Below, piece after piece: positions 1 through 64,000 of a stretch of DNA of 64,000 nt. Each line of letters begins with the position of its first letter. Position 1 is the stretch's first letter. The position numbers and the translations under genes were made by a program. Origin of the DNA: an uncultured Nioella sp. (lineage in GTDB: Bacteria > Pseudomonadota > Alphaproteobacteria > Rhodobacterales > Rhodobacteraceae); NCBI GenBank assembly GCA_947498125.1, contig CANMJH010000001.1, positions 1,240,001 through 1,304,000 on the forward strand, read 5' to 3'. The notes beneath the pieces were generated by a model, which was not told the DNA's origin, made no database searches, and saw nothing but the letters and a program-made list of their open reading frames with translations.

Positions 1-425
1 TTATCTTCATAAGCTGGCCCAATGCCACGACCGGTGGTGCCGATCTTGGTGCCTTTGCTGGCGGCCTCTTCGCGGGCGCGGTCAAGCTCGCCATGGATCG
101 GCAAAATCAGAGGTGTGTTTTCCGCGATCATCAGTGTTTCGGGGCTGATTTCGACGCCCTGCTCACGCACCGTCGCGATCTCCTTCATCAAGTGCCACGG
201 ATCAAGGACCACGCCGTTACCGATGACCGACAGCTTTCCGCCGCGCACAACGCCAGACGGCAAAGCATGCAGCTTATATACCTTGGAATCGATGACCAGC
301 GTATGCCCGGCATTATGACCGCCTTGAAACCGCGCAATGATATCTGCGCGCTCAGAGAGCCAATCAACGATCTTACCTTTGCCTTCGTCGCCCCATTGAG
401 CGCCCACGACAACCACATTGGCCAT
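1..425 (-). CDS. purA: Adenylosuccinate synthetase, N-terminal part (cut by window edge)
   Basis: Catalyses GTP-dependent joining of IMP and aspartate, the first step from IMP to AMP. The minus frame opens at 423-425 and runs off the left edge after about 141 codons. The N-terminus [18 protein letters not shown] is the signature P-loop of the family (GDEGKGK), followed by GGHNAGHT and, near the edge, [11 protein letters not shown], the IMP-binding stretch. The C-terminal two thirds lie outside the window. A DUF6524 gene is divergent about 175 bases away. Identity is certain; the end is not visible. Confidence 0.97.
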
Positions 426-599
426 GCCGGTTTTCCTTTGCTGACATCAAACCCGCGCCGGTATAGGCGAAGGGCGCGCGCGGGGAAACAAGAAATTCGC
501 CGCAGGGGGAACAAGGTGACGCTTCACACCCGCAAGGGATGGACAGACCAACAAAACCTGCGCATTTTTACTTACAAAATTATTTAAGCGGAGGCCGTC

Positions 600-998
600 A
601 TGGCTGGATTTTTTCTACGATGGGCCTTTGCCTTTGTTTTGTTGGCAGCCACGTATAACCCAACGCGATTCAATTATGTGGCATGGGCACGTGAAAACGG
701 GTCCGAGACTTTGTCATTAGTCGTGCTTTTCGGTCTCGTGCTTTTTGTTGGCTATATCATTTATCTGCGCGCCACGCTGCGCTCGATCGGGCCAATCGGC
801 ATGGGGTTGGTTCTGGCGGTTGTGGCTGCGGTTCTTTGGGTTCTTTGGGATATCGGCTGGATCAATTTCACCAATCCAACAGCAAATACATGGATCGGCC
901 TCTTTGCGATGTCGCTGGTCTTGGGCATCGGGCTTAGCTGGTCGATCATCCGCCGGCGGCTTTCCGGTCAGGTCGATATTGATGATGTCGAAGAATAG
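600..998 (+). CDS. DUF6524 family inner-membrane protein
   Basis: A 132-residue membrane protein of unknown function that resembles the DUF6524 family of alphaproteobacteria. Four hydrophobic segments can be read (roughly residues 4-20, 38-56, 64-82 and 95-115), with a conserved-looking YNPT near the first and a short acidic tail (DIDDVEE). AGCGGAGG at 589-596 lies just upstream of the ATG. It stands alone between divergent purA and co-directional secG (107-base gap). No catalytic motif is visible. Confidence 0.75.
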   Translation: MAGFFLRWAFAFVLLAATYNPTRFNYVAWARENGSETLSLVVLFGLVLFVGYIIYLRATLRSIGPIGMGLVLAVVAAVLWVLWDIGWINFTNPTANTWIGLFAMSLVLGIGLSWSIIRRRLSGQVDIDDVEE

Positions 999-1105
999 CG
1001 CGCCCCAAGCTTGCCGCGTAAACCTGCATTCTCGCTCTTGCGGCGCGGGGTCCCATCTCATAAGTAAGCCCAACGAATAGCCAAGGTATACAGGACCCCG
1101 CCCCT

Positions 1106-1471
1106 ATGGAAAACGTCATTCTCGTCGTGCACCTCATCCTTGTCGCTTGCTTGATCGGGATCGTGCTGCTGCAACGCTCTGAAGGCGGCGGTCTTGGCAT
1201 GGGCGGCGGCGGTGGCACATCCAGCCGTGCGGCAGCCACTGCACTTGGCAAACTGACCTGGGTCTTTGGTGTTGGCTTTCTGGTGACGTCAATCGCTCTG
1301 ACGGTGATTTCTGCTCAGAATGCTGGCGGCAATTCGTTGGTCGAGCGATTCTCAGACGGAAGCTCGGTGCCTGCGCCGATTGAGGCCGAATTGCCGGATC
1401 TTGGCGATGGTGCACCACTCCTTCCACCCTCCACTTCGGACGCGCCACTGCTACCGCCGCGGGCTGAATAA
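1106..1471 (+). CDS. secG: Preprotein translocase subunit SecG
   Basis: Small subunit of the SecYEG inner-membrane channel. The 121-residue product has the family plan: a first membrane helix (about 3-21), a cytoplasmic loop with LLQRSEGGGLGMGGGGG, a second helix (about 50-69), then a Pro/Ala/Leu-rich hydrophilic tail. The loop motif is diagnostic. It precedes pyrG by 160 bases in the same direction. The tail contains a repeated PLLPP element, common in roseobacter SecG and without known role. Confidence 0.93.
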   Translation: MENVILVVHLILVACLIGIVLLQRSEGGGLGMGGGGGTSSRAAATALGKLTWVFGVGFLVTSIALTVISAQNAGGNSLVERFSDGSSVPAPIEAELPDLGDGAPLLPPSTSDAPLLPPRAE

Positions 1472-1631
1472 TCAATAAATCTAGGGATTTTTCCCTTTCA
1501 TTAACAATATCTAGCGGCTGACTTGCCTCAGCCCACCGAATCCTGTTATCCTCAAATCCCGTGAATATCGGAATTTTGGATCGCAGGCCGAGAGGGCTTT
1601 GAGCGATCCTGCACGGGGGACTTTGCACCAC

Positions 1632-3275
1632 ATGGCGCGGTTTATCTTCATCACTGGCGGAGTTGTGTCTTCGCTTGGTAAGGGCTTGGCATCAGCGGCT
1701 CTGGGCTCACTTCTACAGGCGCGCGGCTTTACGGTTCGCTTGCGCAAGCTGGACCCCTATCTGAACGTCGATCCCGGCACGATGAGCCCGTTTGAGCATG
1801 GCGAAGTATTCGTAACTGATGACGGCGCCGAAACTGACCTCGATCTGGGCCATTACGAGCGCTTTACCGGCGTTCCTGCCTGCAAAACCGATTCGGTCAG
1901 CTCTGGGCGCATTTATTCCAATGTTCTCGAAAAAGAACGCAAGGGCGCGTATCTGGGCAAGACCATTCAGGTCATCCCGCATGTGACAAACGAAATCAAA
2001 GATTTCATCTCAATCGGCGAAGATGACGTGGATTTCATGCTCTGCGAAATCGGCGGCACCGTTGGCGATATCGAAGGCTTGCCCTTCTTTGAAGCCATCC
2101 GTCAGTTCAGTCAGGATAAAGAGCGCGGCCAGTGTATTTTCATGCACCTGACGCTCCTGCCCTTCATCAAAGCCTCGGGTGAGTTGAAAACAAAACCCAC
2201 GCAGCACAGCGTGAAAGAGCTTCGCTCGATCGGTTTGGCCCCTGATATTCTGGTTTGCCGGTCCGAGGGGCCGATCCCTAAGAAAGAGCGCGAGAAGCTT
2301 GCGCTGTTCTGTAATGTGCGCCCCGATAGCGTGATTGCAGCGCAGGATTTGTCGACCATTTATGACGCGCCGCTCGCCTATCATCAGGAAGGTTTGGACC
2401 AAGCCGTTCTGGACGCGTTTGGTATCAACCCCGCGCCAAAGCCCGACTTGCGCAAATGGGAAGATGTCAGCGACCGCGTTCATAATGCCGAAGGTCAGGT
2501 GAATGTTGGCATTGTTGGCAAATATACGCAGCTCGAAGATGCCTATAAATCCATTGCCGAGGCGCTGACCCATGGCGGGATGGCGAACCGGGTCAAAGTA
2601 AATGTCGATTGGGTCGATGCCGAATTGTTCGAGGCCGAAGACCCCGCCCCGCATCTTGAAAAGTTTGACGCCATTTTGGTCCCCGGCGGCTTTGGCGAGC
2701 GTGGAACCGAAGGCAAAATCAAAGCCGCCGAATTCGCCCGGACTCGCAAGGTCCCCTATCTGGGGATTTGTCTGGGTATGCAAATGGCGGTGATCGAAGC
2801 GGCCCGTAACTTGGCTGATTTGGGTGACGCAGGTTCAGAAGAATTTGACCATGAGGCCGGTAAAAAACGTTTTACACCCGTTGTTTACCATCTCAAGGAA
2901 TGGGTGCAGGGCAACTATAAGGTCACGCGAAGCGTCTCGGATGATAAGGGCGGCACCATGCGGCTCGGGGCTTATAACGCCGTGTTGACCGAGGGGTCCA
3001 AAGTGGCTCAAGTCTATGGCAGCGACGCCATCGAAGAGCGTCATCGCCACCGCTATGAGGTCGATATTCAGTATCGCAAACAACTGGAAGAGAAGGGTCT
3101 TATCTTCTCTGGGATGAGCCCCGATGGCCGTCTGCCCGAAATTGTGGAAGTCAAAGATCACCCATGGTTTATCGGCGTTCAGTTCCACCCCGAGCTAAAA
3201 TCGAAACCGTTTGAGCCGCATCCGCTGTTCCGCGATTTCGTGCGCGCGGCAAAAGAAAATTCGCGGCTGGTGTAA
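1632..3275 (+). CDS. pyrG: CTP synthase
   Basis: Converts UTP, ATP and glutamine to CTP. The 547-residue protein has the N-terminal synthetase domain ([20 protein letters not shown]-loop) and a C-terminal class I glutamine amidotransferase domain with nucleophile Cys380 in GICLGMQ and the FHPE histidine/glutamate near the end. The frame is open 33 bases further upstream, but the family always starts at MARF, so the ATG at 1632 is chosen. The stop overlaps the start of the next gene by one base (TAATG), suggesting translational coupling. Confidence 0.97.
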
Positions 3276-3721
3276 TGCTCAGCCCCGCAGATCAGCGCCT
3301 GTTGCGCATCGCCTATGACGAAGCCAAAGCCGGGTTTGATGAGGGCGGCTGCCCCATTGGCTCGGTTCTGGCGCGCGCCGATCAGGTTATCGCGCAGGGG
3401 CGTAATCAGCGGGTCCAAAAAGGCGATCCGATTGCCCATGGCGAAATGGACGCGTTGCGGAAAGCAGGGCGTCAAAAAACCTATCGTGACACGACGCTTT
3501 ATACCTCGCTTAGCCCGTGCATGATGTGCTCTGGCACCATTGTGCAATTTGGTATTCCGCGGGTGGTTATTGGCGACACGCAGAATTTCGGCGGCAATGA
3601 AGATTTTCTGAGAGACCGCGGCGTCGAGGTGATCATTGCTGATGACCCCGATTGCGTTGCTCTAATGGCGCAGTTTATTGCCGAAAAACCCGAGCTATGG
3701 TCGGAAGATATCGCTGAATAA
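3275..3721 (+). CDS. Cytosine deaminase-like nucleoside/base deaminase
   Basis: Zinc-dependent deaminase of the CDA/dCMP superfamily, 148 residues. Zinc and catalytic motifs are HGEMD (about 51-55) and PCMMC (about 79-83). The C-terminus, with a VVIADD-like strand followed by IAEKPELWSEDI, resembles the fungal (FCY1-type) cytosine deaminase more than bacterial CodA or TadA. Cytosine to uracil conversion is therefore likely; guanine or a pterin cannot be excluded. It overlaps pyrG by one base, which links it to pyrimidine metabolism. Confidence 0.8.
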   Translation: MLSPADQRLLRIAYDEAKAGFDEGGCPIGSVLARADQVIAQGRNQRVQKGDPIAHGEMDALRKAGRQKTYRDTTLYTSLSPCMMCSGTIVQFGIPRVVIGDTQNFGGNEDFLRDRGVEVIIADDPDCVALMAQFIAEKPELWSEDIAE

Positions 3722-3731
3722 TGCTGGGACG

Positions 3732-4307
3732 TCACGGCAGGTAACGATCCAAAAGGGCGTCAACCAACCCCTCTTGCAGACGGTCACCTGTCTCGACATC
3801 GACTTTGAGAACATCTTCTATAACAATATGCGTCTCCATTCCGGTTGTCATGGTCAGCCGCAAGGTAAGATCTTCAAAATCTGCGGCACTCATGCGCTCG
3901 CGAACCGGTTCCAACGCCTTTTCAAATGAAATGATCCGCCGTGCCCCGCGCATTTTGACGCCATCCCCTTCGGTCCAGACCGACATTGAGCGTGCAATGA
4001 ATTGCCGAAACTGAGTCTCGTTTTCTCGCGAAAAATCAAGGTAGTATCGCGCCACTTTGTGAACCCGGGCGCGCACATCAGTCACACCGGAAAGCAAATC
4101 CTTCATCGGGGTCGTGGCAATATCTAGGGTCGCTTCAGCCGCCAACACGCCCGGATCCGAAAAATATCTATAGACCGTCGCCCGGCTGATTTTTGCCCGA
4201 TCCGCGACTCTGGCCAAGGTCACTTCTTGGCCCTCCTCCATCAATATTCGGGCGGCGCTTAAGATTTCACGCCGTGTACGGTTTTTCTGCTCGGTTCTAG
4301 GCGCCAC
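3732..4307 (-). CDS. TetR family transcriptional regulator
   Basis: A 191-residue repressor-like protein. The N-terminal helix-turn-helix is clear (RREILSAARILMEEG, then AKISRATVYRYFSDP, about residues 12-52); the C-terminal ligand domain is helical and not assigned. It is divergent from a cupin-domain gene across an 82-base AT-rich gap that contains an imperfect inverted repeat (4320-4356), so it probably controls itself and the cupin gene. It converges with the deaminase gene with only 10 bases between stops. Confidence 0.88.
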   Translation of the reverse strand: MAPRTEQKNRTRREILSAARILMEEGQEVTLARVADRAKISRATVYRYFSDPGVLAAEATLDIATTPMKDLLSGVTDVRARVHKVARYYLDFSRENETQFRQFIARSMSVWTEGDGVKMRGARRIISFEKALEPVRERMSAADFEDLTLRLTMTTGMETHIVIEDVLKVDVETGDRLQEGLVDALLDRYLP

Positions 4308-4319
4308 TTTTTACCTTTC

Positions 4320-4356
4320 ATGATACACTTGTCTCATTAAAAGATTTGTATATCAT
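4320..4356. promoter_or_regulatory. Candidate TetR operator (inverted repeat)
   Basis: ATGATACAC at 4320-4328 and GTATATCAT at 4348-4356 form an inverted repeat with 8 of 9 positions matching, spaced by 19 bases, in the gap between the divergent TetR and cupin genes. The arrangement fits a TetR-family operator over both promoters. Inferred from position and symmetry only. Confidence 0.5.
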
Positions 4357-4389
4357 AATGCGACAACTGTCAAAAAAGGATTCGTGTCG

Positions 4390-4848
4390 ATGGTCGAAAA
4401 TCGCCCCCGCATTTATCACCTGTTGGGAAACCTCCTGACGTTTCATGCTTTTCCCGAAGAAACCGGAAACAAGTATACCGTTGTAGAAATCAAAGCCGCC
4501 CCCGGAGCGGGGGCCCCGCCAAATCATCACGCGGGCGAGGACGAGTGCTTCTTTATTCTTGAAGGGCGTTTTGAGTTCTTCCTCGATGGAGAAACCATTC
4601 AAACGGGCCCTGGTGATTTCATAAAGGTCCCGGACGGCGCCGTGCACGCATTCTCCTGCACGTCAGAAACGCCCGGCCGCATGATCTGTGTAAACGCGCC
4701 GGGCCTTATGCATGATACGTTCTTTACCGAAGCTGGTGACGCAATGCCCGACGGGACAACCGAGGTACCAAAGCCCGATGGCCCCCCGGATATTCCTGCC
4801 ATTATGGCCGTCGCAAACAAAGTTGGGATGACAATTCTGGCACCGTGA
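4390..4848 (+). CDS. Cupin-domain protein
   Basis: A 152-residue single-domain cupin. Motif 1 is visible as PPNHHAGEDECFFILEG (His, His, Glu metal ligands) and motif 2 as PGDFIKVPDGAVHAF, so a metal-binding beta-barrel is expected; the substrate is unknown. A GTG six bases upstream is in frame, but AAGGA at 4376-4380 is only 3 bases from it and 9 bases from the ATG at 4390, so 4390 is chosen. Divergent from the TetR regulator, which probably represses it. Confidence 0.82.
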   Translation: MVENRPRIYHLLGNLLTFHAFPEETGNKYTVVEIKAAPGAGAPPNHHAGEDECFFILEGRFEFFLDGETIQTGPGDFIKVPDGAVHAFSCTSETPGRMICVNAPGLMHDTFFTEAGDAMPDGTTEVPKPDGPPDIPAIMAVANKVGMTILAP

Positions 4849-5015
4849 TCTCGAACATATGGGTGGCTCAACTATTTTGGGGCACCCTTTTTCGGACGAT
4901 ATCGGACCGCTCTCTACTCCATCAGACTTATCTTTTGTGTCGGTACATTTCTTTTCTTGATTGGATCGGGCGACTGCGTCCTTCTGGGCCTGATTTGGAA
5001 AAAAGGCCCTGCTTT

Positions 5016-5918
5016 ATGACGTCCCTTCCCTTCTTCACCACCGATGTCTTCACGACGACTGCTTATGCAGGCAATCCGCTGGCCATAGTCGAAAAGGCCG
5101 ACGGTCTCAGCACAGCGCAGATGCAGCGAATGGCGCGGCAGTTCAACTTGTCTGAAACCATCTTTGTCCAAACGCCTGACGATCCGGCCCATACCGCCAA
5201 AGTTCGGATCTTTTTTCCAACGGCTGAGATCCCCTTTGCGGGCCATCCCACAATCGGATGCGCCATTCATCTGGCAGAGAGCCGCAATGGACCGGGCGAT
5301 TTCACAGATCACATCACGTTAGAAGAAGTCGCCGGTTTGGTGCCCGTGGATGTTATTCGCAATGACGGGGTCACACGCGCAGAGTTCACCGCACCCAAAT
5401 TGCCGGTCCCTATGGCAGGTGAGACAGATGCCGAAATGATTGCAACCGGGCTGGGCCTGACCGCCGCCGAAATCGGTTTTGACGCGCATCGCCCTGCGAT
5501 TTGGTCCGCTGGCCCTGACTTTCTATTTGTTCCCGTTGATAGTCTGGATGCGCTGGCGCGCGCGAAACCAACCCAACCGGGATGGGCTGATATCATCACC
5601 AAATCAAATGAAGCGGTGTATGTGTATGCCCGCGGCGGTGCGGGTGATTTCCAAGCGCGTATGTTTGCGCCTGAGCATGGGATGCCGGAAGATCCGGCAA
5701 CCGGATCCGCCTCAGCGATTTTTGCCGCCCAATTGCACGCCGCTGGCGAAGTGACCGAGCCAAGCGCAAGCTGGCGGCTGGCTCAAGGATATAACATGGG
5801 GCGCCCGTCTGATATCGGATTGGCGATTGATACGGCAGATGGCCAGGTCTCAGCGATCCGGATTTCAGGATCAGCGGTGCCTGTTATGTCAGGGCAGATC
5901 GCGCCGCCTGAAAGTTGA
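5016..5918 (+). CDS. PhzF family isomerase
   Basis: A 300-residue member of the PhzF/diaminopimelate-epimerase-like fold. Seen: AYAGNPLAIV near the N-terminus, the catalytic Glu in QFNLSETIFV, FPTAEIPFAGHPTIG, and the C-terminal EDPATGSASA loop. The physiological substrate of most PhzF homologues is unknown; this is not evidence of phenazine synthesis because no other phz gene is present. The frame is open to 4845, but AAAAAGG at about 4999-5005 sits 10 bases before the ATG at 5016 and the family begins at this point. Confidence 0.88.
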   Translation: MTSLPFFTTDVFTTTAYAGNPLAIVEKADGLSTAQMQRMARQFNLSETIFVQTPDDPAHTAKVRIFFPTAEIPFAGHPTIGCAIHLAESRNGPGDFTDHITLEEVAGLVPVDVIRNDGVTRAEFTAPKLPVPMAGETDAEMIATGLGLTAAEIGFDAHRPAIWSAGPDFLFVPVDSLDALARAKPTQPGWADIITKSNEAVYVYARGGAGDFQARMFAPEHGMPEDPATGSASAIFAAQLHAAGEVTEPSASWRLAQGYNMGRPSDIGLAIDTADGQVSAIRISGSAVPVMSGQIAPPES

Positions 5919-5958
5919 ACGCTTGGCAAACCAGATCCAAGCCCCTATTTGACACCCT

Positions 5959-6405
5959 ATGTTTGCAGATCTTCTCAGCCGCCTTACGGCCAGTGCCCCC
6001 GCCCCATTGTCTGACTTAGACGCGAAACTGGCGCTTGCCGCACTTTTGGTGCGCATTGCCCGCAGTGATGGGTCCTATGATGCCGATGAGGTGTCGCGGA
6101 TCGATAAAATCCTTGCAGAGCGTCACACCCTTTCGCCTTTTGAGGCTGCGGAATTGCGCACAAAAGCCGAGGTGCTTGAGGCCGAAGCCCCAGACACAGT
6201 TCGCTTTACCAAGGCTATTAAAGACGCCGTGCCTTATGAGGATCGAACCGGTGTTGTCGAAGCGCTCTGGGCGGTTGTGTTGGCGGACGGCCATCGTGAC
6301 GACCAAGAAAATGCGCTTTTGCGTCTGACGGCGAACCTTCTTGGCGTGAGTGATCGCGATAGTGCGCTGGCCCGCCAAAAGGTAGCAAAAGCCCAAAACT
6401 CCTAA
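5959..6405 (+). CDS. TerB-like (tellurite resistance family) protein
   Basis: A 148-residue helical protein of the TerB family (PF05099-like). Two acidic repeats typical of the family are present: ARSDGSYDADEV (about 35-46) and VLADGHRDDQEN (about 112-123), presumed divalent-metal sites. There is no ter operon around it, so tellurite resistance is not implied; TerB-like proteins are often stand-alone with unknown roles. It is followed by a strong terminator. Confidence 0.8.
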   Translation: MFADLLSRLTASAPAPLSDLDAKLALAALLVRIARSDGSYDADEVSRIDKILAERHTLSPFEAAELRTKAEVLEAEAPDTVRFTKAIKDAVPYEDRTGVVEALWAVVLADGHRDDQENALLRLTANLLGVSDRDSALARQKVAKAQNS

Positions 6406-6458
6406 AGCTTAAGCCCAAGACAGCTTTTTTAGCAGTCAAAAAGCCCCAAAAAAAACGA

Positions 6459-6484
6459 CCCCGCCCGGCAAAGGCGGGGTTTTG
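6459..6484 (+). terminator. Rho-independent terminator after the TerB-like gene
   Basis: CCCCGCC (6459-6465), loop CGGCAAA, GGCGGGG (6473-6479), then TTTT. An A-run precedes it, but no minus-strand gene ends here, so it serves the plus strand. Confidence 0.9.
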
Positions 6485-6515
6485 TCTAGGCACTGTTACA
6501 TTTCTCATATAAAGA

Positions 6516-6540
6516 TTTTTGAAAATCTAGATTTCAAAAA
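6516..6540. repeat. Perfect 9-bp inverted repeat abutting the ribosome site of the DegT-family gene
   Basis: TTTTTGAAA (6516-6524) and TTTCAAAAA (6532-6540) flank ATCTAGA. The right arm runs into the AAGG ribosome site at 6539-6542 in front of the ATG at 6549. It could be an operator or a weak RNA hairpin limiting translation. Confidence 0.55.
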
Positions 6541-6548
6541 GGTGAATT

Positions 6549-7769
6549 ATGACTCAAGCGCCAAATGTCTATGATGCCGAACCCATCCCCGCCTCGGTGC
6601 GCGCAGAGATCGAGAAGATGCTGCAAACTGGCGACCTTTTCCGCTACACAGCGGCCGAAAACGCCCCTGTCAGCCTGCTGGAACGCGAATTTGCGGATAT
6701 GATGGGCACGAAATATGCGCTGGCCGTGTCTTCCTGCTCGGCCGCCCTTTTCTTGTCGCTTGAGGCGCTGGCGCTCGAGCCTGGCACCAAAGTTCTGATC
6801 CCCGGCTTCACCTTTGCCGCCGTGCCTTCTTCCGTTGTCCACGCCAAGCTGACCCCGATCCTTGTGGATGTCGCGGCCAATTATCGGATCGACATGGCGG
6901 ATTTTGAGGCAAAACTGACGCCCGATGTTGGCGCCGTCATCATCAGCCACATGCGCGGCCACACGTCTGATATGGACGCGATCATGGCGCTGTGTGATGC
7001 GGCTGGTATTCCGGTTATCGAAGACGCCGCCCATTCGCTTGGCACCACTTGGAATGGCCAGAAAATTGGCACAATGGGCCGGGTCGGCTGTTTCAGCTTT
7101 CAATCCTATAAGCTGGTGAATGCGGGCGAAGGCGGAATTTTGGTCACCGATGACGCCGACCTTTTGGCGCGCGCCGTGATTATGTCGGGCGCTTACGAGC
7201 ATAACTGGAAAAAGCATCAAGGCCCCGGCGGTGCAGATGATACGGCCTTGGCCGAAGCGTTTGCACGCTGGCAAAATGAATTGCCGCTTTATAATTTGCG
7301 CCTATCCAACCTTTCCGCGGCCCTTGTCCGCGCGCAATTGCCCGAGGTTGAAACCCGCGTGCGCAAAGGTCGGATCAACCATGACTACGTCGCGGACAAG
7401 CTGAACGCATCTCCTTGGCTATCTGTCCCGCCCGCCTTGCCCGCCGAAAAACGCGCGCCGGATTCCATTCAGTTCAACCTTGAAGAGTTTCTGTCCGATG
7501 AAGACGCCATTGCCTTCGCAGAAGCAGCTGCTGCGCGCGGGGTAAAGGTGCAAATCTTTGGTCTTTCGGAAGACAATGCCCGCGCCTTTTGGAACTGGAA
7601 ATTCATTGGCCCGCAAGGCCCGCTGCCACAGACAGTCAACATGCTGATGCGCGCGTGCGATGTTCGCCTGCCAACGCGCCTGACGACGGATGAACTCGAT
7701 ACAATCGCAGACGCATTAATCGCGGCCGCAGCCGAGGTCAAAGCAGGGTCGCGCGCCTACGGCACGTGA
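6549..7769 (+). CDS. DegT/DnrJ/EryC1/StrS family aminotransferase
   Basis: PLP-dependent aminotransferase family of 406 residues. The Schiff-base lysine lies in FSFQSYKLVNAGEGG (about residues 180-194), and the upstream SSCSAALFLSLEAL and IEDAAHSLG stretches are typical. Family members transaminate keto-sugars or act in cofactor and antibiotic pathways. No sugar or surface-polysaccharide genes lie nearby, so the substrate is unknown. It stands alone between two terminators, with a palindrome touching its ribosome site. Confidence 0.87.
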   Translation: MTQAPNVYDAEPIPASVRAEIEKMLQTGDLFRYTAAENAPVSLLEREFADMMGTKYALAVSSCSAALFLSLEALALEPGTKVLIPGFTFAAVPSSVVHAKLTPILVDVAANYRIDMADFEAKLTPDVGAVIISHMRGHTSDMDAIMALCDAAGIPVIEDAAHSLGTTWNGQKIGTMGRVGCFSFQSYKLVNAGEGGILVTDDADLLARAVIMSGAYEHNWKKHQGPGGADDTALAEAFARWQNELPLYNLRLSNLSAALVRAQLPEVETRVRKGRINHDYVADKLNASPWLSVPPALPAEKRAPDSIQFNLEEFLSDEDAIAFAEAAAARGVKVQIFGLSEDNARAFWNWKFIGPQGPLPQTVNMLMRACDVRLPTRLTTDELDTIADALIAAAAEVKAGSRAYGT

Positions 7770-7790
7770 TACATATCTGCAAAAAGTTGC

Positions 7791-7819
7791 GGGAAGAATT
7801 TAGGAAATTCTTCCCGGCC
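7791..7819. terminator. Bidirectional terminator between DegT-family gene and phaR
   Basis: GGGAAGAATTT (7791-7801), loop AGG, AAATTCTTCCC (7805-7815): an 11-bp perfect stem. Plus-strand RNA continues GGCCTTTT; minus-strand RNA continues GCAACTTTTT. It sits between the convergent stops at 7769 and 7822. Confidence 0.88.
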
Positions 7820-7821
7820 TT

Positions 7822-8385
7822 TTAAAGCTTCGAAAGCTTGGACTGAAGTTCAGCCAATTGCGCTTTGATTTTCGCCAGCTCACTGTCATCGTCTGAACTG
7901 CCGGCGGCCTCGCCCGTGTCTTCTTCTCCCGGACCAGACCACTGACCGGCAATCCCGCCGGTCATGGCTTTCATAAATGCCTCTTGCTGCGCGCGCATGG
8001 CTTCAAACCCCGGCATCTGCGCCACTGGGTTTATCGCCGCCATATTCTCAACCATCTTAGATTGCCCATCGCGGAGCATTTCGAAAGACATGGCTAGAAA
8101 ATCCGGAACCACGCTATGTGCTTGCGTGGTATAGCTGCGCACCAAATCGGTCAGTACTCCGATCGGCAACACACTCTCGCCCCGGCTTTCATGCTCGGCC
8201 ACGATCTGCAGAAGATATTGGCGTGTCAGATCATCGCCCGACTTCAGGTCAACGATCTTTACTTCACGCCCGTCGCGGATAAATCCGGCGATGTCCTCGA
8301 GCGTTACGTAATCTGATGTCTCTGTATTATAGAGCCTGCGGCTGGCATATCGCTTAATTAAAAGCTCTGCCTTTGTATCGCCCAT
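7822..8385 (-). CDS. phaR: Polyhydroxyalkanoate synthesis repressor PhaR
   Basis: DNA- and PHA-binding repressor of phasin and PHA genes, 187 residues. The N-terminal PHB/PHA accumulation regulator domain is clear (LLIKRYASRRLYNTETSDY then TLEDIAGFIRDGREV, about residues 9-45), followed by the second conserved region around residues 60-120 and an acidic C-terminal coiled-coil tail. The frame extends 30 codons further upstream, but AGGGGAG sits about 9 bases before the ATG at 8385 and MGDTKAEL fits family starts. Downstream of phaP in the same direction, separated by a terminator. Confidence 0.94.
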   Translation of the reverse strand: MGDTKAELLIKRYASRRLYNTETSDYVTLEDIAGFIRDGREVKIVDLKSGDDLTRQYLLQIVAEHESRGESVLPIGVLTDLVRSYTTQAHSVVPDFLAMSFEMLRDGQSKMVENMAAINPVAQMPGFEAMRAQQEAFMKAMTGGIAGQWSGPGEEDTGEAAGSSDDDSELAKIKAQLAELQSKLSKL

Positions 8386-8491
8386 CTCAGCTCTCCCCTT
8401 TTTTCCCGATTGCTGCGCCATGCAACGCAGCGAAAGATAGCCTAATGCACTGGCAGCAAATTGCAATCCCGACAAACGACGCCGGAAAATG

Positions 8492-8530
8492 AAAAAAGGA
8501 CGGGTCAGGTGTGCCCTGATCCGTCCTTTT
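8492..8530 (-). terminator. Terminator of the phasin transcript
   Basis: AAAAGGACGG (8494-8503) pairs with CCGTCCTTTT (8521-8530), and TCAGG with CCTGA inside. The stem is nearly 16 bp with one G-U, and the minus-strand RNA ends in TTTTTT. It separates phaP from phaR, so phaP can be a single-gene transcript. Confidence 0.9.
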
Positions 8531-8537
8531 CACCTAT

Positions 8538-8571
8538 CATAAGCTGGATGGGAGGAGGAGCCCAGCTTATG
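8538..8571 (-). other. 3' UTR hairpin of phaP
   Basis: CATAAGCTGG (8538-8547) and CCAGCTTATG (8562-8571) form a perfect 10-bp stem around a purine-rich 14-base loop. It lies between the phaP stop and the terminator, so the abundant phasin mRNA would carry two hairpins in its 3' end, perhaps for stability. Confidence 0.65.
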
Positions 8572-8596
8572 AGGACCGCTTAGAGCGGCCCAGAAA

Positions 8597-9040
8597 TTAG
8601 GCTTTGGTCGCTTTTTTCGCAGCAGTCGTCACGTCTGCGGTCGCTTTTTTAACAGCGGCAGTTGCTTCTTCCGAAGCTTCTTTGCCAGCGGCCATCATCA
8701 GTTCAACAGTTTCCATCTGAACTTTTTTCGCGATCTCAGCGAAAGAGGCCAGTGTTTCTGCAGACATCTCAGCTTGAGCCGATGCGAAATCGGTCATGGC
8801 TTTGGTGTAGGCGGTTGGCTCGTCTTTAACGGCGGTTACGTCAGCCAGCTTGGACAGAGTGTCTTTTGTCCATTTCGAGGAAATCTCGGTAGATTTCTCA
8901 GCGGCTTCCAAAGCAACTTTCGAGAACTTCTCGCCCATTGCGGCGGAAGATTTGAAAGCTTCGGTATATGCTTCGGTGTCTACAGGGAAAGCTGCCAGAG
9001 CTTCGTTAACGTATTTGTTGAAATCTGCTGTTTTAGCCAT
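8597..9040 (-). CDS. phaP: Phasin (PHA granule-associated protein)
   Basis: Coats polyhydroxyalkanoate granules. The 147-residue product is Ala/Lys/Glu-rich and almost wholly helical, with the phasin pattern (FPVDTEAYTEAFK, EISSKWTKDTLSKL, ASFAEIAKKVQMETVELM) and a Lys-Ala repeat tail (KKATADVTTAAKKATKA). GGAG lies about 10 bases before the ATG at 9040; a longer frame to 9130 is an upstream extension through the promoter region and is rejected. The promoter region contains PhaR-type sites, so it is probably induced when PHA titrates PhaR. Confidence 0.93.
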   Translation of the reverse strand: MAKTADFNKYVNEALAAFPVDTEAYTEAFKSSAAMGEKFSKVALEAAEKSTEISSKWTKDTLSKLADVTAVKDEPTAYTKAMTDFASAQAEMSAETLASFAEIAKKVQMETVELMMAAGKEASEEATAAVKKATADVTTAAKKATKA

Positions 9041-9113
9041 GGGTCTTACTCCAGTCTTGCCTTGCGGCGATGTGATTGCGTTCTGCGTCTCTCGGCGCTT
9101 GCTAACAATATGC

Positions 9114-9155
9114 ATGCTGCAGTGCGGCATTTCAAGTATTTTTTCTGCACTGCAG
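9114..9155 (-). promoter_or_regulatory. Two PhaR-type binding sites upstream of phaP
   Basis: CTGC-ACT-GCAG at 9145-9155 is an exact match to the CTGC-N3-GCAG motif known for Paracoccus PhaR. CTGC-AGT-GCGG at 9117-9127 matches with one mismatch inside a larger near-palindrome (9114-9130). Both lie in front of phaP. The match to the motif is seen; binding is inferred. Confidence 0.75.
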
Positions 9156-9181
9156 CAAAAACTTCACAAAACTGGGCGTAA

Positions 9182-10993
9182 TCAATCCTTTGTGGACACC
9201 AAAACGTAGGTTCCGGGTGCATCGCATAGGGCTTCATAGCCCGACTCACCCGGAATTCGGGCCTTTACCTCAGCGCCAGAGTTCTTGCGCAGCCATTCTT
9301 CCCAACGCGGCCACCACGACCCGTTCTGCTTGGTTGCGCTGTTCAGCCACTCATCCGAAGACAAGGTCAGATCAGGGTTTGTGTAATGGCCGTATTTCTT
9401 TTTCGAAGGCGGGTTCACGATGCCAGCGATGTGGCCCGATTCAGACAAGATAAACGTTTTGCTCTTTGAGCCAAATTTCTGGATGCCCAGATAGCTCTGC
9501 TTCCAGGCGGCAATGTGATCGGTCTCGCAAGCAATGGCGCAGATCGGCACGTCAACATCTTTGACATGCAAGGTCTCGCCCATGAAATCGAACCCTTCAC
9601 TGGCCAGCTGATTGCCCTGACACAGTTGGCGCAAGTACTTAACAACCATCGGTCCCGGCAGGTTAGTTGAATCGCAGTTCCAATAAAGCAGATCAAAGGC
9701 AGGCGGCGCTTCGCCCATCATGTAGTTGCGAATGGCCGGGCCATAAACAAGGTCATTGGCGCGCAGGAAGCTAAAGGTTTTGGACATGAAATAGCTGTCC
9801 AGATAGCCCTTCTCATTCGCCTGCCGTTCAATCGCGTCAACGAAATCATCTTGCAGGAAAACAGTGAATTCACCTTGATCGGAAAAATCGGTCAGCGTGG
9901 TGAACAGCGTGGCCGAGCGCACAGATTTGTCGCCGCGTTTTTTCATCAGCGCCAAAGTCGCGCTCAGCGTGGTGCCTGCGATACAATAGCCAATCGCATT
10001 GACCTTCTTCTCACCGGTGATCTCTTTGGCCACTCGGATCGCTTCAAGATAGCCATCCTCAACATAGGTCTCGAGGGCCAGATCCTTGTCTTCGGGCGTT
10101 GGGTTGCACCAACTGACAACGAACAGAGTATAGCCCTGATCAACGATCCAGCGGATCATCGAATTTTGCGGCTTCAGATCCAAAACGTAGAATTTATTGA
10201 TCCAAGGTGGGAAAATGATCATCGGCGTCCGGCGAACCTTTTCGGTGGTCGGCGCGTATTGGATCAGCTCCATCATCCGGTTGCGGAAAACAACTTTGCC
10301 CTCGGCGGTGCCGATATTCTCACCCACGGTAAAGGCATTTGGATCTGCAAGCGTCGGCAGCAACTGCCCGTGATTGGCTTCGATGTCTTGGACTAGATTC
10401 TCTAGCCCATCAACAAGGCTCTGCCCCTCGGTCTCAACAGCTTTTTCAAGAGCGTCGGGATTGGTGGCAAGGTAGTTGGTCGGCGCAAACAGGTCGATAA
10501 TCTGCCGGGAAAAGAACTCGACCCGCGCCCGTTCGCGCTCATCCAGCCCTTCAAGATCACTTACCGCCTTTTCAATCGCGTCAGAATTCAACTCGTATTG
10601 CTTGCGGACAAATCGAAAATACGGATGGGTGCGCCAGAGCTCGTTTTTGAACCTGCGGTCTTTTGGCGCGTCTTCATCGTCTTCAACGACAAATTTTCCG
10701 GCGGCCATGACCTGCTGCGTCTCAATAAAATTCTCGAGCGCTTTTCCCCAATACGAGACCTGTTGTTCGATCATTTTGGAGGGATCAGTCAACATCTCAG
10801 ACCACAGCGCAGTACTTGCTTTTACGTACAGATCGCTTCCTGGGCCTTCCAGCCCGGCATCATTGGTCATGTCCTTTTGACCAAGCGCCGCAACCATACG
10901 TTGAGACAGTTCTTCCATCCGTTTCAAATTTGCGTTCAAGCGGTCCAGATCTTCGCCCATTTCGGCATCCTCACCAGTTAGTTTCTGTCCCAT
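9182..10993 (-). CDS. phaC: Class I poly(R)-hydroxyalkanoate synthase
   Basis: Polymerises (R)-3-hydroxyacyl-CoA to PHA on the granule surface. 603 residues, the size of class I synthases. The N-terminal variable region is acidic; the catalytic alpha/beta-hydrolase domain carries the lipase-like box GYCIAGT with nucleophile Cys337, Asp492 in ETDHIAAW and His521 in SGHIAGI. The box has Ala where Cupriavidus has Gly. No phaA/phaB is in the window. Divergent from phaZ with a PhaR-like site between them. Confidence 0.96.
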   Translation of the reverse strand: MGQKLTGEDAEMGEDLDRLNANLKRMEELSQRMVAALGQKDMTNDAGLEGPGSDLYVKASTALWSEMLTDPSKMIEQQVSYWGKALENFIETQQVMAAGKFVVEDDEDAPKDRRFKNELWRTHPYFRFVRKQYELNSDAIEKAVSDLEGLDERERARVEFFSRQIIDLFAPTNYLATNPDALEKAVETEGQSLVDGLENLVQDIEANHGQLLPTLADPNAFTVGENIGTAEGKVVFRNRMMELIQYAPTTEKVRRTPMIIFPPWINKFYVLDLKPQNSMIRWIVDQGYTLFVVSWCNPTPEDKDLALETYVEDGYLEAIRVAKEITGEKKVNAIGYCIAGTTLSATLALMKKRGDKSVRSATLFTTLTDFSDQGEFTVFLQDDFVDAIERQANEKGYLDSYFMSKTFSFLRANDLVYGPAIRNYMMGEAPPAFDLLYWNCDSTNLPGPMVVKYLRQLCQGNQLASEGFDFMGETLHVKDVDVPICAIACETDHIAAWKQSYLGIQKFGSKSKTFILSESGHIAGIVNPPSKKKYGHYTNPDLTLSSDEWLNSATKQNGSWWPRWEEWLRKNSGAEVKARIPGESGYEALCDAPGTYVLVSTKD

Positions 10994-11014
10994 AGCTTGA
11001 TTTTACCCTATTTA

Positions 11015-11029
11015 TGCTGCATGTGCATA
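11015..11029. promoter_or_regulatory. Candidate PhaR site between phaC and phaZ
   Basis: ATGCTGCATGTGCAT at 11015-11029 resembles the phaP upstream site at 9114-9130 (shared ATGCTGCA, then GTGC) and approximates CTGC-N4-GCAG with one mismatch. It lies in the 130-base divergent gap. Confidence 0.5.
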
Positions 11030-11123
11030 TATGCCTTGCCGGCGTTAATGGGCAAAGCGACCAATTGAACCTGAGGACAAAAACCTTAGGGAATTGCCGC
11101 AAATAAGCAGGAGCCACCGCACG

Positions 11124-12380
11124 ATGAGACAACTTCTTACCTACGATTTGATGGAATCGATGCGGGTCACGAATCAATGGCTGGGTGCAAGTGCGCAGGC
11201 ATTTGGGTCCTTCCCACAATTCGGTTTGGCACCGAACCCGATGTTCAAAATTACCGCCGCTTGGGGCGAAGTTATGGAACGCAGTTTCCAGCGTATGGTC
11301 GCAAAACCTGACTGGAACATCCATTCTATTCCCGGCGACGACGGGCGGGATCATTTGATCGAAGTGAACACTGTTGTTGAGCGCCCCTTTGGCGATCTCA
11401 TCCGCTTTGACGTTCAGGGACGCGAGCCCACAGGCCGAAAGGTTTTGCTGGTCGCGCCGATGTCTGGCCACTATGCCACCTTGCTTCGTTCCACCGTGAT
11501 CAGCCTTTTGCCCGACTGTGATGTCTACATCACCGACTGGCACAATGCGCGCGATATTCCAGTCTCAGAGGGCAAGTTCGACGTCGAAGACTACACGCTC
11601 TATCTTGTTGATTTCCTGCGCGAAATGGGCCCCGACACTAACGTGATCGCAGTCTGCCAACCCGCGCCTTTGGCCCTTGCCGCGACGGCCTATCTGGCCG
11701 AGGAAGACCCCGCCGCGCAGCCACGCACCTTGACCCTGATTGGCGGCCCAATCGACCCGGATGCCGCCGCAACAGACGTCACCGATTTCGGCAATCGCGT
11801 CACAATGGGCCATCTTGAGCAGCACATCGTGCAACGCGTTGGCTTTAAATATGAAGGCGCGGGCCGGATGGTCTATCCGGGCCTTTTGCAGCTTGCCAGT
11901 TTCATGAGCATGAACGCTGAAAAACACACCAAAGCCTTCACGGATCAGGTTATGCGCGTCTCAAAAGGCGAAGCCTCGGATCACGACAAGCACAACCGCT
12001 TCTATGATGAGTATCTTGCCGTCATGGATATGACCGCCGAGTTTTACCTCTCGACGGTCGAGAGAATCTTCAAGCGCCTAGAGATTGCAAAGAACGAATT
12101 TGTCGTCGCTGGCAAGCTAGTTGACCTCGGCAAAATTACCACAGTTGCGGTAAAAACCGTCGAAGGCGGCAAGGATGACATCTCGGCCCCGGGCCAATGC
12201 GTCGCTGCGCTGCGTCTATGCACCGGCCTGCCGGACGAGAAGAAAGCCAATTACATTGAGCCAGAGGCTGGCCACTACGGGATTTTTGCTGGCAAAAGCT
12301 GGCGGAACAACATCCGGCCCTTGGTTCTGGACTTTATTGATGGCAATCGCGACGAGCCAATCCAGAAGGCCGCGCAGTAA
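11124..12380 (+). CDS. phaZ: Intracellular polyhydroxyalkanoate depolymerase
   Basis: Mobilises native intracellular PHA granules. 418 residues, with the PhaZ1-type catalytic Cys178 in IAVCQPAPLAL instead of a Ser, and a likely catalytic His in EAGHYGIF near the C-terminus. The N-terminal region (MRQLLTYDLMESMR) is typical. The frame opens 30 bases earlier, but AGGAG at 11109-11113 is 10 bases before the ATG at 11124. No signal peptide, consistent with cytoplasmic action. Divergent from phaC, so storage and use may share control. Confidence 0.94.
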   Translation: MRQLLTYDLMESMRVTNQWLGASAQAFGSFPQFGLAPNPMFKITAAWGEVMERSFQRMVAKPDWNIHSIPGDDGRDHLIEVNTVVERPFGDLIRFDVQGREPTGRKVLLVAPMSGHYATLLRSTVISLLPDCDVYITDWHNARDIPVSEGKFDVEDYTLYLVDFLREMGPDTNVIAVCQPAPLALAATAYLAEEDPAAQPRTLTLIGGPIDPDAAATDVTDFGNRVTMGHLEQHIVQRVGFKYEGAGRMVYPGLLQLASFMSMNAEKHTKAFTDQVMRVSKGEASDHDKHNRFYDEYLAVMDMTAEFYLSTVERIFKRLEIAKNEFVVAGKLVDLGKITTVAVKTVEGGKDDISAPGQCVAALRLCTGLPDEKKANYIEPEAGHYGIFAGKSWRNNIRPLVLDFIDGNRDEPIQKAAQ

Positions 12381-12405
12381 CTCTGCCCGCAACACATTAA
12401 AAATC

Positions 12406-12430
12406 GCGGCCCGTTTGGGCCGCTTTTTTT
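12406..12430. terminator. Bidirectional terminator after phaZ
   Basis: GCGGCCC (12406-12412), loop GTTT, GGGCCGC (12417-12423), then seven T on plus. The minus-strand RNA of the convergent hydrolase, which stops at 12429, continues into GATTTTTAA. The stem overlaps the last bases of that gene's stop region. Confidence 0.9.
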
Positions 12431-13121
12431 ATGCCGAAAGCCACTCAATCAAGATCGAGACAACGGCTTGCGGCTGCTCCAAGCTTGGATAATGCCCTGC
12501 CCCATCCAAGGACGCCAAGCCGCAATGCGGGATAAGTTCGGCCATCAACTCATGACGGCGCGGCGGGGTCAGGCGGTCATAAATTCCGCAAAGCACCAAT
12601 GAAGGCACCGAAATTCGCCTGAGTGTGCCTTGCTGATCCGGGCGCCGTTGCAATGCCTTAGACTGAGTCAGGAACGCCTCCAGCCCCAAAGTCGCGGACA
12701 TCTCTTGAATTTCGTTTTGCACATGGGTCAAGGCCGCGCCGGGGGCGAGACTGCTTTCAGGGAAGGTTTCGCGCATCACATCAGACAGCCGCCCGGCCTT
12801 GGCCCGCGCCATGGCCAAATCCCGCTCGGCGGCGACATTGGGCGGCTCATGCAAGGGATCAGTCGACATCAGCGCCAACCGCGTCACGCGATCAGGGGCA
12901 CGGCGGACCACCTCCATCGCAACATTGCCGCCAAGCGAATGCCCAACCAAAGCAAATGTTTCGGGCGCATCTTTCAACACCCTTTCGGCCATATCGCGCA
13001 CGGATTCAGCTTGGCCCAATGTGGCCATCTGTATTGACCGCGTCCGCGACAGGATTTGGATCTGCGGGGCAAAGAGCCTGTAATTGCTCATCAGCCCGGG
13101 AATAAAAACAATAGGTTCCAA
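12429..13121 (-). CDS. Alpha/beta-fold hydrolase
   Basis: A 230-residue cytoplasmic hydrolase. Seen: IVFIPGLMSN (oxyanion strand), nucleophile elbow GHSLGGN (about 60-66), acid in CGIYDRLTP, histidine in GAGHYPSLEQP. A complete Ser-Asp-His triad is therefore present. Related proteins include esterases and peroxidase-like hydrolases; no substrate can be assigned. It converges with phaZ, so a link to PHA metabolism is only positional. Confidence 0.85.
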   Translation of the reverse strand: MEPIVFIPGLMSNYRLFAPQIQILSRTRSIQMATLGQAESVRDMAERVLKDAPETFALVGHSLGGNVAMEVVRRAPDRVTRLALMSTDPLHEPPNVAAERDLAMARAKAGRLSDVMRETFPESSLAPGAALTHVQNEIQEMSATLGLEAFLTQSKALQRRPDQQGTLRRISVPSLVLCGIYDRLTPPRRHELMAELIPHCGLASLDGAGHYPSLEQPQAVVSILIEWLSA

Positions 13122-13223
13122 AGAAGTACCTGGCCCGTCTTAATAGTGGGAATTAGGTAGTGCGCCTACAATGTTGGGCGCGGCCCCAAGGGTCAATCCC
13201 GAAGCGCCGCGCAATCGATTATT

Positions 13224-14240
13224 TCAGAAGGCAACGCGAATAAATTCAACGCCGTTCCAACGTCTGCGAATGAGACAGCCTTGCGGCAAACCCAATTGCG
13301 TACAAACCTGCGGCGTCACATCCATCAAGATGTCGGTCGGCTGCGCTTCATCTGCAAAGCCGCTGACCGCCAAAATGCCCCACGGCGCGGCGCCAGAGTT
13401 GATTGCGCCCGAGACGTAAACTTCGATCAGGCAATTGGCGAACCCGCAATTGCCCGCCCCCTGCCCGCCGGTCAGACTGCCCCCCTGACAAGACACACCG
13501 CGCCAATCCAGCACCACATCCTCGATCCCGTCACCATCAAAATCGCTGTAATCGATTGTGTCGGCCTGCACTTCTCCCGGGCCGCCACAATGGGTGGTGA
13601 TATCAGCCAGCATCCTGTCCAGCATTGGCTGACCCGACTCAGCCACGTCCGGAGCGTTTGAGGCCACGCGAATTCTATTGATCATCTCGACCGCATGCGC
13701 AGGCATTGGTGTGCCTGTTGCCATCCAATGCGCGTCACAAAACTGCATGGCACCTGTAACCGCCGATGCAATTCCATCACCTGGCAAAGCGTAAATCCGT
13801 TGTTCGCCGCGATAAATGTCAACCGGGCCGCCTTGCAGTAGCGACACGATCAGAGGGTCGCCAACCGAAATATAGGTCTCCCATCGGGCGCCGTTCAGTT
13901 CATTGTAGCGCAAGTCAGACAAGATGTAGCCCAACCCATTCGACACGATCATGACATCGTTACGTGTTGCCGCATTTGCCCAATGGTGCTGCTCAGCCGG
14001 GATAAGAGCATCGGGCAGTTCAATGGTAAAAACATATGGGTGATGTGGGCCATCCTCTGACCCGACCATCATGTCAGCGCCGGGGTGATAGCCTGAGCAG
14101 CCGATAAACATCTCGGAATACTCGGAATTGACCGCCCCCCAAAACCAGCCAGCCTCAAATGTTGTATCCAAACGCCAATCCTGCGCCTGGACGGACAAGG
14201 TCGAAAGGCAAAGCGCGGCAAGAGCCAGTAAAAATCGCAT
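13224..14240 (-). CDS. Exported protein of unknown function
   Basis: 338 residues with a clear signal peptide (MRFLLALAALCLSTLSVQAQ, cleavage near AQA-Q). I do not recognise a family. The mature part has about ten cysteines, probably disulfides, and an FG-GAP/VCBS-like calcium stretch DFDGDGIEDVVLDW (about 240-253), followed by Gly-rich and Cys-containing segments. It lies 11 bases downstream of an alpha/beta hydrolase gene in the same direction and may be cotranscribed. Periplasmic or secreted. Confidence 0.7.
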   Translation of the reverse strand: MRFLLALAALCLSTLSVQAQDWRLDTTFEAGWFWGAVNSEYSEMFIGCSGYHPGADMMVGSEDGPHHPYVFTIELPDALIPAEQHHWANAATRNDVMIVSNGLGYILSDLRYNELNGARWETYISVGDPLIVSLLQGGPVDIYRGEQRIYALPGDGIASAVTGAMQFCDAHWMATGTPMPAHAVEMINRIRVASNAPDVAESGQPMLDRMLADITTHCGGPGEVQADTIDYSDFDGDGIEDVVLDWRGVSCQGGSLTGGQGAGNCGFANCLIEVYVSGAINSGAAPWGILAVSGFADEAQPTDILMDVTPQVCTQLGLPQGCLIRRRWNGVEFIRVAF

Positions 14241-14251
14241 AGCATAATTCC

Positions 14252-15235
14252 TTATTCCGGGCCGATTCCGACATGATAGAGCCAGGTTAGAATGTCATCG
14301 GTCACCTGATCCGTCAAAGCCGGGCTAAGGATATCGCCAGCCAGAACATGGGAAAACGCGTCGCCGCCGACTTCTGGAACGACAACCTCAAGCACCTCAG
14401 CCGGGCCGCCCCAATTCTCGGCAAACATGCGCCCGGCAATAGGGGAAGAGACCTGATCGGCATCCGATATGATAAAGAGCGCAGGCAGATCCACATCACC
14501 ATAGTCACGCCGCGCAGCCTCGCCCATCATCGTGCCAACCGTGATGCCGCCCTGCACCGGGATGCAGAGGGTGAAATAGGTTTCATGCGCCTCGCTTATC
14601 GGGTCAATGCAGTGCTGACGGCCCGTGATAAACGGCAACCATAACCGCGCCCATGGCGCTTGGAACAGTGCCCCCGCCGCCCGCGTCAGACGAAAGTTCG
14701 GAGAAAGAAAGACCAGACCGGCAATCCCCTCGGCGCTGCCGTCTTCTGTCATCGCGATGGCCGTCAAAGTGCCGCCATTTGAGTTCGAGATAATCAAAAC
14801 CTCTTGGCCCACAGCCCGCGCAGCCTCGATATAAAACAGGGCGTCTTCTATCCATTGGCCGGCGCGCGTGACCTCTAACGCATCCGTTCCGCGCCCATGG
14901 CCGCGAATACGCGCAAAAACCAGATTGGCCCCCAACGCCTCTGCCACCCTATCGGGGACCGGCCGAATTTCTTCTGAGGTCGCGACGAACCCATGAATAT
15001 AGAGCACGGAATATCGCGTTACTTGCCCCGGCGCGCCCACCCAAAGGATCCGCGCCTCGGCCCCCGGCGTAATGCCATCATATTGAGCTTCGCGCCCCGC
15101 TATGGCGATTTCGGGATTTGTCAGATCTATTTCGCCCAAAGCCTGCCACTCGGGCGTTTCACGCGGGCCCCAGATCCAAACGGCCGCAACAAGCAAAACC
15201 AGCGCAACTATGACGCGCAGGGCTTTGTGCCCCAT
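14252..15235 (-). CDS. Membrane-anchored alpha/beta hydrolase with Ser-x-Ser-x-Gly elbow
   Basis: 327 residues with an N-terminal membrane helix (about 5-22, perhaps an uncleaved anchor), then an alpha/beta hydrolase. The usual GxSxG elbow reads SNSNGG (IISNSNGGT), with the first Gly replaced by Ser. The acid (IISDADQV) and His (DAFSHVLA) are in place, so activity is likely. Substrate unknown. Its start abuts the stop of the upstream hydrolase gene (TAGATG), so the two are translated from one mRNA. Confidence 0.82.
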   Translation of the reverse strand: MGHKALRVIVALVLLVAAVWIWGPRETPEWQALGEIDLTNPEIAIAGREAQYDGITPGAEARILWVGAPGQVTRYSVLYIHGFVATSEEIRPVPDRVAEALGANLVFARIRGHGRGTDALEVTRAGQWIEDALFYIEAARAVGQEVLIISNSNGGTLTAIAMTEDGSAEGIAGLVFLSPNFRLTRAAGALFQAPWARLWLPFITGRQHCIDPISEAHETYFTLCIPVQGGITVGTMMGEAARRDYGDVDLPALFIISDADQVSSPIAGRMFAENWGGPAEVLEVVVPEVGGDAFSHVLAGDILSPALTDQVTDDILTWLYHVGIGPE

Positions 15236-15979
15236 CTAGGCAAGCGCCGAGACCTCTTCAACGGCACCCACGATCATCGCAAGGCATGCCTCATCGGAAA
15301 ACCGGTGATCGACATGTTTCACGAAAGTGAGCTGAATATCCGCGCCGTCAAGGTGATCAAGCAAAGCCAGCGCCACCGAACGCTCCACCGCGTCATCTTC
15401 GGTTCCCTGCATCAGGCGGACAGGGACATGAATTGGAAAAGGATCTCGCAAGACCAGTTGATTGCGACCATCTTCAAACAGGCGGCGCGTCAGAATATAA
15501 GGCTCGCCATAGTCACTTGGCATCGCGATTTGGCCGGTTTCCATGACTTCGGCCTTTTGAGCATCTGAAAACCCGGCCCAATATCCATCTTCGGTGAAAT
15601 CCGGGGCGGCGGCGATACCGACCAGCCCGGCAAGTTTCTCAGGATGCCGTTTGGCCACTAGAAGAGAGATCCAGCCGCCCATCGAGCTGCCGACCAAAAT
15701 TTGAGGGCCCTCTGTCAGGGTCAGGATCGTCTCAACCGCGTCGTCGGCCCAATCGCCAATGCAGCCATCGGTAAACGCCTCGGAGCTTTCGCCGTGACCA
15801 GAATAGTCGAACCGCAAAAACGCCCGGCCATGTTCCTTAGCCCAATCCTCTAGATGCACAGCTTTGGTTCCCTCCATGTCGGATTTGAATCCGCCCAGAA
15901 AAACCACGCCGGGGCCGCTGCCTTCAGTTTTGTGATAGGCGATTCGGCGGTTCTTAGAGGTCGTTAAGGTATCGCTCAC
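15236..15979 (-). CDS. Alpha/beta hydrolase (ABHD10-like)
   Basis: 247 residues, cytoplasmic. Seen: VVFLGGFKSDMEG, the RFDYSGHGES strand-loop, nucleophile elbow GSSMGGW, acid in GTEDDAV and His in HVDHRF. The FKSDM and YSGHG features resemble the ABHD10/acyl-protein thioesterase-like branch, so a thioesterase or esterase role is plausible. First gene of a probable three-gene unit with 14252-15235 and 13224-14240. Divergent from the ArsR-AHSA1 gene, sharing the 119-base region with the tandem operators. Confidence 0.85.
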   Translation of the reverse strand: MSDTLTTSKNRRIAYHKTEGSGPGVVFLGGFKSDMEGTKAVHLEDWAKEHGRAFLRFDYSGHGESSEAFTDGCIGDWADDAVETILTLTEGPQILVGSSMGGWISLLVAKRHPEKLAGLVGIAAAPDFTEDGYWAGFSDAQKAEVMETGQIAMPSDYGEPYILTRRLFEDGRNQLVLRDPFPIHVPVRLMQGTEDDAVERSVALALLDHLDGADIQLTFVKHVDHRFSDEACLAMIVGAVEEVSALA

Positions 15980-16054
15980 GTCATATTCTCCGAAAATTCA
16001 CGCCTATTAAGCCATATTTTCCAGAGGGTTAGAAGGCTGCATTTTCATTAATAT

Positions 16055-16086
16055 GTGACCATCTTGTCACGTGACCACTTTGTCAC
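16055..16086 (+). promoter_or_regulatory. Two abutting 16-bp operator palindromes
   Basis: GTGAC-CATCTT-GTCAC at 16055-16070 is followed with no gap by GTGAC-CACTTT-GTCAC at 16071-16086. The inverted repeats are perfect in both arms, and the two copies differ only in the spacer. They cover the predicted promoter of the ArsR-family gene and lie between divergent genes, the expected place for autoregulation by a dimeric winged-helix repressor. Confidence 0.85.
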
Positions 16087-16093
16087 CTATAAG
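16064..16093 (+). promoter_or_regulatory. Promoter of the ArsR-AHSA1 gene, probably leaderless
   Basis: TTGTCA (16064-16069) and TATAAG (16088-16093) are separated by 18 bases. Transcription would start at or next to the ATG at 16099. No ribosome site is present before that ATG, so a leaderless mRNA is inferred. The -35 lies inside the first operator palindrome. Confidence 0.6.
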
Positions 16094-16098
16094 AATTC

Positions 16099-16842
16099 AT
16101 GGATGCGATTTTCAAAGCTTTAAACGACCCCACTCGCCGTGACCTGTTGGACCGCCTGCGCCAACGTGACGGACAAAGCCTGCAAGAGCTTGAGGCCGGG
16201 CTGGAGATGACGCGCTTTGGCGTGATGAAACATCTTAAGCTGCTCGAGGACGCATCCCTCATCGTCACGCGCAAAGAGGGGCGGTTTAAATACCACTACC
16301 TTAATGCGCTTCCCTTGCAGGAGGTGATCGATCGCTGGATCGAGCCGCTTCTTGTCAAACCACAAGCCCGGCAGGTTCTGGACCTGAAGGCGCAACTGGA
16401 AGGCACCGCCCAAATGAAACCCGATTACATGATGCAAACCTTTATCAAGACCGACCAGGATCGGCTGTGGGATGTCCTGACGGACCCCGCCGAAATGGAG
16501 AAATTCCACTTCATGGCCTCAAAGGTTGAAGGCACGGCAACCGAAGGTGACACCATCCGTTACATCACGCCCGATGATAACGACATGCTGCATATGAAGG
16601 TGCTGAAGCTTGATCCGAAATCCCGGATTGAATGGACGTTCGAGCCGAAATGGCTGGGCCCTGACGCGCCTGCCTCGCGCTGTGTCTATCTGGTTGAGGC
16701 CGAAGGCCCGCATTGCAAGCTGACGATCGAGCATTACGACATCGCCCCCGGACAAGAAGGGTTTTCCGAAGGCTGGGAGCGGCTGGCGGCGTCGCTCAAA
16801 TCCTATATCGAAACCGGAACCGGCCTGAAGGCCGCAATGTAA
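16099..16842 (+). CDS. ArsR-family HTH fused to an AHSA1/SRPBCC domain
   Basis: 247 residues in two domains. Residues about 1-90 are an ArsR winged helix (FKALNDPTRRDLLDRL, then MTRFGVMKHLKLLEDASLI); residues about 110-240 are an AHSA1/SRPBCC (START-like) ligand fold (FIKTDQDRLWDVLTDPAEMEKF). The HTH half lacks the metal-binding cysteines of metal-sensing ArsR proteins. The fusion suggests a repressor whose hydrophobic ligand binds in the same polypeptide. It likely binds the tandem palindromes just upstream. The MAPEG gene follows 12 bases later. Confidence 0.87.
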   Translation: MDAIFKALNDPTRRDLLDRLRQRDGQSLQELEAGLEMTRFGVMKHLKLLEDASLIVTRKEGRFKYHYLNALPLQEVIDRWIEPLLVKPQARQVLDLKAQLEGTAQMKPDYMMQTFIKTDQDRLWDVLTDPAEMEKFHFMASKVEGTATEGDTIRYITPDDNDMLHMKVLKLDPKSRIEWTFEPKWLGPDAPASRCVYLVEAEGPHCKLTIEHYDIAPGQEGFSEGWERLAASLKSYIETGTGLKAAM

Positions 16843-16854
16843 GGAGTTGATATC

Positions 16855-17265
16855 ATGGAATTACCGACCGAACTCGGCATTCTAACCTGCCTGATGCTCT
16901 TCGCGGCCTCAATGTGGATCCCTTACGTCGTGGGGATCGTGAAAGACCCCTCTGGCGAGGATGCTTTTGACCGCCCCGCCGACATGCGCAACCTGCGCCC
17001 TTGGGTGCATCGCGCCAATCGGGCGCAGGCTAATTTGCTGGAACAAGCCATGCCGTTTGCGGTTTTGGTGCTTCTGATTGATCGGCTGGACGGGTTTACC
17101 GCCCTCACCTATTGGACCGCGATTGCGTTTTTCTGGATAAGGGTCGCCCATGCGGCGGGCATGATCACAGGGCTCGCGAAAGAACCTCTGCGGCCCATCC
17201 TATTTACGGCCGGTTGGGTTTGCGTCCTGATCATGGGTTACGCCGTCTTTGCGGCGCGTATGTAA
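16855..17265 (+). CDS. MAPEG family membrane protein
   Basis: 136 residues with four membrane helices (about 5-25, 60-80, 85-105, 112-133) and the MAPEG signature region HRANRAQANLLEQAMPFA (about 52-69). Eukaryotic relatives are glutathione transferases and leukotriene enzymes; bacterial ones mostly have unknown substrates. AAGGAG at 16841-16846 precedes the ATG. Co-directional with, and 12 bases after, the ArsR-AHSA1 gene, so probably under its control. The pairing suggests a response to a lipophilic compound, which is inference. Confidence 0.85.
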   Translation: MELPTELGILTCLMLFAASMWIPYVVGIVKDPSGEDAFDRPADMRNLRPWVHRANRAQANLLEQAMPFAVLVLLIDRLDGFTALTYWTAIAFFWIRVAHAAGMITGLAKEPLRPILFTAGWVCVLIMGYAVFAARM

Positions 17266-17275
17266 CGAAGAATTT

Positions 17276-17304
17276 GCGTGCCGCAAGGGGTTGGTGCGGC
17301 ACGC
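17276..17304. terminator. Hairpin between convergent MAPEG and small Cys-rich genes
   Basis: GCGTGCCGCA (17276-17285) and TGCGGCACGC (17295-17304) form a perfect 10-bp stem with a 9-base loop. There is no long T-run on either side, so termination is likely but not certain. Confidence 0.65.
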
Positions 17305-17323
17305 GAAAATCAAAGCAATAGGT

Positions 17324-17596
17324 CTAATTTCCCATCATCGCATCGGGATCGTTTGTGCAGTCCGCGACACACTGTTGTGCAGCTGCTTCAGCCTCCGCCA
17401 TTGCGGCATCGCAATTGGGGTTTCCCGCTTGGCTCATGCAAAGTCCGTATTCGTCGGCCAGAACAACCGGCGCAGATTCCGCCGCTGAGCAGACTTGCTG
17501 GATGCACATATTGACACTTTCCTGATCGGCCTGTGCATGCGCACCGATTGGCATCAACAGGGCAACAGAGAATAACGCGGCAGATCGTAATGACAT
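17324..17596 (-). CDS. Small exported cysteine-containing protein
   Basis: 90 residues. A signal peptide (MSLRSAALFSVALLMPIGAHAQA) is followed by a short mature chain with six cysteines: CIQQVC, single Cys at about 53 and 62, and CVADC near the end. No family recognised. AAGGAG lies 7 bases before the ATG at 17596; a TTG two codons earlier is rejected. Its plan resembles that of the protein at 19928-20185 on the other side of thrS. Periplasmic or secreted, presumably disulfide-bonded. Confidence 0.68.
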   Translation of the reverse strand: MSLRSAALFSVALLMPIGAHAQADQESVNMCIQQVCSAAESAPVVLADEYGLCMSQAGNPNCDAAMAEAEAAAQQCVADCTNDPDAMMGN

Positions 17597-17632
17597 TTGC
17601 AAACTCCTTTATGAATGACACGCCGGTTGAAA

Positions 17633-17747
17633 AGCGTCCGTGAAGGGGACGCTATTCTACATGTTGGATCAAGTTAAATCTGTTGAGGGCCTTAAGACCC
17701 ATGAAGCGGAAAATGCCCGATCTACTGTCCATTGGTGCCCCCAATGG
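17633..17747 (+). other. Region upstream of thrS with two hairpins
   Basis: The 259-base gap before thrS holds AGCGTCC/GGACGCT (17633-17653) and CCATTGG/CCAATGG (17729-17747, 5-base loop). A TTGACA at 17760-17765 is a possible -35, but I see no convincing -10 after it. The hairpins may be leader structures. No T-box features. Confidence 0.35.
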
Positions 17748-17855
17748 TTTGCTATGGGCTTGACAGTTTCGCCTGGCTCCGGCACCTCTGCGCCCTGAAC
17801 AACATACCCGCAACCGGGCGTTCCGTGGGCGCCAAACTGACGAGGAGCTAGGCCA

Positions 17856-19802
17856 ATGAGCCAGATTTCCCTTACTTTCCCCGATGGCAATGCACGTGAT
17901 TATGAGGCGGGCGTCACCCCTGCTGAGGTCGCATCTGGCATCTCAAACTCGCTGGCCAAAAAGGCCATTTCGGCCACGGTCAATGGCGCGCATTGGGATA
18001 TGCAATGGCCGATCCCATCCGACGCCTCAATCGCGATCCATACCCTGAAAGATGACGAACAAGCGCTCGAGCTGATCCGCCACGACTGCGCCCATATCAT
18101 GGCGCGCGCTGTGCAAGAGATCTGGCCGGATGTGAAAGTCACCATCGGGCCGGTCATCGAAAACGGCTGGTATTATGACTTTGATCGCGCAGAGCCGTTC
18201 TCGACCGAGGATCTGGCCGAAATCGAAGCCAAAATGCGTGAGATCATCAACAAGCGCGAGCCGGTTCGCACCGAAGTGTGGGACCGCCCCCGCGCCGTGC
18301 AGCATTACACCGATAACAACGAACCCTATAAGGTCGAGCTGATTGACGCGATCCCGGGCGACGAGCCCCTGCGCATGTATTGGCATGGCGATTGGCAGGA
18401 TCTCTGCCGCGGCCCACATTTGCAGCATACCGGTCAGGTGCCGGGAGATGCCTTTAAACTGATGTCGGTTGCTGGCGCCTATTGGCGCGGCGATAGCAAC
18501 AGGGCAATGCTGCAGCGCATCTACGGCGTCGCATTCAAGAACAAGAACGACCTCAAGTCGCACCTGCATATGCTGGAAGAGGCCGCCAAACGCGACCACC
18601 GCAAGCTGGGCCGCGAGATGAGCCTCTTTCACATGCAGGAAGAAGCCCCCGGTCAGGTCTTTTGGCATCCAAACGGCTGGACCGTCTATACCGAGCTTCA
18701 GGATTATATGCGCCGCCAGCAGCGCCGGGGTGACTACGTCGAAGTGAACACCCCGCAAGTGGTCGACCGCAAATTGTGGGAAGCCTCGGGTCACTGGGAC
18801 AAGTATCAGGAAAACATGTTCATCGTCGAAGTGGACGAGGATCATGCCCGCGAAAAAGCTGTTAATGCGCTCAAGCCCATGAACTGCCCCTGCCACGTGC
18901 AGGTCTATAATCAGGGCCTGAAATCCTATCGCGACTTGCCATTGCGCATGGCCGAGTTTGGTTCCTGTGCACGCTATGAACCCTCGGGCGCTTTGCACGG
19001 GATCATGCGGGTGCGCGGCTTTACCCAAGATGATGGGCATATCTTCTGCCGCGAAGATCAGATCGAATCCGAAACCGCGATTTTCATTGCGTTTTTGTCC
19101 CGCGTTTATGCTGATCTGGGGTTCCATGATTGGACGATCAAACTGTCCACCCGTCCCGAACAGCGGATTGGCAGCGAAGAAAGCTGGGACTTCGCGGAAA
19201 AAGCCTTGGGCGATGCCTGTAATGCAGCCGGATATGAGTTTGAGATCTTGGAAGGCGAAGGCGCGTTTTATGGTCCTAAGCTGGAATTCACACTGACCGA
19301 TGCGATTGGCCGAACATGGCAATGCGGGACGCTGCAAGTTGACCCCAACCTTCCCGAGCGTCTGGATGCAAACTATGTCGGCGAAGATGGCGCAAAACAT
19401 CGCCCCGTGATGCTGCACCGCGCAACGCTTGGCTCATTCGAGCGGTTTATCGGTATCTTAATCGAGGAACATGCAGGCAAGTTGCCGTTCTGGATCGCCC
19501 CCCGTCAGGTGGTTGTTGCGGCAATCGTCTCGGATGCGGATGAGTTCTGCGTTGAAGCGGTTGAGGCGCTGAAAGCCGTTGGTGTGCGCGCCGAGGCTGA
19601 TCTGAGAAACGAGAAGATCAACTATAAGGTGCGCGAGCACTCGGTTGGTAAGGTTCCCGTGATCCTCGCCATTGGCCGCCGCGAAGTCGAAGAACGCACC
19701 GTCACGCTCCGCCGTCTGGGTGAGAAGCAGACCAAGGTCCTGCCGCTCGATGAGGTTATCGAGATGCTGCGCACCGACGCAATACCGCCAGATCTTCGGT
19801 AA
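17856..19802 (+). CDS. thrS: Threonyl-tRNA synthetase
   Basis: Charges tRNA-Thr and edits mischarged serine. 648 residues, full length. Domain order: N-terminal TGS domain (about 1-62), editing domain with HDCAHIMA and the [12 protein letters not shown] zinc/editing motif, class II catalytic core with [29 protein letters not shown] and FYGPKLEF, and the C-terminal anticodon-binding domain ending before [17 protein letters not shown] precedes the ATG at 17856. Single gene between two small exported proteins. Confidence 0.97.
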
Positions 19803-19813
19803 AATTCAAAAAG

Positions 19814-19856
19814 AGCAATCGCTGTGTCCGAAATGTTTGGGGACACGGCGGTTGCT
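19814..19856 (+). terminator. Long hairpin after thrS
   Basis: AGCAATCGCTGTGTCC (19814-19829) pairs over 16 positions with GGACACGGCGGTTGCT (19841-19856), two of them as G-U/U-G. It starts about 10 bases after the thrS stop. It is not followed by a T-run, so it is a probable 3' boundary rather than a classic terminator. Confidence 0.55.
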
Positions 19857-19927
19857 GCCACTCAGGCGTTTAGACCAAACCTACAAAGCGACGCCTTCTG
19901 GCGGCCTAAGCCGATCCGTCCGCCTTA

Positions 19928-20185
19928 TCAGCCAGACGGGCAACTTTGCACGCAGCCATCATAATCTGAGGTGCAAATGCGGATGATCTGGTTACAGCCA
20001 TAAACATCGCTGCATTGATTATTGAGGTAATTTCCGGTCTCCAACGCTGTGTATGCATCCGCCGTACACTCGGATTCCTGCGCTTCACATCGGGACACAC
20101 ACTCAGCTTCGCCTAAATGATTTTCTGCAAATGCAGGCGCGCCCACCGAGACAGCCAAGCTCAGCCCAAGAAAAAAACGTTTCAT
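19928..20185 (-). CDS. Small exported eight-cysteine protein
   Basis: 85 residues. Signal peptide MKRFFLGLSLAVSVGAPAFA, then about 65 residues with eight cysteines, including CVSRC, CEAQESEC and CVQSC (Cx3C) spacings. No family recognised. The ATG at 20185 is preceded by a strong GGGGGGA ribosome site; an upstream in-frame start is rejected. That ribosome site lies in one arm of a long inverted repeat (20193-20247), so translation may be controlled by RNA folding. Similar in design to the protein at 17324-17596. Confidence 0.68.
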   Translation of the reverse strand: MKRFFLGLSLAVSVGAPAFAENHLGEAECVSRCEAQESECTADAYTALETGNYLNNQCSDVYGCNQIIRICTSDYDGCVQSCPSG

Positions 20186-20192
20186 GAAATCC

Positions 20193-20247
20193 CCCCTATA
20201 GTCGCGCACCATTCCGAAACGGACAGGCTAAACGCGACTAGAAGGGG
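20193..20247 (-). promoter_or_regulatory. Nested hairpin covering the ribosome site of the eight-Cys protein
   Basis: On the minus-strand RNA, CCCCT-type and TAGTCGCG arms (20233-20247) pair with CGCGACTA and AGGGG (20193-20206). An inner TCCG/CGGA stem (20213-20223) is nested inside. The outer arm includes the GGGGGGA ribosome site. It could also act as a DNA operator. Confidence 0.6.
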
Positions 20248-20301
20248 AAAGGCTAGAGAGCAGAAGGGACAATGACAACTGTCATGACGCGCCCTTGCGG
20301 A

Positions 20302-20670
20302 TTAGAAATGGCTCACTTCTTCATCCGGGCGTCCGGCCGCGATGGCCAGAATGCCGCCCAAAGCCGTCAGCGCGATGGGGAAGACGGTGAAAACGCCAAA
20401 GCCGAACGCCATATATAATGCACCCGCGCCGGCCAGCATCAAAAGCCCGCCAACCAAGGCCCGCGACCGCGCCATCGCGCCGCCAGCTATTGCTAGGATG
20501 GGCGACAGGATTGCCATCGCCTGATACTGGTCGGGGTTCTCGACCTGCTCGGCAACTTGCGGAACTTCTCCAAACCAATCGATGAATTCCACATATCCGT
20601 AGCCAAAGAACCCGACGACGAGCGCCAATGCGCCTCCGATCAATCCCAAAACAAGGGCTGCGTTGCGCAT
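20302..20670 (-). CDS. Small membrane protein of unknown function
   Basis: 122 residues with four predicted membrane helices (about 5-27, 52-68, 70-88, 92-112) and a soluble loop around residues 30-48 (FGEVPQVAEQVENPDQYQ). Many GG/AG packing motifs, short charged tail RPDEEVSHF. I do not recognise a family; the layout recalls DUF4064-like small membrane proteins. A GGAG lies about 9 bases before the ATG. It is divergent from the bufferin operon across a 360-base gap. Confidence 0.6.
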   Translation of the reverse strand: MRNAALVLGLIGGALALVVGFFGYGYVEFIDWFGEVPQVAEQVENPDQYQAMAILSPILAIAGGAMARSRALVGGLLMLAGAGALYMAFGFGVFTVFPIALTALGGILAIAAGRPDEEVSHF

Positions 20671-21030
20671 AGGGGCGCACTCCTTTTCGTAAATTATCTA
20701 TCTTCCAGCCTCAGATAGGCGCGAATTGCGCCAATTCCAAGCACTGACTGACGTGACGCGACTGTAACATTTCGCGATTCCATGCGGATTTACTCCGAAA
20801 CACCGGGAAACGCCAATTGAAGCGAAAACGACGCAACCGACTGATTCAAAACAGTAATGCACTCAACCTATAGGGTTAGCATTGCTCACCAAACTCTAAC
20901 AACTGCTCACGCACGCGTGCCCCACGCGCCTGTGATTGGAAAGCGAGCGAGCGGCCCGGTAGCTCTAATCACATCAGCCCCGGGGCTCGGGGCAGATACG
21001 AAATCATTAAACTCCAAGGGAGAGTTCCTT
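20671..21030. other. Gap upstream of the bufferin operon
   Basis: 360 bases without a convincing gene. It must hold the promoters of the divergent membrane protein and of bufA. I see short palindromes (GGCGC...GCGCC around 20718-20732; AACCTATAGGGTT around 20868-20880) but no clear sigma-70 or ECF promoter, and no recognisable copper-regulator box. An in-frame extension of bufA runs through part of it and is not believed. Confidence 0.5.
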
Positions 21031-21405
21031 ATGTCGACCCAAATGAAATCACTGGCCCTCATGGGCGCCGTTGCCGCTGCTCTGGGCGCTGTCACCACCA
21101 CGGGTGCGTCCGCTCAAGCCATGGAAAAATGCTACGGCGTTTCGCTGGCTGGTGAAAACGGCTGCGCCGCAGGCCCCGGCACGTCTTGCGCCGGTACTTC
21201 GACAATTGACTATCAAGGCAACGCATGGACCCTCGTTCCTGCTGGCACTTGCGCAGATATCGAGCTGCCTGATGGCCGCCATGGCTATTCCGAAGCCGCT
21301 CTGGAAGTTGACGGCTATAACGGCATCAACCGTGACCTGCCCGAGGGTCTGGCAGCTGACGTTCTGGAGGGTTACCGTCCAGTAGACATGATGATGGATA
21401 GCTAA
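21031..21405 (+). CDS. bufA: Bufferin-type RiPP precursor (BufA1 family, formerly DUF2282)
   Basis: 124 residues. A Sec signal peptide (about 1-30, ending ASAQA) is followed by a core with four cysteines at 34, 45, 53 and 74: [37 protein letters not shown]. This matches the BufA1 family, in which core cysteines are converted to thiooxazoles by BufB and the peptide buffers copper in the periplasm. An Asp/Glu/Gly-rich tail of about 50 residues follows the last Cys. AGGGAGAG precedes the ATG at 21031. First gene of the buf operon. Family assignment is from sequence; copper binding is from family knowledge. Confidence 0.88.
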
Positions 21406-21417
21406 GTCGCAATCTTA

Positions 21418-21454
21418 AAAGACCGCGCGCCCCTTTCAGTCACGCGCGGTCTTT
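21418..21454 (+). terminator. Hairpin between bufA and bufB (attenuator-like)
   Basis: AAAGACCGCGCG (21418-21429) and CGCGCGGTCTTT (21443-21454) make a perfect 12-bp stem with a 13-base loop and only a short T-run (TTTCC). In RiPP operons such a partial terminator lets the precursor be made in excess of the enzymes. Function inferred. Confidence 0.75.
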
Positions 21455-21533
21455 CCTCAACTTAGTTGAGGGCCATCGGGCGTTCGCGATCCAGTTTTCT
21501 CGGACGCCCGAAATCTATGATAGGATATAGCCC

Positions 21534-22391
21534 ATGTATGATTTTTCCTCCTCTTCGCGTCTGCCAAAGACCGCAGGCATCGGCTATAAACCTCAGCATT
21601 TCACCGAGTTGCGCGCCGAACCCGGCCCGGTAACCTGGCTGGAAATCCACGCCGAAAACTACATGGGGGATGGCGGCAGGCCGCTGGCGCAATTGCGCGC
21701 GCTTGCTGAAACATTCCCGATTTCCGTGCATGGCGTTGGTCTGTCTATCGGCGGCGAAGGCCCGCTGGATAAAGACCACATCGCGCGGCTGAAACACCTT
21801 TGCGACTGGCTAAATCCAGCCAGTTTTTCCGAACATCTGGCATGGTCCACGCATGAGGCGCATTTCCTCAATGACCTATTGCCCCTGCCCTATTCGCCCG
21901 AAACCTTGACCCGCGTCGCAGACCATATTGACGAAGTGCAAGAGGCCGTCGGCCGCCCCATGCTGCTTGAAAATCCCTCGACCTATCTCGCCTTCGAGGA
22001 CAGCACGATGGATGAGATCACATTCCTGACCGAGATCGCCAAACGCACCGGCTGCGGGTTGCTGCTGGACGTCAATAACGTCTTTGTTTCCTGCACCAAT
22101 CAGATTTGGGACCCAATTGAATATATTGAGAAATTTCCCCATCGCTTGGTCGGAGAAATCCATCTTGGTGGCCATGATGAAGATGAAGATGAACACGGCG
22201 CGCCGCTGTTGATTGACAGCCATGGCCGCGAAGTGGTGGATCCGGTTTGGGCGCTTTATGACCACACAATCAAAGTTGGCGGCACAAAGCCGACCCTGAT
22301 TGAGTGGGACAATGATGTGCCCGAATTTCCTATTCTGCGCGAAGAGGCCGCACGCGCCGACGCGATCTTAGCGCCAGTTCAGGCCGAATAA
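21534..22391 (+). CDS. bufB: Bufferin-modifying multinuclear iron enzyme BufB (DUF692, MbnB/TglH-like)
   Basis: 285 residues, TIM-barrel DUF692 family. The metal ligands of MbnB-type enzymes are visible: His in SVHGVGLS, Glu in FSEHLAWS, Glu-Asn in MLLENPSTY, Asp-Asn in [10 protein letters not shown], His residues in IHLGGH, Asp-His in LIDSHG and Glu in LIEWDNDVP. The expected reaction is oxidation of BufA core cysteines to 5-thiooxazoles with O2 and mixed-valence iron. It is followed by bufC after one base. Confidence 0.92.
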
Positions 22392-22392
22392 G

Positions 22393-23136
22393 ATGGGCCA
22401 AACTGATTTCACCGCCGCGCTCCTCGATCCGGAAAAACCGGTTCCCGAGGGTCTGGTTGACCCCCAAGGCCGCCCGGCGGGCAAACGCTTTGACGTATAT
22501 CGCAACAACGTCACCTCATCGCTGATCGCGGCGCTGGAAACGGGGTTTCCGGTTTTGCAGAAATTGCTCGGCGAGAGCAGCTTCAAGACCCTTGCCACAC
22601 TCTTTTTGCGGGCCCACCCGCCGACATCCGGCGCGCTGCAGCGCTACGGCGATGCGATGCCCGGCTTCCTGGCCGGGTTCAAACCCCTCGCATCCCTGCC
22701 CTATCTGGCCGATATCGCCCGGCTCGAGCTTGCCATTCGCACCTCATATCATGCAGCTGACCACCATCCGCTTGACCCGGCAGGTTTGGACCCAGAGGCG
22801 ATGATGGCCCTGACCCCTCGCCTTGCCCCCGCCACGCATATTCTGACCTCACCTTACCCGATCTATTCGATTTGGCGGATGAATATGGTTGCGGGCGCGC
22901 CCAAACCAGCGCCCGTGTCCGAAGACGTTTTAATCACGCGCGTCAATTTTGATCCCACCCCGCATCTGTTACCCCCCGGTGGGCGCCAGTTTGCCGAAGC
23001 ACTCGACGGATGCACCCCTATCGCCGCCGCAATCGAGGCTGCGATGATTGCAGCCCCGCGCGCCGATATTGCGGGCCTCCTGACGTTGTTTTTGTCCTCC
23101 CAAGCCCTGACCCTTCCAACTGAAAAGGTCCAATAA
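22393..23136 (+). CDS. bufC: BufB partner protein BufC (DUF2063)
   Basis: 247 residues of the DUF2063 family, annotated elsewhere as putative DNA-binding. Family knowledge places such proteins (like MbnC) as partners that present the RiPP precursor to the DUF692 enzyme. The N-terminal FDVYRNNVTSSLIAALETGFPVL is the family hallmark (Y-RNN); LPYLADIARLELA and YPIYSIWRMN follow. Start one base after the bufB stop, and stop one base before the DoxX start, so the three are tightly coupled. Confidence 0.88.
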   Translation: MGQTDFTAALLDPEKPVPEGLVDPQGRPAGKRFDVYRNNVTSSLIAALETGFPVLQKLLGESSFKTLATLFLRAHPPTSGALQRYGDAMPGFLAGFKPLASLPYLADIARLELAIRTSYHAADHHPLDPAGLDPEAMMALTPRLAPATHILTSPYPIYSIWRMNMVAGAPKPAPVSEDVLITRVNFDPTPHLLPPGGRQFAEALDGCTPIAAAIEAAMIAAPRADIAGLLTLFLSSQALTLPTEKVQ

Positions 23137-23137
23137 T

Positions 23138-23710
23138 ATGAATGCCTTGATATCCCTCCATGACCGCCTTTTCACGGCCATCGAAACCCGTATAGCTGCG
23201 CCGTTCCTGCCCGCCCTCGCAAGGCTGATCTTTGCCGGGACGCTGCTGGTCTATTACTGGAATTCCGGGCAGACAAAATTGGGGGACGGGATCTTTGGTT
23301 TTCTGAACCCCAGCTTCAACGCTTACGCCCAAATCCTGCCCCGCATGTCCGAGGCCGTAAGCTATGATGCCAGCCAACTTGGCGCTTTTGCCCATCTCTT
23401 GGTGATCGGCGCCACGATAGGCGAGTTTGTCCTGCCATTGCTGATCGTGCTTGGCCTGTTCACCCGTTTGGCGGCGCTTGGGATGATTGGGTTTGTCATC
23501 GCCCAAACGTGGGTCGACATTTTTGGCCACGGCCTCTCGGCAGAGGACGCAGGCAGCTGGTTTGATGTCTCACCCGAAGGGCTGATCTGGGATCAGCGGG
23601 CCTTCTGGATGTTCCTTTTGATCTATCTGGTGGTGCGCGGCGCCGGGCTGTTGTCGCTCGACGCGCTCTTGCGCAATCGCCTTACCCAGCCTCAGGAAAA
23701 CTTCGCCTGA
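23138..23710 (+). CDS. DoxX family membrane protein of the bufferin operon
   Basis: 190 residues with about four membrane helices (25-43, 80-100, 105-125, 150-172) and the DoxX pattern (LARLIFAGTLLVYYWNSGQTKL, LGLFTRLAALGMIGF). DoxX proteins close many DUF692/DUF2063 operons; a role in membrane redox or metal handling is assumed, not proven. Last gene of the operon. Its 3' end overlaps the convergent Spx/ArsC-like gene by 19 bases. Confidence 0.87.
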   Translation: MNALISLHDRLFTAIETRIAAPFLPALARLIFAGTLLVYYWNSGQTKLGDGIFGFLNPSFNAYAQILPRMSEAVSYDASQLGAFAHLLVIGATIGEFVLPLLIVLGLFTRLAALGMIGFVIAQTWVDIFGHGLSAEDAGSWFDVSPEGLIWDQRAFWMFLLIYLVVRGAGLLSLDALLRNRLTQPQENFA

Positions 23711-24018
23711 ACATCCTTGCCCCATCCAAGTGACAGCGCCCCGTCTTCCCCGCGAAGCACGGGGCGTTTCATAAGGGTCGGATGGGCCAGCATCAGATCC
23801 ACCGGATCGCCCGCGCGCTCGGCCTCGGACAATCCGCGCCATGTGGTCGAGCGTGTGTTCAAAAGCGCTGGTCCCAGTTCCTTCAGCCACAGCTCCAGAT
23901 CATCCCGCGCAACAGGCGCGGCGCGGATGTCGTGAAAGACCGGCCCATGCCCCGCCGCCTCCAGCGCTTTCATGGCTTTGCGGCAGGTATCACAGGTTTT
24001 GATGCCAAATAAATCCAA
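23692..24018 (-). CDS. ArsC/Spx-family thioredoxin-fold protein
   Basis: 108 residues. N-terminal IKTCDTCRKAM contains a CxxC pair (Cys9, Cys12) at the ArsC/Spx active site; TRSTTWRGLSEAE and LMKRPVLRG are typical of the YffB/ArsC branch. It may be a glutathione- or thiol-dependent reductase; arsenate reduction is unproven and no ars genes are nearby. It overlaps the DoxX gene tail-to-tail, unusual in this otherwise well-spaced region. Confidence 0.82.
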   Translation of the reverse strand: MDLFGIKTCDTCRKAMKALEAAGHGPVFHDIRAAPVARDDLELWLKELGPALLNTRSTTWRGLSEAERAGDPVDLMLAHPTLMKRPVLRGEDGALSLGWGKDVQAKFS

Positions 24019-24234
24019 TTGATTAATCCTCTAGCTTTGGACAAACGCGCAGATGAAGCTTTCTTGAACCCCGCGCGAATTTTCTTGCCTTTTGCCTAAA
24101 TCATCGCATTCTTTTTGGAGTGACAACAGGTTTTCGGCAAAACCGCCTTTAAAAGATGGCCATCGGAATCCTCTGTCTTTGACCCACGCGGCGCGCGACG
24201 TGCCGGAGAATTAGACTTAAGAAGGAAGACGGAC

Positions 24235-24441
24235 ATGCCCACTGGCACCGTGAAATGGTTTAACACCACAAAAGGTTTTGGTTTTATCGCGCCCGATGAG
24301 GGCGGCAAGGACGTTTTTGTCCATATCTCAGCGGTTGAACGCGCCGGCCTGACCGGTCTGGCGGATAATGAGAAGGTCTCATACGACCTTGAAGAGGGCC
24401 GCGATGGCCGCTCGCTGGCCGCCAATCTGGCCAAGCTCTGA
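24235..24441 (+). CDS. Cold-shock protein (CspA family)
   Basis: 68 residues, a single OB-fold cold-shock domain with RNP1 (KGFGFIAPD) and RNP2 (DVFVHIS) intact, so it binds single-stranded nucleic acid as an RNA chaperone. Starts MPTGTVKWFN. AAGGAAG lies about 7 bases before the ATG. The gap upstream is about 216 bases; cold-shock genes often have long structured leaders, so part of it may be a temperature-sensing 5' UTR. A good terminator follows. Confidence 0.95.
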   Translation: MPTGTVKWFNTTKGFGFIAPDEGGKDVFVHISAVERAGLTGLADNEKVSYDLEEGRDGRSLAANLAKL

Positions 24442-24464
24442 GCCGAAGGCCCGCCCGAAATATC

Positions 24465-24493
24465 AAACGCCGCACGAAGAGTTGCGGCGTTTT
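24465..24493 (+). terminator. Terminator after the cold-shock gene
   Basis: AAACGCCGCA (24465-24474), 8-base loop, TGCGGCGTTT (24483-24492) with a TTTT end. It is 24 bases past the stop. Confidence 0.88.
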
Positions 24494-24583
24494 CTATGAG
24501 ATTGCCCCAAGCTGCCGGTCACTCTTGAACCGAGCGCCATCGACGGCGCGCGCGGGGGCGATCTGAAATCTAAGCCGCACGAT

Positions 24584-24706
24584 TTATCTCAGCCAAGTCC
24601 GCACACCCTCGATCGTGCCGATCCCATCAACCAAATCGCCGCCGCACCGGGGCGCGTCAGGCGCGATCCAAGGTTGGGGTTGGAATTTATCCGCCACCCA
24701 AGACTG
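24584..24706 (-). pseudogene. Possible gene tail left beside the DUF4062 gene
   Basis: Directly after the DUF4062 stop, a different minus frame stays open to a TAA at 24584-24586. It reads as host-like sequence (PQPWIAPDAPRCGGDLVDG, then GTIEGVRTWLR). It could be the C-terminus of a native gene cut when the AT-rich DUF4062 gene arrived, or chance. I do not recognise the family. Confidence 0.25.
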
Positions 24707-25877
24707 TCTCTCTTGCGGTGTCCATGGTGTCGTTGGCCCTTTTCAAGAATTCGACGAAATCTGCAATTAAAGCCACGTACGCTTTCGTACTCAAACCGTC
24801 AAATCCAGTTTCCTGCACGTTTTGAATTTCAGCTATACTTCCTTCACACGCATCTGACAGACTCATGTTTTGCTGTTTGGTAAGTTCCATCGAGTCAAAC
24901 AGGCTAACCAAATCATCCTGGCTGCCTGGAATTTCGTTAGCCATCAGCATTGATGCACGCTGCATGTCAGACATGCTTTTCATAAACTCAGAGTCCATTT
25001 TGGGAATTTCATGTGCGAGCCAATAAACAAATTCTTCGAATTTTTCAAAAGCACGTGTCGTTAACCGAACCGCCTTCTTTTGAGATCTATTTGGATTTTT
25101 GTTCAAGCCATCGAGTTCCCGCAAGGCGTCGAGCAACAGTTTCGAAAACTCATTAGTTTTTAATCCTACGGTATTAAGTCGACCTGTGTAGCTATTTAGC
25201 AAAATTGTCGCATCTTTAAATAGGAAACTGCTCGAAACGTCAGGGTCAGCACGTAGCAGTTTCTCTAGGTTCTTGAGGTGGTTGTATGGTTTCAGATCGG
25301 TATATTTGGTAACTGGAGTTATTGGTTCCACCTGCCCCCGGTAATCAACGCTCTCGAGCAACTCAAAGATTGATTTTTGAAGACCAGACCGAACAAGAAC
25401 CTGCAATTGAGCTAAATCTTCGAATTTCCGATAGTAGACTCCATAATTTTCGAGCTTATTGCGAAACTCTTTTACCCGTCCATATTGCGCTAAATCCACA
25501 TTGTCTAAATCTACCTTAGCAGACGAAAAGTAGAATTGGATTTTTGGTTCGCCTTTTTCCGTATTTTCTTTAATGGCCTCTTCGAACTCTTCCTCGGTTC
25601 CAGATTCGTACTTTCCGGTACTCGTTCCAAAATATGTTCCCATCAATCCCAAGTAAATGTCATAAGAACCAACTTGCGCAGAAATTGCTGCCTGTGACCT
25701 TTCGGCCCGGGCGCTAATTGAGTGCGTTTCCCATTTCACTGGATCGACACGGAACCCCTTTATCTGCCCTAGATCTTGCGTAATTTGATTGCAAATTTCC
25801 GTAACTATTTCGCGTTCTTTCTGAAGGTCTCCCGGAGAAGATATAAAGACACGAATATTCCGAATTGAATCTACCAT
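24687..25877 (-). CDS. DUF4062 domain protein, probably acquired
   Basis: 396 residues. The N-terminus (IRVFISSPGDLQKERE, then YDIYLGLMGTYFG and GTEEEFEEA, about residues 7-115) is a DUF4062 domain, a TIR-like fold usually found at the front of NTPase (STAND) signalling or defence proteins. Here no P-loop follows; the rest is helical with Lys/Glu-rich stretches and no family I recognise. The gene is visibly AT-richer than its neighbours and uses A/T-ending codons, pointing to transfer. It lies 23 bases downstream of thyX. A defence role is only inferred. Confidence 0.75.
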   Translation of the reverse strand: MVDSIRNIRVFISSPGDLQKEREIVTEICNQITQDLGQIKGFRVDPVKWETHSISARAERSQAAISAQVGSYDIYLGLMGTYFGTSTGKYESGTEEEFEEAIKENTEKGEPKIQFYFSSAKVDLDNVDLAQYGRVKEFRNKLENYGVYYRKFEDLAQLQVLVRSGLQKSIFELLESVDYRGQVEPITPVTKYTDLKPYNHLKNLEKLLRADPDVSSSFLFKDATILLNSYTGRLNTVGLKTNEFSKLLLDALRELDGLNKNPNRSQKKAVRLTTRAFEKFEEFVYWLAHEIPKMDSEFMKSMSDMQRASMLMANEIPGSQDDLVSLFDSMELTKQQNMSLSDACEGSIAEIQNVQETGFDGLSTKAYVALIADFVEFLKRANDTMDTARETVLGGG

Positions 25878-25900
25878 TATTTAACAACTTTCTTTTGTGA

Positions 25901-26806
25901 TCACCCCAAAATCCCCTCAAACTCCCGCCATTCCCCCTTCGACATCCCAGACGTCTCTTGCGTCACCTTCTCGCCTGCCAGCATGCGGCGCAGGCAGTCG
26001 ACGCCTTTGCCCGAGATTTGCACGCCGCCCATGCGGTAATCCTCGAAGGCCGAATAGGCCGCCGGGACCCAGTCCTTGACCATTTCGCAGATCGCATCGG
26101 CATAGACGCGGATTTCGTATTGGGCGTGGGAATCGGCGCGCAGGCGCAGGAAGTGGAACAGGTTGTGCAGATCGACCTTCCAATACCATTGCGTATAGAC
26201 ATTGGCGGGCAGGTTCATGCGGGCAAGCTCCCGCGCTAGCCCGGCCTGACCGTCCTGCGACAGCATCTCTTCATAATGATCATAGGCGCGGTCGCTATCC
26301 TGTTTCAGCATCCGCAGCACACGCTCGGCCTCTTCGCCTTGCAGCGTCTCGCCCCGGCCCTGATTGTTGACCACCGATTGCGCGGCCAGCGCGTCGGGTT
26401 CGGGGATATAAAACTCACGATCCAAAATCGAATAGCGGGCCGAGTATTCATTCACATTGGCGGTCCGGTGGCGGATCCACTGGCGCGCCACAAAGACCGG
26501 CAGCTTCACATGCAGCTTGATCTCGCACATCTCAAACGGGGTCGAATGCCAGTGACGCATCAAATAGCGGATCAGCCCGGCATCGCTTTGCACATGTTTG
26601 GTCCCCGCCCCATAGCTGACGCGCGCGGCCTGCACGATGGCGCTATCGTCGCCCATATAGTCGACAACCCGCACGAACCCGTGGTCCAGCACCTCTTTTG
26701 GCGTATAAAGATGTTTCTCCATTCCCGGAGACACCGCGCGCAAAGTGGGTTGCGCTTCGGCGCGCGCTGCGGTGATATCGGCCAATTGTTCGTCGCTAAG
26801 CGGCAT
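25901..26806 (-). CDS. thyX: FAD-dependent thymidylate synthase ThyX
   Basis: Makes dTMP from dUMP with methylenetetrahydrofolate and reduced FAD. 301 residues. The ThyX motif RHR-x7-S appears as [13 protein letters not shown] (about 137-149), and [24 protein letters not shown] precedes it in the usual order. The frame extends 27 codons upstream, but [11 protein letters not shown] at 26806 fits family starts, with a weak AGAAAGA ribosome site. Divergent from the DUF817 gene; the DUF4062 gene follows it. Confidence 0.96.
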
Positions 26807-26895
26807 TTCAGATCTTTCTATTCCGGGGAATCGCGTTTCCCCACATTTTGCATCACTTCGGCGGGAAACCGCAACATAAAGGGTCATCTTTTACC

Positions 26896-27780
26896 ATGAT
26901 GGATCGTGGAACCCTCTGGATTGAACAGAAACTTGGGCCCCGATTGCGGGCAGACTGGCGGCCTTGGGTGGCTGAATTTGCCCTTTTCTGGGTGAAACAG
27001 GCATGGTCCGCCGCGTTTTCGATCGCGTTTTTGCTGGCGATCACGATCTCAACCCTGATCTGGAACCCCGATTGGGCATTGGCGCGCTATGATGCGTTGT
27101 TTCTGGTCGCCATCGCCTTGCAGGTGTCCTTCATCTATTTCCGGCTGGAACATTGGGAAGAGGTGAAAGTTATCTTCCTCTTCCACATCACCGGCACAGT
27201 GATGGAGATCTACAAGCTGGCCCACGGATCTTGGGATTACCCCGAAAACGGCATGATGGAACTGGGGGGAGTGCCGCTCTTTTCAGGGTTCATGTATGCC
27301 TGCGTCGGCAGCTATATCGCGCGGGTCATCCGAATTTTCGACATGAAATTCGCGCCTTACCCGCCGTTTTGGATGACGGCCCTTTTGGCGGGTCTGATCT
27401 ATCTGAACTTCTTCACTCATCATTACCTGCCCGATATCCGGCTGGCGCTTTTTGCGGCCACGATCGCGCTCTTCTGGCGAACCCGGATCTGGTTCTTTCC
27501 GGTCTCTGCCCCGCGCTGGATGCCGCTGCCGCTGGCTGCGCTGTTGTCGGCGCTGTTCATTTGGGCCGCCGAAAACGTCGGCACCTTTACCCGAACATGG
27601 GCCTATCCCGGTCAGGGCCAGTTCGAGCTGGTCTCCTTCTCCATGCTCGGAAGCTGGTATTTGCTGCTCTATGTCAGCTTCGTCACCGTGACACTTGTGA
27701 TGCGCGATCAGCTGCTGGCGCATCCCATCCGCCCCGCCCCACGCGAAGTTTACCGCGCTGCCCCCGCGACAAGCGGGTAA
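26896..27780 (+). CDS. DUF817 family integral membrane protein
   Basis: 294 residues, seven to nine membrane helices, of the DUF817 family. Recognisable stretches are FALFWVKQAWSAAF, HITGTVMEIYKLAHGSWDYPE, GVPLFSGFMYACVGSYI and WAAENVGTFTRTWAYPGQ, with conserved charged and aromatic residues inside the membrane. The family is uncharacterised. Starts at 26896 or the adjacent ATG at 26899; the longer frame to 26848 overlaps the thyX promoter side and is less likely. Confidence 0.85.
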   Translation: MMDRGTLWIEQKLGPRLRADWRPWVAEFALFWVKQAWSAAFSIAFLLAITISTLIWNPDWALARYDALFLVAIALQVSFIYFRLEHWEEVKVIFLFHITGTVMEIYKLAHGSWDYPENGMMELGGVPLFSGFMYACVGSYIARVIRIFDMKFAPYPPFWMTALLAGLIYLNFFTHHYLPDIRLALFAATIALFWRTRIWFFPVSAPRWMPLPLAALLSALFIWAAENVGTFTRTWAYPGQGQFELVSFSMLGSWYLLLYVSFVTVTLVMRDQLLAHPIRPAPREVYRAAPATSG

Positions 27781-27819
27781 TGCCGCGCTAAGCTTGCCCA
27801 GACAGTACAGGGAAGACTT

Positions 27820-28248
27820 ATGACAATTCGCTATTTACACACGATGGTTCGGGTAAAAGACCTGGATGCAAGCATCGCCTTTTTTAATCTTCTCGGCCTC
27901 GAAGAGATCCGCCGCCGCGACAGCGAAGGCGGCCGCTTCACGCTGGTCTTTATGGCTGCGCCCGGCCAGCACGACACCCCGGTTGAACTGACTTATAACT
28001 GGGATGGGGATGAGGGGCTGCCCTCCGATAGCCGTCATTTCGGACATCTGGCTTACCGCGTTCCGAATATCTATGATCTGTGCGCGAAGCTGATGGAGGC
28101 CGGTGTCACCATCAACCGCCCACCGCGCGATGGCCATATGGCCTTTGTCCGGTCCCCCGATAATGTCTCGATCGAACTGATCCAGGAAGCGCCCGATCTG
28201 CCGCCTGCCGAACCCTGGGCCAGCATGGAAAATACCGGGCATTGGTGA
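27820..28248 (+). CDS. gloA: VOC-family lactoylglutathione lyase (glyoxalase I)
   Basis: 142 residues of the vicinal oxygen chelate fold: two beta-alpha-beta-beta-beta modules. Likely metal ligands are His7 (RYLHTMVRV), Glu in PVELTYNW, His in RHFGHLAYRV and Glu in SIELIQEA. The YNW and NTGHW features match bacterial GloA, which converts the methylglyoxal-glutathione hemithioacetal to lactoylglutathione. Its TGA overlaps the GTG start of the DUF1194 gene. Confidence 0.92.
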   Translation: MTIRYLHTMVRVKDLDASIAFFNLLGLEEIRRRDSEGGRFTLVFMAAPGQHDTPVELTYNWDGDEGLPSDSRHFGHLAYRVPNIYDLCAKLMEAGVTINRPPRDGHMAFVRSPDNVSIELIQEAPDLPPAEPWASMENTGHW

Positions 28249-28925
28249 TCCGGGCGGCGATATCCGCGCTTTTTCTATTGGGCGCATTGCCGGCAGCCGC
28301 GCAAGAGTGCCGCCTTGCCCTGCTTTTGGCCCTTGATGTGTCATCGTCGGTTGACGCCCATGAACACACCTTGCAGCGCGACGGGCTGACCGCAGCGCTG
28401 CAAGCGCCCGAAGTTCTGGAACCGCTTTTGAACGGCCCCGGCCCGGTCGCGATTTCCGTTTACGAATGGTCCGGCCGTTTTCAGCAAACCATGATCGCAC
28501 CTTGGCAATTGATCGAGACCGAGGCCGACCTCGCACCGATCCTGACGGCGCTGCAAACCGTTCCGCGCGTATCAGAGGAGCATCCAACAGCCATTGGATA
28601 TGCCATTGGCTACGCCGCCGAGCTTTTTGAGACCGCACCGTCTTGCCTGTTTCAAACGCTGGATATCGCAGGCGATGGCGAAAACAATGATGGCTTCCCG
28701 CCCCATCTGGCCTATGATCATTTCCCCCTTTACGGCGTAACGGTGAATGGATTGGCCATTGATGGCTCCAGCCCTGATATCCTGACCTATTACGAGCGCC
28801 ACGTGATCCATGGGCCCGGCTCATTCGTCGAATATGCCGCCACCTATGATGATTTCGAGCAGGCGATGCGTCGCAAGCTCGAACGGGAATTACGGGTCAT
28901 GACGCTTGGGCTGTTGACGCCCTAA
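28245..28925 (+). CDS. DUF1194 (von Willebrand A-like) exported protein
   Basis: 226 residues with a signal peptide (about 1-20, ALPAAAQE) and a VWA-like domain: ALDVSSSVDAHEH is the MIDAS-type DxSxS motif. DUF1194 proteins are periplasmic and uncharacterised. I place the start at the GTG at 28245, which overlaps the gloA stop (GTGA); a TTG one codon earlier is also in frame. Two mature cysteines (after the signal and near residue 127) may bond. Coupled translation with gloA suggests a shared transcript. Confidence 0.82.
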   Translation: MIRAAISALFLLGALPAAAQECRLALLLALDVSSSVDAHEHTLQRDGLTAALQAPEVLEPLLNGPGPVAISVYEWSGRFQQTMIAPWQLIETEADLAPILTALQTVPRVSEEHPTAIGYAIGYAAELFETAPSCLFQTLDIAGDGENNDGFPPHLAYDHFPLYGVTVNGLAIDGSSPDILTYYERHVIHGPGSFVEYAATYDDFEQAMRRKLERELRVMTLGLLTP

Positions 28926-28934
28926 GGGGGACAA

Positions 28935-28975
28935 GGGGGCAGCGCCCCCATTGGGGTGGGCGGGCGGGCCCGCCC
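28935..28975. terminator. GC-rich paired hairpins between convergent genes
   Basis: GGGGGC-AGC-GCCCCC (28935-28949) is followed by the perfect palindrome GGGCGGGCCCGCCC (28962-28975). They sit between the stops at 28925 and 28982. No T-run follows; such G/C hairpins are common at convergent gene ends in this group and probably block transcription both ways. Confidence 0.55.
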
Positions 28976-28981
28976 AAACCC

Positions 28982-29335
28982 TCAAACCGGCAAAAGCGCC
29001 GCGCCGACGCGCCGGCCCTCGGATAAAAGCACATTATAGGTCCGCGCCGCTGAAGGCGACGACATCACCTCAACCCCGATCCCTGCGCTCTCAAGCGCCT
29101 CGCGGGCCGCTGTCGGCAAAAACGCGATCTCAGCGCCCATGCCAACCAGCAAAACGTCAATCTCACCTGCCAGCGCCAAAAGCGGGCCTTGATCGGCAAG
29201 CCCGGCCCAAGGCGCAATCCGGTCGGGCAAACATAAGATCGCGCCGTCGTAAATCGTGCCGCCAACCCGGAAAAACCCCGGCCCATAGCCATCAATCGGC
29301 GCTGCGGCCCCGTATTGAATTTCGGTCAATTGCAT
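28982..29335 (-). CDS. Mth938-like (DUF498/NDUFAF3-like) protein
   Basis: 117 residues of the Mth938-like fold. Typical segments are YGPGFFRVGG, LLVGMGAEIAFLP and VEVMSSPSAARTYNVLLSEGRRVGAALLP. The eukaryotic relative NDUFAF3 is a complex I assembly factor, so a role in membrane complex assembly is conceivable but unproven. In alphaproteobacteria it often follows secDF, as here: it is the last gene of the yajC-secD-secF-permease unit, 10 bases after the permease stop. Confidence 0.85.
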   Translation of the reverse strand: MQLTEIQYGAAAPIDGYGPGFFRVGGTIYDGAILCLPDRIAPWAGLADQGPLLALAGEIDVLLVGMGAEIAFLPTAAREALESAGIGVEVMSSPSAARTYNVLLSEGRRVGAALLPV

Positions 29336-29345
29336 GGCGCGCTCC

Positions 29346-30098
29346 TTAGTCCCAAAACGGCAATCCCATAACGGCTGATACCGCGATTATCGCATAGGCC
29401 ACAATGCGGTAAACCCGCTCGTATTCAGGTCGGAATATCCAGCCACCGATGAAATTTCCCAAAAGATACGGCCCTGTCAGGATCACACCTGCCGTCACCG
29501 CCACAAGGCTGAGCTGAGCGGAGATCCCCAAAAGCGCCATCATCAACATATCTGCAGATAAGAGGTATAAAAGCAGCGTCGCGCGAATGACCTTCGCCGG
29601 ATGCGCCGAGGCCATATAAACCGCAATCACCGGCGGGCCCGGCAGCCCCACTGCGCCAAAAAGAAACCCGCCAAGCGCGCCCGTCGCAAAGATCACCTTC
29701 CGCGTCAGAACGCCTGCATAACGCCAGCCCCCCGCCAGCAGCACCAACAGCGCCAAAGTCAGGAAAGAAACCGCAAAGCGAAACGCTTCAGGCGAGACAT
29801 TGACTAGTATCAACAGACCTATTGGCAGAGCCAAAACCAGCCCGCCGATCAGCCATTTAATATCGCCAAGATGCGCATCCCGCAGGGCGCGAGGGATATT
29901 TGGCAAAGGGCCGAAAAGGTCCATGACCGTCAGCGTCACCAATGCCGAAACCGGGCTCAGGAACTGGCCTGCGACGGGCAAATAGATCATCGCCGTCCCA
30001 AAACCAGAAAAGCCGCGCACAATGCCCGCGACCAATCCAGTTAATGCCAGCCAGTACAGCCCCGGCAAAGCCAGAGCTGCGCTAAGCCACTCAGGCAT
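29346..30098 (-). CDS. TauE/SafE family sulfite/anion permease
   Basis: 250 residues with seven to eight membrane helices and the TauE/SafE repeats (GIVRGFSGFGTAMIYLPVAG and GALGGFLFGAVGLPGPPVIAVYMAS). The family moves sulfite, sulfoacetate or other organosulfur anions. No sulfur catabolic gene is adjacent, so the substrate is unknown. Its start overlaps the secF stop by eight bases, and Mth938-like follows, so it is part of the sec operon by position. Confidence 0.87.
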   Translation of the reverse strand: MPEWLSAALALPGLYWLALTGLVAGIVRGFSGFGTAMIYLPVAGQFLSPVSALVTLTVMDLFGPLPNIPRALRDAHLGDIKWLIGGLVLALPIGLLILVNVSPEAFRFAVSFLTLALLVLLAGGWRYAGVLTRKVIFATGALGGFLFGAVGLPGPPVIAVYMASAHPAKVIRATLLLYLLSADMLMMALLGISAQLSLVAVTAGVILTGPYLLGNFIGGWIFRPEYERVYRIVAYAIIAVSAVMGLPFWD

Positions 30099-31059
30099 CT
30101 ATATTGGCAAATTGCGTGCCAGCGCCACCATCCGGCTTGGACCAGTCGCGCTTCACGCCAAGCTTCAGCAACGCAGCAGAGGCCACAAAAACCGAACTAT
30201 ATGTGCCGACAATCACACCCCAGATCATCGCGAAAACAAAGCCGCGGATCACATCGCCGCCCAAAACAAACAACGATATCAGGGCGATCAATGTCGTTAC
30301 CGACGTCATGACCGTCCGGCTTAGCGTTTCGTTGATGGAAAGGTTCAGAACCTCACGCAGCTCGCGCTTTTTATACTTACGCAGGTTTTCCCGCACCCGG
30401 TCAAAAACCACCACCGTATCGTTCAGCGAATAGCCCACGATGGTCAAAAGCGCCGCGATAATTGCCAGATCAAAACGGATTTGCAGGGCGCTGAATATCC
30501 CGATTGTCAGGATCACGTCATGCACAAGCGCGGCAACCGCGCCAAGGCTGAACTGCCATTCAAAGCGCAGCCAAATATAGATCAGCACCGCACCGATTGC
30601 CAAACAGACGGCGATGACAGCGGCCTGCACCAATTCGCCCGAAACCGTTGGACCAACGCTTTCAACCGAGGGGAAGGTGATCGTCGGATCAACCTCGGCC
30701 AAAGCCGCCTGAACCAGCGCAATGGTTTCAGGGCTAATCGCCTCATCACCATCCTGCGCCTGGATCGAGATCGAGGCGACATGCTGATCCTCGTCAAAGG
30801 TTGGATCTGTGACGCCCACAATCGTGACATCGCCCAGTTCCATATCGCTCAGGGCCGCGCGGTACGCGCCCACATCAACCGGCGTTTCCGCATCGGTCCG
30901 GATCGTTGTGCCGCCGCGAAAATCAATGCCGAAATTTAGACCCATCATGAAGAAGAGCACGACCGACAAAACAACCGCGATGCTCGACGCACCCAGCGTG
31001 ACAGTCGACAGGCGGAAGAAATCCCAAGACGTTTCCGAGGGGACAAGCTTAAGACGCAT
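30091..31059 (-). CDS. secF: Protein translocase subunit SecF
   Basis: 322 residues, six membrane helices. RND-family partner of SecD that uses proton motive force to pull secreted proteins across. Seen: SecF signature MGLNFGIDFRGGT (about 41-53), the periplasmic P4-like region, and the second half with YSLNDTVVVFDRVREN and RTVMTSVTTLIALISL. Four bases or fewer from secD (stop 31063), so coupled. Confidence 0.96.
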   Translation of the reverse strand: MRLKLVPSETSWDFFRLSTVTLGASSIAVVLSVVLFFMMGLNFGIDFRGGTTIRTDAETPVDVGAYRAALSDMELGDVTIVGVTDPTFDEDQHVASISIQAQDGDEAISPETIALVQAALAEVDPTITFPSVESVGPTVSGELVQAAVIAVCLAIGAVLIYIWLRFEWQFSLGAVAALVHDVILTIGIFSALQIRFDLAIIAALLTIVGYSLNDTVVVFDRVRENLRKYKKRELREVLNLSINETLSRTVMTSVTTLIALISLFVLGGDVIRGFVFAMIWGVIVGTYSSVFVASAALLKLGVKRDWSKPDGGAGTQFANIDA

Positions 31060-31062
31060 CGG

Positions 31063-32727
31063 TTACACCTCGATTGTTTTAGGACGACGACGCTCGAACC
31101 ACATCACCACGATCAGCCGGGTAACGAAAAGCGCCGTAAAGACGGATGTGATAATCCCCAGACCCAGCGTAATCGCAAAGCCGCGCACCGGGCCCGAGCC
31201 CATGGCAAAAAGGATCACCGCAGTGATGAAGGTCGTGATATTCGCGTCGTAGATCGCGGAACGGGCCTTTTCATAGCCCAGCTCAATCGCGCGGCTTGGC
31301 CCTTTGGCGGTCTTCAGCTCTTCTCGGATCCGTTCAAAGATCAGAACATTGGCATCCACCGCCATCCCGATTGTCAGAACAATTCCGGCGATCCCCGGCA
31401 GGGTCAAAGTGGCCCCAATCAGGCTGAGCAGGCCAAAGATAAGGCCCACATTGATGATCAACGCGATATTGGCAAACAGACCAAACAGGCCATAGCTCAG
31501 GCCCATAAAGACCAGAACCGCGATGCCAGCAACTGTGGCAGCGGTCTGGCCGGCGGCGATACTATCGGCGCCCAGCTCTGGCCCAATGGTGCGTTCTTCC
31601 AGAAAGGTCAGCTCGGCAGGCAAGGCGCCCGCGCGCAGCAAGATCGCCAGATTGGTTGAGCTTTCCACCGAGAAGTTCCCGGTGATTTGCCCCGACCCGC
31701 CACAAATAGGCTCGCGGATCTGCGGGGCGGTCAGAACCTCGCCATCCAGTGCGATTGCAAAGAACGAGCGGACATTGTCCTGACTATATTCACAGAAGCG
31801 GCGTGATCCGATCCCATCCAGCGTAAAGTTCACGGACGGCTGGCTGTTCTGGTCAAAGCCAGGCTGCGCATCTGTCAGGTTTTCGCCTGTCAGCGTTGGA
31901 GATTCCTCAAGACGGTAGAATTCGGACTCATCATCCGCATCCGGCAAAATGATTTCGCGCGACGCTGTATCATCTTCCAGACTGCTTGCGCTGCCGGTCA
32001 CAGGGTGGAACGTCAGGCGCGCCGTTGTTCCGATCAGCGCCTTTAGCTCTTCGGCTGACCCGACACCGGGAACCTGAATAAGAATACGGTCCGTGCCCTG
32101 CCGCTGAATGGTTGGCTCACGCGTCCCGGCTTCATCGACCCGGCGGCGAATGATTTCCAGCGATTGCTGCATGGTCCGGTCATCGGTCGCGGCACGCTCG
32201 GCTTCGGACAAAGTGACAATCACAATGTCGCCCTCACCGCGAATATCCAGCGTTTGCGCGCCCACACCGGTTACGCTTGCAACAGGCTGCGACAAGGTCC
32301 GTGCGGCGGCCACCGCTTCGGCCAAACCGGAAGCGTCCGAGATTTGCACCCAAAGCTCACCGGCTGGCGCATCCTGACGGCGGATCGTGCCAATCGTTTC
32401 GCGTTCTTCGCGCAGCACATCGCGCAAGGCCGGCCACAGGCTGTCCATCCGCGATGTATACACATCCTCAACATGGACCTGCGCCAACAAATGCGCCCCG
32501 CCCCGAAGATCCAACCCCAGATTGACCAGACCCGAAGGCAGGAAACTGGGCCATTCATCCAGATCTGCCTGCAACTCATCGGTCACGGCATCCGTTAAGT
32601 CGATCTCGGCAGCGGCGTCATTATGGGTTTCTACACGATCGTAGAAAAAGTTTGGCATCGCCAAACCCAGACCCAAGGCGATCACGCCCCAGATCAGCAC
32701 CCGGTTCCATAGAGGGATGTTGAGCAT
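31063..32727 (-). CDS. secD: Protein translocase subunit SecD
   Basis: 554 residues. N-terminal helix, the large periplasmic domain starting NLGLDLRGGAHLLAQV (about 70-85), and the C-terminal membrane domain with VDANVLIFERIREELK. Length is slightly below that of E. coli SecD, normal for the group. Works with SecF and YajC next to SecYEG. Placed between yajC (31-base gap) and secF. Confidence 0.97.
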   Translation of the reverse strand: MLNIPLWNRVLIWGVIALGLGLAMPNFFYDRVETHNDAAAEIDLTDAVTDELQADLDEWPSFLPSGLVNLGLDLRGGAHLLAQVHVEDVYTSRMDSLWPALRDVLREERETIGTIRRQDAPAGELWVQISDASGLAEAVAAARTLSQPVASVTGVGAQTLDIRGEGDIVIVTLSEAERAATDDRTMQQSLEIIRRRVDEAGTREPTIQRQGTDRILIQVPGVGSAEELKALIGTTARLTFHPVTGSASSLEDDTASREIILPDADDESEFYRLEESPTLTGENLTDAQPGFDQNSQPSVNFTLDGIGSRRFCEYSQDNVRSFFAIALDGEVLTAPQIREPICGGSGQITGNFSVESSTNLAILLRAGALPAELTFLEERTIGPELGADSIAAGQTAATVAGIAVLVFMGLSYGLFGLFANIALIINVGLIFGLLSLIGATLTLPGIAGIVLTIGMAVDANVLIFERIREELKTAKGPSRAIELGYEKARSAIYDANITTFITAVILFAMGSGPVRGFAITLGLGIITSVFTALFVTRLIVVMWFERRRPKTIEV

Positions 32728-32758
32728 TATCGCGCCTTAAGTCCTGAGGGTTTTGGGA

Positions 32759-33040
32759 TTATTCCGAAGCCGGTTCGGTTTTGTTGAGCACGCGCACGAT
32801 GGTCGAGCGTACAACACGCACCTTCACACCATCTGCGATTTCAACTTCAAGCTCTTCGTCATCCTTGACCTTAACGACCTTGCCGAAAAACCCGCCAGAG
32901 GTGACGATCTGGTCGCCCCGGCGCAGGGCCGCAACCATCGCTTCATGCGCTTTGCGCTGCTGCTGCTGGGGGCGGATCATCAGGAAATACATGATCACAA
33001 CGATCAGAATGAGGGGGATAAAGCTGCCGATGGCATCCAT
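32759..33040 (-). CDS. yajC: Preprotein translocase subunit YajC
   Basis: 93 residues: one N-terminal helix (about 5-22, FIPLILIVVIMYFLMIRPQQQQRK), then a small soluble domain with LRRGDQIVTSGGFFGKVVKVKDDEELEVEIADGVKV in the usual order. Binds SecDF. First gene of the operon; divergent from the pentapeptide-repeat gene across about 176 bases. Confidence 0.96.
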   Translation of the reverse strand: MDAIGSFIPLILIVVIMYFLMIRPQQQQRKAHEAMVAALRRGDQIVTSGGFFGKVVKVKDDEELEVEIADGVKVRVVRSTIVRVLNKTEPASE

Positions 33041-33216
33041 TGTGGCGCGTCCTTTATTTTATGGCTCACAGAGGGCCATCTTGCGCGCCCCCTATCAAAT
33101 CGGCGGCACGTTACTTTGGCCTTGGGGAAAGCACAAGGCGCGGCGGCCCGAAAACCCCCTCCCCAAAGCGGTTCTCTTTGGCATATGGTTGGACAGGACC
33201 AAAAGGGCAATGCGTG

Positions 33217-34689
33217 ATGAGTATAGATTTCGGCGATCAGGTCGTATTTTCGATAGAGCCGCAGGCATTCTGGACCGCCACAACCCTCGGCGCGATCATT
33301 CTGTTGGCGCTGGCGGCGATTGCTGCGCTGAGCTTGGTTGCTCGAAAGGCAGACGTCCCTGACGCATTCGAGATGCAAAAGCGACTTGGCATGCAAGAGG
33401 TGCCAAAATGGCTGTTCCTCGTAATCTGCGCCATCTGGCTGGTGATCTGCGTACTGCTTTTAACAAGCTTATTTTGGACGATCATCGGCCACACATTTTG
33501 TGGACAAGAACAACATGCCGGTGAACCCGTTCCAGTTCGAACGATCATCGCGACCTTTACCGCGCTCACTGGTGTTCTCGCTGCGGTCGTCGCATTCCCC
33601 GTGACCCTTATCCGCATCGGGCTGACACGGGCGCAGAACAAGACCACAGAAGATGCGCTCTTTAACGACAAGATCAACGCGGCGGCGGCGGGTCTTGCGG
33701 CAAGGCGTCAAGTCACAATGGCAGTCTCGCCGGGCGGTAGTTACAAATTGCACCAAGATTTCTGGCAAGATGATCTCGTCACCCGCGCCAGCGCCATTGA
33801 CCGGCTGGAAGGACTGGCAAATGAACGCCCCGACACCGCCGCCCGCGTCGCGCGGATGCTGTCAATCTATGTACGGGAGCTAAGCCGGGACTTCCCGGCT
33901 CAGGAACCGCCAAAAGGGGCCACACCCAAGGAGTTACGGGAATGGGCCAGGGGTCTCAAACCAATCCGCCCGGATATGGAACAAGCCGCGCAAAGCCTTG
34001 GGCGACTTCTGGAAATCGAAGGACATGGGATAAAACGCGGCGATATCGACTTGAGCCGCGCCAATCTGCAAGGCTTCAACCTCAATTCTCTGAATTTCGA
34101 AAACGCACTGTTTGAGGGCGCATCGATGCAGGGGGCAAATTTCAGAGGGGTGCAGATACAAGGGGCACACCTAAGAGGGGCGCAGATGCAGGGCACATAC
34201 CTCAGCGAGGCGCAGATGCAAGGGGCGGACCTACGCGACGCACAATTGCAGCGGGCGTACCTCTTCAGCGCGCAGTTGCAGGGAGCGTGGCTCTCGGGCG
34301 CGAAGATGCAAAGGTCAGACCTTCGCGAGGTCAAGATGCAAGGCGCAAACCTTCGCAAGGCAAAGTTGCAGAATACAAACCTCAAAGAAGCAGAGATGCA
34401 GGGCGTATACCTCAGTGAAGCACAGATGGATGACCAAACGAACCTAGAAGGTGCTTCCCTGCAAGGCGCTTTGCTTAGGTCCGTTGATGATACAACCCTA
34501 GCGAAATTGCGCCCGTTTTGGCCTGATCTTTTCGCCAATGGGTTTGAGCAAATCAGCGGCGATGATCGTCCTTCCCATTGGCGATCAATAGAAGAGTCCA
34601 ACTTGGCTGAAATCTACGCCCAATGGCACGCCTGGCAGGAAACCCTGCTGGACTACGATCCCTCTTGGCGGCGCGCCCACTGGCGCTGA
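33217..34689 (+). CDS. Membrane-anchored pentapeptide-repeat protein
   Basis: 490 residues. Three membrane helices (about 17-40, 65-87, 110-130) precede a soluble linker and a C-terminal right-handed beta-helix of pentapeptide repeats (about 285-415). The repeats work as decapeptides of the type A-x-L-x-x-A-Q-M-Q-G, with M/L-Q unusually conserved. The DNA repeats every 30 bases. AAAAGGG at 33201-33207 favours the ATG at 33217. Function unknown; pentapeptide proteins can be scaffolds or gyrase-protecting, with no direct evidence here. Upstream of serS. Confidence 0.82.
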   Translation: MSIDFGDQVVFSIEPQAFWTATTLGAIILLALAAIAALSLVARKADVPDAFEMQKRLGMQEVPKWLFLVICAIWLVICVLLLTSLFWTIIGHTFCGQEQHAGEPVPVRTIIATFTALTGVLAAVVAFPVTLIRIGLTRAQNKTTEDALFNDKINAAAAGLAARRQVTMAVSPGGSYKLHQDFWQDDLVTRASAIDRLEGLANERPDTAARVARMLSIYVRELSRDFPAQEPPKGATPKELREWARGLKPIRPDMEQAAQSLGRLLEIEGHGIKRGDIDLSRANLQGFNLNSLNFENALFEGASMQGANFRGVQIQGAHLRGAQMQGTYLSEAQMQGADLRDAQLQRAYLFSAQLQGAWLSGAKMQRSDLREVKMQGANLRKAKLQNTNLKEAEMQGVYLSEAQMDDQTNLEGASLQGALLRSVDDTTLAKLRPFWPDLFANGFEQISGDDRPSHWRSIEESNLAEIYAQWHAWQETLLDYDPSWRRAHWR

Positions 34690-34707
34690 CCCATCTGGCC
34701 CCTTGTC

Positions 34708-34736
34708 TGTACAGGAGGTGTACAGGGGGGTGTACG
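34708..34736. repeat. Three TGTAC repeats upstream of serS
   Basis: TGTACA at 34708, TGTACA at 34719 and TGTACG at 34731, separated by G-rich spacers, starts 11 and 12 bases apart, so about one helical turn. They lie between the pentapeptide-repeat gene and serS and look like a multi-copy protein site. Confidence 0.5.
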
Positions 34737-34822
34737 CATTGCAGACGCCTATTTTCGGCTTCAAACCCCGGTTCCAATAGTGCATAGAACGCGGGTAAAC
34801 TGCCCGCCAAAAGAGGCCCAAT

Positions 34823-36115
34823 ATGCACGATATTCGCAGCATCCGTCAGAACCCTGACGCTTTCGACGCCGCCATGGCCCGCCGGGGTCTTGGCCCGCAA
34901 TCCCCCGCCATTCTGGCGCTGGATGAAGAGCGCCGCTCGTGCATCTCAGCCGCCGAAGCCGCGCTTGCCGATCGCAATGCGGCCTCCAAGCTCGTGGGCA
35001 AAGCCAAAGCCTCGGGTGATGAGGCCGAATTTGAACGCCTGCGCGCCTTAGTTGCTGAAAAGAAAGCAGAAATCGCGCGGCTTGAAGAAGACGCCAAAGC
35101 CAAGGATGCCGCCCTGCGGGACATGCTGATGGGCCTGCCCAACGCTTTGCATGCTGACGTCCCCGATGGCGCGGATGAGGCGGATAATGTTGAGATTCAC
35201 ACATGGGGCGCGCCCCGCAATTTCTCGTTTGAACCCAAAGAGCATTACGAGATTGGTGGCGTCACAACCGGCATGGATTTTGAAACCGCCGCCAAGCTCT
35301 CCGGCGCGCGCTTCGTTCTGCTGACCGGCGGTGTTGCCCGCATCCACCGGGCGCTGGCCCAGTTCATGCTGGATACTCACATAGATATCAACGGCTTAAC
35401 AGAAGTGAACGCCCCCGTTCTGGTTCTGGAAGAGATGATGTATGGCACCGGGCAACTGCCGAAATTTGGCGAAGACAGCTATCAAACCCGCGAAGGTTGG
35501 TGGCTTATTCCAACCTCGGAAGTCACGCTGACAAACACCGTTAATGAAATGATCGTGGATGAAGCCACTCTACCCCGCCGCATGACCGCCCATTCGCTCT
35601 GCTTCCGCTCCGAAGCCGGCAGCGCGGGCCGCGATACCGCTGGTATGCTGCGCCAACACCAGTTTGAAAAAGTCGAGATGGTGACAATCGCCCATCCCGA
35701 TCACTCAATGGCCGAACATGACCGCATGACAAAATGCGCCGAAGGCATCTTGGAAAAACTGAACTTGCCTTACCGAACTGTCGTGCTTTGTTCGGGCGAT
35801 ATGGGCTTTGGGATGCTTAAAACCCATGACCTTGAAGTCTGGCTGCCGGGACAGAATACCTATCGCGAGGTTAGCTCCTGCTCGGTCGCGGGCGATTTTC
35901 AGGCGCGCCGTATGAATGCGCGCTTCCGGCCTGAAGGCGGCGGGAAACCTGAATTTGTTCATACACTTAACGGATCTGGTCTTGCAGTTGGGCGCTGCCT
36001 GATTGCGGTTTTGGAGAACGGTCAGGAAGAGGACGGATCGGTCACTCTGCCAGACGTGCTGCACCCCTATCTGGGCGGCAAAACCAAGTTGAGCGCTGAG
36101 GGCATCCTTGTCTGA
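34823..36115 (+). CDS. serS: Seryl-tRNA synthetase
   Basis: 430 residues. N-terminal antiparallel coiled-coil arm (about 30-100, Lys/Glu/Ala-rich) and class II catalytic domain: motif 2 [25 protein letters not shown] and motif 3 [25 protein letters not shown] and [15 protein letters not shown] complete the family pattern. It overlaps the next gene by eight bases, and starts the serS-surE-pcm cluster. Confidence 0.97.
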
Positions 36116-36827
36116 ACGGGCCAAAAAAACCCGCGCCATTGCGGTCCTTGTGACTGCGGTGGCCTTTACGGCGGGGTCATCTTTTACCCCGGCCTTTGGC
36201 GGGTTCGATCCCGCCGATTTTCCGAACCCAATTGCCGATCTGCAACTGACACCTGCAGGCTATGCATTCGCAATTTGGGGGCCGATCTTTTTGGCTCTTA
36301 TCGGAAGCGGCATTTTCGGTGTGCTCAAACGCGCAGAAGACGCGGTTTGGGACGCGACAAGGCTGCCGCTTTTCCTGTGCCAAATCCTTGGCGCTGGTTG
36401 GGTGGGTCTCGCGATCATCGCGCCGCTTTGGGCAACTGTGGTGATTTGGGTGATGCTGGCTTTGGCGCTCATTGCCTATGCCCGTGCATGTAAATCAGCA
36501 GATCTGTGGCCCCTGCGCGTTCCACTTGGCCTTCTGGCGGGCTGGCTGACCGCTGCCTCTTGGGTGGCACTCGCAACCAGCGGCACAGGGTTCATTGAGG
36601 GGCTTAGCCCGGCGACCAGCAGTTGGATCGGCCTGATCGGTGCCTTGATCCTTGCCCTTGCGATCTTGCACCGCTTTGGCGGGCTTGCTTACGCGGTGGC
36701 TGTCATTTGGGCGCTGATTGGGATCGTTATGGCCAATCTGGGTCTGAACCCGGCATTTGTGGCTGGCGCAGCTGCTGGCGCGGTGTTGATTGCTGTTTAT
36801 GCTGGCATGGGCTTTAAACGGGCATAG
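36108..36827 (+). CDS. TspO-related / tryptophan-rich sensory-like membrane protein
   Basis: 239 residues with about seven membrane helices. [19 protein letters not shown] (about 47-65) resembles the TspO/MBR core, and [17 protein letters not shown] continues it. Related proteins bind tetrapyrroles or cholesterol, but the longer ones like this are uncharacterised. The start is a TTG at 36108 overlapping the serS end; no better start is seen before residue 13. Between serS and surE. Confidence 0.7.
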
Positions 36828-36899
36828 GCCAGCAGCCCTTTACCCGCAATGGCCTCTCCGCTAACAGAACAATAGGCAAAGCGGCAGGAAAGCGGGCAC

Positions 36900-37685
36900 A
36901 TGCGCATACTCATCACCAATGACGACGGGATAAATGCGCCCGGCCTAAAAACCCTTGAAGCCATTGCAAAAACCGTTGCCGGACCGGACGGTGAAGTCTG
37001 GGTCGTTGCCCCGGCCTTTGAACAATCCGGCGTTGGCCATTGCATCAGCTATACGCATCCGACCCTTATTGCCGAAATGGGCCCAAGACGCTTTGCGGCG
37101 GAAGGCACGCCTGCCGATTGTGTGTTGGCAGGCATCCATTATGTGATGAAAGACACGCCGCCAGATCTTATCCTTTCGGGCGTCAATCGCGGGAACAATG
37201 CAGCGGAAAACGTGCTCTATTCCGGCACGCTTGGCGCGGCCATGGAGGGCGCGTTGCAAGGCAAACGTGCCATCGCGCTGTCGCAATATTTCGGGCCGGA
37301 CAATGCGTCCCTTGATGATCCATTTGAGGCCGCTGCCGCGCATGGCGCAGAAACCGTTCAGGCGCTTGTCGATCACGGGTCTTGGGGCGGCGGCGAATAT
37401 GGGACATTCTACAACGTCAATTTCCCGCCACTGCCGGGCGGCCAAGTCAAAGGCCGGAAAGTCACCCGCCAAGGTCGACGTCCCGACACAAATTTCAGCG
37501 CCGAGCCATCAATTGCCCCAAATGGGCGCCGTTTTCTTTGGGTTCGCGGCGGAAACCAGCACGGAGCGGTTGACGCCGAAACTGATGCGGGTGCCAATCT
37601 GGACGGGTATATTTCGATCACGCCGCTGCGCGCTGATCTGACCGCCCATGATCAATTATCCGTGCTGAAGGGGCGTCTTGAATGA
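36900..37685 (+). CDS. surE: 5'/3'-nucleotidase SurE
   Basis: Metal-dependent nucleoside monophosphate phosphatase, 261 residues. The N-terminal [15 protein letters not shown] carries the Asp-Asp metal site; [18 protein letters not shown] is the conserved Asn/Ser motif; an Asn for metal sits in the VNFPP segment. AGGAAAG precedes the ATG at 36900. Four-base overlap with pcm (ATGA), a classic arrangement linking stress survival genes. Confidence 0.96.
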
Positions 37686-38317
37686 GCTGGAATTCCGAAC
37701 AGAAAATGCAATTTCTGTTTACCCTCCGTTCAAAGGGCGTGACTGACCCGCGCACGCTTGGCGCCATGGAAAAGGTGGATCGGGGCCAGTTTGTGCGCGG
37801 CCATTTTGAAGACCGCGCCTATGATGACATGCCCCTTCCGATCTCATCGGGCCAAACCATCAGCCAGCCGTCAATTGTTGGCCTCATGACGCAGGCGCTC
37901 AACGTGCAGCCGCGTGATAAGGTGCTAGAGGTCGGAACAGGCTCTGGCTATCAGGCCTCAATCCTGAGCCATCTGGCGCGCCGCGTTTACACCGTCGACC
38001 GCCATCGCCGCCTAACCCGTGAATCCGAGGCCCTGTTTTCCCGCATGGATCTGCATAACATCACCGTCATTACCGGTGACGGTAGCTTTGGCCTGCCGGA
38101 CCAAGCCCCGTTTGATCGCATCATCTTGACGGCGGCGGCAGAAGACCCCCCCGGCCCGCTTCTTGAGCAACTCAAAATCGGTGGGATCATGGTTTTGCCC
38201 GTTGGCCAATCCGACACTGTTCAAAACCTGATCAAAGTGACGAAAACCGAGGCAGGTCTAGACTATGAAGAGCTGTGCAATGTACGCTTTGTTCCGCTTA
38301 TTGAAGGGCTGGGTTAG
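37682..38317 (+). CDS. pcm: Protein-L-isoaspartate O-methyltransferase
   Basis: Repairs isoaspartyl damage in proteins with SAM. 211 residues, Rossmann methyltransferase: motif [16 protein letters not shown] (about 80-94), preceded by the PCMT hallmark [17 protein letters not shown], then [21 protein letters not shown] and a final LIKVT-type strand. Overlaps surE by four bases and precedes the LytM lipoprotein gene. Confidence 0.95.
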
Positions 38318-38451
38318 GATAAGAGCCAACCGGGGCTGGCGCGAAACACGCTCTTTCTGGTAAAAGCCCCCCAAAAGAATTTATGACGCGCGGATGCGGC
38401 GATCTTGGATATATGACCAGACGCTGCCAATTTTTTGAGGATATCGAGCCG

Positions 38452-39606
38452 ATGCCCCGCCTTTCTGTAATTGCCCTCGGGCTGATCCTGCCGCTTGTGA
38501 CGGCCTGCACTACTCCGGGTGGGTTTGATTTCGACCTGCGCAACAACGGGATTGGAACCGCAACTGCGACAGCCTCCGCTGAAACGGCCCCGCGCCCAGA
38601 GGCCGACCAATTTGGTTTGATCACCTACCCCACTTATCAAGTGGCAGTGGCCCGACGCGGCGATAATCTCCGGGCCGTCGCAGACCGGATCGGAATGGAT
38701 GCGGGCGAATTGGCCAGTTTTAACGGACGGCTGGTCACAGATGAACTGCGGGATGGCGAAGTGTTGGCTCTGCCGCGCCGTATCACACCGCCCGGTGCAA
38801 GCAGCATTGGCGGATCGGGCACCGATATCTCTGCGATTGCAAGCGCCGCGATTGATGAGGCCGAGGCAGAAGCGCAAGCCAATACCCCTGCGCCCAGCCG
38901 CCCTGCGGAACCCGTTGTCGAAGTCCAAGGCGGCGCAGAACCTGTGCGCCACCGTGTTGCGCGCGGCGAGACAGCCTATTCTGTATCGCGCCTTTACGGT
39001 GTGTCCGTCCGCGCGTTGGCCGATTGGAACGGATTGGGCCCGGATCTGACCGTACGCGAGGGGCAATTCCTGCTTATTCCGATTGTGATCTCCGAAGCTG
39101 GGTCACTGGAAGACGATAGCGCGCCAGGCGCGTCCGTGACGCCGGTTCCACCATCCGCCTCTGAGCCGCTGCCAGAAACCATTGCCACGGTTGAACTGCC
39201 AGAAGCCCCTGATTTTGAAGCTGAAACACCCGCGCCCGAAGCTGTAGAAACAGCCGCCGCCCCACGCATGGAGCGCCCAGTGGCCGGCAGCATCATCCGT
39301 CCCTATTCCAGCCGCAATGAAGGCATTGATATTGCAGCGGCCGAAGGCACGCCGGTGCGCGCAGCCGATGACGGCGAAGTCGCCGCAATTACTCGTGACA
39401 CCGATCAGGTTCCAATTCTGGTTATCCGTCATCCCGGCAACCTGCTGACTGTATACGCCAATATTGACGCGATTTCAGTCGAACGCGGGGATCGGGTGAG
39501 CCGAGGTCAGACTATTGCTACAGTTCGCGCAGGCGACCCATCGGCGCTGCATTTCGAGGTGCGCCAAGGCTTTGAATCAGTGGACCCAACGCCCTTCATT
39601 CAGTGA
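38452..39606 (+). CDS. NlpD-like lipoprotein: two LysM and a degenerate LytM/M23 domain
   Basis: 384 residues. Lipoprotein signal with lipobox LVTAC (Cys18). First LysM about 65-112 (YQVAVARRGDNLRAVA...), second about 165-210 (HRVARGETAYSVSRLYG...), then a Pro/Glu linker and a C-terminal M23 fold. The zinc ligands are missing: the HxGIDI position reads RNEGIDI and the YxHL position reads YANI, only HFEVR keeps its His. It is probably an amidase activator (EnvC/NlpD type), not an enzyme. ATG at 38452 follows TTGAGG. Next to surE-pcm, as nlpD is in many bacteria. Confidence 0.85.
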   Translation: MPRLSVIALGLILPLVTACTTPGGFDFDLRNNGIGTATATASAETAPRPEADQFGLITYPTYQVAVARRGDNLRAVADRIGMDAGELASFNGRLVTDELRDGEVLALPRRITPPGASSIGGSGTDISAIASAAIDEAEAEAQANTPAPSRPAEPVVEVQGGAEPVRHRVARGETAYSVSRLYGVSVRALADWNGLGPDLTVREGQFLLIPIVISEAGSLEDDSAPGASVTPVPPSASEPLPETIATVELPEAPDFEAETPAPEAVETAAAPRMERPVAGSIIRPYSSRNEGIDIAAAEGTPVRAADDGEVAAITRDTDQVPILVIRHPGNLLTVYANIDAISVERGDRVSRGQTIATVRAGDPSALHFEVRQGFESVDPTPFIQ

Positions 39607-39612
39607 AGGGCG
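39590..39612. terminator. Hairpin over the stop of the LytM lipoprotein gene
   Basis: CGCCCTTCA (39590-39598), loop TTCAG, TGAAGGGCG (39604-39612), with the TGA stop in the right arm. No T-run. It lies between convergent genes. Confidence 0.6.
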
Positions 39613-39633
39613 AATGGCGCACGCAGAGACGGC

Positions 39634-40476
39634 TTAAATCTTAACGCCGTGGCGTCCGGCAAGATCTGTAAAGAATTGCCAAGCCACGCGCCCCGAGCGT
39701 GACCCACGCGTCGCTTGCCATTCAATGGCTTCGGCCCGCAAAACATCCGCATCGACCGTCACGCCATATTCGGCGCAATACCCGTCGATCATGGCAAGGT
39801 AATCGTCCTGCGAGCAGGGATGGAACCCAAGCCAAAGACCAAAGCGATCCGAGAGCGAGACTTTTTCTTCTACCGCCTCGGACGGGTTGATGGCTGATCC
39901 ACGCTCATTCTCGATCATATCGCGTGGCATCAGATGCCGCCGGTTCGAAGTTGCGTAGAAAATTACATTCTCTGGGCGTCCTTCAACACCGCCATCCAGA
40001 ACCGCTTTCAGCGATTTGTAATGCTGATCGTCATGACTAAAGCTCAGATCATCGCAAAACAGCAGGATTTGGACGGGCGCAGCCCTTAGCAGCGTCAGAA
40101 GCCGCCCAATGGACGGCAGATCTTCGCGTTGCACTTCGACCAGTTTTAGGCTCGGATGCTCCGCTGAAATCGCAGCATGGGCGGCTTTCACCAAGGACGA
40201 TTTCCCCATCCCCCGTGCACCCCACAAAAGTGCGTTATTGGCCGCAAAGCCATTGGCAAATTTCTGGGTATTATCAATCAAGATATCGCGGGCACGGTTG
40301 ATGCCCAAAAGCAGCGACAGATCGATCCGGTTTACATTGGGAACAGGCACCAGCTGATCAGGATCGGCATGCCAAACAAATGCAGTTGCCGCGTCCCAGT
40401 CAGGAGCTTCGGCAGGCGCCGGAGACATGCGTTCCAGCGCCGCTGCGATCCGCTCGAGCGGGTCCATACTGCTCAT
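39634..40476 (-). CDS. DUF815 family AAA-type ATPase
   Basis: 280 residues. Walker A is GARGMGKSS (about 85-93), Walker B LLFCDDLSF (about 137-145), and YATSNRRHLMPRDM is the sensor-1 region; C-terminal helices follow. DUF815 proteins are uncharacterised predicted ATPases. It overlaps tatC by four bases on the same strand, a conserved neighbour in roseobacters, so cotranscribed with tatABC. A role in Tat function is only positional. Confidence 0.88.
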   Translation of the reverse strand: MSSMDPLERIAAALERMSPAPAEAPDWDAATAFVWHADPDQLVPVPNVNRIDLSLLLGINRARDILIDNTQKFANGFAANNALLWGARGMGKSSLVKAAHAAISAEHPSLKLVEVQREDLPSIGRLLTLLRAAPVQILLFCDDLSFSHDDQHYKSLKAVLDGGVEGRPENVIFYATSNRRHLMPRDMIENERGSAINPSEAVEEKVSLSDRFGLWLGFHPCSQDDYLAMIDGYCAEYGVTVDADVLRAEAIEWQATRGSRSGRVAWQFFTDLAGRHGVKI

Positions 40477-41345
40477 TCCGCCGGGTCCTCGACCTCGTCA
40501 TCGAGATCCATTTCGTCCTCGTCCAAATCTGCTGCGCGGCGACGCTCAACAATTTTCACAAGCTGGATCGAGATCTCATAAAGGCCATAAACCACAACAA
40601 AAAGAATAAGTTGTGTAATCACATCCGGTGGCGTGACCAATGCGGCCAAGACCAAGATCCCGACCACTGCATATTTCCGCATCTCGCCAAGGCCTTGGGC
40701 CGACACCAGACCAGCTTTGCCCATAAGGGTCAGCAGAACTGGCAATTGGAAACAGATGCCAAAGGCAAAGATGAATTTCAGCTCAAGGTCGAGGGATTCT
40801 TTGACCGAGCCCAAAAACACCGTTTGTAACTCGTTATTCGTCCCGGGCGCCGCATCTGACGATGTGCCCGCGACAAGGTTCGTAATTGCAGGAATTACAT
40901 CCGAAAACCCGATGAAGAACCGCATGGCAAGCGGCGTCACCACGAAATGCGCAAAGCTGGCCCCGGCCAGAAACAGAAGCGGCGAGGCCACAAGAAACGG
41001 CAAGAACGCGTTTTGTTCGGTCTTGTACAGACCCGGCGCCACAAAGCGCCACATCTGATGCGCGATGACCGGGAAGGACACCATAAAGCCCATCACGACA
41101 GACACCCGGATCAGGGTAAAGAACTTCTCCTGCGGGGCCGTAAAGATCAGCCGGGCGTCCTCGCCCCGCTCTTGCAGGATCGTCGCAATCGGTTGGAACA
41201 GAAATTCGAGGATCGGTTCAGCGACAATAAAACAAAGCACCATCGCAACCACAAAGGCCAAGGCCGAGCGGATAAGCCGGGTGCGCAATTCAGCCAAATG
41301 TTCGATCAGCGGTGCCGAACTGTCTTCGATCTTATTTTCAGTCAT
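40473..41345 (-). CDS. tatC: Twin-arginine translocase subunit TatC
   Basis: 290 residues, six membrane helices. Receptor for RR signal peptides. Hallmarks: APLIEHLAELRTRLIRS, the FTAPQEKFF Glu, and VSFPVIAHQMWRFVAPGLYKTE (Pro and Glu). A short acidic tail (DEDEMDLDDEVEDPAE) follows the last helix. Four-base overlaps at both ends (tatB and DUF815). Confidence 0.96.
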   Translation of the reverse strand: MTENKIEDSSAPLIEHLAELRTRLIRSALAFVVAMVLCFIVAEPILEFLFQPIATILQERGEDARLIFTAPQEKFFTLIRVSVVMGFMVSFPVIAHQMWRFVAPGLYKTEQNAFLPFLVASPLLFLAGASFAHFVVTPLAMRFFIGFSDVIPAITNLVAGTSSDAAPGTNNELQTVFLGSVKESLDLELKFIFAFGICFQLPVLLTLMGKAGLVSAQGLGEMRKYAVVGILVLAALVTPPDVITQLILFVVVYGLYEISIQLVKIVERRRAADLDEDEMDLDDEVEDPAE

Positions 41346-41827
41346 GTGTCGGAGGTTCCGCTGCGCGGTGTCTGGACCGGCTCAAGTGTAGACTCTGAAT
41401 CAGCCGCCGGCGTGGTGTCCGCTGCTGGTGCCGGGGCAACTGTCTTTGGCCGCGTGGCGCCTTTTGCAGGTTTCCAAGGTTCCGGTGTCTGCTCAGCGCT
41501 GGCACCGTCCTCTTCACCCCCGTCAATCCCATCAAGACCCGAGGTTGCCGCATCTTTTAAAGCGCTTTTCGCAGCTGAGACCGGATTGCTCATATTACGC
41601 AGGTCTTTTGAGAAATCCGTCGCCTTTCGCAAATCCTTTTGGATATCGCTCAGCCCCGTTTCATTGGCCGCCGCATTCATTGTCGTCTGGAATTCACGCG
41701 CCATGCCGCGAAGCCGCCCGGTTATTTGACCAAGCGTTCGGAACATTTTTGGAAGGTCCTGCGGCCCGACGACGATAAGCGCCACGATGCCGACGACCAA
41801 AAGCTCCCACATGCCGATGTCAAACAT
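41342..41827 (-). CDS. tatB: Twin-arginine translocase subunit TatB
   Basis: 161 residues. MFDIGMWELLVVGIVALIVVGPQDLPK contains the conserved membrane Glu8 and the GPxxLP hinge, followed by an amphipathic helix (FRTLGQITGRLRGMAREFQTTMN) and a Pro/Ala/Thr-rich tail. Forms the substrate receptor with TatC. Four-base overlap with tatC; 47 bases after tatA. Confidence 0.94.
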   Translation of the reverse strand: MFDIGMWELLVVGIVALIVVGPQDLPKMFRTLGQITGRLRGMAREFQTTMNAAANETGLSDIQKDLRKATDFSKDLRNMSNPVSAAKSALKDAATSGLDGIDGGEEDGASAEQTPEPWKPAKGATRPKTVAPAPAADTTPAADSESTLEPVQTPRSGTSDT

Positions 41828-41874
41828 GGACGGCCCCTTACGTTTGGATCTCTAGCGAAAAAGCGCCAGAGAAA

Positions 41875-42096
41875 TCAGGCGTTTTCGCGGTCACGTTCAG
41901 GCGTCACATCGCGCGCAGCTTCTGCAGCTGCATCCGCATTTTCGATTTCTTCCGTGCCATCTTTGACGCCGCGTTTAAAGGCCGTGATGCCTTTGCCTAC
42001 TTCACCCATCAGGTTCGCGATCTTGCCGCGACCAAACAGAACCAGAACCACGACTGCAATTAGCAGCAGGCCCGGAAGGCCAATATTGTTGAGCAT
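41875..42096 (-). CDS. tatA: Twin-arginine translocase subunit TatA
   Basis: 73 residues: one membrane helix (about 7-21), the [10 protein letters not shown] hinge (FG motif), an amphipathic helix with [12 protein letters not shown], and an acidic tail. Polymerises to form the Tat pore. The frame extends 30 codons upstream, but GGGAGA lies about 7 bases before the ATG at 42096 and the protein would otherwise not start in the membrane. First gene of the tat operon. Confidence 0.94.
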
Positions 42097-42241
42097 GTCA
42101 GTCTCCCTTGCCGGGGGCGTGGCTCTCTGGCCCGCCGCCCTAGTCATATCACCGTCTATACGTATGGTCTTCTGCGCCCGGATCAAAGCCCCAATATGTG
42201 AAATGCGTGCGAAAACCTGCCAAGATGTAAAGGAATTTACC

Positions 42242-43318
42242 TCATTTCTTGAAGACGAAGCACTTATCCCGGCGAATTGTCAGCCACAAAGCCATGCCTG
42301 GCTTCGGCAAAAACACGGCCGGAACGGTGGCTTTAAGGATCTGTTTGTTAAAATCCATGCGGAATTCGACAAGGCTTTCATGCCCCATAAACCGCGCCCG
42401 TTCGACCACACCGCGCGCCGGGGCGCCGTCCATCGGGGTAGGGTTTGGGCCTTTTCCGCCGCGGTCAAAGTCAATTTTGACATGCTGTGGCCGAAAAATA
42501 ATCTCAACCTCGGTCCCGTCAGCATGGCCGGGGGCAAGAAACTGACCAAAGGCTGTATCGGTCAAAGCGCCTTCGACTTTGCCCTCAATCACATTGATAT
42601 CCGAGAAAAAAGCCGCCGCATCCCGATCGCATGGAGCGTTGTAAATGTTGTACGGTGCACCTTGCTGAACGATTTTGCCGCCACGCATCAACGCGATCTG
42701 GTCGGCCATGCGCATCGCCTCTTCTGGCTCATGCGTGACCAGTACAACGGCGGTGCCCTCTTCTTTCAGCAATTCAAGCGTTTCGTCGCGAATGCCGTCA
42801 CGCAGTCTATTATCAAGGCCCGAAAACGGCTCATCCATCAGCATGACACCCGGGCGCGGCGCCAAGGCCCGTGCTAAAGCAACGCGCTGCTGCTCGCCGC
42901 CCGACAACATATGGGGCGGCTTATCGCCATAGCCTTTCAGATCCACCCGCGTCAGCAATTCGTCAACACGGGTCATTTTATCTGCTTTCGATCCCGTCAG
43001 ACCAAACGCGATATTTTGAGCGACGCTAAGATGCGGAAAAAGCGCGAAATCTTGGAAAATGAGCCCGACACCGCGCGCCTCTGGTGGCAGATGCGTCTTT
43101 CCGTCAGACAGAACCTGACCGTCAATCGCAACTTGCCCCTGATCTTGCCGTTCGATCCCCGCAACAACCCGCAATGTCGTGGTCTTGCCGCAGCCAGAAG
43201 GCCCCAAAAGGCACATCACTTCGCCGCCCGAAACCGACAGCGACACGTCATTCAAAACCTTGCGGCCATCATAGCTGCAAGCGATGTCAGACAAGGAGAG
43301 GCGGACGGGATTTGGCAC
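42242..43318 (-). CDS. ABC transporter ATP-binding protein (FbpC/PotA type)
   Basis: 358 residues. Walker [10 protein letters not shown] (about 39-47), Q-loop [10 protein letters not shown], signature [15 protein letters not shown], Walker [14 protein letters not shown]-loop LVTHEPEEA; the C-terminal third is a TOBE-like regulatory domain. This is the type serving iron(III) or polyamine importers. No permease or binding protein lies in the window, so it is an orphan ATPase by position. Downstream of an AlkD-like gene in the same direction, 75 bases away. Confidence 0.88.
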
Positions 43319-43393
43319 AGCGCAAGTATTCCGATGAATTATCTCAGGTTTTGCGCCTAACAGCGGTCTGTCCTGTTTTCAAGCTTTTGGCGT

Positions 43394-44521
43394 TTAATTG
43401 ATGAGATCAAAAACGGTCTCTGTGACGCGTTTGCCGTTGATTTGGATGATCAAACGATGCTGACCGGGATAAAGAGAAAACGTGGTCGCATCTCCCTTCA
43501 AACGGTGGCGTTTGATCAAATTTAAGGTGCCCGATTTTGGAATACTGGTTTTCTTAAATTTAAAAACCTTGCTACGCGTAGATTTGTCCGTTTTTGGAAA
43601 GTCTATCACATAATCAATCAAGATCTTCGTTCCGGATTCTCCGAAAATTGAAAGTTCGAACTCCAGAAATTCGCCCATTTTGACCGGATTTTTTGAAATT
43701 TCTAGCTCCGAAAGCCGCAAATCAACATCCATTTGATAGCCAAGAAACTTGAGCGTTTTCGGGTGCCCTTGCTTGATCAATGTCCTCAGAGCGTGCGAGG
43801 ACATCCAATCCAATTCTTTACTGTCTTGCAGCCCGCCTTTTCGCCAATTCTCTAGCGTTTTCACCACCATATCCGGCGCAATTTTTGAGATATCATTCAA
43901 ATGGTTTGCGACCGACCTTGTCACGTAACGCGTGTCATCGGCATGTAGGATATCCAAGAACTCAAGCGGCAAAAGCGGATCGATTTTTACGGCTTTCGCC
44001 CAAGGCAGTTTGGGCCGTGTGCCTTCGCTCACCAATCTACGTACGTGATAATTGGGGTCTTTGGCCCAAATCCGCAGTCGATTCATCACAAAATCGGGCC
44101 ACATATTGATGAAGGGCCGAATATAAAACTCCATTGAGAATCTGCGGGTTGCAGCATGAAGCAAATCTAAAGCGCGCTCCCGATGCTCTTCGGTCATTCC
44201 GTGACGAACGGCCAGAATTCCGGGGATGGCGTGAATAAAGTGGCCGAAATCATCATCTGTCTTGGAGGGGTCCAGCTGACTTGGCATCGCCGCCTCTAAT
44301 TGATCGGCCATTGTCGGAAAATCGGGCGCTAGCCGCGCCTCGATACAGTCTGCAATCCAATCCAAGCGCTGCATAAGCTCGCGCCCCTGCAGACCGGGCA
44401 GAACATCAGACAAGAACCCTTCAGCGTCAAAACTGGGAAGGCCAGCGGCATATTCAGCCGCCAGCCGCCCCAGTGTTTCTGCATTAAAGAGATGATCTTT
44501 AAGAGAAAATCTTTCGCTCAT
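43394..44521 (-). CDS. AlkD-like DNA alkylation repair (HEAT-repeat) protein
   Basis: 375 residues. Helical ALK/HEAT repeats (about 90-270), with YHVRRLVSEGTRPKLPWA, TRYVTRSVANHLNDISK and WMSSHALRTLIKQGHPKTLKFLGY matching the AlkD/AlkC class; the C-terminus (about 280-375) looks like a separate beta-rich domain. The family removes bulky alkylated bases or binds lesions; the exact substrate is unclear. The ATG at 44521 overlaps the SDR stop by four bases. The 3' half is AT-richer than its neighbours. Confidence 0.85.
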   Translation of the reverse strand: MSERFSLKDHLFNAETLGRLAAEYAAGLPSFDAEGFLSDVLPGLQGRELMQRLDWIADCIEARLAPDFPTMADQLEAAMPSQLDPSKTDDDFGHFIHAIPGILAVRHGMTEEHRERALDLLHAATRRFSMEFYIRPFINMWPDFVMNRLRIWAKDPNYHVRRLVSEGTRPKLPWAKAVKIDPLLPLEFLDILHADDTRYVTRSVANHLNDISKIAPDMVVKTLENWRKGGLQDSKELDWMSSHALRTLIKQGHPKTLKFLGYQMDVDLRLSELEISKNPVKMGEFLEFELSIFGESGTKILIDYVIDFPKTDKSTRSKVFKFKKTSIPKSGTLNLIKRHRLKGDATTFSLYPGQHRLIIQINGKRVTETVFDLIN

Positions 44522-45297
44522 AGCGTCGCGTTGATCGCCCCACCATCGAGCAGAATATTTTGCCCAACCATGAAACCGGCATGTTGCGAACACAAGAACG
44601 CACATGTCGCGCCAAACTCTTCTGCGGTCCCATACCGACCTGCAGGGATCGTTTTTTCACGCATGGTTTTTGCGTCCGCGACGGATATTCCTTCGCGGTC
44701 CGCAACGCCTTGATCGAGCGATGCCGCGCGATCAGTGGCGTGAATGCCGGGCAAAAGATTGTTGATAATCACGCCCTTACCAGCGACCTGTCGCGCTGTT
44801 CCCGCAACATAACCCGTCAATCCAGCGCGCGCGGAATTGGACAAGCCCAACACAGCAATTGGCGCTTTAACAGAGCCAGATGTGATATTCACAACCCTGC
44901 CCCAGCCGCGATCAATCATGCCCGGCAACAACGCTTTCATAAGCGCAATTGGGGTCAACATGTTTCCATCAAGGGCTTTGATGAAATCTTCACGCTCCCA
45001 ATCAGACCAAAGACCTGGCGGGGGACCGCCCGCATTCGTCACGAGGATATCAATCGTGCCCGCAGCGTCCAAAACCTTGGCGCGCCCGTCTTCGCTGGTG
45101 ATATCGGCGGCAACGGTCGTGACGCTTACACCATGTGTGCTGCGAATCTCTTCTGCGGTGGCCTCAAGAGCCTCAAAGCCGCGCGCATTGAGCACCAAAT
45201 CAACGCCATTTGCGGCAAGCATCATCGCTGATCCTTTGCCAAGCCCCTTTGACGATGCGCATACCAGCGCTCGTTTTCCTGCGATTCCCAGATCCAT
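44518..45297 (-). CDS. Short-chain dehydrogenase/reductase lacking catalytic Tyr/Lys
   Basis: 259 residues, Rossmann fold. The dinucleotide motif is ASSKGLGKGSA, NNAG-like NAGGP is present, and the Ser is in ITSGSV. The YxxxK pair is missing: the site reads LGLSNSARAGL, with no Tyr and Arg instead of Lys. Other SDRs with this LGLSN signature exist and their chemistry is unclear. GGGAG precedes the ATG at 45297; the longer frame (to 45432) is rejected. Translationally coupled to the AlkD-like gene. Confidence 0.83.
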   Translation of the reverse strand: MDLGIAGKRALVCASSKGLGKGSAMMLAANGVDLVLNARGFEALEATAEEIRSTHGVSVTTVAADITSEDGRAKVLDAAGTIDILVTNAGGPPPGLWSDWEREDFIKALDGNMLTPIALMKALLPGMIDRGWGRVVNITSGSVKAPIAVLGLSNSARAGLTGYVAGTARQVAGKGVIINNLLPGIHATDRAASLDQGVADREGISVADAKTMREKTIPAGRYGTAEEFGATCAFLCSQHAGFMVGQNILLDGGAINATL

Positions 45298-45418
45298 TCT
45301 ATGCGCTCCCATTAATTTTCTCTTCGACATAGCACCCACGCCGTTGGCGGGAAAGCATGACCTTGACCCCTGCCGCGCCGCGCCATAGCCATGACGGCAC
45401 GTAAATAGGAGCGTTTTG

Positions 45419-46414
45419 ATGGCCCGCCGCACCGCACAGTTTCGATTTCCAACTTACCCCGCGACCGCGTTGATCGTGCATTGGGGCGCGAACGAACGCG
45501 ACCCTATTGGCGGCGTCCATGATGTTGCGCCCGGCGACAGCTACCGCTTATCACGCGATGCGGTTCCGGCGATGCTGGCGATTTGGGATGGCCCAAATGG
45601 ACCGGAAGTGGCCGATGAAACCGAAGTTGGGCAGGTTGGCGACACCGTAACGCTAGAAGTCTGTCACAGCCTTATGGCGGCCGATGGCACGCTGGTCGAT
45701 TTGTTGGTCCTGACAATTTCTGGCGCAGAAGACACGATGCGCCATGTCCTGCCCCTCGCCCCGATGGAGCCACGTGGCGAATACGCTCTGGTCAATTCCG
45801 AGGTCGAGACGGCCCCGCGCCGCTTTGCCGACATCGCATGCGTTAGTTTTATCGAAGGCACGCATTTGACGTTGTCCAGCGGCGCGCAAAAACGCGTGGA
45901 AGAGCTGCAAGTCGGCGACCGGTTACTAACCAGGGATCACGGACCACAGGAAATTCGTTGGATTGGCCAGCAAGTGCAGCGGGCAACTGGCGCTCTTGCG
46001 CCCGTGTGCATTCGCGAAGGCACTCTGAACGTTGCCCGCGACCTGCGGCTGTCGCCTCATCACCGGATCTTTATCTGGCAGCGCAAAGATGAACTCGGCA
46101 CAGGGCGCGCCGAAGTGTTGGTTAAAGCCGAAACATTGGTCAATGAAGATACTGTTATTCGCGAAGATGGAGGCCATGTTGAGACGTATCAAATCCTCTT
46201 TGATGGACACCAAATTATCTACGCCGAAGGAATCGCTGTCGAAAGCCTTTTAGTGACACCTCAAACACGCGCAGCCTTGCCGGAAAATATTGAGATAAGA
46301 CAATCAGAGCGCGACCAATACGACGCGGCCGAGATTGAAGTTCAGGGAACGGCCTTTGACGGAGAAGAGGACCCTGCAACGCGCCTGAGTCGAGCAAGTC
46401 GCGGTAAAGACTAA
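45419..46414 (+). CDS. Hint-domain (hedgehog/intein-type) protein
   Basis: 331 residues. An N-terminal region (about 1-135) of unknown fold is followed by a Hint_2-type domain (about 140-290): FIEGTHLTL, VEELQVGDRLLT, LRLSPHHRIFIW and a final VESLLVTPQTRAAL. The usual Cys at the start of the motif (CFxxGT) reads VSFIEGT, so Ser would be the nucleophile, or splicing is lost. A Cys lies two residues earlier. Such proteins are common in roseobacters with unknown role. AGGAG at 45407-45411 favours the ATG at 45419. Confidence 0.82.
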   Translation: MARRTAQFRFPTYPATALIVHWGANERDPIGGVHDVAPGDSYRLSRDAVPAMLAIWDGPNGPEVADETEVGQVGDTVTLEVCHSLMAADGTLVDLLVLTISGAEDTMRHVLPLAPMEPRGEYALVNSEVETAPRRFADIACVSFIEGTHLTLSSGAQKRVEELQVGDRLLTRDHGPQEIRWIGQQVQRATGALAPVCIREGTLNVARDLRLSPHHRIFIWQRKDELGTGRAEVLVKAETLVNEDTVIREDGGHVETYQILFDGHQIIYAEGIAVESLLVTPQTRAALPENIEIRQSERDQYDAAEIEVQGTAFDGEEDPATRLSRASRGKD

Positions 46415-46781
46415 CCTTTTAGGATTATTCATTCAGGAAACCGAAAGCGAAAAGGGGCGTGAAGATCAATTACCGCGCCTGCTCCATAGTGCGATTTCTC
46501 TTTTCAGTGTCACGCCAAAGGTCCAAAATAGGTAAGTTCTTCGCAAAGAGAACGGGTTAAAAAATTAACCTCATTTTGCCTCGGGTCACCTGAAACCTCT
46601 TAGCCCAAAGCAGACCAATCTATCGGCAAATAACCGACCGAATGCGGCCGTCTACCAATAATCAACTGCGGTCCAAGCGCTCCTGGTATTGTCTGTCTTG
46701 GTATGAAATCGATGCAGCGGGTACATCGCAAATGGCCTTTATGATTGCGCGTGCCCCCTCGCCTCGCCTATATGCGAGCCC
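46415..46781. other. Gap upstream of prfC
   Basis: 367 bases without a gene I can support. It is AT-richer than its flanks and holds two small hairpins, GTTCT/AGAAC (about 46536-46553) and the perfect GGTTAA-AAAA-TTAACC (46555-46570), but no T-run. It must contain the prfC promoter; I cannot place it. Confidence 0.5.
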
Positions 46782-48392
46782 ATGTTAGACACCGCCTCAA
46801 ACCGCCCAGAATTGCCGCCAGAGATTGGCCGCCGCCGCACCTTTGCGATCATCTCGCATCCGGATGCAGGCAAGACGACTCTGACAGAAAAATTCCTGCT
46901 TTATGGTGGTGCGATCCAAATGGCCGGTCAGGTCCGGGCAAAGGGTGAAGCGCGGCGCACGCGATCAGACTTCATGAAGATGGAACAGGATCGCGGTATT
47001 TCGGTGTCGGCCTCGGCGATGTCCTTTGACTATGTTGATAAGTATCGGTTCAACCTTGTCGATACGCCCGGCCACAGCGACTTTTCTGAAGACACGTTTC
47101 GCACACTGACCGCCGTAGACGCCGCCATTATGGTGATCGACGGCGCGAAGGGCGTAGAAAGCCAGACGCAGAAACTATTCGAAGTATGCCGCCTGCGCGA
47201 CCTTCCGATCCTGACATTTTGCAACAAGATGGACCGGGAAAGCCGTGATACCTTTGATATTATTGATGAAATTCAAGAGAATCTTGCAATCGATGTGACG
47301 CCGGCCAGCTGGCCCATTGGTGTCGGACGCGAGTTCCTTGGCTGCTATGACATGCTGCGGGATCGGCTAGAGCTGATGGACCGCGCGGATCGCAACAAGG
47401 TCGCTGAATCGGTGGCGATCGAAGGCCTCGACGATCCGAAACTCGAAGAGCATATCCCCGCCGACCTTTTGGAAAAATTTCGTGAAGAGGTTGAAATGGC
47501 GCGGGAATTGCTGCCCGCTATGGATCATCAAGCCTTTTTGGATGGCACGCTGACACCGATTTGGTTCGGCTCGGCCATCAACAGCTTCGGCGTCAAGGAA
47601 TTGATGGATGGGATCGCGAAATTCGGCCCCGAACCGCAAATCCAGAACGCGGAGCCCCGCCAAGTTGGACCGGAAGAAAAGAAGGTTTCCGGCTTTGTCT
47701 TCAAGGTTCAGGCGAATATGGACCCCAAACACCGGGATCGCGTGGCTTTTGTGCGTCTCGCCTCGGGGCATTTCCATCGTGGGATGAAATTAACCCATGT
47801 GCGTTCGAAGAAACCTATGGCGATTTCAAACCCGGTTTTGTTCCTTGCCGCTGATCGCGAACTGGCCGAGGAAGCATGGGCGGGCGACATCATTGGCATC
47901 CCCAATCACGGGCAGCTTCGGATTGGCGATGCACTGACCGAAGGTGAGGCCCTGCGCTTCACAGGCATCCCCAGTTTTGCGCCGGAATTGCTGCGCAACT
48001 GCCGCGCTGGTGATCCGATGAAGGCCAAACATTTGGAAAAGGCCCTGATGCAATTCGCCGAGGAAGGCGCGGCCAAAGTGTTCAAGCCAACCTTTGGCTC
48101 GGGTTTTATTGTCGGCGTTGTCGGCGCCTTGCAATTCGAGGTTTTGGCCAGCCGAATTGAACTGGAATACGGCCTGCCCGTCCGGTTCGAAAACTCGCAA
48201 TTCACATCGGCAAGATGGGTGCAGGGCGGTAAGGATGACGTCGAGAATTTTGGCGCTGCGAATAAGCAGCATATGGCCACGGATAATGACGGAGATCCGG
48301 TTTTTCTGACGCGCCTTCAATGGGATATTGATCGTGTGGCTCGGGACTATCCCGAGGTAACGTTGTCAGCGACCAAGGAAATGATGGTCTGA
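46782..48392 (+). CDS. prfC: Peptide chain release factor 3
   Basis: 536 residues, GTPase that ejects RF1/RF2 from the ribosome. G1 SHPDAGKTTL (about 26-35), switch region RGISVSASAMSFDY, G3 DTPGHSDFSEDT, G4 NKMD; then beta-barrel and C-terminal domains, with FEVLASRIELEYGLPV near the end. The ribosome site before the ATG at 46782 is weak. Single gene with a 367-base upstream gap. Confidence 0.96.
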   Translation: MLDTASNRPELPPEIGRRRTFAIISHPDAGKTTLTEKFLLYGGAIQMAGQVRAKGEARRTRSDFMKMEQDRGISVSASAMSFDYVDKYRFNLVDTPGHSDFSEDTFRTLTAVDAAIMVIDGAKGVESQTQKLFEVCRLRDLPILTFCNKMDRESRDTFDIIDEIQENLAIDVTPASWPIGVGREFLGCYDMLRDRLELMDRADRNKVAESVAIEGLDDPKLEEHIPADLLEKFREEVEMARELLPAMDHQAFLDGTLTPIWFGSAINSFGVKELMDGIAKFGPEPQIQNAEPRQVGPEEKKVSGFVFKVQANMDPKHRDRVAFVRLASGHFHRGMKLTHVRSKKPMAISNPVLFLAADRELAEEAWAGDIIGIPNHGQLRIGDALTEGEALRFTGIPSFAPELLRNCRAGDPMKAKHLEKALMQFAEEGAAKVFKPTFGSGFIVGVVGALQFEVLASRIELEYGLPVRFENSQFTSARWVQGGKDDVENFGAANKQHMATDNDGDPVFLTRLQWDIDRVARDYPEVTLSATKEMMV

Positions 48393-48543
48393 TCGTCAAT
48401 TTCGTATGTCGCGAACCATCCGGCGTTTTGTGATCAGCATTGCAAATTGCCTCCGCGCTAAACTGGTTTCTTTGATACGCGCGGCACGGGCTTTTGGGGC
48501 GGGCTTTAGCGGGCGTTAACCTTGTTGCGGCTTAATCGGACAG

Positions 48544-49032
48544 ATGTTTCGGATCGCCTTCATCCTCCTGTTCCTCGCCGCTTGCACGCCTATGGGTCCG
48601 GGCGGTTCGCTTGCGACGCCTGCAAGCGGCATCACCGGCCACGTCTCACGGCAGGTTGTGATTTCCGATCACCCGCATCACGTTCTTGTTGGTGAGGCTA
48701 TGATCGTCTCCCAAAATGGGGCGACGCATTACTCGGTTACTATTGGCCAGGCATGGGATGGCGTACATCGCCGGTTACGGATGGATCACGCTTGGGCAGA
48801 CGGACGCAGCTTGCCGTTTCGACGTGTCTCGCGGGCCGAAAGGGTCTGCGTTGGGCAAAACAACTGCTACGGCCATCGCATCGGCATAATTGCCTTAAGT
48901 GCCGACATGTTTTCACGCGCCGCTGATTCTGGCCTGCGCGCGCGCCTCACCGGGCCAGATGCGGCGATTGACATCGAAATACCCGCAATACTATTTCAAG
49001 AGGCCCTTTTGCGCCGCTCTGGGCAGCTCTAA
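48544..49032 (+). CDS. Small lipoprotein of unknown function
   Basis: 162 residues with a lipoprotein signal (lipobox LAAC, Cys14). The mature part contains a Cys pair (CVGQNNC, about 106-112) and no family I recognise. The His/Asp-rich segment DHPHHVLVGE is notable. It sits alone between prfC and a DEAD-box helicase, with about 150-base gaps on both sides. Probably an inner- or outer-membrane-attached periplasmic protein. Confidence 0.7.
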   Translation: MFRIAFILLFLAACTPMGPGGSLATPASGITGHVSRQVVISDHPHHVLVGEAMIVSQNGATHYSVTIGQAWDGVHRRLRMDHAWADGRSLPFRRVSRAERVCVGQNNCYGHRIGIIALSADMFSRAADSGLRARLTGPDAAIDIEIPAILFQEALLRRSGQL

Positions 49033-49188
49033 TCCTTGAAAACCCTTTCGGATTTGACGATGCGGGCTATTTGGAGTATCAGCCACTCGCAGCTCGCGAC
49101 AGGCGCGTGCCAGCATTCCGAAGAGCGTTAAGCAAATGCGCTCTGATCACCTAAAGCGGGGGAACGCCCCTGCCCGAATTGGACGCAT

Positions 49189-50703
49189 ATGACCAAATTT
49201 ACCGATCTCAACCTTAATCCAAAGGTTCTGAAGGCCATCGCCGAGGCCGGATACGAAAGCCCAACCCCTATTCAAGCAGGCGCAATCCCGCCCGCATTGG
49301 AAGGCCGCGATGTTTTGGGAATCGCCCAAACCGGCACAGGCAAAACTGCCAGTTTTACTCTGCCAATGATCACGCTTCTGGCCCGTGGCCGCGCGCGCGC
49401 CCGAATGCCCCGCAGTCTGGTCTTGTGCCCGACCCGCGAATTGGCAGCCCAGGTGGCCGAAAACTTCGACACGTACACGTCGCATATGAAGCTGACCAAA
49501 GCACTATTGATCGGTGGGGTCAGCTTTAAGGAGCAAGACACGCTTATTGATAAAGGTGTCGATGTTCTGATTGCGACGCCGGGCCGTCTGCTGGACCATT
49601 TTGAGCGGGGCAAGCTCATTCTCTCGGACGTAAAAGTGATGGTGGTGGATGAAGCCGACCGGATGCTTGATATGGGGTTCATTCCAGATATCGAACGCAT
49701 TTTCGGTTTGACGCCATTTACACGCCAAACGCTGTTCTTCTCGGCCACGATGGCGCCTGAAATTGAGCGGATCACCAATACATTCCTGTCGAACCCAGAG
49801 CGGATCGAAGTTGCGCGCCAGTCGACAACTTCAGATACGATCACTCAGAAACTGGTCGAGTTTAAGCCCACACGCCGCGATCAAACCTCCAAGCAGAAAC
49901 GCGAAATGCTGCGTGAGATTATCACGTCCGAGGGCGAAGGGTGCACCAACGCGATCATCTTCTGCAACCGCAAGGTTGATGTTGATATTGTTGCGAAATC
50001 CCTGAAAAAACATGGCCTTAACGCATCGCCCATCCATGGGGACCTCGATCAATCCTATCGCACCCGTACATTGGACGGCTTCCGTGATGGGTCAATCAAG
50101 TTTCTTGTGGCCTCCGATGTTGCGGCACGCGGGCTGGACATTCCAAATGTTAGCCACGTCTTTAACTATGATGTGCCCAGCCACGCCGAAGATTACGTCC
50201 ACCGTATCGGCCGCACCGGCCGCGCCGGGCGTACCGGCGTAACAGTGATGATCTCGGTTCCATCCGATGAAAAGTACCTGACGGCGATCGAAAATCTGAT
50301 CGAACAGCCGGTGCCGCGCATTGAAGCGCCTTGGTTACCGACGCCGCCAAAACCGCGCGGCAGTAAGAAAGCCGAAACGGCAGAGGCAAAGCCTGAAGCG
50401 GCAATAGCGGAACCTAAAAAGGCTGAGCCTGCGAAAACCGAACCCAAGGCCGAAGATCCCCAGCCAAAACCACAGCCCCAACCACAGTCACAACCGCGCT
50501 CGCGGGGCGGACGGAAATCAGGTGGTGGACGTGGCGGACGCAGTCAGAGCGGCGCGCCTGTTGTTGGCATGGGCGATCATATGCCCAGCTTTATCGCCCT
50601 CAGCTTTGCCGAGCGACGTGGCGGTGAGCCGGAAGAAACATCTGCAAAGCCAACCGATGCTGCGCCTGCGCCAGAGGCCGCAAGCGACGAGGATGCGGCC
50701 TAG
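49189..50703 (+). CDS. DEAD-box RNA helicase (RhlE-like)
   Basis: 504 residues. All helicase motifs are present: Q-motif (PTPIQAGAIP), motif I AQTGTGKT, Ib-type PTRELA, II VDEADRML, III FFSATM, VI HRIGRTGRAGR. The C-terminal tail (about 390-504) is Lys/Pro/Glu-rich with a Gly/Arg stretch SRGGRKSGGGRGGRSQSG, likely RNA-binding, as in RhlE. Probably acts in ribosome assembly or cold RNA remodelling. Ends at a bidirectional terminator shared with the rnj operon. Confidence 0.93.
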   Translation: MTKFTDLNLNPKVLKAIAEAGYESPTPIQAGAIPPALEGRDVLGIAQTGTGKTASFTLPMITLLARGRARARMPRSLVLCPTRELAAQVAENFDTYTSHMKLTKALLIGGVSFKEQDTLIDKGVDVLIATPGRLLDHFERGKLILSDVKVMVVDEADRMLDMGFIPDIERIFGLTPFTRQTLFFSATMAPEIERITNTFLSNPERIEVARQSTTSDTITQKLVEFKPTRRDQTSKQKREMLREIITSEGEGCTNAIIFCNRKVDVDIVAKSLKKHGLNASPIHGDLDQSYRTRTLDGFRDGSIKFLVASDVAARGLDIPNVSHVFNYDVPSHAEDYVHRIGRTGRAGRTGVTVMISVPSDEKYLTAIENLIEQPVPRIEAPWLPTPPKPRGSKKAETAEAKPEAAIAEPKKAEPAKTEPKAEDPQPKPQPQPQSQPRSRGGRKSGGGRGGRSQSGAPVVGMGDHMPSFIALSFAERRGGEPEETSAKPTDAAPAPEAASDEDAA

Positions 50704-50724
50704 TCTAACCCGCTATATTTAAAC

Positions 50725-50757
50725 AAAAAAAGGCGCCCGCTTGAGGCGCCTTTTTTG
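50725..50757. terminator. Bidirectional terminator between helicase and rnj
   Basis: AAAAAAAGGCGCC (50725-50737), loop CGCTTGA, GGCGCCTTTTTT (50745-50756). T-runs on both strands, between convergent stops at 50703 and 50783. Confidence 0.93.
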
Positions 50758-50782
50758 TATTCTAGTGAACTTGTAGAGAAAT

Positions 50783-52462
50783 TCAGGCCGCCATAAGCCG
50801 AGAAATAATGACCGTGACCTCTGGCTTGCGCCCAATATCTGCCACGCAAATCTGCCGAACTTGTCGGCGCACAGCCTCTTCCAGCTTATCGTCATCCCGC
50901 ACGATTTTATTACCCAAACGCGGCAGAAGATCGGCCAGTTGATCTTCGATCGTGTCAGACAGTCCAACGCCCTGCCCGTCTACCTCAGGCAACCCGCGCA
51001 GCGCGACCCAGCAATCTTCCATTGGCTCGTCATCTTCATCGACAATCAACGCGACAACGACAAGGCCGTTAAGCGCCAGTTTCATGCGGTCCCGCACGAC
51101 GCCGTCAAACGCGCCGACCAATTGTGACCCATCAAGATAGGTCCGGGCAACATCGATATATTCAACAACGCCGGGCGCATTGCCCGACAGCTCGACCAAT
51201 GATCCATTCGGGGCCAAAATAGGCGTTGCACCCGCTTCGGTGCCCAGCTTGCAATGCTCACGCAAATGCCGGTGTTCACCATGATTGGGGACAAGGTATT
51301 GCGGTTTAAGCAGGGAATGCATCTTTTGCAGATCGGGCCGGTTGGCATGGCCCGAGACGTGATAAAACCCCGAGTTTTCATCCGCAATATCAACGCCTTT
51401 TTCAGAAAGCGCATTCTGGATCCGCGCGACGCCCGTTTCATTTCCGGGAATGGTTTTAGACGAGAAGAGGAACAAGTCGCCCTCTTTCAACTCATGCCCC
51501 AGATATTTCCCACGCGCGAGGCCAGCCGAGGCCGCTCGTCTTTCGCCTTGGCTACCAGTCACAATCAGCATCAGGTTTTCCCGAGGGATTTGCGTCGCGT
51601 CCTCGGGGCTGACGGTGCCCGGAAAATCGGTCAAAACGCCGGTCTCAACGCCTGCCGTGACCATACGTTTCATCGCGCGGCCCATCAGAACAATTGTTCG
51701 GCCCGCCGCTTTGCCCGCCTCTGCCAGAGTCTGCAGCCGGGCGATATTCGACGCGAAGGTCGTCGCAACAACCATGCCGCTTGCCCCTGCAATCAGCTCG
51801 GTGATTGGTTCGGGCAACTCGCTTTCGCTGCGTCCGGGATGACGGGAAAAGACATTGGTGGAATCGCAGATCAGCGCCCGGACACCCGTGGCGCCAATGG
51901 TTTCCCACATCGCCTCATCAAAGGGTTCGCCAACGCGCGGGTCTTTGTCGATTTTGAAATCGCCCGAATGCACAACGCGCCCTTCTGGGCTGTCGATGAC
52001 AAGCGCAGAGGCTTCAGGGATGGAATGCGATGTTGGGGCAAAGCCAACCTCAAACGGGCCGGCTTGAACGGTTTCTGGCCAAACGGGGGCGGTGATGACC
52101 TGATCGGGGTCATTCCCGGCCTCTTCCATTTTTCGCTTTGCGTGGAAGGCGGTAAAGGGCCGCGCAAACACCGGCACATTTGGAAAATGGCGATAGAGAT
52201 GCCCAACCGCGCCGACGTGATCTTCATGCGCATGGGTAATGAAAATACCATCCAGCCGGTCCGCGCGCTCGGCGATCCAGGCAATATCAGGCAGGATAAG
52301 ATCGACACCGGGGGTGCCGTCCATATCGGGAAAACTCACGCCGATATCTACAAGAATAAACCGCTCTGCCCCCTCTGGCCCGTAGCCATAGACATAGCAA
52401 TTCATCCCGATCTCACCCGCGCCACCGAGGGGGAGATACATCAGCCGTGAAGGAGCGTTCAT
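50783..52462 (-). CDS. rnj: Ribonuclease J
   Basis: 559 residues, metallo-beta-lactamase/beta-CASP exoribonuclease. Zinc motif HAHEDH (77-82), earlier GGAGEIGMN, later HSGDFKID, and the beta-CASP region with SDR-type residues and GSQGERRAA (about 305-313); VSGHANRPDL follows and a C-terminal domain ends the protein. 5' mRNA decay and rRNA processing role. It overlaps coaX by four bases and closes the long nuo transcript array. Confidence 0.95.
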   Translation of the reverse strand: MNAPSRLMYLPLGGAGEIGMNCYVYGYGPEGAERFILVDIGVSFPDMDGTPGVDLILPDIAWIAERADRLDGIFITHAHEDHVGAVGHLYRHFPNVPVFARPFTAFHAKRKMEEAGNDPDQVITAPVWPETVQAGPFEVGFAPTSHSIPEASALVIDSPEGRVVHSGDFKIDKDPRVGEPFDEAMWETIGATGVRALICDSTNVFSRHPGRSESELPEPITELIAGASGMVVATTFASNIARLQTLAEAGKAAGRTIVLMGRAMKRMVTAGVETGVLTDFPGTVSPEDATQIPRENLMLIVTGSQGERRAASAGLARGKYLGHELKEGDLFLFSSKTIPGNETGVARIQNALSEKGVDIADENSGFYHVSGHANRPDLQKMHSLLKPQYLVPNHGEHRHLREHCKLGTEAGATPILAPNGSLVELSGNAPGVVEYIDVARTYLDGSQLVGAFDGVVRDRMKLALNGLVVVALIVDEDDEPMEDCWVALRGLPEVDGQGVGLSDTIEDQLADLLPRLGNKIVRDDDKLEEAVRRQVRQICVADIGRKPEVTVIISRLMAA

Positions 52463-53241
52463 GTCTGCTCTTTTTCCTTATTATATTTATAAATCACGGT
52501 CAGGCCGTGGATCGTCAGATCATCTTCGATGACGTCAAATAGCACATCACCCTGAGAGAACAATGGCGCGAGGCCGCCCGTCCCGATTATCCGCATCTCT
52601 TTGTCATATTCAGCGCGAATCCGATCACAAATCCCGCGGACAAGGCCTACATAGCCCCAAAAAACACCAGATTGCATGCAGGCAACCGTGTTGGTGCCAA
52701 TGACAGATTGCGGTTTGGTCACGTCTACATGGGGCAAAGCGGCGGCGGCGTGATGCAGCGCTTCTAGGCTTAGATTTACGCCCGGCGCAATTACCCCTCC
52801 TACATAAGCGCCATCGCCTGCCACAACATCAAAGGTCGTCGCTGTGCCATAATCAACGACGATCAAGTCACCGCCATGGCGATCAAAAGCGGCGGCTGCA
52901 TTGACCAGACGGTCGGGGCCAACTTGTGTCCCTTCGTCAACCCGAGGGGGCATCGGCAGCAGGCATTCGGGCTTGCCCACGACAAGGGGCCGGCAGCTGA
53001 AATAGCGATCACACAAGACCCGCAGGTTGAAAACAACGCGCGGCACGGTCGAAGAAATGATGCAATCCGTGATGACCAGATCACTTAGGCCGTTATGGGC
53101 CATGAGGGTCGACAGCCAGACAAAATACTGATCCGCCGTGCGCTGATGCTCGGTTGTTGTCCGGAAGACGGCAAGAGTTTTTGCGCCATCCCAAATCGAG
53201 AAAACGGTGTTTGTATTGCCGGTGTCGATGGCCAGAAGCAT
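52459..53241 (-). CDS. coaX: Type III pantothenate kinase
   Basis: First step of CoA synthesis. 260 residues of the ASKHA fold: N-terminal MLLAIDTGNTNTVFSIWD carries the DxGNT phosphate motif, GPDRLVNAAAAF and VVDYGTATTFDVV are the pantothenate/ATP motifs, GGVIAPGVNLS follows. Requires a monovalent cation in the family. Four-base overlap with rnj and 21 bases from birA. Confidence 0.95.
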   Translation of the reverse strand: MLLAIDTGNTNTVFSIWDGAKTLAVFRTTTEHQRTADQYFVWLSTLMAHNGLSDLVITDCIISSTVPRVVFNLRVLCDRYFSCRPLVVGKPECLLPMPPRVDEGTQVGPDRLVNAAAAFDRHGGDLIVVDYGTATTFDVVAGDGAYVGGVIAPGVNLSLEALHHAAAALPHVDVTKPQSVIGTNTVACMQSGVFWGYVGLVRGICDRIRAEYDKEMRIIGTGGLAPLFSQGDVLFDVIEDDLTIHGLTVIYKYNKEKEQT

Positions 53242-53262
53242 TGCGGCCCCCTCGTTCTTTGG

Positions 53263-54012
53263 TCAGAAAAAGATCTCGGCTGCCGTGATCGTTTGGCGGC
53301 CCTTAGCGGTGGTGAGGATCAGGTTACCATCTTCATCGATGGTCTCAAACGTGCCCGTTTGGCTGCTGGTCATGGTGCGGGCCGTGATAACCTCGCCCAG
53401 CCTTGCTGCACCTGCCAGCCATGCGGTGCGGATCGGGGCAAAGCCATAGGTAGTAAAGCTCTCTTCCCAACGGGCATAGGCGGGGGCAAGCAGGTCCAGG
53501 AAGGCCTCGGGCGTGATCCGCGCTCCGGTCTCAGCGGCAAGGCTAACAGGGGCTGTTGCGCCCTCTTCGACGTCTTCGGCGCCGGGGGCCGCAGCAAGGT
53601 TCACGCCGATGCCGATAATCAGATGGTCGACCTGGGTGCCTGCGCCAATGCTCTCCAACAGGATGCCTGCAACTTTGCCGCCATTCAGCAAAACGTCATT
53701 AGGCCATTTAAGCGAGAATGCAGCCTCACGCCCGGTTGCAGCAACAAAGGCTTCGCGCAGTGCCAAAGCGGCCACAAAACTACGAAGAGCAATTTGAGAA
53801 GGAGGGCCGACAGGCCGCATCACAAGCGACGCCATAAAATTGCCCGGCGGCGAGACCCAAGCCCGCCCGCGCCGACCATGGCCCGAACGTTGTTCCAACG
53901 CCAAGATCCATTCAGGGCCAGCCAGCGAAGGCGCGAGACGTGCGCCTTCTGCCATTGTGCTGTCGACGGTCGGAATAATCCGACGGCCCACACCATAGGG
54001 CCATTGGGACAT
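53263..54012 (-). CDS. birA: Biotin--[acetyl-CoA-carboxylase] ligase
   Basis: 249 residues, catalytic domain only, with no N-terminal HTH, so it is not a repressor. Biotinyl-AMP loop GHGRRGRAW (usual GRGRRG with one His), VSPPGNFMASLVMRP, and KWPNDVLLNGGKVAGILLES (Lys for catalysis) are visible; a short SH3-like C-terminal domain ends it. Three bases from nuoN. Confidence 0.94.
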   Translation of the reverse strand: MSQWPYGVGRRIIPTVDSTMAEGARLAPSLAGPEWILALEQRSGHGRRGRAWVSPPGNFMASLVMRPVGPPSQIALRSFVAALALREAFVAATGREAAFSLKWPNDVLLNGGKVAGILLESIGAGTQVDHLIIGIGVNLAAAPGAEDVEEGATAPVSLAAETGARITPEAFLDLLAPAYARWEESFTTYGFAPIRTAWLAGAARLGEVITARTMTSSQTGTFETIDEDGNLILTTAKGRQTITAAEIFF

Positions 54013-54015
54013 GAA

Positions 54016-55455
54016 TTAGTTGACCAGCGTCGCGGCTGCGGCCAGCGCCATGTCATCAACCCCAAAGAGGTTGAACACGCCAAGCAACATGATCACTGCG
54101 CCAGCCATCAGGCCAAGGAAGGGGAGCATGCTCATCTTACCGTCAACGGCTTCGGTCTCTTCGCCGAAATACATGAAGTAGACGATGCGGATGTAATAGA
54201 AAGCACCAATGACCGAGGCGAGAACGCCAAGAACCGCCAGCCATCCGAGGCCCGCATTCACAGCTGCCAAAAGCACGGCGTATTTGCCGAAGAACCCAAC
54301 CAGCGGCGGCACACCAGCCAGCGAGAACATCAGAAGCAGTAGCGCCAGCGCCTTCGTTGGCTCTTTCGAGGCGAAAGCTTTGAGGCCAGAGATATTCGTA
54401 ACATGGCGGCCATCACGCTCCATCGACAGGATGAAGGCAAAGGTGCCGATATTCATCGTCACATAGATCGCCATGTAGATCAGCATCGCCGAAACGCCCT
54501 GATCATCGCCAGCGGCAAGCCCCATCAGAGCAAAGCCCATGTGGCTGATCGAACTATAGGCCATCAGGCGTTTGATGTCGGTTTGGCCAATGGCGGCAAT
54601 CGCGCCAAGGAACATCGAAAACACCGCGAGCAGAGCAATGATCTGCTGCCAGTCGCCAACAACACCGCCGAAAGCGTCATGCACCAGTCGCGCAAAGAGG
54701 CCCATCGCGGCCATTTTCGGGGCCGTGGCAAAGAAGGCCGTAACCGGCGTGGGCGAGCCTTCATAAACATCAGGTGTCCACATATGGAACGGCGCGGCCG
54801 AAACTTTGAAGGCAAGGCCCGCAATCATAAAGGTCAGACCGAAGATCAAGCCAAGCGATGCGCCGCCCTCAACCGCAGCAAAGATACCCGCAAAGTTTGT
54901 CGTTCCGGCAAAGCCGTAAGTCAGCGAGGCACCATAGAGCAACAGGCCCGAGCTAAGCGCGCCAAGGACGAAATACTTCAGGCCCGCTTCTGTTGAGCGC
55001 ACGCTATCGCGGCGCATGGCAGCAACGACGTAAAGGGAAAGCGACTGCAATTCGAGGCCCATGTAAAGCGCCATAAGGTCGCCAGCCGAGACCATAACCA
55101 TCATGCCGACCGAGGCCAGAATGATCAGGATCGGGTATTCAAACCGGTCCAGCCCGTCCCGCTTCATGAAATCGCGGCTGATGATCAGGATCGCCGCGGC
55201 GGAAAGCAGGATCACGACTTTGGCGAAGCGCGCAAAGCCATCATTGATGAACATGCCGTTAAAGGCCGTCTCGGTCCCGGCGCTGCCGGAGAAGGCGATA
55301 AAGAGGCCCATGACAGCCAAAAGGATTGTCGCGGCCCAAGTCAGAAGACCGGCCATGGCGTCCTTGGTGGTGTAGACCGCAGCCAAAAGACCGACCATCG
55401 CGAAGATGGACAGAATAACCTCGGGCAGGATGACAGAGATATCAGAGGCAAACAT
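54016..55455 (-). CDS. nuoN: NADH-quinone oxidoreductase subunit N
   Basis: 479 residues, about fourteen membrane helices; antiporter-like proton channel subunit of complex [27 protein letters not shown] and [18 protein letters not shown] are diagnostic, with the conserved Lys/Glu in membrane helices. 11 bases after nuoM. Confidence 0.96.
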
Positions 55456-55466
55456 TCAGGGGCACC

Positions 55467-57020
55467 TCAGTGGCTTGCGGTTTCAACGGCGCCGGCGGCG
55501 GGCACAAAATGCTCGACCGCTTGCGCGTAATTATGGACGAGGTTCTCGACCGCGGGGCCGATCACATCGAGGGCGAGGCTTGGGTAGACACCCAAGAGAA
55601 GCGTCATGACAATAAGCGGCGCGAAGATCATGCGCTCACGCGGGGTCATGTCGGTAATGCTCTTCAGGCTTTCCTTGATAAGGTCACCCATAACAACCCG
55701 GCGATACAGCCAAAGCGCGTAGGCCGCCGACAAGATCACACCGGTTGCGGCCAGAACCGCGATCCAAGTGTTGACCTGGAAGACACCGATCAAAACCAGG
55801 AATTCCCCGACAAAGCCAGAAGTGCCCGGCAGACCGACATTGGCCATGGTGAAGAGCATGAAGACCAGCGCATAGGCAGGCATGCGATTTACAAGGCCGC
55901 CATAGGCGTCAATCTCACGGGTATGCATCCGGTCATAGATGACGCCCACACAAAGGAAGAGCGCGCCGGATATAAAGCCGTGGCTCAGCATCTGGAAGAT
56001 CGCGCCATCGATACCTTGTTGGTTGGCGGCAAAGATCCCCATGGTCACGTAACCCATATGGGCAACCGATGAATAGGCGATCAGCTTTTTCATATCTTCC
56101 TGCACCATCGCCACCAGCGAGGTGTAGATGATCGCAATGACCGAAAGCCACATGATAAACTCGGCCATGATGTCCGAGCCAATAGGGAACATTGGCAAGC
56201 TAAAGCGCAGGAAGCCGTAGCCGCCCATTTTCAGAAGGATCGCGGCCAGAACAACCGAACCGGCAGTTGGCGCTTGGACGTGCGCGTCGGGCAACCAGGT
56301 GTGGACCGGCCACATAGGCATTTTGACGGCGAAGCTGGCGAAGAAGGCAAGGAAAAGAAGCGTCTGCAATCCGCCAACAACCTGAATGCCAAGGACCGAC
56401 ATCGTATCGGTGCCAAAATGGTGGCTCATCAGCGTCGGAATATCGGTGGTGCCTGCATCAACATACATCGCGACCATGGCAACCAGCATCAGGACCGAGC
56501 CAAGGAAGGTGTAGAGGAAGAACTTGAAGGCCGCATAGATGCGGTTCGCGCCGCCCCAAATCCCGATGATCAGGAACATAGGGATAAGGCCCGCTTCGAA
56601 GAAGAGGTAGAACAGCACCAGATCAAGCGCCACAAAGACCCCGATCATCAACGTTTCCAGCAACAACAGCGCGATCATGTATTCTTTGATACGCGTCTCA
56701 ACACCCCAACATGCCGCAATCGTAATCGGCATCAGGAAGGTCGTCAGCATTACAAAGAGGACCGAAATGCCATCGACGCCCAGCTTATAGTTGAGGCCAA
56801 GGATCCATTCACGCTCCTCAACCAGCTGGAACCCGGTGTTTGCTGGGTCAAACTGAATAAGGATAAAGAGCGAGATCACAAAGGTCGCAGCTGTCGCGCC
56901 AAGCGCCATGCGTTTGGCATTTAGCCGCGCGGCTTCGTCGTCGCCCTTAAGGAAAAGGGCCATCGCCAATGCTGCAACAAGCGGCAGGAAGGTTACGATG
57001 GAAAGAAGGTTTTGTTCCAT
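55467..57020 (-). CDS. nuoM: NADH-quinone oxidoreductase subunit M
   Basis: 517 residues, antiporter-like subunit. FPLLPVHTWLP-type segment is [35 protein letters not shown] and [17 protein letters not shown] follow; conserved Glu and Lys are in place. 10 bases after nuoL. Confidence 0.97.
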
Positions 57021-57030
57021 GTCTTAACTC

Positions 57031-59220
57031 TCAGCCCCCGAAACTCAGGGTGGCAATGGTGATGAGTAGCGCGATGCCAAGCACCATCGCAAAGGCGTAG
57101 TGGAAAAGGTATCCCGACTGGGCCTTTCCAGCGAGGCGGGTGAAGAAGGGGATGATCCCCATGGCAAGCCCGTTGATCCCGCCATCAATGACGTTGCCAT
57201 CGCCGCGCTTCCAGAAGAAACGACCTAGCCACATAGCGGATTTAACGAAGACCACGTTGTAGATCTCGTCGAAATACCACTTGTTCAGCAGGAAGTTATA
57301 GAGAACGTGGTTGGTTGCAGCCAAGCGGCGCGGCAGATCCGGTTTGACAAGGTAGAACAATGTCGCCGTCAGGAACCCGATGATCATCGCAAAGAACGGT
57401 GCAAGTTTGACCCATTTCGGCACGTAATGCGCGTCATGCAGCACGTGATTGTCTGGCGACATATGGATTGCGCCGACAACTTCGAAATCGCTGGCCGCCA
57501 TGGCATGGGCGTCTTCTGCGTGATCGTCCCCATGGGCAGTGGCATCGCCGTGGTCTGCAGCAGCCTCGCCATGATCGCCAGCCTCTTCGCTATGGGCTTC
57601 AACCTCGGCAGCGCCGTCTTCAGCATGGGTTTCAGCTACACCGTGGTCATCCTCTGCATGATCGTCGCCATGCGCAGCAGCCACGGCCGGGATACCAAAG
57701 AACTGGTTCACGCGCGCTTCGTCGCCGAAGAAGGGCTTGAGCCAGATCATACCGGCCAGCACCGCGCCAACCGCCAGCACGCCAAGCGGCACCAGCATTA
57801 CGGTCGGGCTTTCATGCGCGTGGTCATGCGCATGTTTGTCGCCGCGCGGTTTTCCAAAGAAGGTCAGGAAAATCAGGCGCCAAGAATAGAAGCTTGTAAA
57901 GCAAGCCGCCACAACCAGCATCCAGAAGGCATAGGTGCCAAGCCCGCCGCCAAAGGCGAAGGCACTTTCGATGACAGCGTCTTTCGACAGGAACCCTGCA
58001 AAGCCGATATAGGTCAGCGGGATACCAACACCGGTAATGGCCAGCGTGCCGATCATCATCGCCCAGAAGGTCAGCGGGATCTTTTTGCGCAGGCCGCCAT
58101 AGTTCCGCATGTCTTGCTCGTGATGCATCGCATGGATGACAGACCCCGCGCCGAGGAACAGCATCGCCTTAAAGAAAGCGTGAGTGAAGAGGTGGAACAT
58201 CGCCACCGAATAAACCCCAACGCCAGCGGCAACGAACATATAGCCGAGCTGCGAACAGGTCGAATAAGCGATAACGCGTTTGATGTCGTTCTGCACTAGG
58301 CCCACAGTCGCGGCGAAAAACGCTGTCGCGGCCCCGACGATGATAATGAAGTTCGTCGCATAAGGCGCATATTCATAGATGGGCGACATGCGGCAGACCA
58401 GGAAGACACCGGCCGTAACCATCGTCGCGGCGTGGATCAGGGCAGATACAGGTGTCGGACCTTCCATCGCGTCGGGGAGCCAAGTGTGCAGGAACAGCTG
58501 CGCCGATTTACCCATCGCACCGATAAAGAGCAGCATACCGATGGTGTTGGCGGCATTGAACTCTCGACCAAGGAAGTTGATCTGGGTTTCGGCAAGCGCC
58601 GGGCCCATATTCATGATGACGTCGAAATTGATCGAGTCTGTCAGCTTGTAGAGCGCGAAGATGCCAAGCAAGAAACCAAAGTCACCCACACGGTTGACGA
58701 CAAACGCTTTGATCGCTGCCGCACCCGCGCTTGGTTTGCGGATGTAGAACCCAATAAGCAGGTATGAGGCAACGCCCACGCCTTCCCAGCCAAAGAAAAG
58801 CTGCAAAAGGTTGTCGGCGGTCACAAGTGACAGCATCGCGAAGGTAAAGAAGCTGAGATAGGCAAAGAAACGCGGGCGATAGCTTTCGCCCTCTTTGAAA
58901 TGCTCGTCATGCGCCATGTAGCCGAAGCTATAAAGATGCACCAAGGCCGAAACCGAGGTGATCACGACCAACATGATCGCGGTCAGGCGGTCAACGCGAA
59001 CGGCCCATGAGACGTCCAGAGTGCCAGAGGCGATGAAGGTAAAGATATCGCGGGTATATCCCTCACCGTCAAAGGTAAGGAAGATGATCCAGCTTAAAAG
59101 ACAGGTGACAAACAAGCCGCCCGTCGCGACCCAGCAGGCCGCCGTTTCACCGATCAGCCGCCACGAGAACCCGCAGATAATCGCGCAAACAAAGGGCAGG
59201 AAGAGGAGGATGGTTTCCAT
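57031..59220 (-). CDS. nuoL: NADH-quinone oxidoreductase subunit L with His/Asp/Glu-rich insert
   Basis: 729 residues, the largest antiporter-like subunit with the long lateral helix. Core motifs include [28 protein letters not shown] and [14 protein letters not shown]. About residues 510-575 form an insertion very rich in His, Asp, Glu and Ala ([11 protein letters not shown]-like units), and [11 protein letters not shown] near 463-472 is a shorter one. E. coli NuoL is about 613 residues; alphaproteobacterial versions are longer but the His-rich block stands out. 10 bases after nuoK. Confidence 0.97.
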
Positions 59221-59230
59221 GGTCGACTAC

Positions 59231-59539
59231 TCAGCCCTTCATATTCGAGACATCTTCCACGGCAATCGTGCCGCGGTTACGGAAGAAACAGACAAGGATG
59301 GCAAGGCCAATCGCGGCCTCAGCCGCGGCAACCGTCAGGACAAACAACGTAAAGATTTGCCCGGTCAAATCGCCAAGATAGGCCGAAAAGGCAACAAGGT
59401 TGATATTGACCGCCAAAAGCATCAGCTCGACCGACATCAAAATAATGATGACGTTCTTGCGGTTCAGGAAAATCCCGAAAATCCCGATGACGAACAGCAT
59501 GGCTGCCACCGACAGGTAATGTTCAAGTGCAATACTCAT
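59231..59539 (-). CDS. nuoK: NADH-quinone oxidoreductase subunit K
   Basis: 102 residues, three membrane helices, with the two conserved membrane Glu residues ([13 protein letters not shown] and [13 protein letters not shown]). Separated from nuoJ by 87 bases that hold two small hairpins, the largest gap in the nuo array. Confidence 0.96.
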
Positions 59540-59626
59540 CTCGTCCCTCCGAGGCCGTTTGCCCCTTGGTTTCTTTCGTTGCGAGGTCGCTACCTCGTCT
59601 GCGCATTCAAACCGCCAATGGCGGGT
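59540..59626 (-). other. Hairpin-bearing gap between nuoJ and nuoK
   Basis: CGAGGT-CGCT-ACCTCG (59582-59597) is a perfect 6-bp stem; AACCGCC-AAT-GGCGGGTT (about 59610-59627) is a second with one bulge. No coding frame of note. May be an RNA processing or stability element in the nuo mRNA. Confidence 0.45.
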
Positions 59627-60241
59627 TCAGAGGCCCTGCCCCGGTTTCACGTCTTTCAGCTCCATTGCCTTGGCCGGATCGCGGTACATCTGGGCCAGTA
59701 CGTTCTGGCGTTTGATGTCGGTGCGATGGCGCAGGGTCAGAACGATGGCGCCGATCATGGCGACCAGCAGGATCAGACCGGCCAATTGGAACAGAAGGAA
59801 ATATTGGTCATAAATTACGGCGCCGAGCGCGGCGGTGTTATGTGCGGCGTCACCGGGTGTTGCATTGGGTTGCGCAAGCATCTCAACGCCCGCACCGGGG
59901 ATCCAATCGCCAAAGGCCATGCCAAGCTGCATCAGGATAATCACACCAATCAGACCGGCCATGGGGATGTATTTGGCCATTTCGGCCTTCAGCTCGGCAA
60001 AATCGACATCCAGCATCATAACGACGAACAGGAAAAGCACCGCAACCGCGCCGACATAGACGATGATCAGCAGCATCGCGACAAACTCGGCCCCGATCAG
60101 CACGAAAAGGCCAGCCGAGCTTAGGAAAGCCAGAATCAACCACAACACGGAATGCACAGGATTGCGTGCAATAACGGTCATAAAGCCCGCAATCACCGTG
60201 GTGAAGGAGAAGAGATAAAAGGTGAGGTCTGCGACACCCAT
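59627..60241 (-). CDS. nuoJ: NADH-quinone oxidoreductase subunit J
   Basis: 204 residues with five membrane helices. [27 protein letters not shown] and [19 protein letters not shown] are hallmark; the C-terminal tail is charged ([18 protein letters not shown]). Five bases after the CMD-family gene. Confidence 0.96.
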
Positions 60242-60246
60242 GATGG

Positions 60247-60660
60247 TTACTCCTCGGTTCCGTCAATGGCCTCACGGGCCATTTCCATGGCCTTGGTCAT
60301 CGCGGGTACGCCAGCAAAAATAGCGGCCTGCGCGATGGTCTCGGCAATTTCTTGTTTTGTCGCACCTGCCGTCAGCGCGTGACGAACAGTGGTGCGGATT
60401 TGTGGCTCAGCGACGGCGCCCTGAATGGTAAGGCCCTGCAACGTCAGCAAAAGACGGGTTTTCGCATCCAGACCCTCAGGGTTGAACTGCTTGCCCATCA
60501 GCGCTTCCATCATCTCGGCTGGCATCGTGGGCCAGAGATCCTCAAACCCCTTAGGCGTAAAATTGGTCAAAGCAGGATTTACCGTCTTGGCAAATTCCTG
60601 CGCCATTTCTTGCGTCTGCGCGAACATCGCAGCGAAAGGGTTTTGGGAATTGTCGGTCAT
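60247..60660 (-). CDS. Carboxymuconolactone decarboxylase-family protein in the nuo operon
   Basis: 137 residues of the CMD fold (about 60-130: [42 protein letters not shown]). The peroxidase-type CxxC is absent; there is no Cys at all, so it is not AhpD-like. N-terminal third is a Gln/Ala/Met-rich helix ([15 protein letters not shown]). ATG overlaps the nuoI stop (ATGA), the longer frame to 60708 lies inside nuoI. Sits between nuoI and nuoJ; role in complex I assembly is conjecture. Confidence 0.82.
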
Positions 60661-61151
60661 CGGTACGGGGCATCCATTTCCAGATTGCGGGCAATCTCGG
60701 CTTCCCAACGCGCGCCGTTATCCAGAAGCTTATCTTTATCGTAGAACAGCTCTTCACGGGTTTCGGTGGCAAATTCGAAGTTTGGCCCTTCGACGATTGC
60801 ATCAACCGGGCAGGCCTCTTGGCAGAATCCGCAATAGATGCATTTCGTCATGTCGATGTCATAGCGCGTCGTGCGGCGGCTGCCGTCTTCGCGGGGTTCG
60901 GCATCGATGGTGATCGCTTGGGCGGGGCAAACAGCCTCACAAAGCTTACAGGCGATGCAGCGTTCTTCGCCATTTGGATAGCGACGCAGCGCATGCTCAC
61001 CCCGGAACCGAGGGCTCAGCGGACCTTTTTCATGCGGGTAGTTCAACGTCGCTTTCGGGGCGAAGAAGTATTTCAGGCCCAGCTGAAAGCCTTTGATGAA
61101 GTCAGCCAGCAGAAAATATTTCGCTGCGCGGGTATAGTCGATCTGCGTCAT
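60657..61151 (-). CDS. nuoI: NADH-quinone oxidoreductase subunit I
   Basis: 164 residues, binds clusters N6a and N6b: two 4Fe-4S motifs [12 protein letters not shown] (about 66-77) and [12 protein letters not shown] (about 105-116). N-terminal amphipathic region binds the membrane side. Between nuoH (3-base gap) and the CMD gene. Confidence 0.97.
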
Positions 61152-61154
61152 ACC

Positions 61155-62195
61155 TTAGCCTCCAATCATCCAGCGGGCATAGGCGCCGCCGAAAAGCTCA
61201 AACCGAGCAAGGAATGCCACGATCACCACCCAAGCCAGAGACATAGGAAGGAAGACTTTCCAACCGATGCGCATCAACTGGTCATAGCGGTAACGCGGGG
61301 TGATCGCCTTCACCATCGAGAAGATGAAAAAGACAAAGAGCATTTTCAGCACCATCCAGAACACGCCATCGGGCAAGAATGGAACGGGCGACAACCAGCC
61401 ACCAAAGAACAACAGGCTGACCAGCGCGCACATCAGAACGATTGCGACAAGTTCACCCATCATGAACAAAAGGAACGGAGTCGAGGAATATTCAACCTGA
61501 TAACCCGCAACCAACTCGGATTCCGCTTCGGGCAGATCGAATGGCGGGCGGTTGGTTTCCGCCAAAGCCGAGATCAGGAAGAGGAAGAGCATTGGGAAAT
61601 GCGGGATCCAGTACCAGCTGAGCGCGCCATAATCGCCATCCTGCGCGGCCACGATATCGCCGAAATTCATCGAACCGGTCGAGATGATAACACCGATGAT
61701 GATCAGGCCGATGGAGACTTCGTAAGAGATCATCTGCGCGGCAGAGCGAAGCGAGCCAAGGAACGGGTATTTCGAGTTCGAGGCCCAGCCGCCCATGATC
61801 ACGCCGTATACCTCAAGCGAGGACACAGCAAAAACATATAGGATCGCCACGTTAAGGTTCGAAATGGCCCAGCCTTCGTTGAAGGGGATCACAGCCCAAG
61901 CAATCAAGGCCATCACAAGACTGATCATCGGGGCCAGCAGGTAGACCGCGCGGTCAGCGCCCGCAGGAATCACCACCTCTTTGACGATATATTTTAGGAA
62001 ATCTGCAAAACTCTGCAAAAGGCCAAAAGCACCAACCACGTTGGGGCCCTTGCGCATCTGGACAGCCGCCCAGATTTTGCGGTCTGCGTACATCAAGAAT
62101 GCCAGTGCAACCAGCAGGGGGACCACAAGGAGCAAAACTTGCCCAAGCATGAAAAGACCCATGCCCAAAGTCGTGGTCGTAAAGAATTCAGCCAT
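61155..62195 (-). CDS. nuoH: NADH-quinone oxidoreductase subunit H
   Basis: 346 residues, about eight membrane helices; forms the quinone channel. [33 protein letters not shown] and [20 protein letters not shown] are diagnostic, with acidic residues of the E-channel. 7 bases after the lipoprotein. Confidence 0.97.
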
Positions 62196-62202
62196 TAGTC
62201 CC

Positions 62203-62622
62203 TCACACCGTCGGTATACCTAGCTCAGCACAGTCAGCGACGACAACTTCTGCGTCAATGGTCTGTAGCCCACGCGGGAGCGCCGGTGACACGGTGTAAA
62301 CCGCATCTGCCCGCCAAAGACCAGACTCTTCCTGCACATTTGTGCGGACATGTCGCGCAAAGCCATACCCGCGTATCAATGTATATTGCGCGGCGGCACA
62401 TTCTGCATAGTCAGACACATCCTGACTACTGGACGCACCACGCATCTCAACTTGGAAATTCACAATCTCATCGTCCAAAAGCCGCGTTTGAACGCCACGA
62501 TACTCAAAAAGCGATCGAGCAGCATCCCGATCAGCTTCGACGGCTTGCGTTGTACACGCCGCGCCGAGGCCGAGCGCGCCAATCGCGGCAAGGCGCGATG
62601 ACTTTTTCGGAAGCGCCCCCAT
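62203..62622 (-). CDS. Small lipoprotein-like protein in the nuo operon
   Basis: 139 residues with a lipoprotein-like signal ([11 protein letters not shown], lipobox-like LGAAC at about residue 23). The mature part has three cysteines and reads as one alpha/beta domain ([36 protein letters not shown]). I do not recognise the family. Six bases after nuoG and seven before nuoH, so cotranscribed. Not a known complex I subunit. Confidence 0.7.
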
Positions 62623-62628
62623 ATGGGC

Positions 62629-64000
62629 TTACTCCGCCGCGATGGCAGTTTCGCCGCGCGCTTTGGCAGCAGCCGAAAGTTCGGCCATCAGGCTCGAGGC
62701 ACGGGCGATGGGGTTGGTCAGATAAAAATCTTTGACCGCGACCCGGAAATCCGCGTCTCCGAGCGATTTAAGCTCAGGCACCTGCAGCTCGTTCAGCGGC
62801 ACTTCGTCAATCATTTCCAGATGCGGCGCGGCTTCGACCAAGGCTTGGCGCAAGGCGGCCAGCGAATCGAATGGCAATGCCGCGCCCAGCTCTGCCGAAA
62901 GCGCCCGCAGGATCGCCCAGTTTTCCTTGGCCTCGCCCGGGGCAAACCCGGCGCGCAGAGCCAATTGAGGGCGACCTTCTGTATTCACAAAAAGACCCGG
63001 CTCTTCCGTATAGGCCGCACCTGGCAAAATGATATCGGCGCGATGTGCACCGCGGTCGCCGTGGCTACCTTGGTAAATCACGAAAGGACCCGCTTCGATC
63101 TCGACCTCATCGGCGCCAAGATTATAGATCACCTCTGCGCCATCGATTGCAGCCGTCAGCCCGCCTTCGGTCACTGCGCCAATATCAAGCGCACCAACGC
63201 GCGACGCGGCATTGTGCAGAATCATGATTTTGCCATTGGTGCGTTCGGCGGCGCGCATTGCGTGGGCCAAGACAGCCTCGCCATCCGCCTCGTTCAAAGC
63301 ACCTTGCCCTACGATGATGACCGAGCTCTTCTCGACGATGTCGCTGAATTCAAAATTCTCAAGATCGGCCAAAGCCTTACGCGAGGTTCCCATCTCGTAG
63401 ACGTCATATGTCAGGTCAGCAACCGGGCCGATATTGGCGACTTTCGCCCCGTTGATCCAAGACTTGCGGATGCGAGCATTCAGGACCGGCGCTTCTTCGC
63501 GTGGGTTGGTGCCGATCAGCAGAATATATTCTGCCTCATCAATGTCTTCGATAGTGGCCGTGCCAACATAGCCAGAACGGTTATCTGCGGGCAGCTTCGC
63601 GCCGTCAGTGCGGCACTCGACTTGACCGCCCTGCCCTTCAACAAGGGCTTTCAGTGCAAAGGCTGCTTCGGTTGGGGCAAGATCGCCAACAAGCCCGGCA
63701 ATCTTTTTACCCTTCATCGCTGCAGCAGCGGCGGACAGCGCCTCGCCCCAGCTGGCTTTGCGCAGCTTGCCGTTTTCGCGAATGTAGGGGGTGTCCAGAC
63801 GCTGGCGGCGCAGACCGTCCCAAACGAAGCGGGTTTTGTCCGAAATCCACTCTTCATTCACACCATCATGGTTGCGCGGCAGAATGCGCATCACTTCACG
63901 GCCTTTGGTGTCCACGCGAATATTCGACCCAAGCGCATCCATCACATCGATGGTTTCGGTCTTGGTCAGTTCCCATGGGCGGGCAGTAAAGGCGTAAGGC
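62629..64000 (-). CDS. nuoG: NADH-quinone oxidoreductase subunit G, C-terminal part (cut by window edge)
   Basis: The frame is open to the right edge. Its first visible residues [26 protein letters not shown] are the point where NuoG enters its molybdopterin-fold domain, so the N-terminal Fe-S part lies outside. Visible: [83 protein letters not shown]. Hosts iron-sulfur clusters in the missing part. First gene of the array seen here. Confidence 0.96.

Follow-up and report, generated by a model that had tools for sequence, protein, structure and literature searches.

A Buf1-type bufferin operon in a Nioella genome and the conserved palindromic element upstream of it

Known relatives and gene content of the locus

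The closest described relative of the locus is the bufferin 1 operon of Caulobacter vibrioides/crescentus (sigF with CCNA_03363-03366), which shares with it the four core genes and their order, as well as the precursor and enzyme families. Extracts of the published work place that operon under sigmaF control (PMC3511200), report its induction by copper (PMC8224329) and describe sigF/nrsF with a GTAACC-N16-CGAA promoter (PMC3511200, PMC8224329). Buf1 is reported to carry thiooxazoles and to chelate copper, its two central cysteines being modified and the outer two joined in a disulfide (extracts of PMC12452194). Captophorins/oxazolins (fontiphorin, HvfABC and gonophorin) are similar in that an MNIO and a DUF2063 protein (PME1) form thiooxazoles on a Cys-rich peptide, according to part of PMC12668002. 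Methanobactin (MbnABC) and pearlin (TglAHI) enzymes share the MNIO family and its ligand motifs, but their precursors and products differ from those of the present locus.

The window, a 64,000-nucleotide stretch of DNA, contains a Buf1-type bufferin operon at 21031-23710, comprising a DUF2282 precursor, a multinuclear non-haem iron oxidative enzyme (MNIO), a DUF2063 partner and a DoxX protein. This kind of operon is already known, and its genes are the ordinary set for a small copper-trapping peptide. A sequence-only reading had proposed a bufferin-type operon here, which Pfam and NCBIfam family matches bore out. The HMM searches it suggested, of 21031-21405 against DUF2282 and 21534-22391 against DUF692, were run and both agreed. 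Its four ORFs were found where it had placed them, all on the + strand, and all four Pfam matches exceeded curated cut-offs. It had also described the genes as tightly spaced; this holds for bufB-bufC-doxX (1-nt gaps) but not for bufA to bufB, which lie 128 nt apart. Across 61 compared loci the order precursor-MNIO-DUF2063 was universal (61/61), followed by DoxX in 60. The whole explanation that we favor (a bufferin operon, maturation by BufBC, copper chelation, a family-specific operator and a hairpin) has a probability of roughly 0.85.

In the window, thrS precedes the operon, and an ArsC-family and a cold-shock gene follow it. Relatives of thrS, arsC-like and csp genes flanked 55, 55 and 56 of the 61 loci, respectively, mostly at one fixed place with thrS on one side and arsC-like/csp on the other. 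Recurrent blast clusters of flanking ORFs in relatives were thrS, arsC-like, cold-shock and one small membrane protein. No regulator gene was recognized beside the window operon by gene neighborhood or by HMM scans of seven window proteins. The claim that no regulator adjoins the operon is correct for the gene neighborhood, but a conserved operator precedes bufA. A LysR-like cluster (judged by eye) lies downstream at 4/61 loci, the window not being among those four.

The precursor and its predicted maturation proteins

The precursor gene bufA1 (21031-21405, + strand) encodes 124 aa, compared with 93 for Caulobacter CC3254 (PMC3511200, in part), and matches Pfam DUF2282 (E 2e-23; 82.5 bits versus a cut-off of 22.4). 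It has no NCBIfam match. DUF2282 precursor relatives occur in 211 of 295 Rhodobacteraceae genomes. Residues ~1-29 resemble a signal peptide when read by eye (a basic-hydrophobic-ASA N-terminus), and the four cysteines C34, C45, C53 and C74 are invariant in 40 aligned precursors. Captophorins/oxazolins differ in having EGKCG precursors; equivalog models for HvfC and HvfX scored below cut-off for the window partner and DoxX (42 versus 142 and 21.7 versus 80 bits). All four core cysteines noted from sequence are present, yet only the two central ones should become thiooxazoles by analogy with Buf1 (extracts of PMC12452194). The expected mass shift is therefore ~2 x 4 Da + 2 Da, rather than 4 Da for each of four cysteines.

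BufB (21534-22391, + strand; 285 aa) belongs to the MNIO family, formerly DUF692. It matched Pfam MbnB_TglH_ChrH (E 9e-103), exceeded the NCBIfam MNIO_BufB equivalog cut-off (370.5 versus 310 bits) and aligned with PDB 3bww (E 1.7e-45), while MbnB and ChrH models (NCBIfam) fell far below cut-off. Its motifs H66, H101, E146, D179/N182, H210, D228/H230 and E257, which hold the metal ligands in related enzymes, are intact in the 3bww alignment, as anticipated for an MbnB-like iron enzyme. The DUF2063 partner BufC (22393-23136, + strand; 247 aa) and the DoxX-type membrane protein (23138-23710, + strand; 190 aa) were likewise recognized as predicted (Pfam DUF2063, E 1e-24, 87 versus 27.2 bits; Pfam DoxX, 5.2e-09). 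The AlphaFold2 model of BufC (pLDDT 94.6) resembled, over most of its length, chain 8hi7_A of the pearlin TglHI complex (Foldseek E 2.6e-06) and 3dee (2.8e-04); a PDB search by sequence alone found neither. The 3dee structure (NGO1945) is named as a PME1 protein in part of PMC12668002. By its model, BufC fits the PME1 type, with a DUF2063 domain and an RRE-like second domain in its C-terminal half.

By analogy with these relatives, BufA would be synthesized with an N-terminal signal peptide, and BufB and BufC would oxidize C45 and C53 to 5-thiooxazoles in the cytoplasm. The modified precursor would then be exported by Sec, after which a C34-C74 disulfide may close, and the mature peptide would chelate excess copper in the periplasm, with DoxX potentially playing some role at the membrane. 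The peptide probably protects the cell envelope against copper, a role extrapolated from Caulobacter.

The long acidic tail previously noted was confirmed: 50 residues follow Cys74 (21253-21402, + strand), with 12 D/E, 3 K/R and 3 Met. Comparison of 110 and 80 loci divided it into a conserved R..G..RDLP segment, a lineage-specific insertion and a Met/acidic C-terminus. Tails of at least 40 residues occurred in 16/110 loci, most compared relatives having 22-29 residues after the last Cys; the long ones are lineage-specific and often end in Met. Such a tail might be a recognition (follower) segment for BufBC instead of part of the copper-binding product, a tentative alternative that we rate clearly below even odds. 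R83, R101, D102 and P104 are invariant in 40/40 aligned precursors with short and long tails alike, and model confidence is higher in the tail (81-89 by block) than around the cysteines (54-56). However, the structure model is weak as a whole (67.2), and neither the modeled fold nor the sequence retrieved a PDB match at E <= 0.001. The conserved segment is also present in short-tailed relatives, so a follower role leaves the extension itself unexplained. Met/acidic BufA tails could provide a second copper site, a possibility open to testing.

A palindromic element, the probable replacement of the sigmaF/NrsF switch

A 33-bp palindrome, TnACR-N4-YGTG-N3-CACR-N4-YGTGA-N-TGG, lies upstream of bufA at 20907-20939 (+ strand), its GTGA 99 nt before the ATG. 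The motif was built from 61 upstream regions and scored in 53 of these loci, at 73-143 nt before bufA in this set; we chose the 8-bit cut-off and the sigmaF box pattern ourselves. Its inverted-repeat arms (20907-20919/20923-20935) are 77% complementary, and overall symmetry centers on position -11 (score 11.2 versus 6.0 for the next center). An outer half-site, CTAACA (20896-20901), corresponds to conserved TnACR columns at -36 to -31 of the motif and extends the element. We infer that it is a protein-binding site, that is, an operator. An RNA element was rejected as an explanation, Rfam giving a single sub-threshold match (16.9 bits versus a gathering score of 39).

The window site is the sole 0-mismatch occurrence in its genome. 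At <=1 mismatch the operator was found in 54/198 Rhodobacteraceae genomes, all with bufA (reversed control, 0), and in one of 380 genomes outside the family. It was also present in 22/30 held-out NrsF-negative loci and in 60/80 named loci, some from the same genomes as in other sets; the 61-, 80- and 110-locus sets share species, so these counts are not additive. One locus, G063, has an operator between bufA and bufB plus a weaker one before bufA.

NrsF gave no match in the window's genome, with Caulobacter as a positive control, and was rejected as the sensor for this operon. Unlike Caulobacter, the window locus has the palindromic operator and no GTAAC-N16-18-CG promoter 60-120 nt before bufA, and was classed as operator only. 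Among 110 loci, the operator stood at 76 and a sigmaF-type box at 17; neither was present at another 17, and no locus combined them, so the two elements exclude each other. Where NrsF lay within 3 kb (16 loci), the operator was never present and the box stood 60-120 nt before bufA in 15. With NrsF elsewhere in the genome, the operator was present in 2/7 (G155, and G129 with a sub-threshold NrsF match). The G129 match contains two stops. G129, G135 and G175 are among the 22 NrsF-positive loci and also in the 61-locus motif-building set. The 17/110 loci with neither type, and the 8/30 held-out NrsF-negative loci without the operator, indicate that there is a third arrangement, or that some variants escaped detection. 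Support is weak for the tree on which the promoter switch was traced, with 48/106 inner branches open; it covers 109 of the 110 rows because G130 had no usable BufB.

The apparent novelty is that a different and highly conserved DNA element takes the place of the known switch in many Rhodobacteraceae. This large family would thus have, across many genera, a second control element that never coincides with the first. Expression would then run through this family-specific operator, read by a putative transcription factor, instead of the described sigmaF/NrsF switch. Used as bait, the 33-bp operator offers a direct handle on a new envelope copper-stress regulator.

Candidate operator readers, inducing stress and the bufA-bufB hairpin

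A CusR/CopR-like two-component regulator is a doubtful candidate reader. Each palindrome, TnACR-N4-YGTnA, resembles the CusR/HprR consensus, TnACA-N4-TGTnA, and has the same 14-bp architecture. Against this, the cztR_silR_copR model gave 26 matches among the genome's OmpR-type regulators, none above cut-off (best 180 versus 279 bits); the six best loci had no adjoining copper genes by eye, and the genome has only one perfect operator site. CopR/CusR was accordingly rejected as the sensor. Single palindromes, TSACG-N4-YGTGA, gave 18 strand-hits at 16 places elsewhere in the genome, about twice the reversed control (8), and by eye none of these places preceded a recognized copper gene; the pattern misses the window's own operator and is thus a weak test. 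A few of these places are intergenic, e.g. before cytochrome-like ORFs (L141).

Alternatively, the operator could be an altered ECF-type promoter, a drifted sigmaF box at which an orphan sigma factor continues to start transcription of the operon. Its distance from bufA (73-143 nt) is indeed close to that of the sigmaF box (75-105 nt at most loci), as if it had been substituted for the box. We consider this improbable: sigma boxes are not known to be palindromic, whereas the operator is (11.2 versus 6.0) and exceeds 30 bp, and NrsF is missing from the genome. Downstream, a search for a conserved -10 element yielded none that could be positioned, only a weak, position-scattered motif (score 332, the best of 60 starts; five shuffles reached 283-298, each the best of 15), which we set aside.

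Equally unlikely, in our estimate, is a product whose main response is not to copper but to another stress, such as gold, silver, chromate, cadmium or oxidation of proteins. Extracts of PMC8224329 report that chromate and cadmium also induce the homologous Caulobacter regulon, and that the C. metallidurans gig cluster is induced by Au, Ag and Cu with copper resistance there unaffected. The same source describes growth of a Caulobacter sigF mutant as impaired with copper but not with chromate or cadmium, for a regulon that holds other genes too, and Buf1 chelates both Cu(I) and Cu(II) (PMC12452194, in part).

Very improbable is the reading that, in many Rhodobacteraceae, a bufferin operon cut loose from sigmaF/NrsF has a private, single-target operator read by BufC, which would autoregulate its own operon. 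The operator occurs roughly once in each genome and no regulator was seen traveling with it, so a pathway protein could itself be the reader; BufC, whose RRE-type half is of a winged-helix type, might respond to precursor that is unmodified or loaded with copper.

Under the preferred explanation, a hairpin past bufA would probably yield far more precursor than enzyme. The bufA-bufB gap (21406-21533, + strand; 128 nt) folds at -56 kcal/mol (z -5.7), with none of 200 shuffles equally stable, and may act as a partial terminator or mRNA-processing element. Its conservation suggests how the precursor is made in excess over the enzyme. A strong hairpin (z < -2) was found in this gap at 55/61 loci, where the window scored -2.5, compared with 8/61 before bufA and 1/61 inside bufB.

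Operon assignment, product and setting

The four genes at 21031–23710 had been filed as a bufferin operon by the sequence-only reading, and rightly so. Pfam and NCBIfam matches, alignment to a solved enzyme and the BufC fold together confirmed an operon of an already known kind, the Buf1 bufferin type. bufA (21031–21405, + strand, 124 aa) scored over cut-off for Pfam DUF2282, with no NCBIfam match; the DUF2282 profile gave one match only in the window's genome. bufB (21534–22391, +, 285 aa) was over cut-off for both Pfam MbnB_TglH_ChrH and NCBIfam MNIO_BufB (bufferin maturase). The solved enzyme closest by sequence was 3bww (1.7e-45), with aligned ligand motifs containing the particular residues that we take to be the metal ligands. 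bufC (22393–23136, +, 247 aa) and doxX (23138–23710, +, 190 aa) matched Pfam DUF2063 and DoxX over cut-off, and NCBIfam HvfC and HvfX, respectively, below it. The BufC model (pLDDT 94.6) matched 8hi7_A of the TglHI complex (2.6e-06) and 3dee (2.8e-04), neither of which was recovered by a PDB sequence search with BufC.

The accessible text on Buf1 describes modification of the central cysteines, a disulfide between the outer ones and a product that chelates Cu(I)/Cu(II) (PMC12452194). For related pairs of an MNIO (multinuclear non-haem iron oxidative enzyme) with DUF2063, the available portion of PMC12668002 gives 5-thiooxazoles, with a mass loss of 4 Da for each Cys and absorbance at around 302–305 nm. 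Because of this chemistry, C45 and C53 of the window precursor are the predicted sites of change.

BufA relatives occurred in 211 of 295 Rhodobacteraceae genomes (one per genus, with one exception). In 61 parsed loci, comprising the window and 60 drawn from the better BufA matches among these 211 genomes, bufA was always followed by bufB and bufC, and in 60 also by DoxX. thrS lay upstream on the same strand (55/61), with an arsC-like gene downstream on the opposite strand (55/61) and a cold-shock gene also downstream (56/61). Since these flanking genes recur, the locus looks largely vertically kept and not a mobile cluster. The closest named records were Nioella, Rhodobacteraceae strain W635 and Alterinioella. 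Rhodobacteraceae-type bufA genes in records titled Novosphingobium sp. MW5 (L185), Maritalea mobilis (L156) and Chelativorans sp. ZYF759 (L190) reflect either misnaming or transfer. One locus (L069, genome G007) carried tandem bufA genes, two matches 76 nt apart, before a single bufB.

A 122-aa small membrane protein with no Pfam match is encoded divergently before bufA (20305–20670, −); relatives lay near the operon at 33/61 loci, upstream in 8 and downstream in 25. On either side of thrS lies a gene for a small Cys-rich protein that looks secreted (19931–20212, −, and 17327–17602, −), neither with a Pfam match over cut-off nor with relatives within 7 kb at the other 60 loci. A DUF4062-domain protein (24687–25877, −) lies beyond the conserved cold-shock gene.

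A palindromic element upstream of bufA

Over-represented words were found before bufA across the 61 loci. Iterative alignment from the seed GTGAnTGG gave a 60-column motif, present in 53/61 upstream regions at our own cut-off (score > 8); shuffled regions reached −4.2 at most. Its core, TnACR-N4-YGTG-N3-CACR-N4-YGTGA-N-TGG, consists of two TnACG-N4-YGTGA-like palindromes 15 bp apart, with an overall symmetry centre at position −11, and lies 73–143 nt upstream of the start codon. In the window this putative operator occupies 20907–20939, with 13-nt arms (77% complementary).

The window's genome contained exactly one perfect site. Eight further matches all had 3 mismatches, one being the same site on the other strand and seven elsewhere; the reversed-pattern control gave five. 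At ≤1 mismatch the operator was found in 54/198 family genomes and the reversed control in none. All 54 carried bufA, versus 140/198 overall. An order sample, every genome of which proved to be of the same family and which overlaps the 198, gave 136/390 with three control matches. The class sample (385 genomes, five from the family) gave four: three came from the family, and the other was the single hit among 380 genomes outside it, a set in which the reversed control also matched three times. Among 80 named loci, some from the same genomes as the other samples, 60 scored > 8; the five rows from Labrenzia, Roseibium, Pannonibacter and AO1-B were among those that did not.

L101 (G063:C9:6219-6251) is arranged differently: its operator falls in the bufA–bufB gap, and bufA is preceded by a weaker copy. 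The word TGWAACAW is also over-represented, being seen within 600 nt upstream of bufA at 43/61 loci versus 7/61 after bufA, most commonly 140–149 nt before the operator anchor. It overlaps the thrS stop in 17 loci; the window copy (20763–20770) is about 960 nt beyond thrS.

Each palindrome presumably resembles the CusR/HprR consensus. A CopR-type regulator was considered as reader, and none scored over cut-off in the window's genome. Single palindromes elsewhere in this genome numbered 18 versus 8 for the control (about twofold), none with a recognised copper gene, using a search pattern that misses the window's own operator. No regulator gene co-travelling with the operon was seen in the flanks of the 61 loci.

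The operator and the sigmaF/NrsF switch

In the accessible text of PMC3511200, the Caulobacter bufferin operon is sigmaF-driven at GTAACC-N16-CGAA (the sigmaF box), with NrsF as negative regulator. The available portion of PMC8224329 counts this operon among 11 genes copper-induced in all conditions and reports copper sensitivity of a sigF mutant. Whereas the Caulobacter Buf1 operon has an NrsF-regulated sigmaF promoter, the window's genome gave no NrsF match and its locus carries the palindromic operator.

NrsF was found in 29/198 family genomes (28 over cut-off), 23 of them with bufA. By coordinates, NrsF lay within 3 kb of bufA in 16/23. None of these 16 loci had the operator; 15 had a sigmaF-type box 60–120 nt before bufA, and in the remaining one (G077) the box stood at 184 nt by our start call. 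The seven bufA genomes with NrsF elsewhere had the operator (G129, G155), the box (G135, G175) or neither (three); the G129 NrsF match is sub-threshold and interrupted. In 30 NrsF-negative genomes held out of motif building, the operator was present in 22 and absent in 8. The difference between NrsF-positive (2/22) and NrsF-negative (22/30) genomes gave a Fisher p of 4e-6, with relatedness ignored.

Across 110 loci, 76 had the operator only, 17 the box only, 17 neither and none both. On a BufB tree (109 rows, midpoint root, 48/106 inner branches open), at least five changes between operator and box are needed. All 76 operator rows fell in a single 86-row fork (support 87), and 13/17 box rows outside it. 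From the 110-locus exclusion and this distribution, we read a new operator as having replaced sigmaF control in the course of the family's history, and some lineages as having gone back or acquired the locus by transfer. As sequence facts, the operator and the finding that it excludes both the sigmaF box and a neighbouring NrsF appear new and well supported; its regulatory function is putative. No mention of either was found in the accessible text of the open literature on bufferins, MNIO, NrsF and roseobacter copper (including PMC12452194, PMC12668002, PMC12538549, PMC3511200 and PMC8224329). With this scope, the silence counts as weak evidence of novelty.

The bufA–bufB hairpin and the precursor tail

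RNA of the bufA–bufB gap in the window folded at −56 kcal/mol (z −5.7), with 0/200 shuffles as good. A hairpin with z < −2 within the first ≤90 nt after bufA occurred at 55/61 loci, versus 8/61 and 1/61 for equal stretches before bufA and inside bufB. Its sequence varies between loci. The hairpin is likely a partial terminator or processing site favouring precursor mRNA.

Most precursors compared have 22–29 residues after the last Cys, and operator-type precursors end mostly just past RDLP. Tails of ≥40 residues were found at 16/110 loci, 15 by insertion before RDLP plus extension and one (G017) with an unrelated end; tail length needs nine changes on the BufB tree. In these 16 precursors, Met made up 10.0% of residues after RDLP (30/300), compared with 4.1% for the stretch from Cys4 to RDLP and 0.7% for the core. 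The post-RDLP piece contained Met in 12, MM in 7 and no Met in 4. Among the 80 named loci, 25 long tails had 43/401 Met after RDLP, with 8 lacking it. Met clusters beside acids could conceivably form a Cu(I) site, which we consider improbable and offer as a hypothesis, given the relatedness of the rows and the lack of Met in between a quarter and a third of them. The AlphaFold2 precursor model was weak as a whole (67.2), with the tail modelled better than the Cys region, and no structural match to it was found.

Pararhodobacter and similar loci (L182, L185, L189 and L196 among the 80 named loci, G222 among the 110) have a long Met-ended tail without the operator; tail and operator are therefore not coupled. 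These loci carry GTAAC-led sequences about 75–79 nt before bufA.
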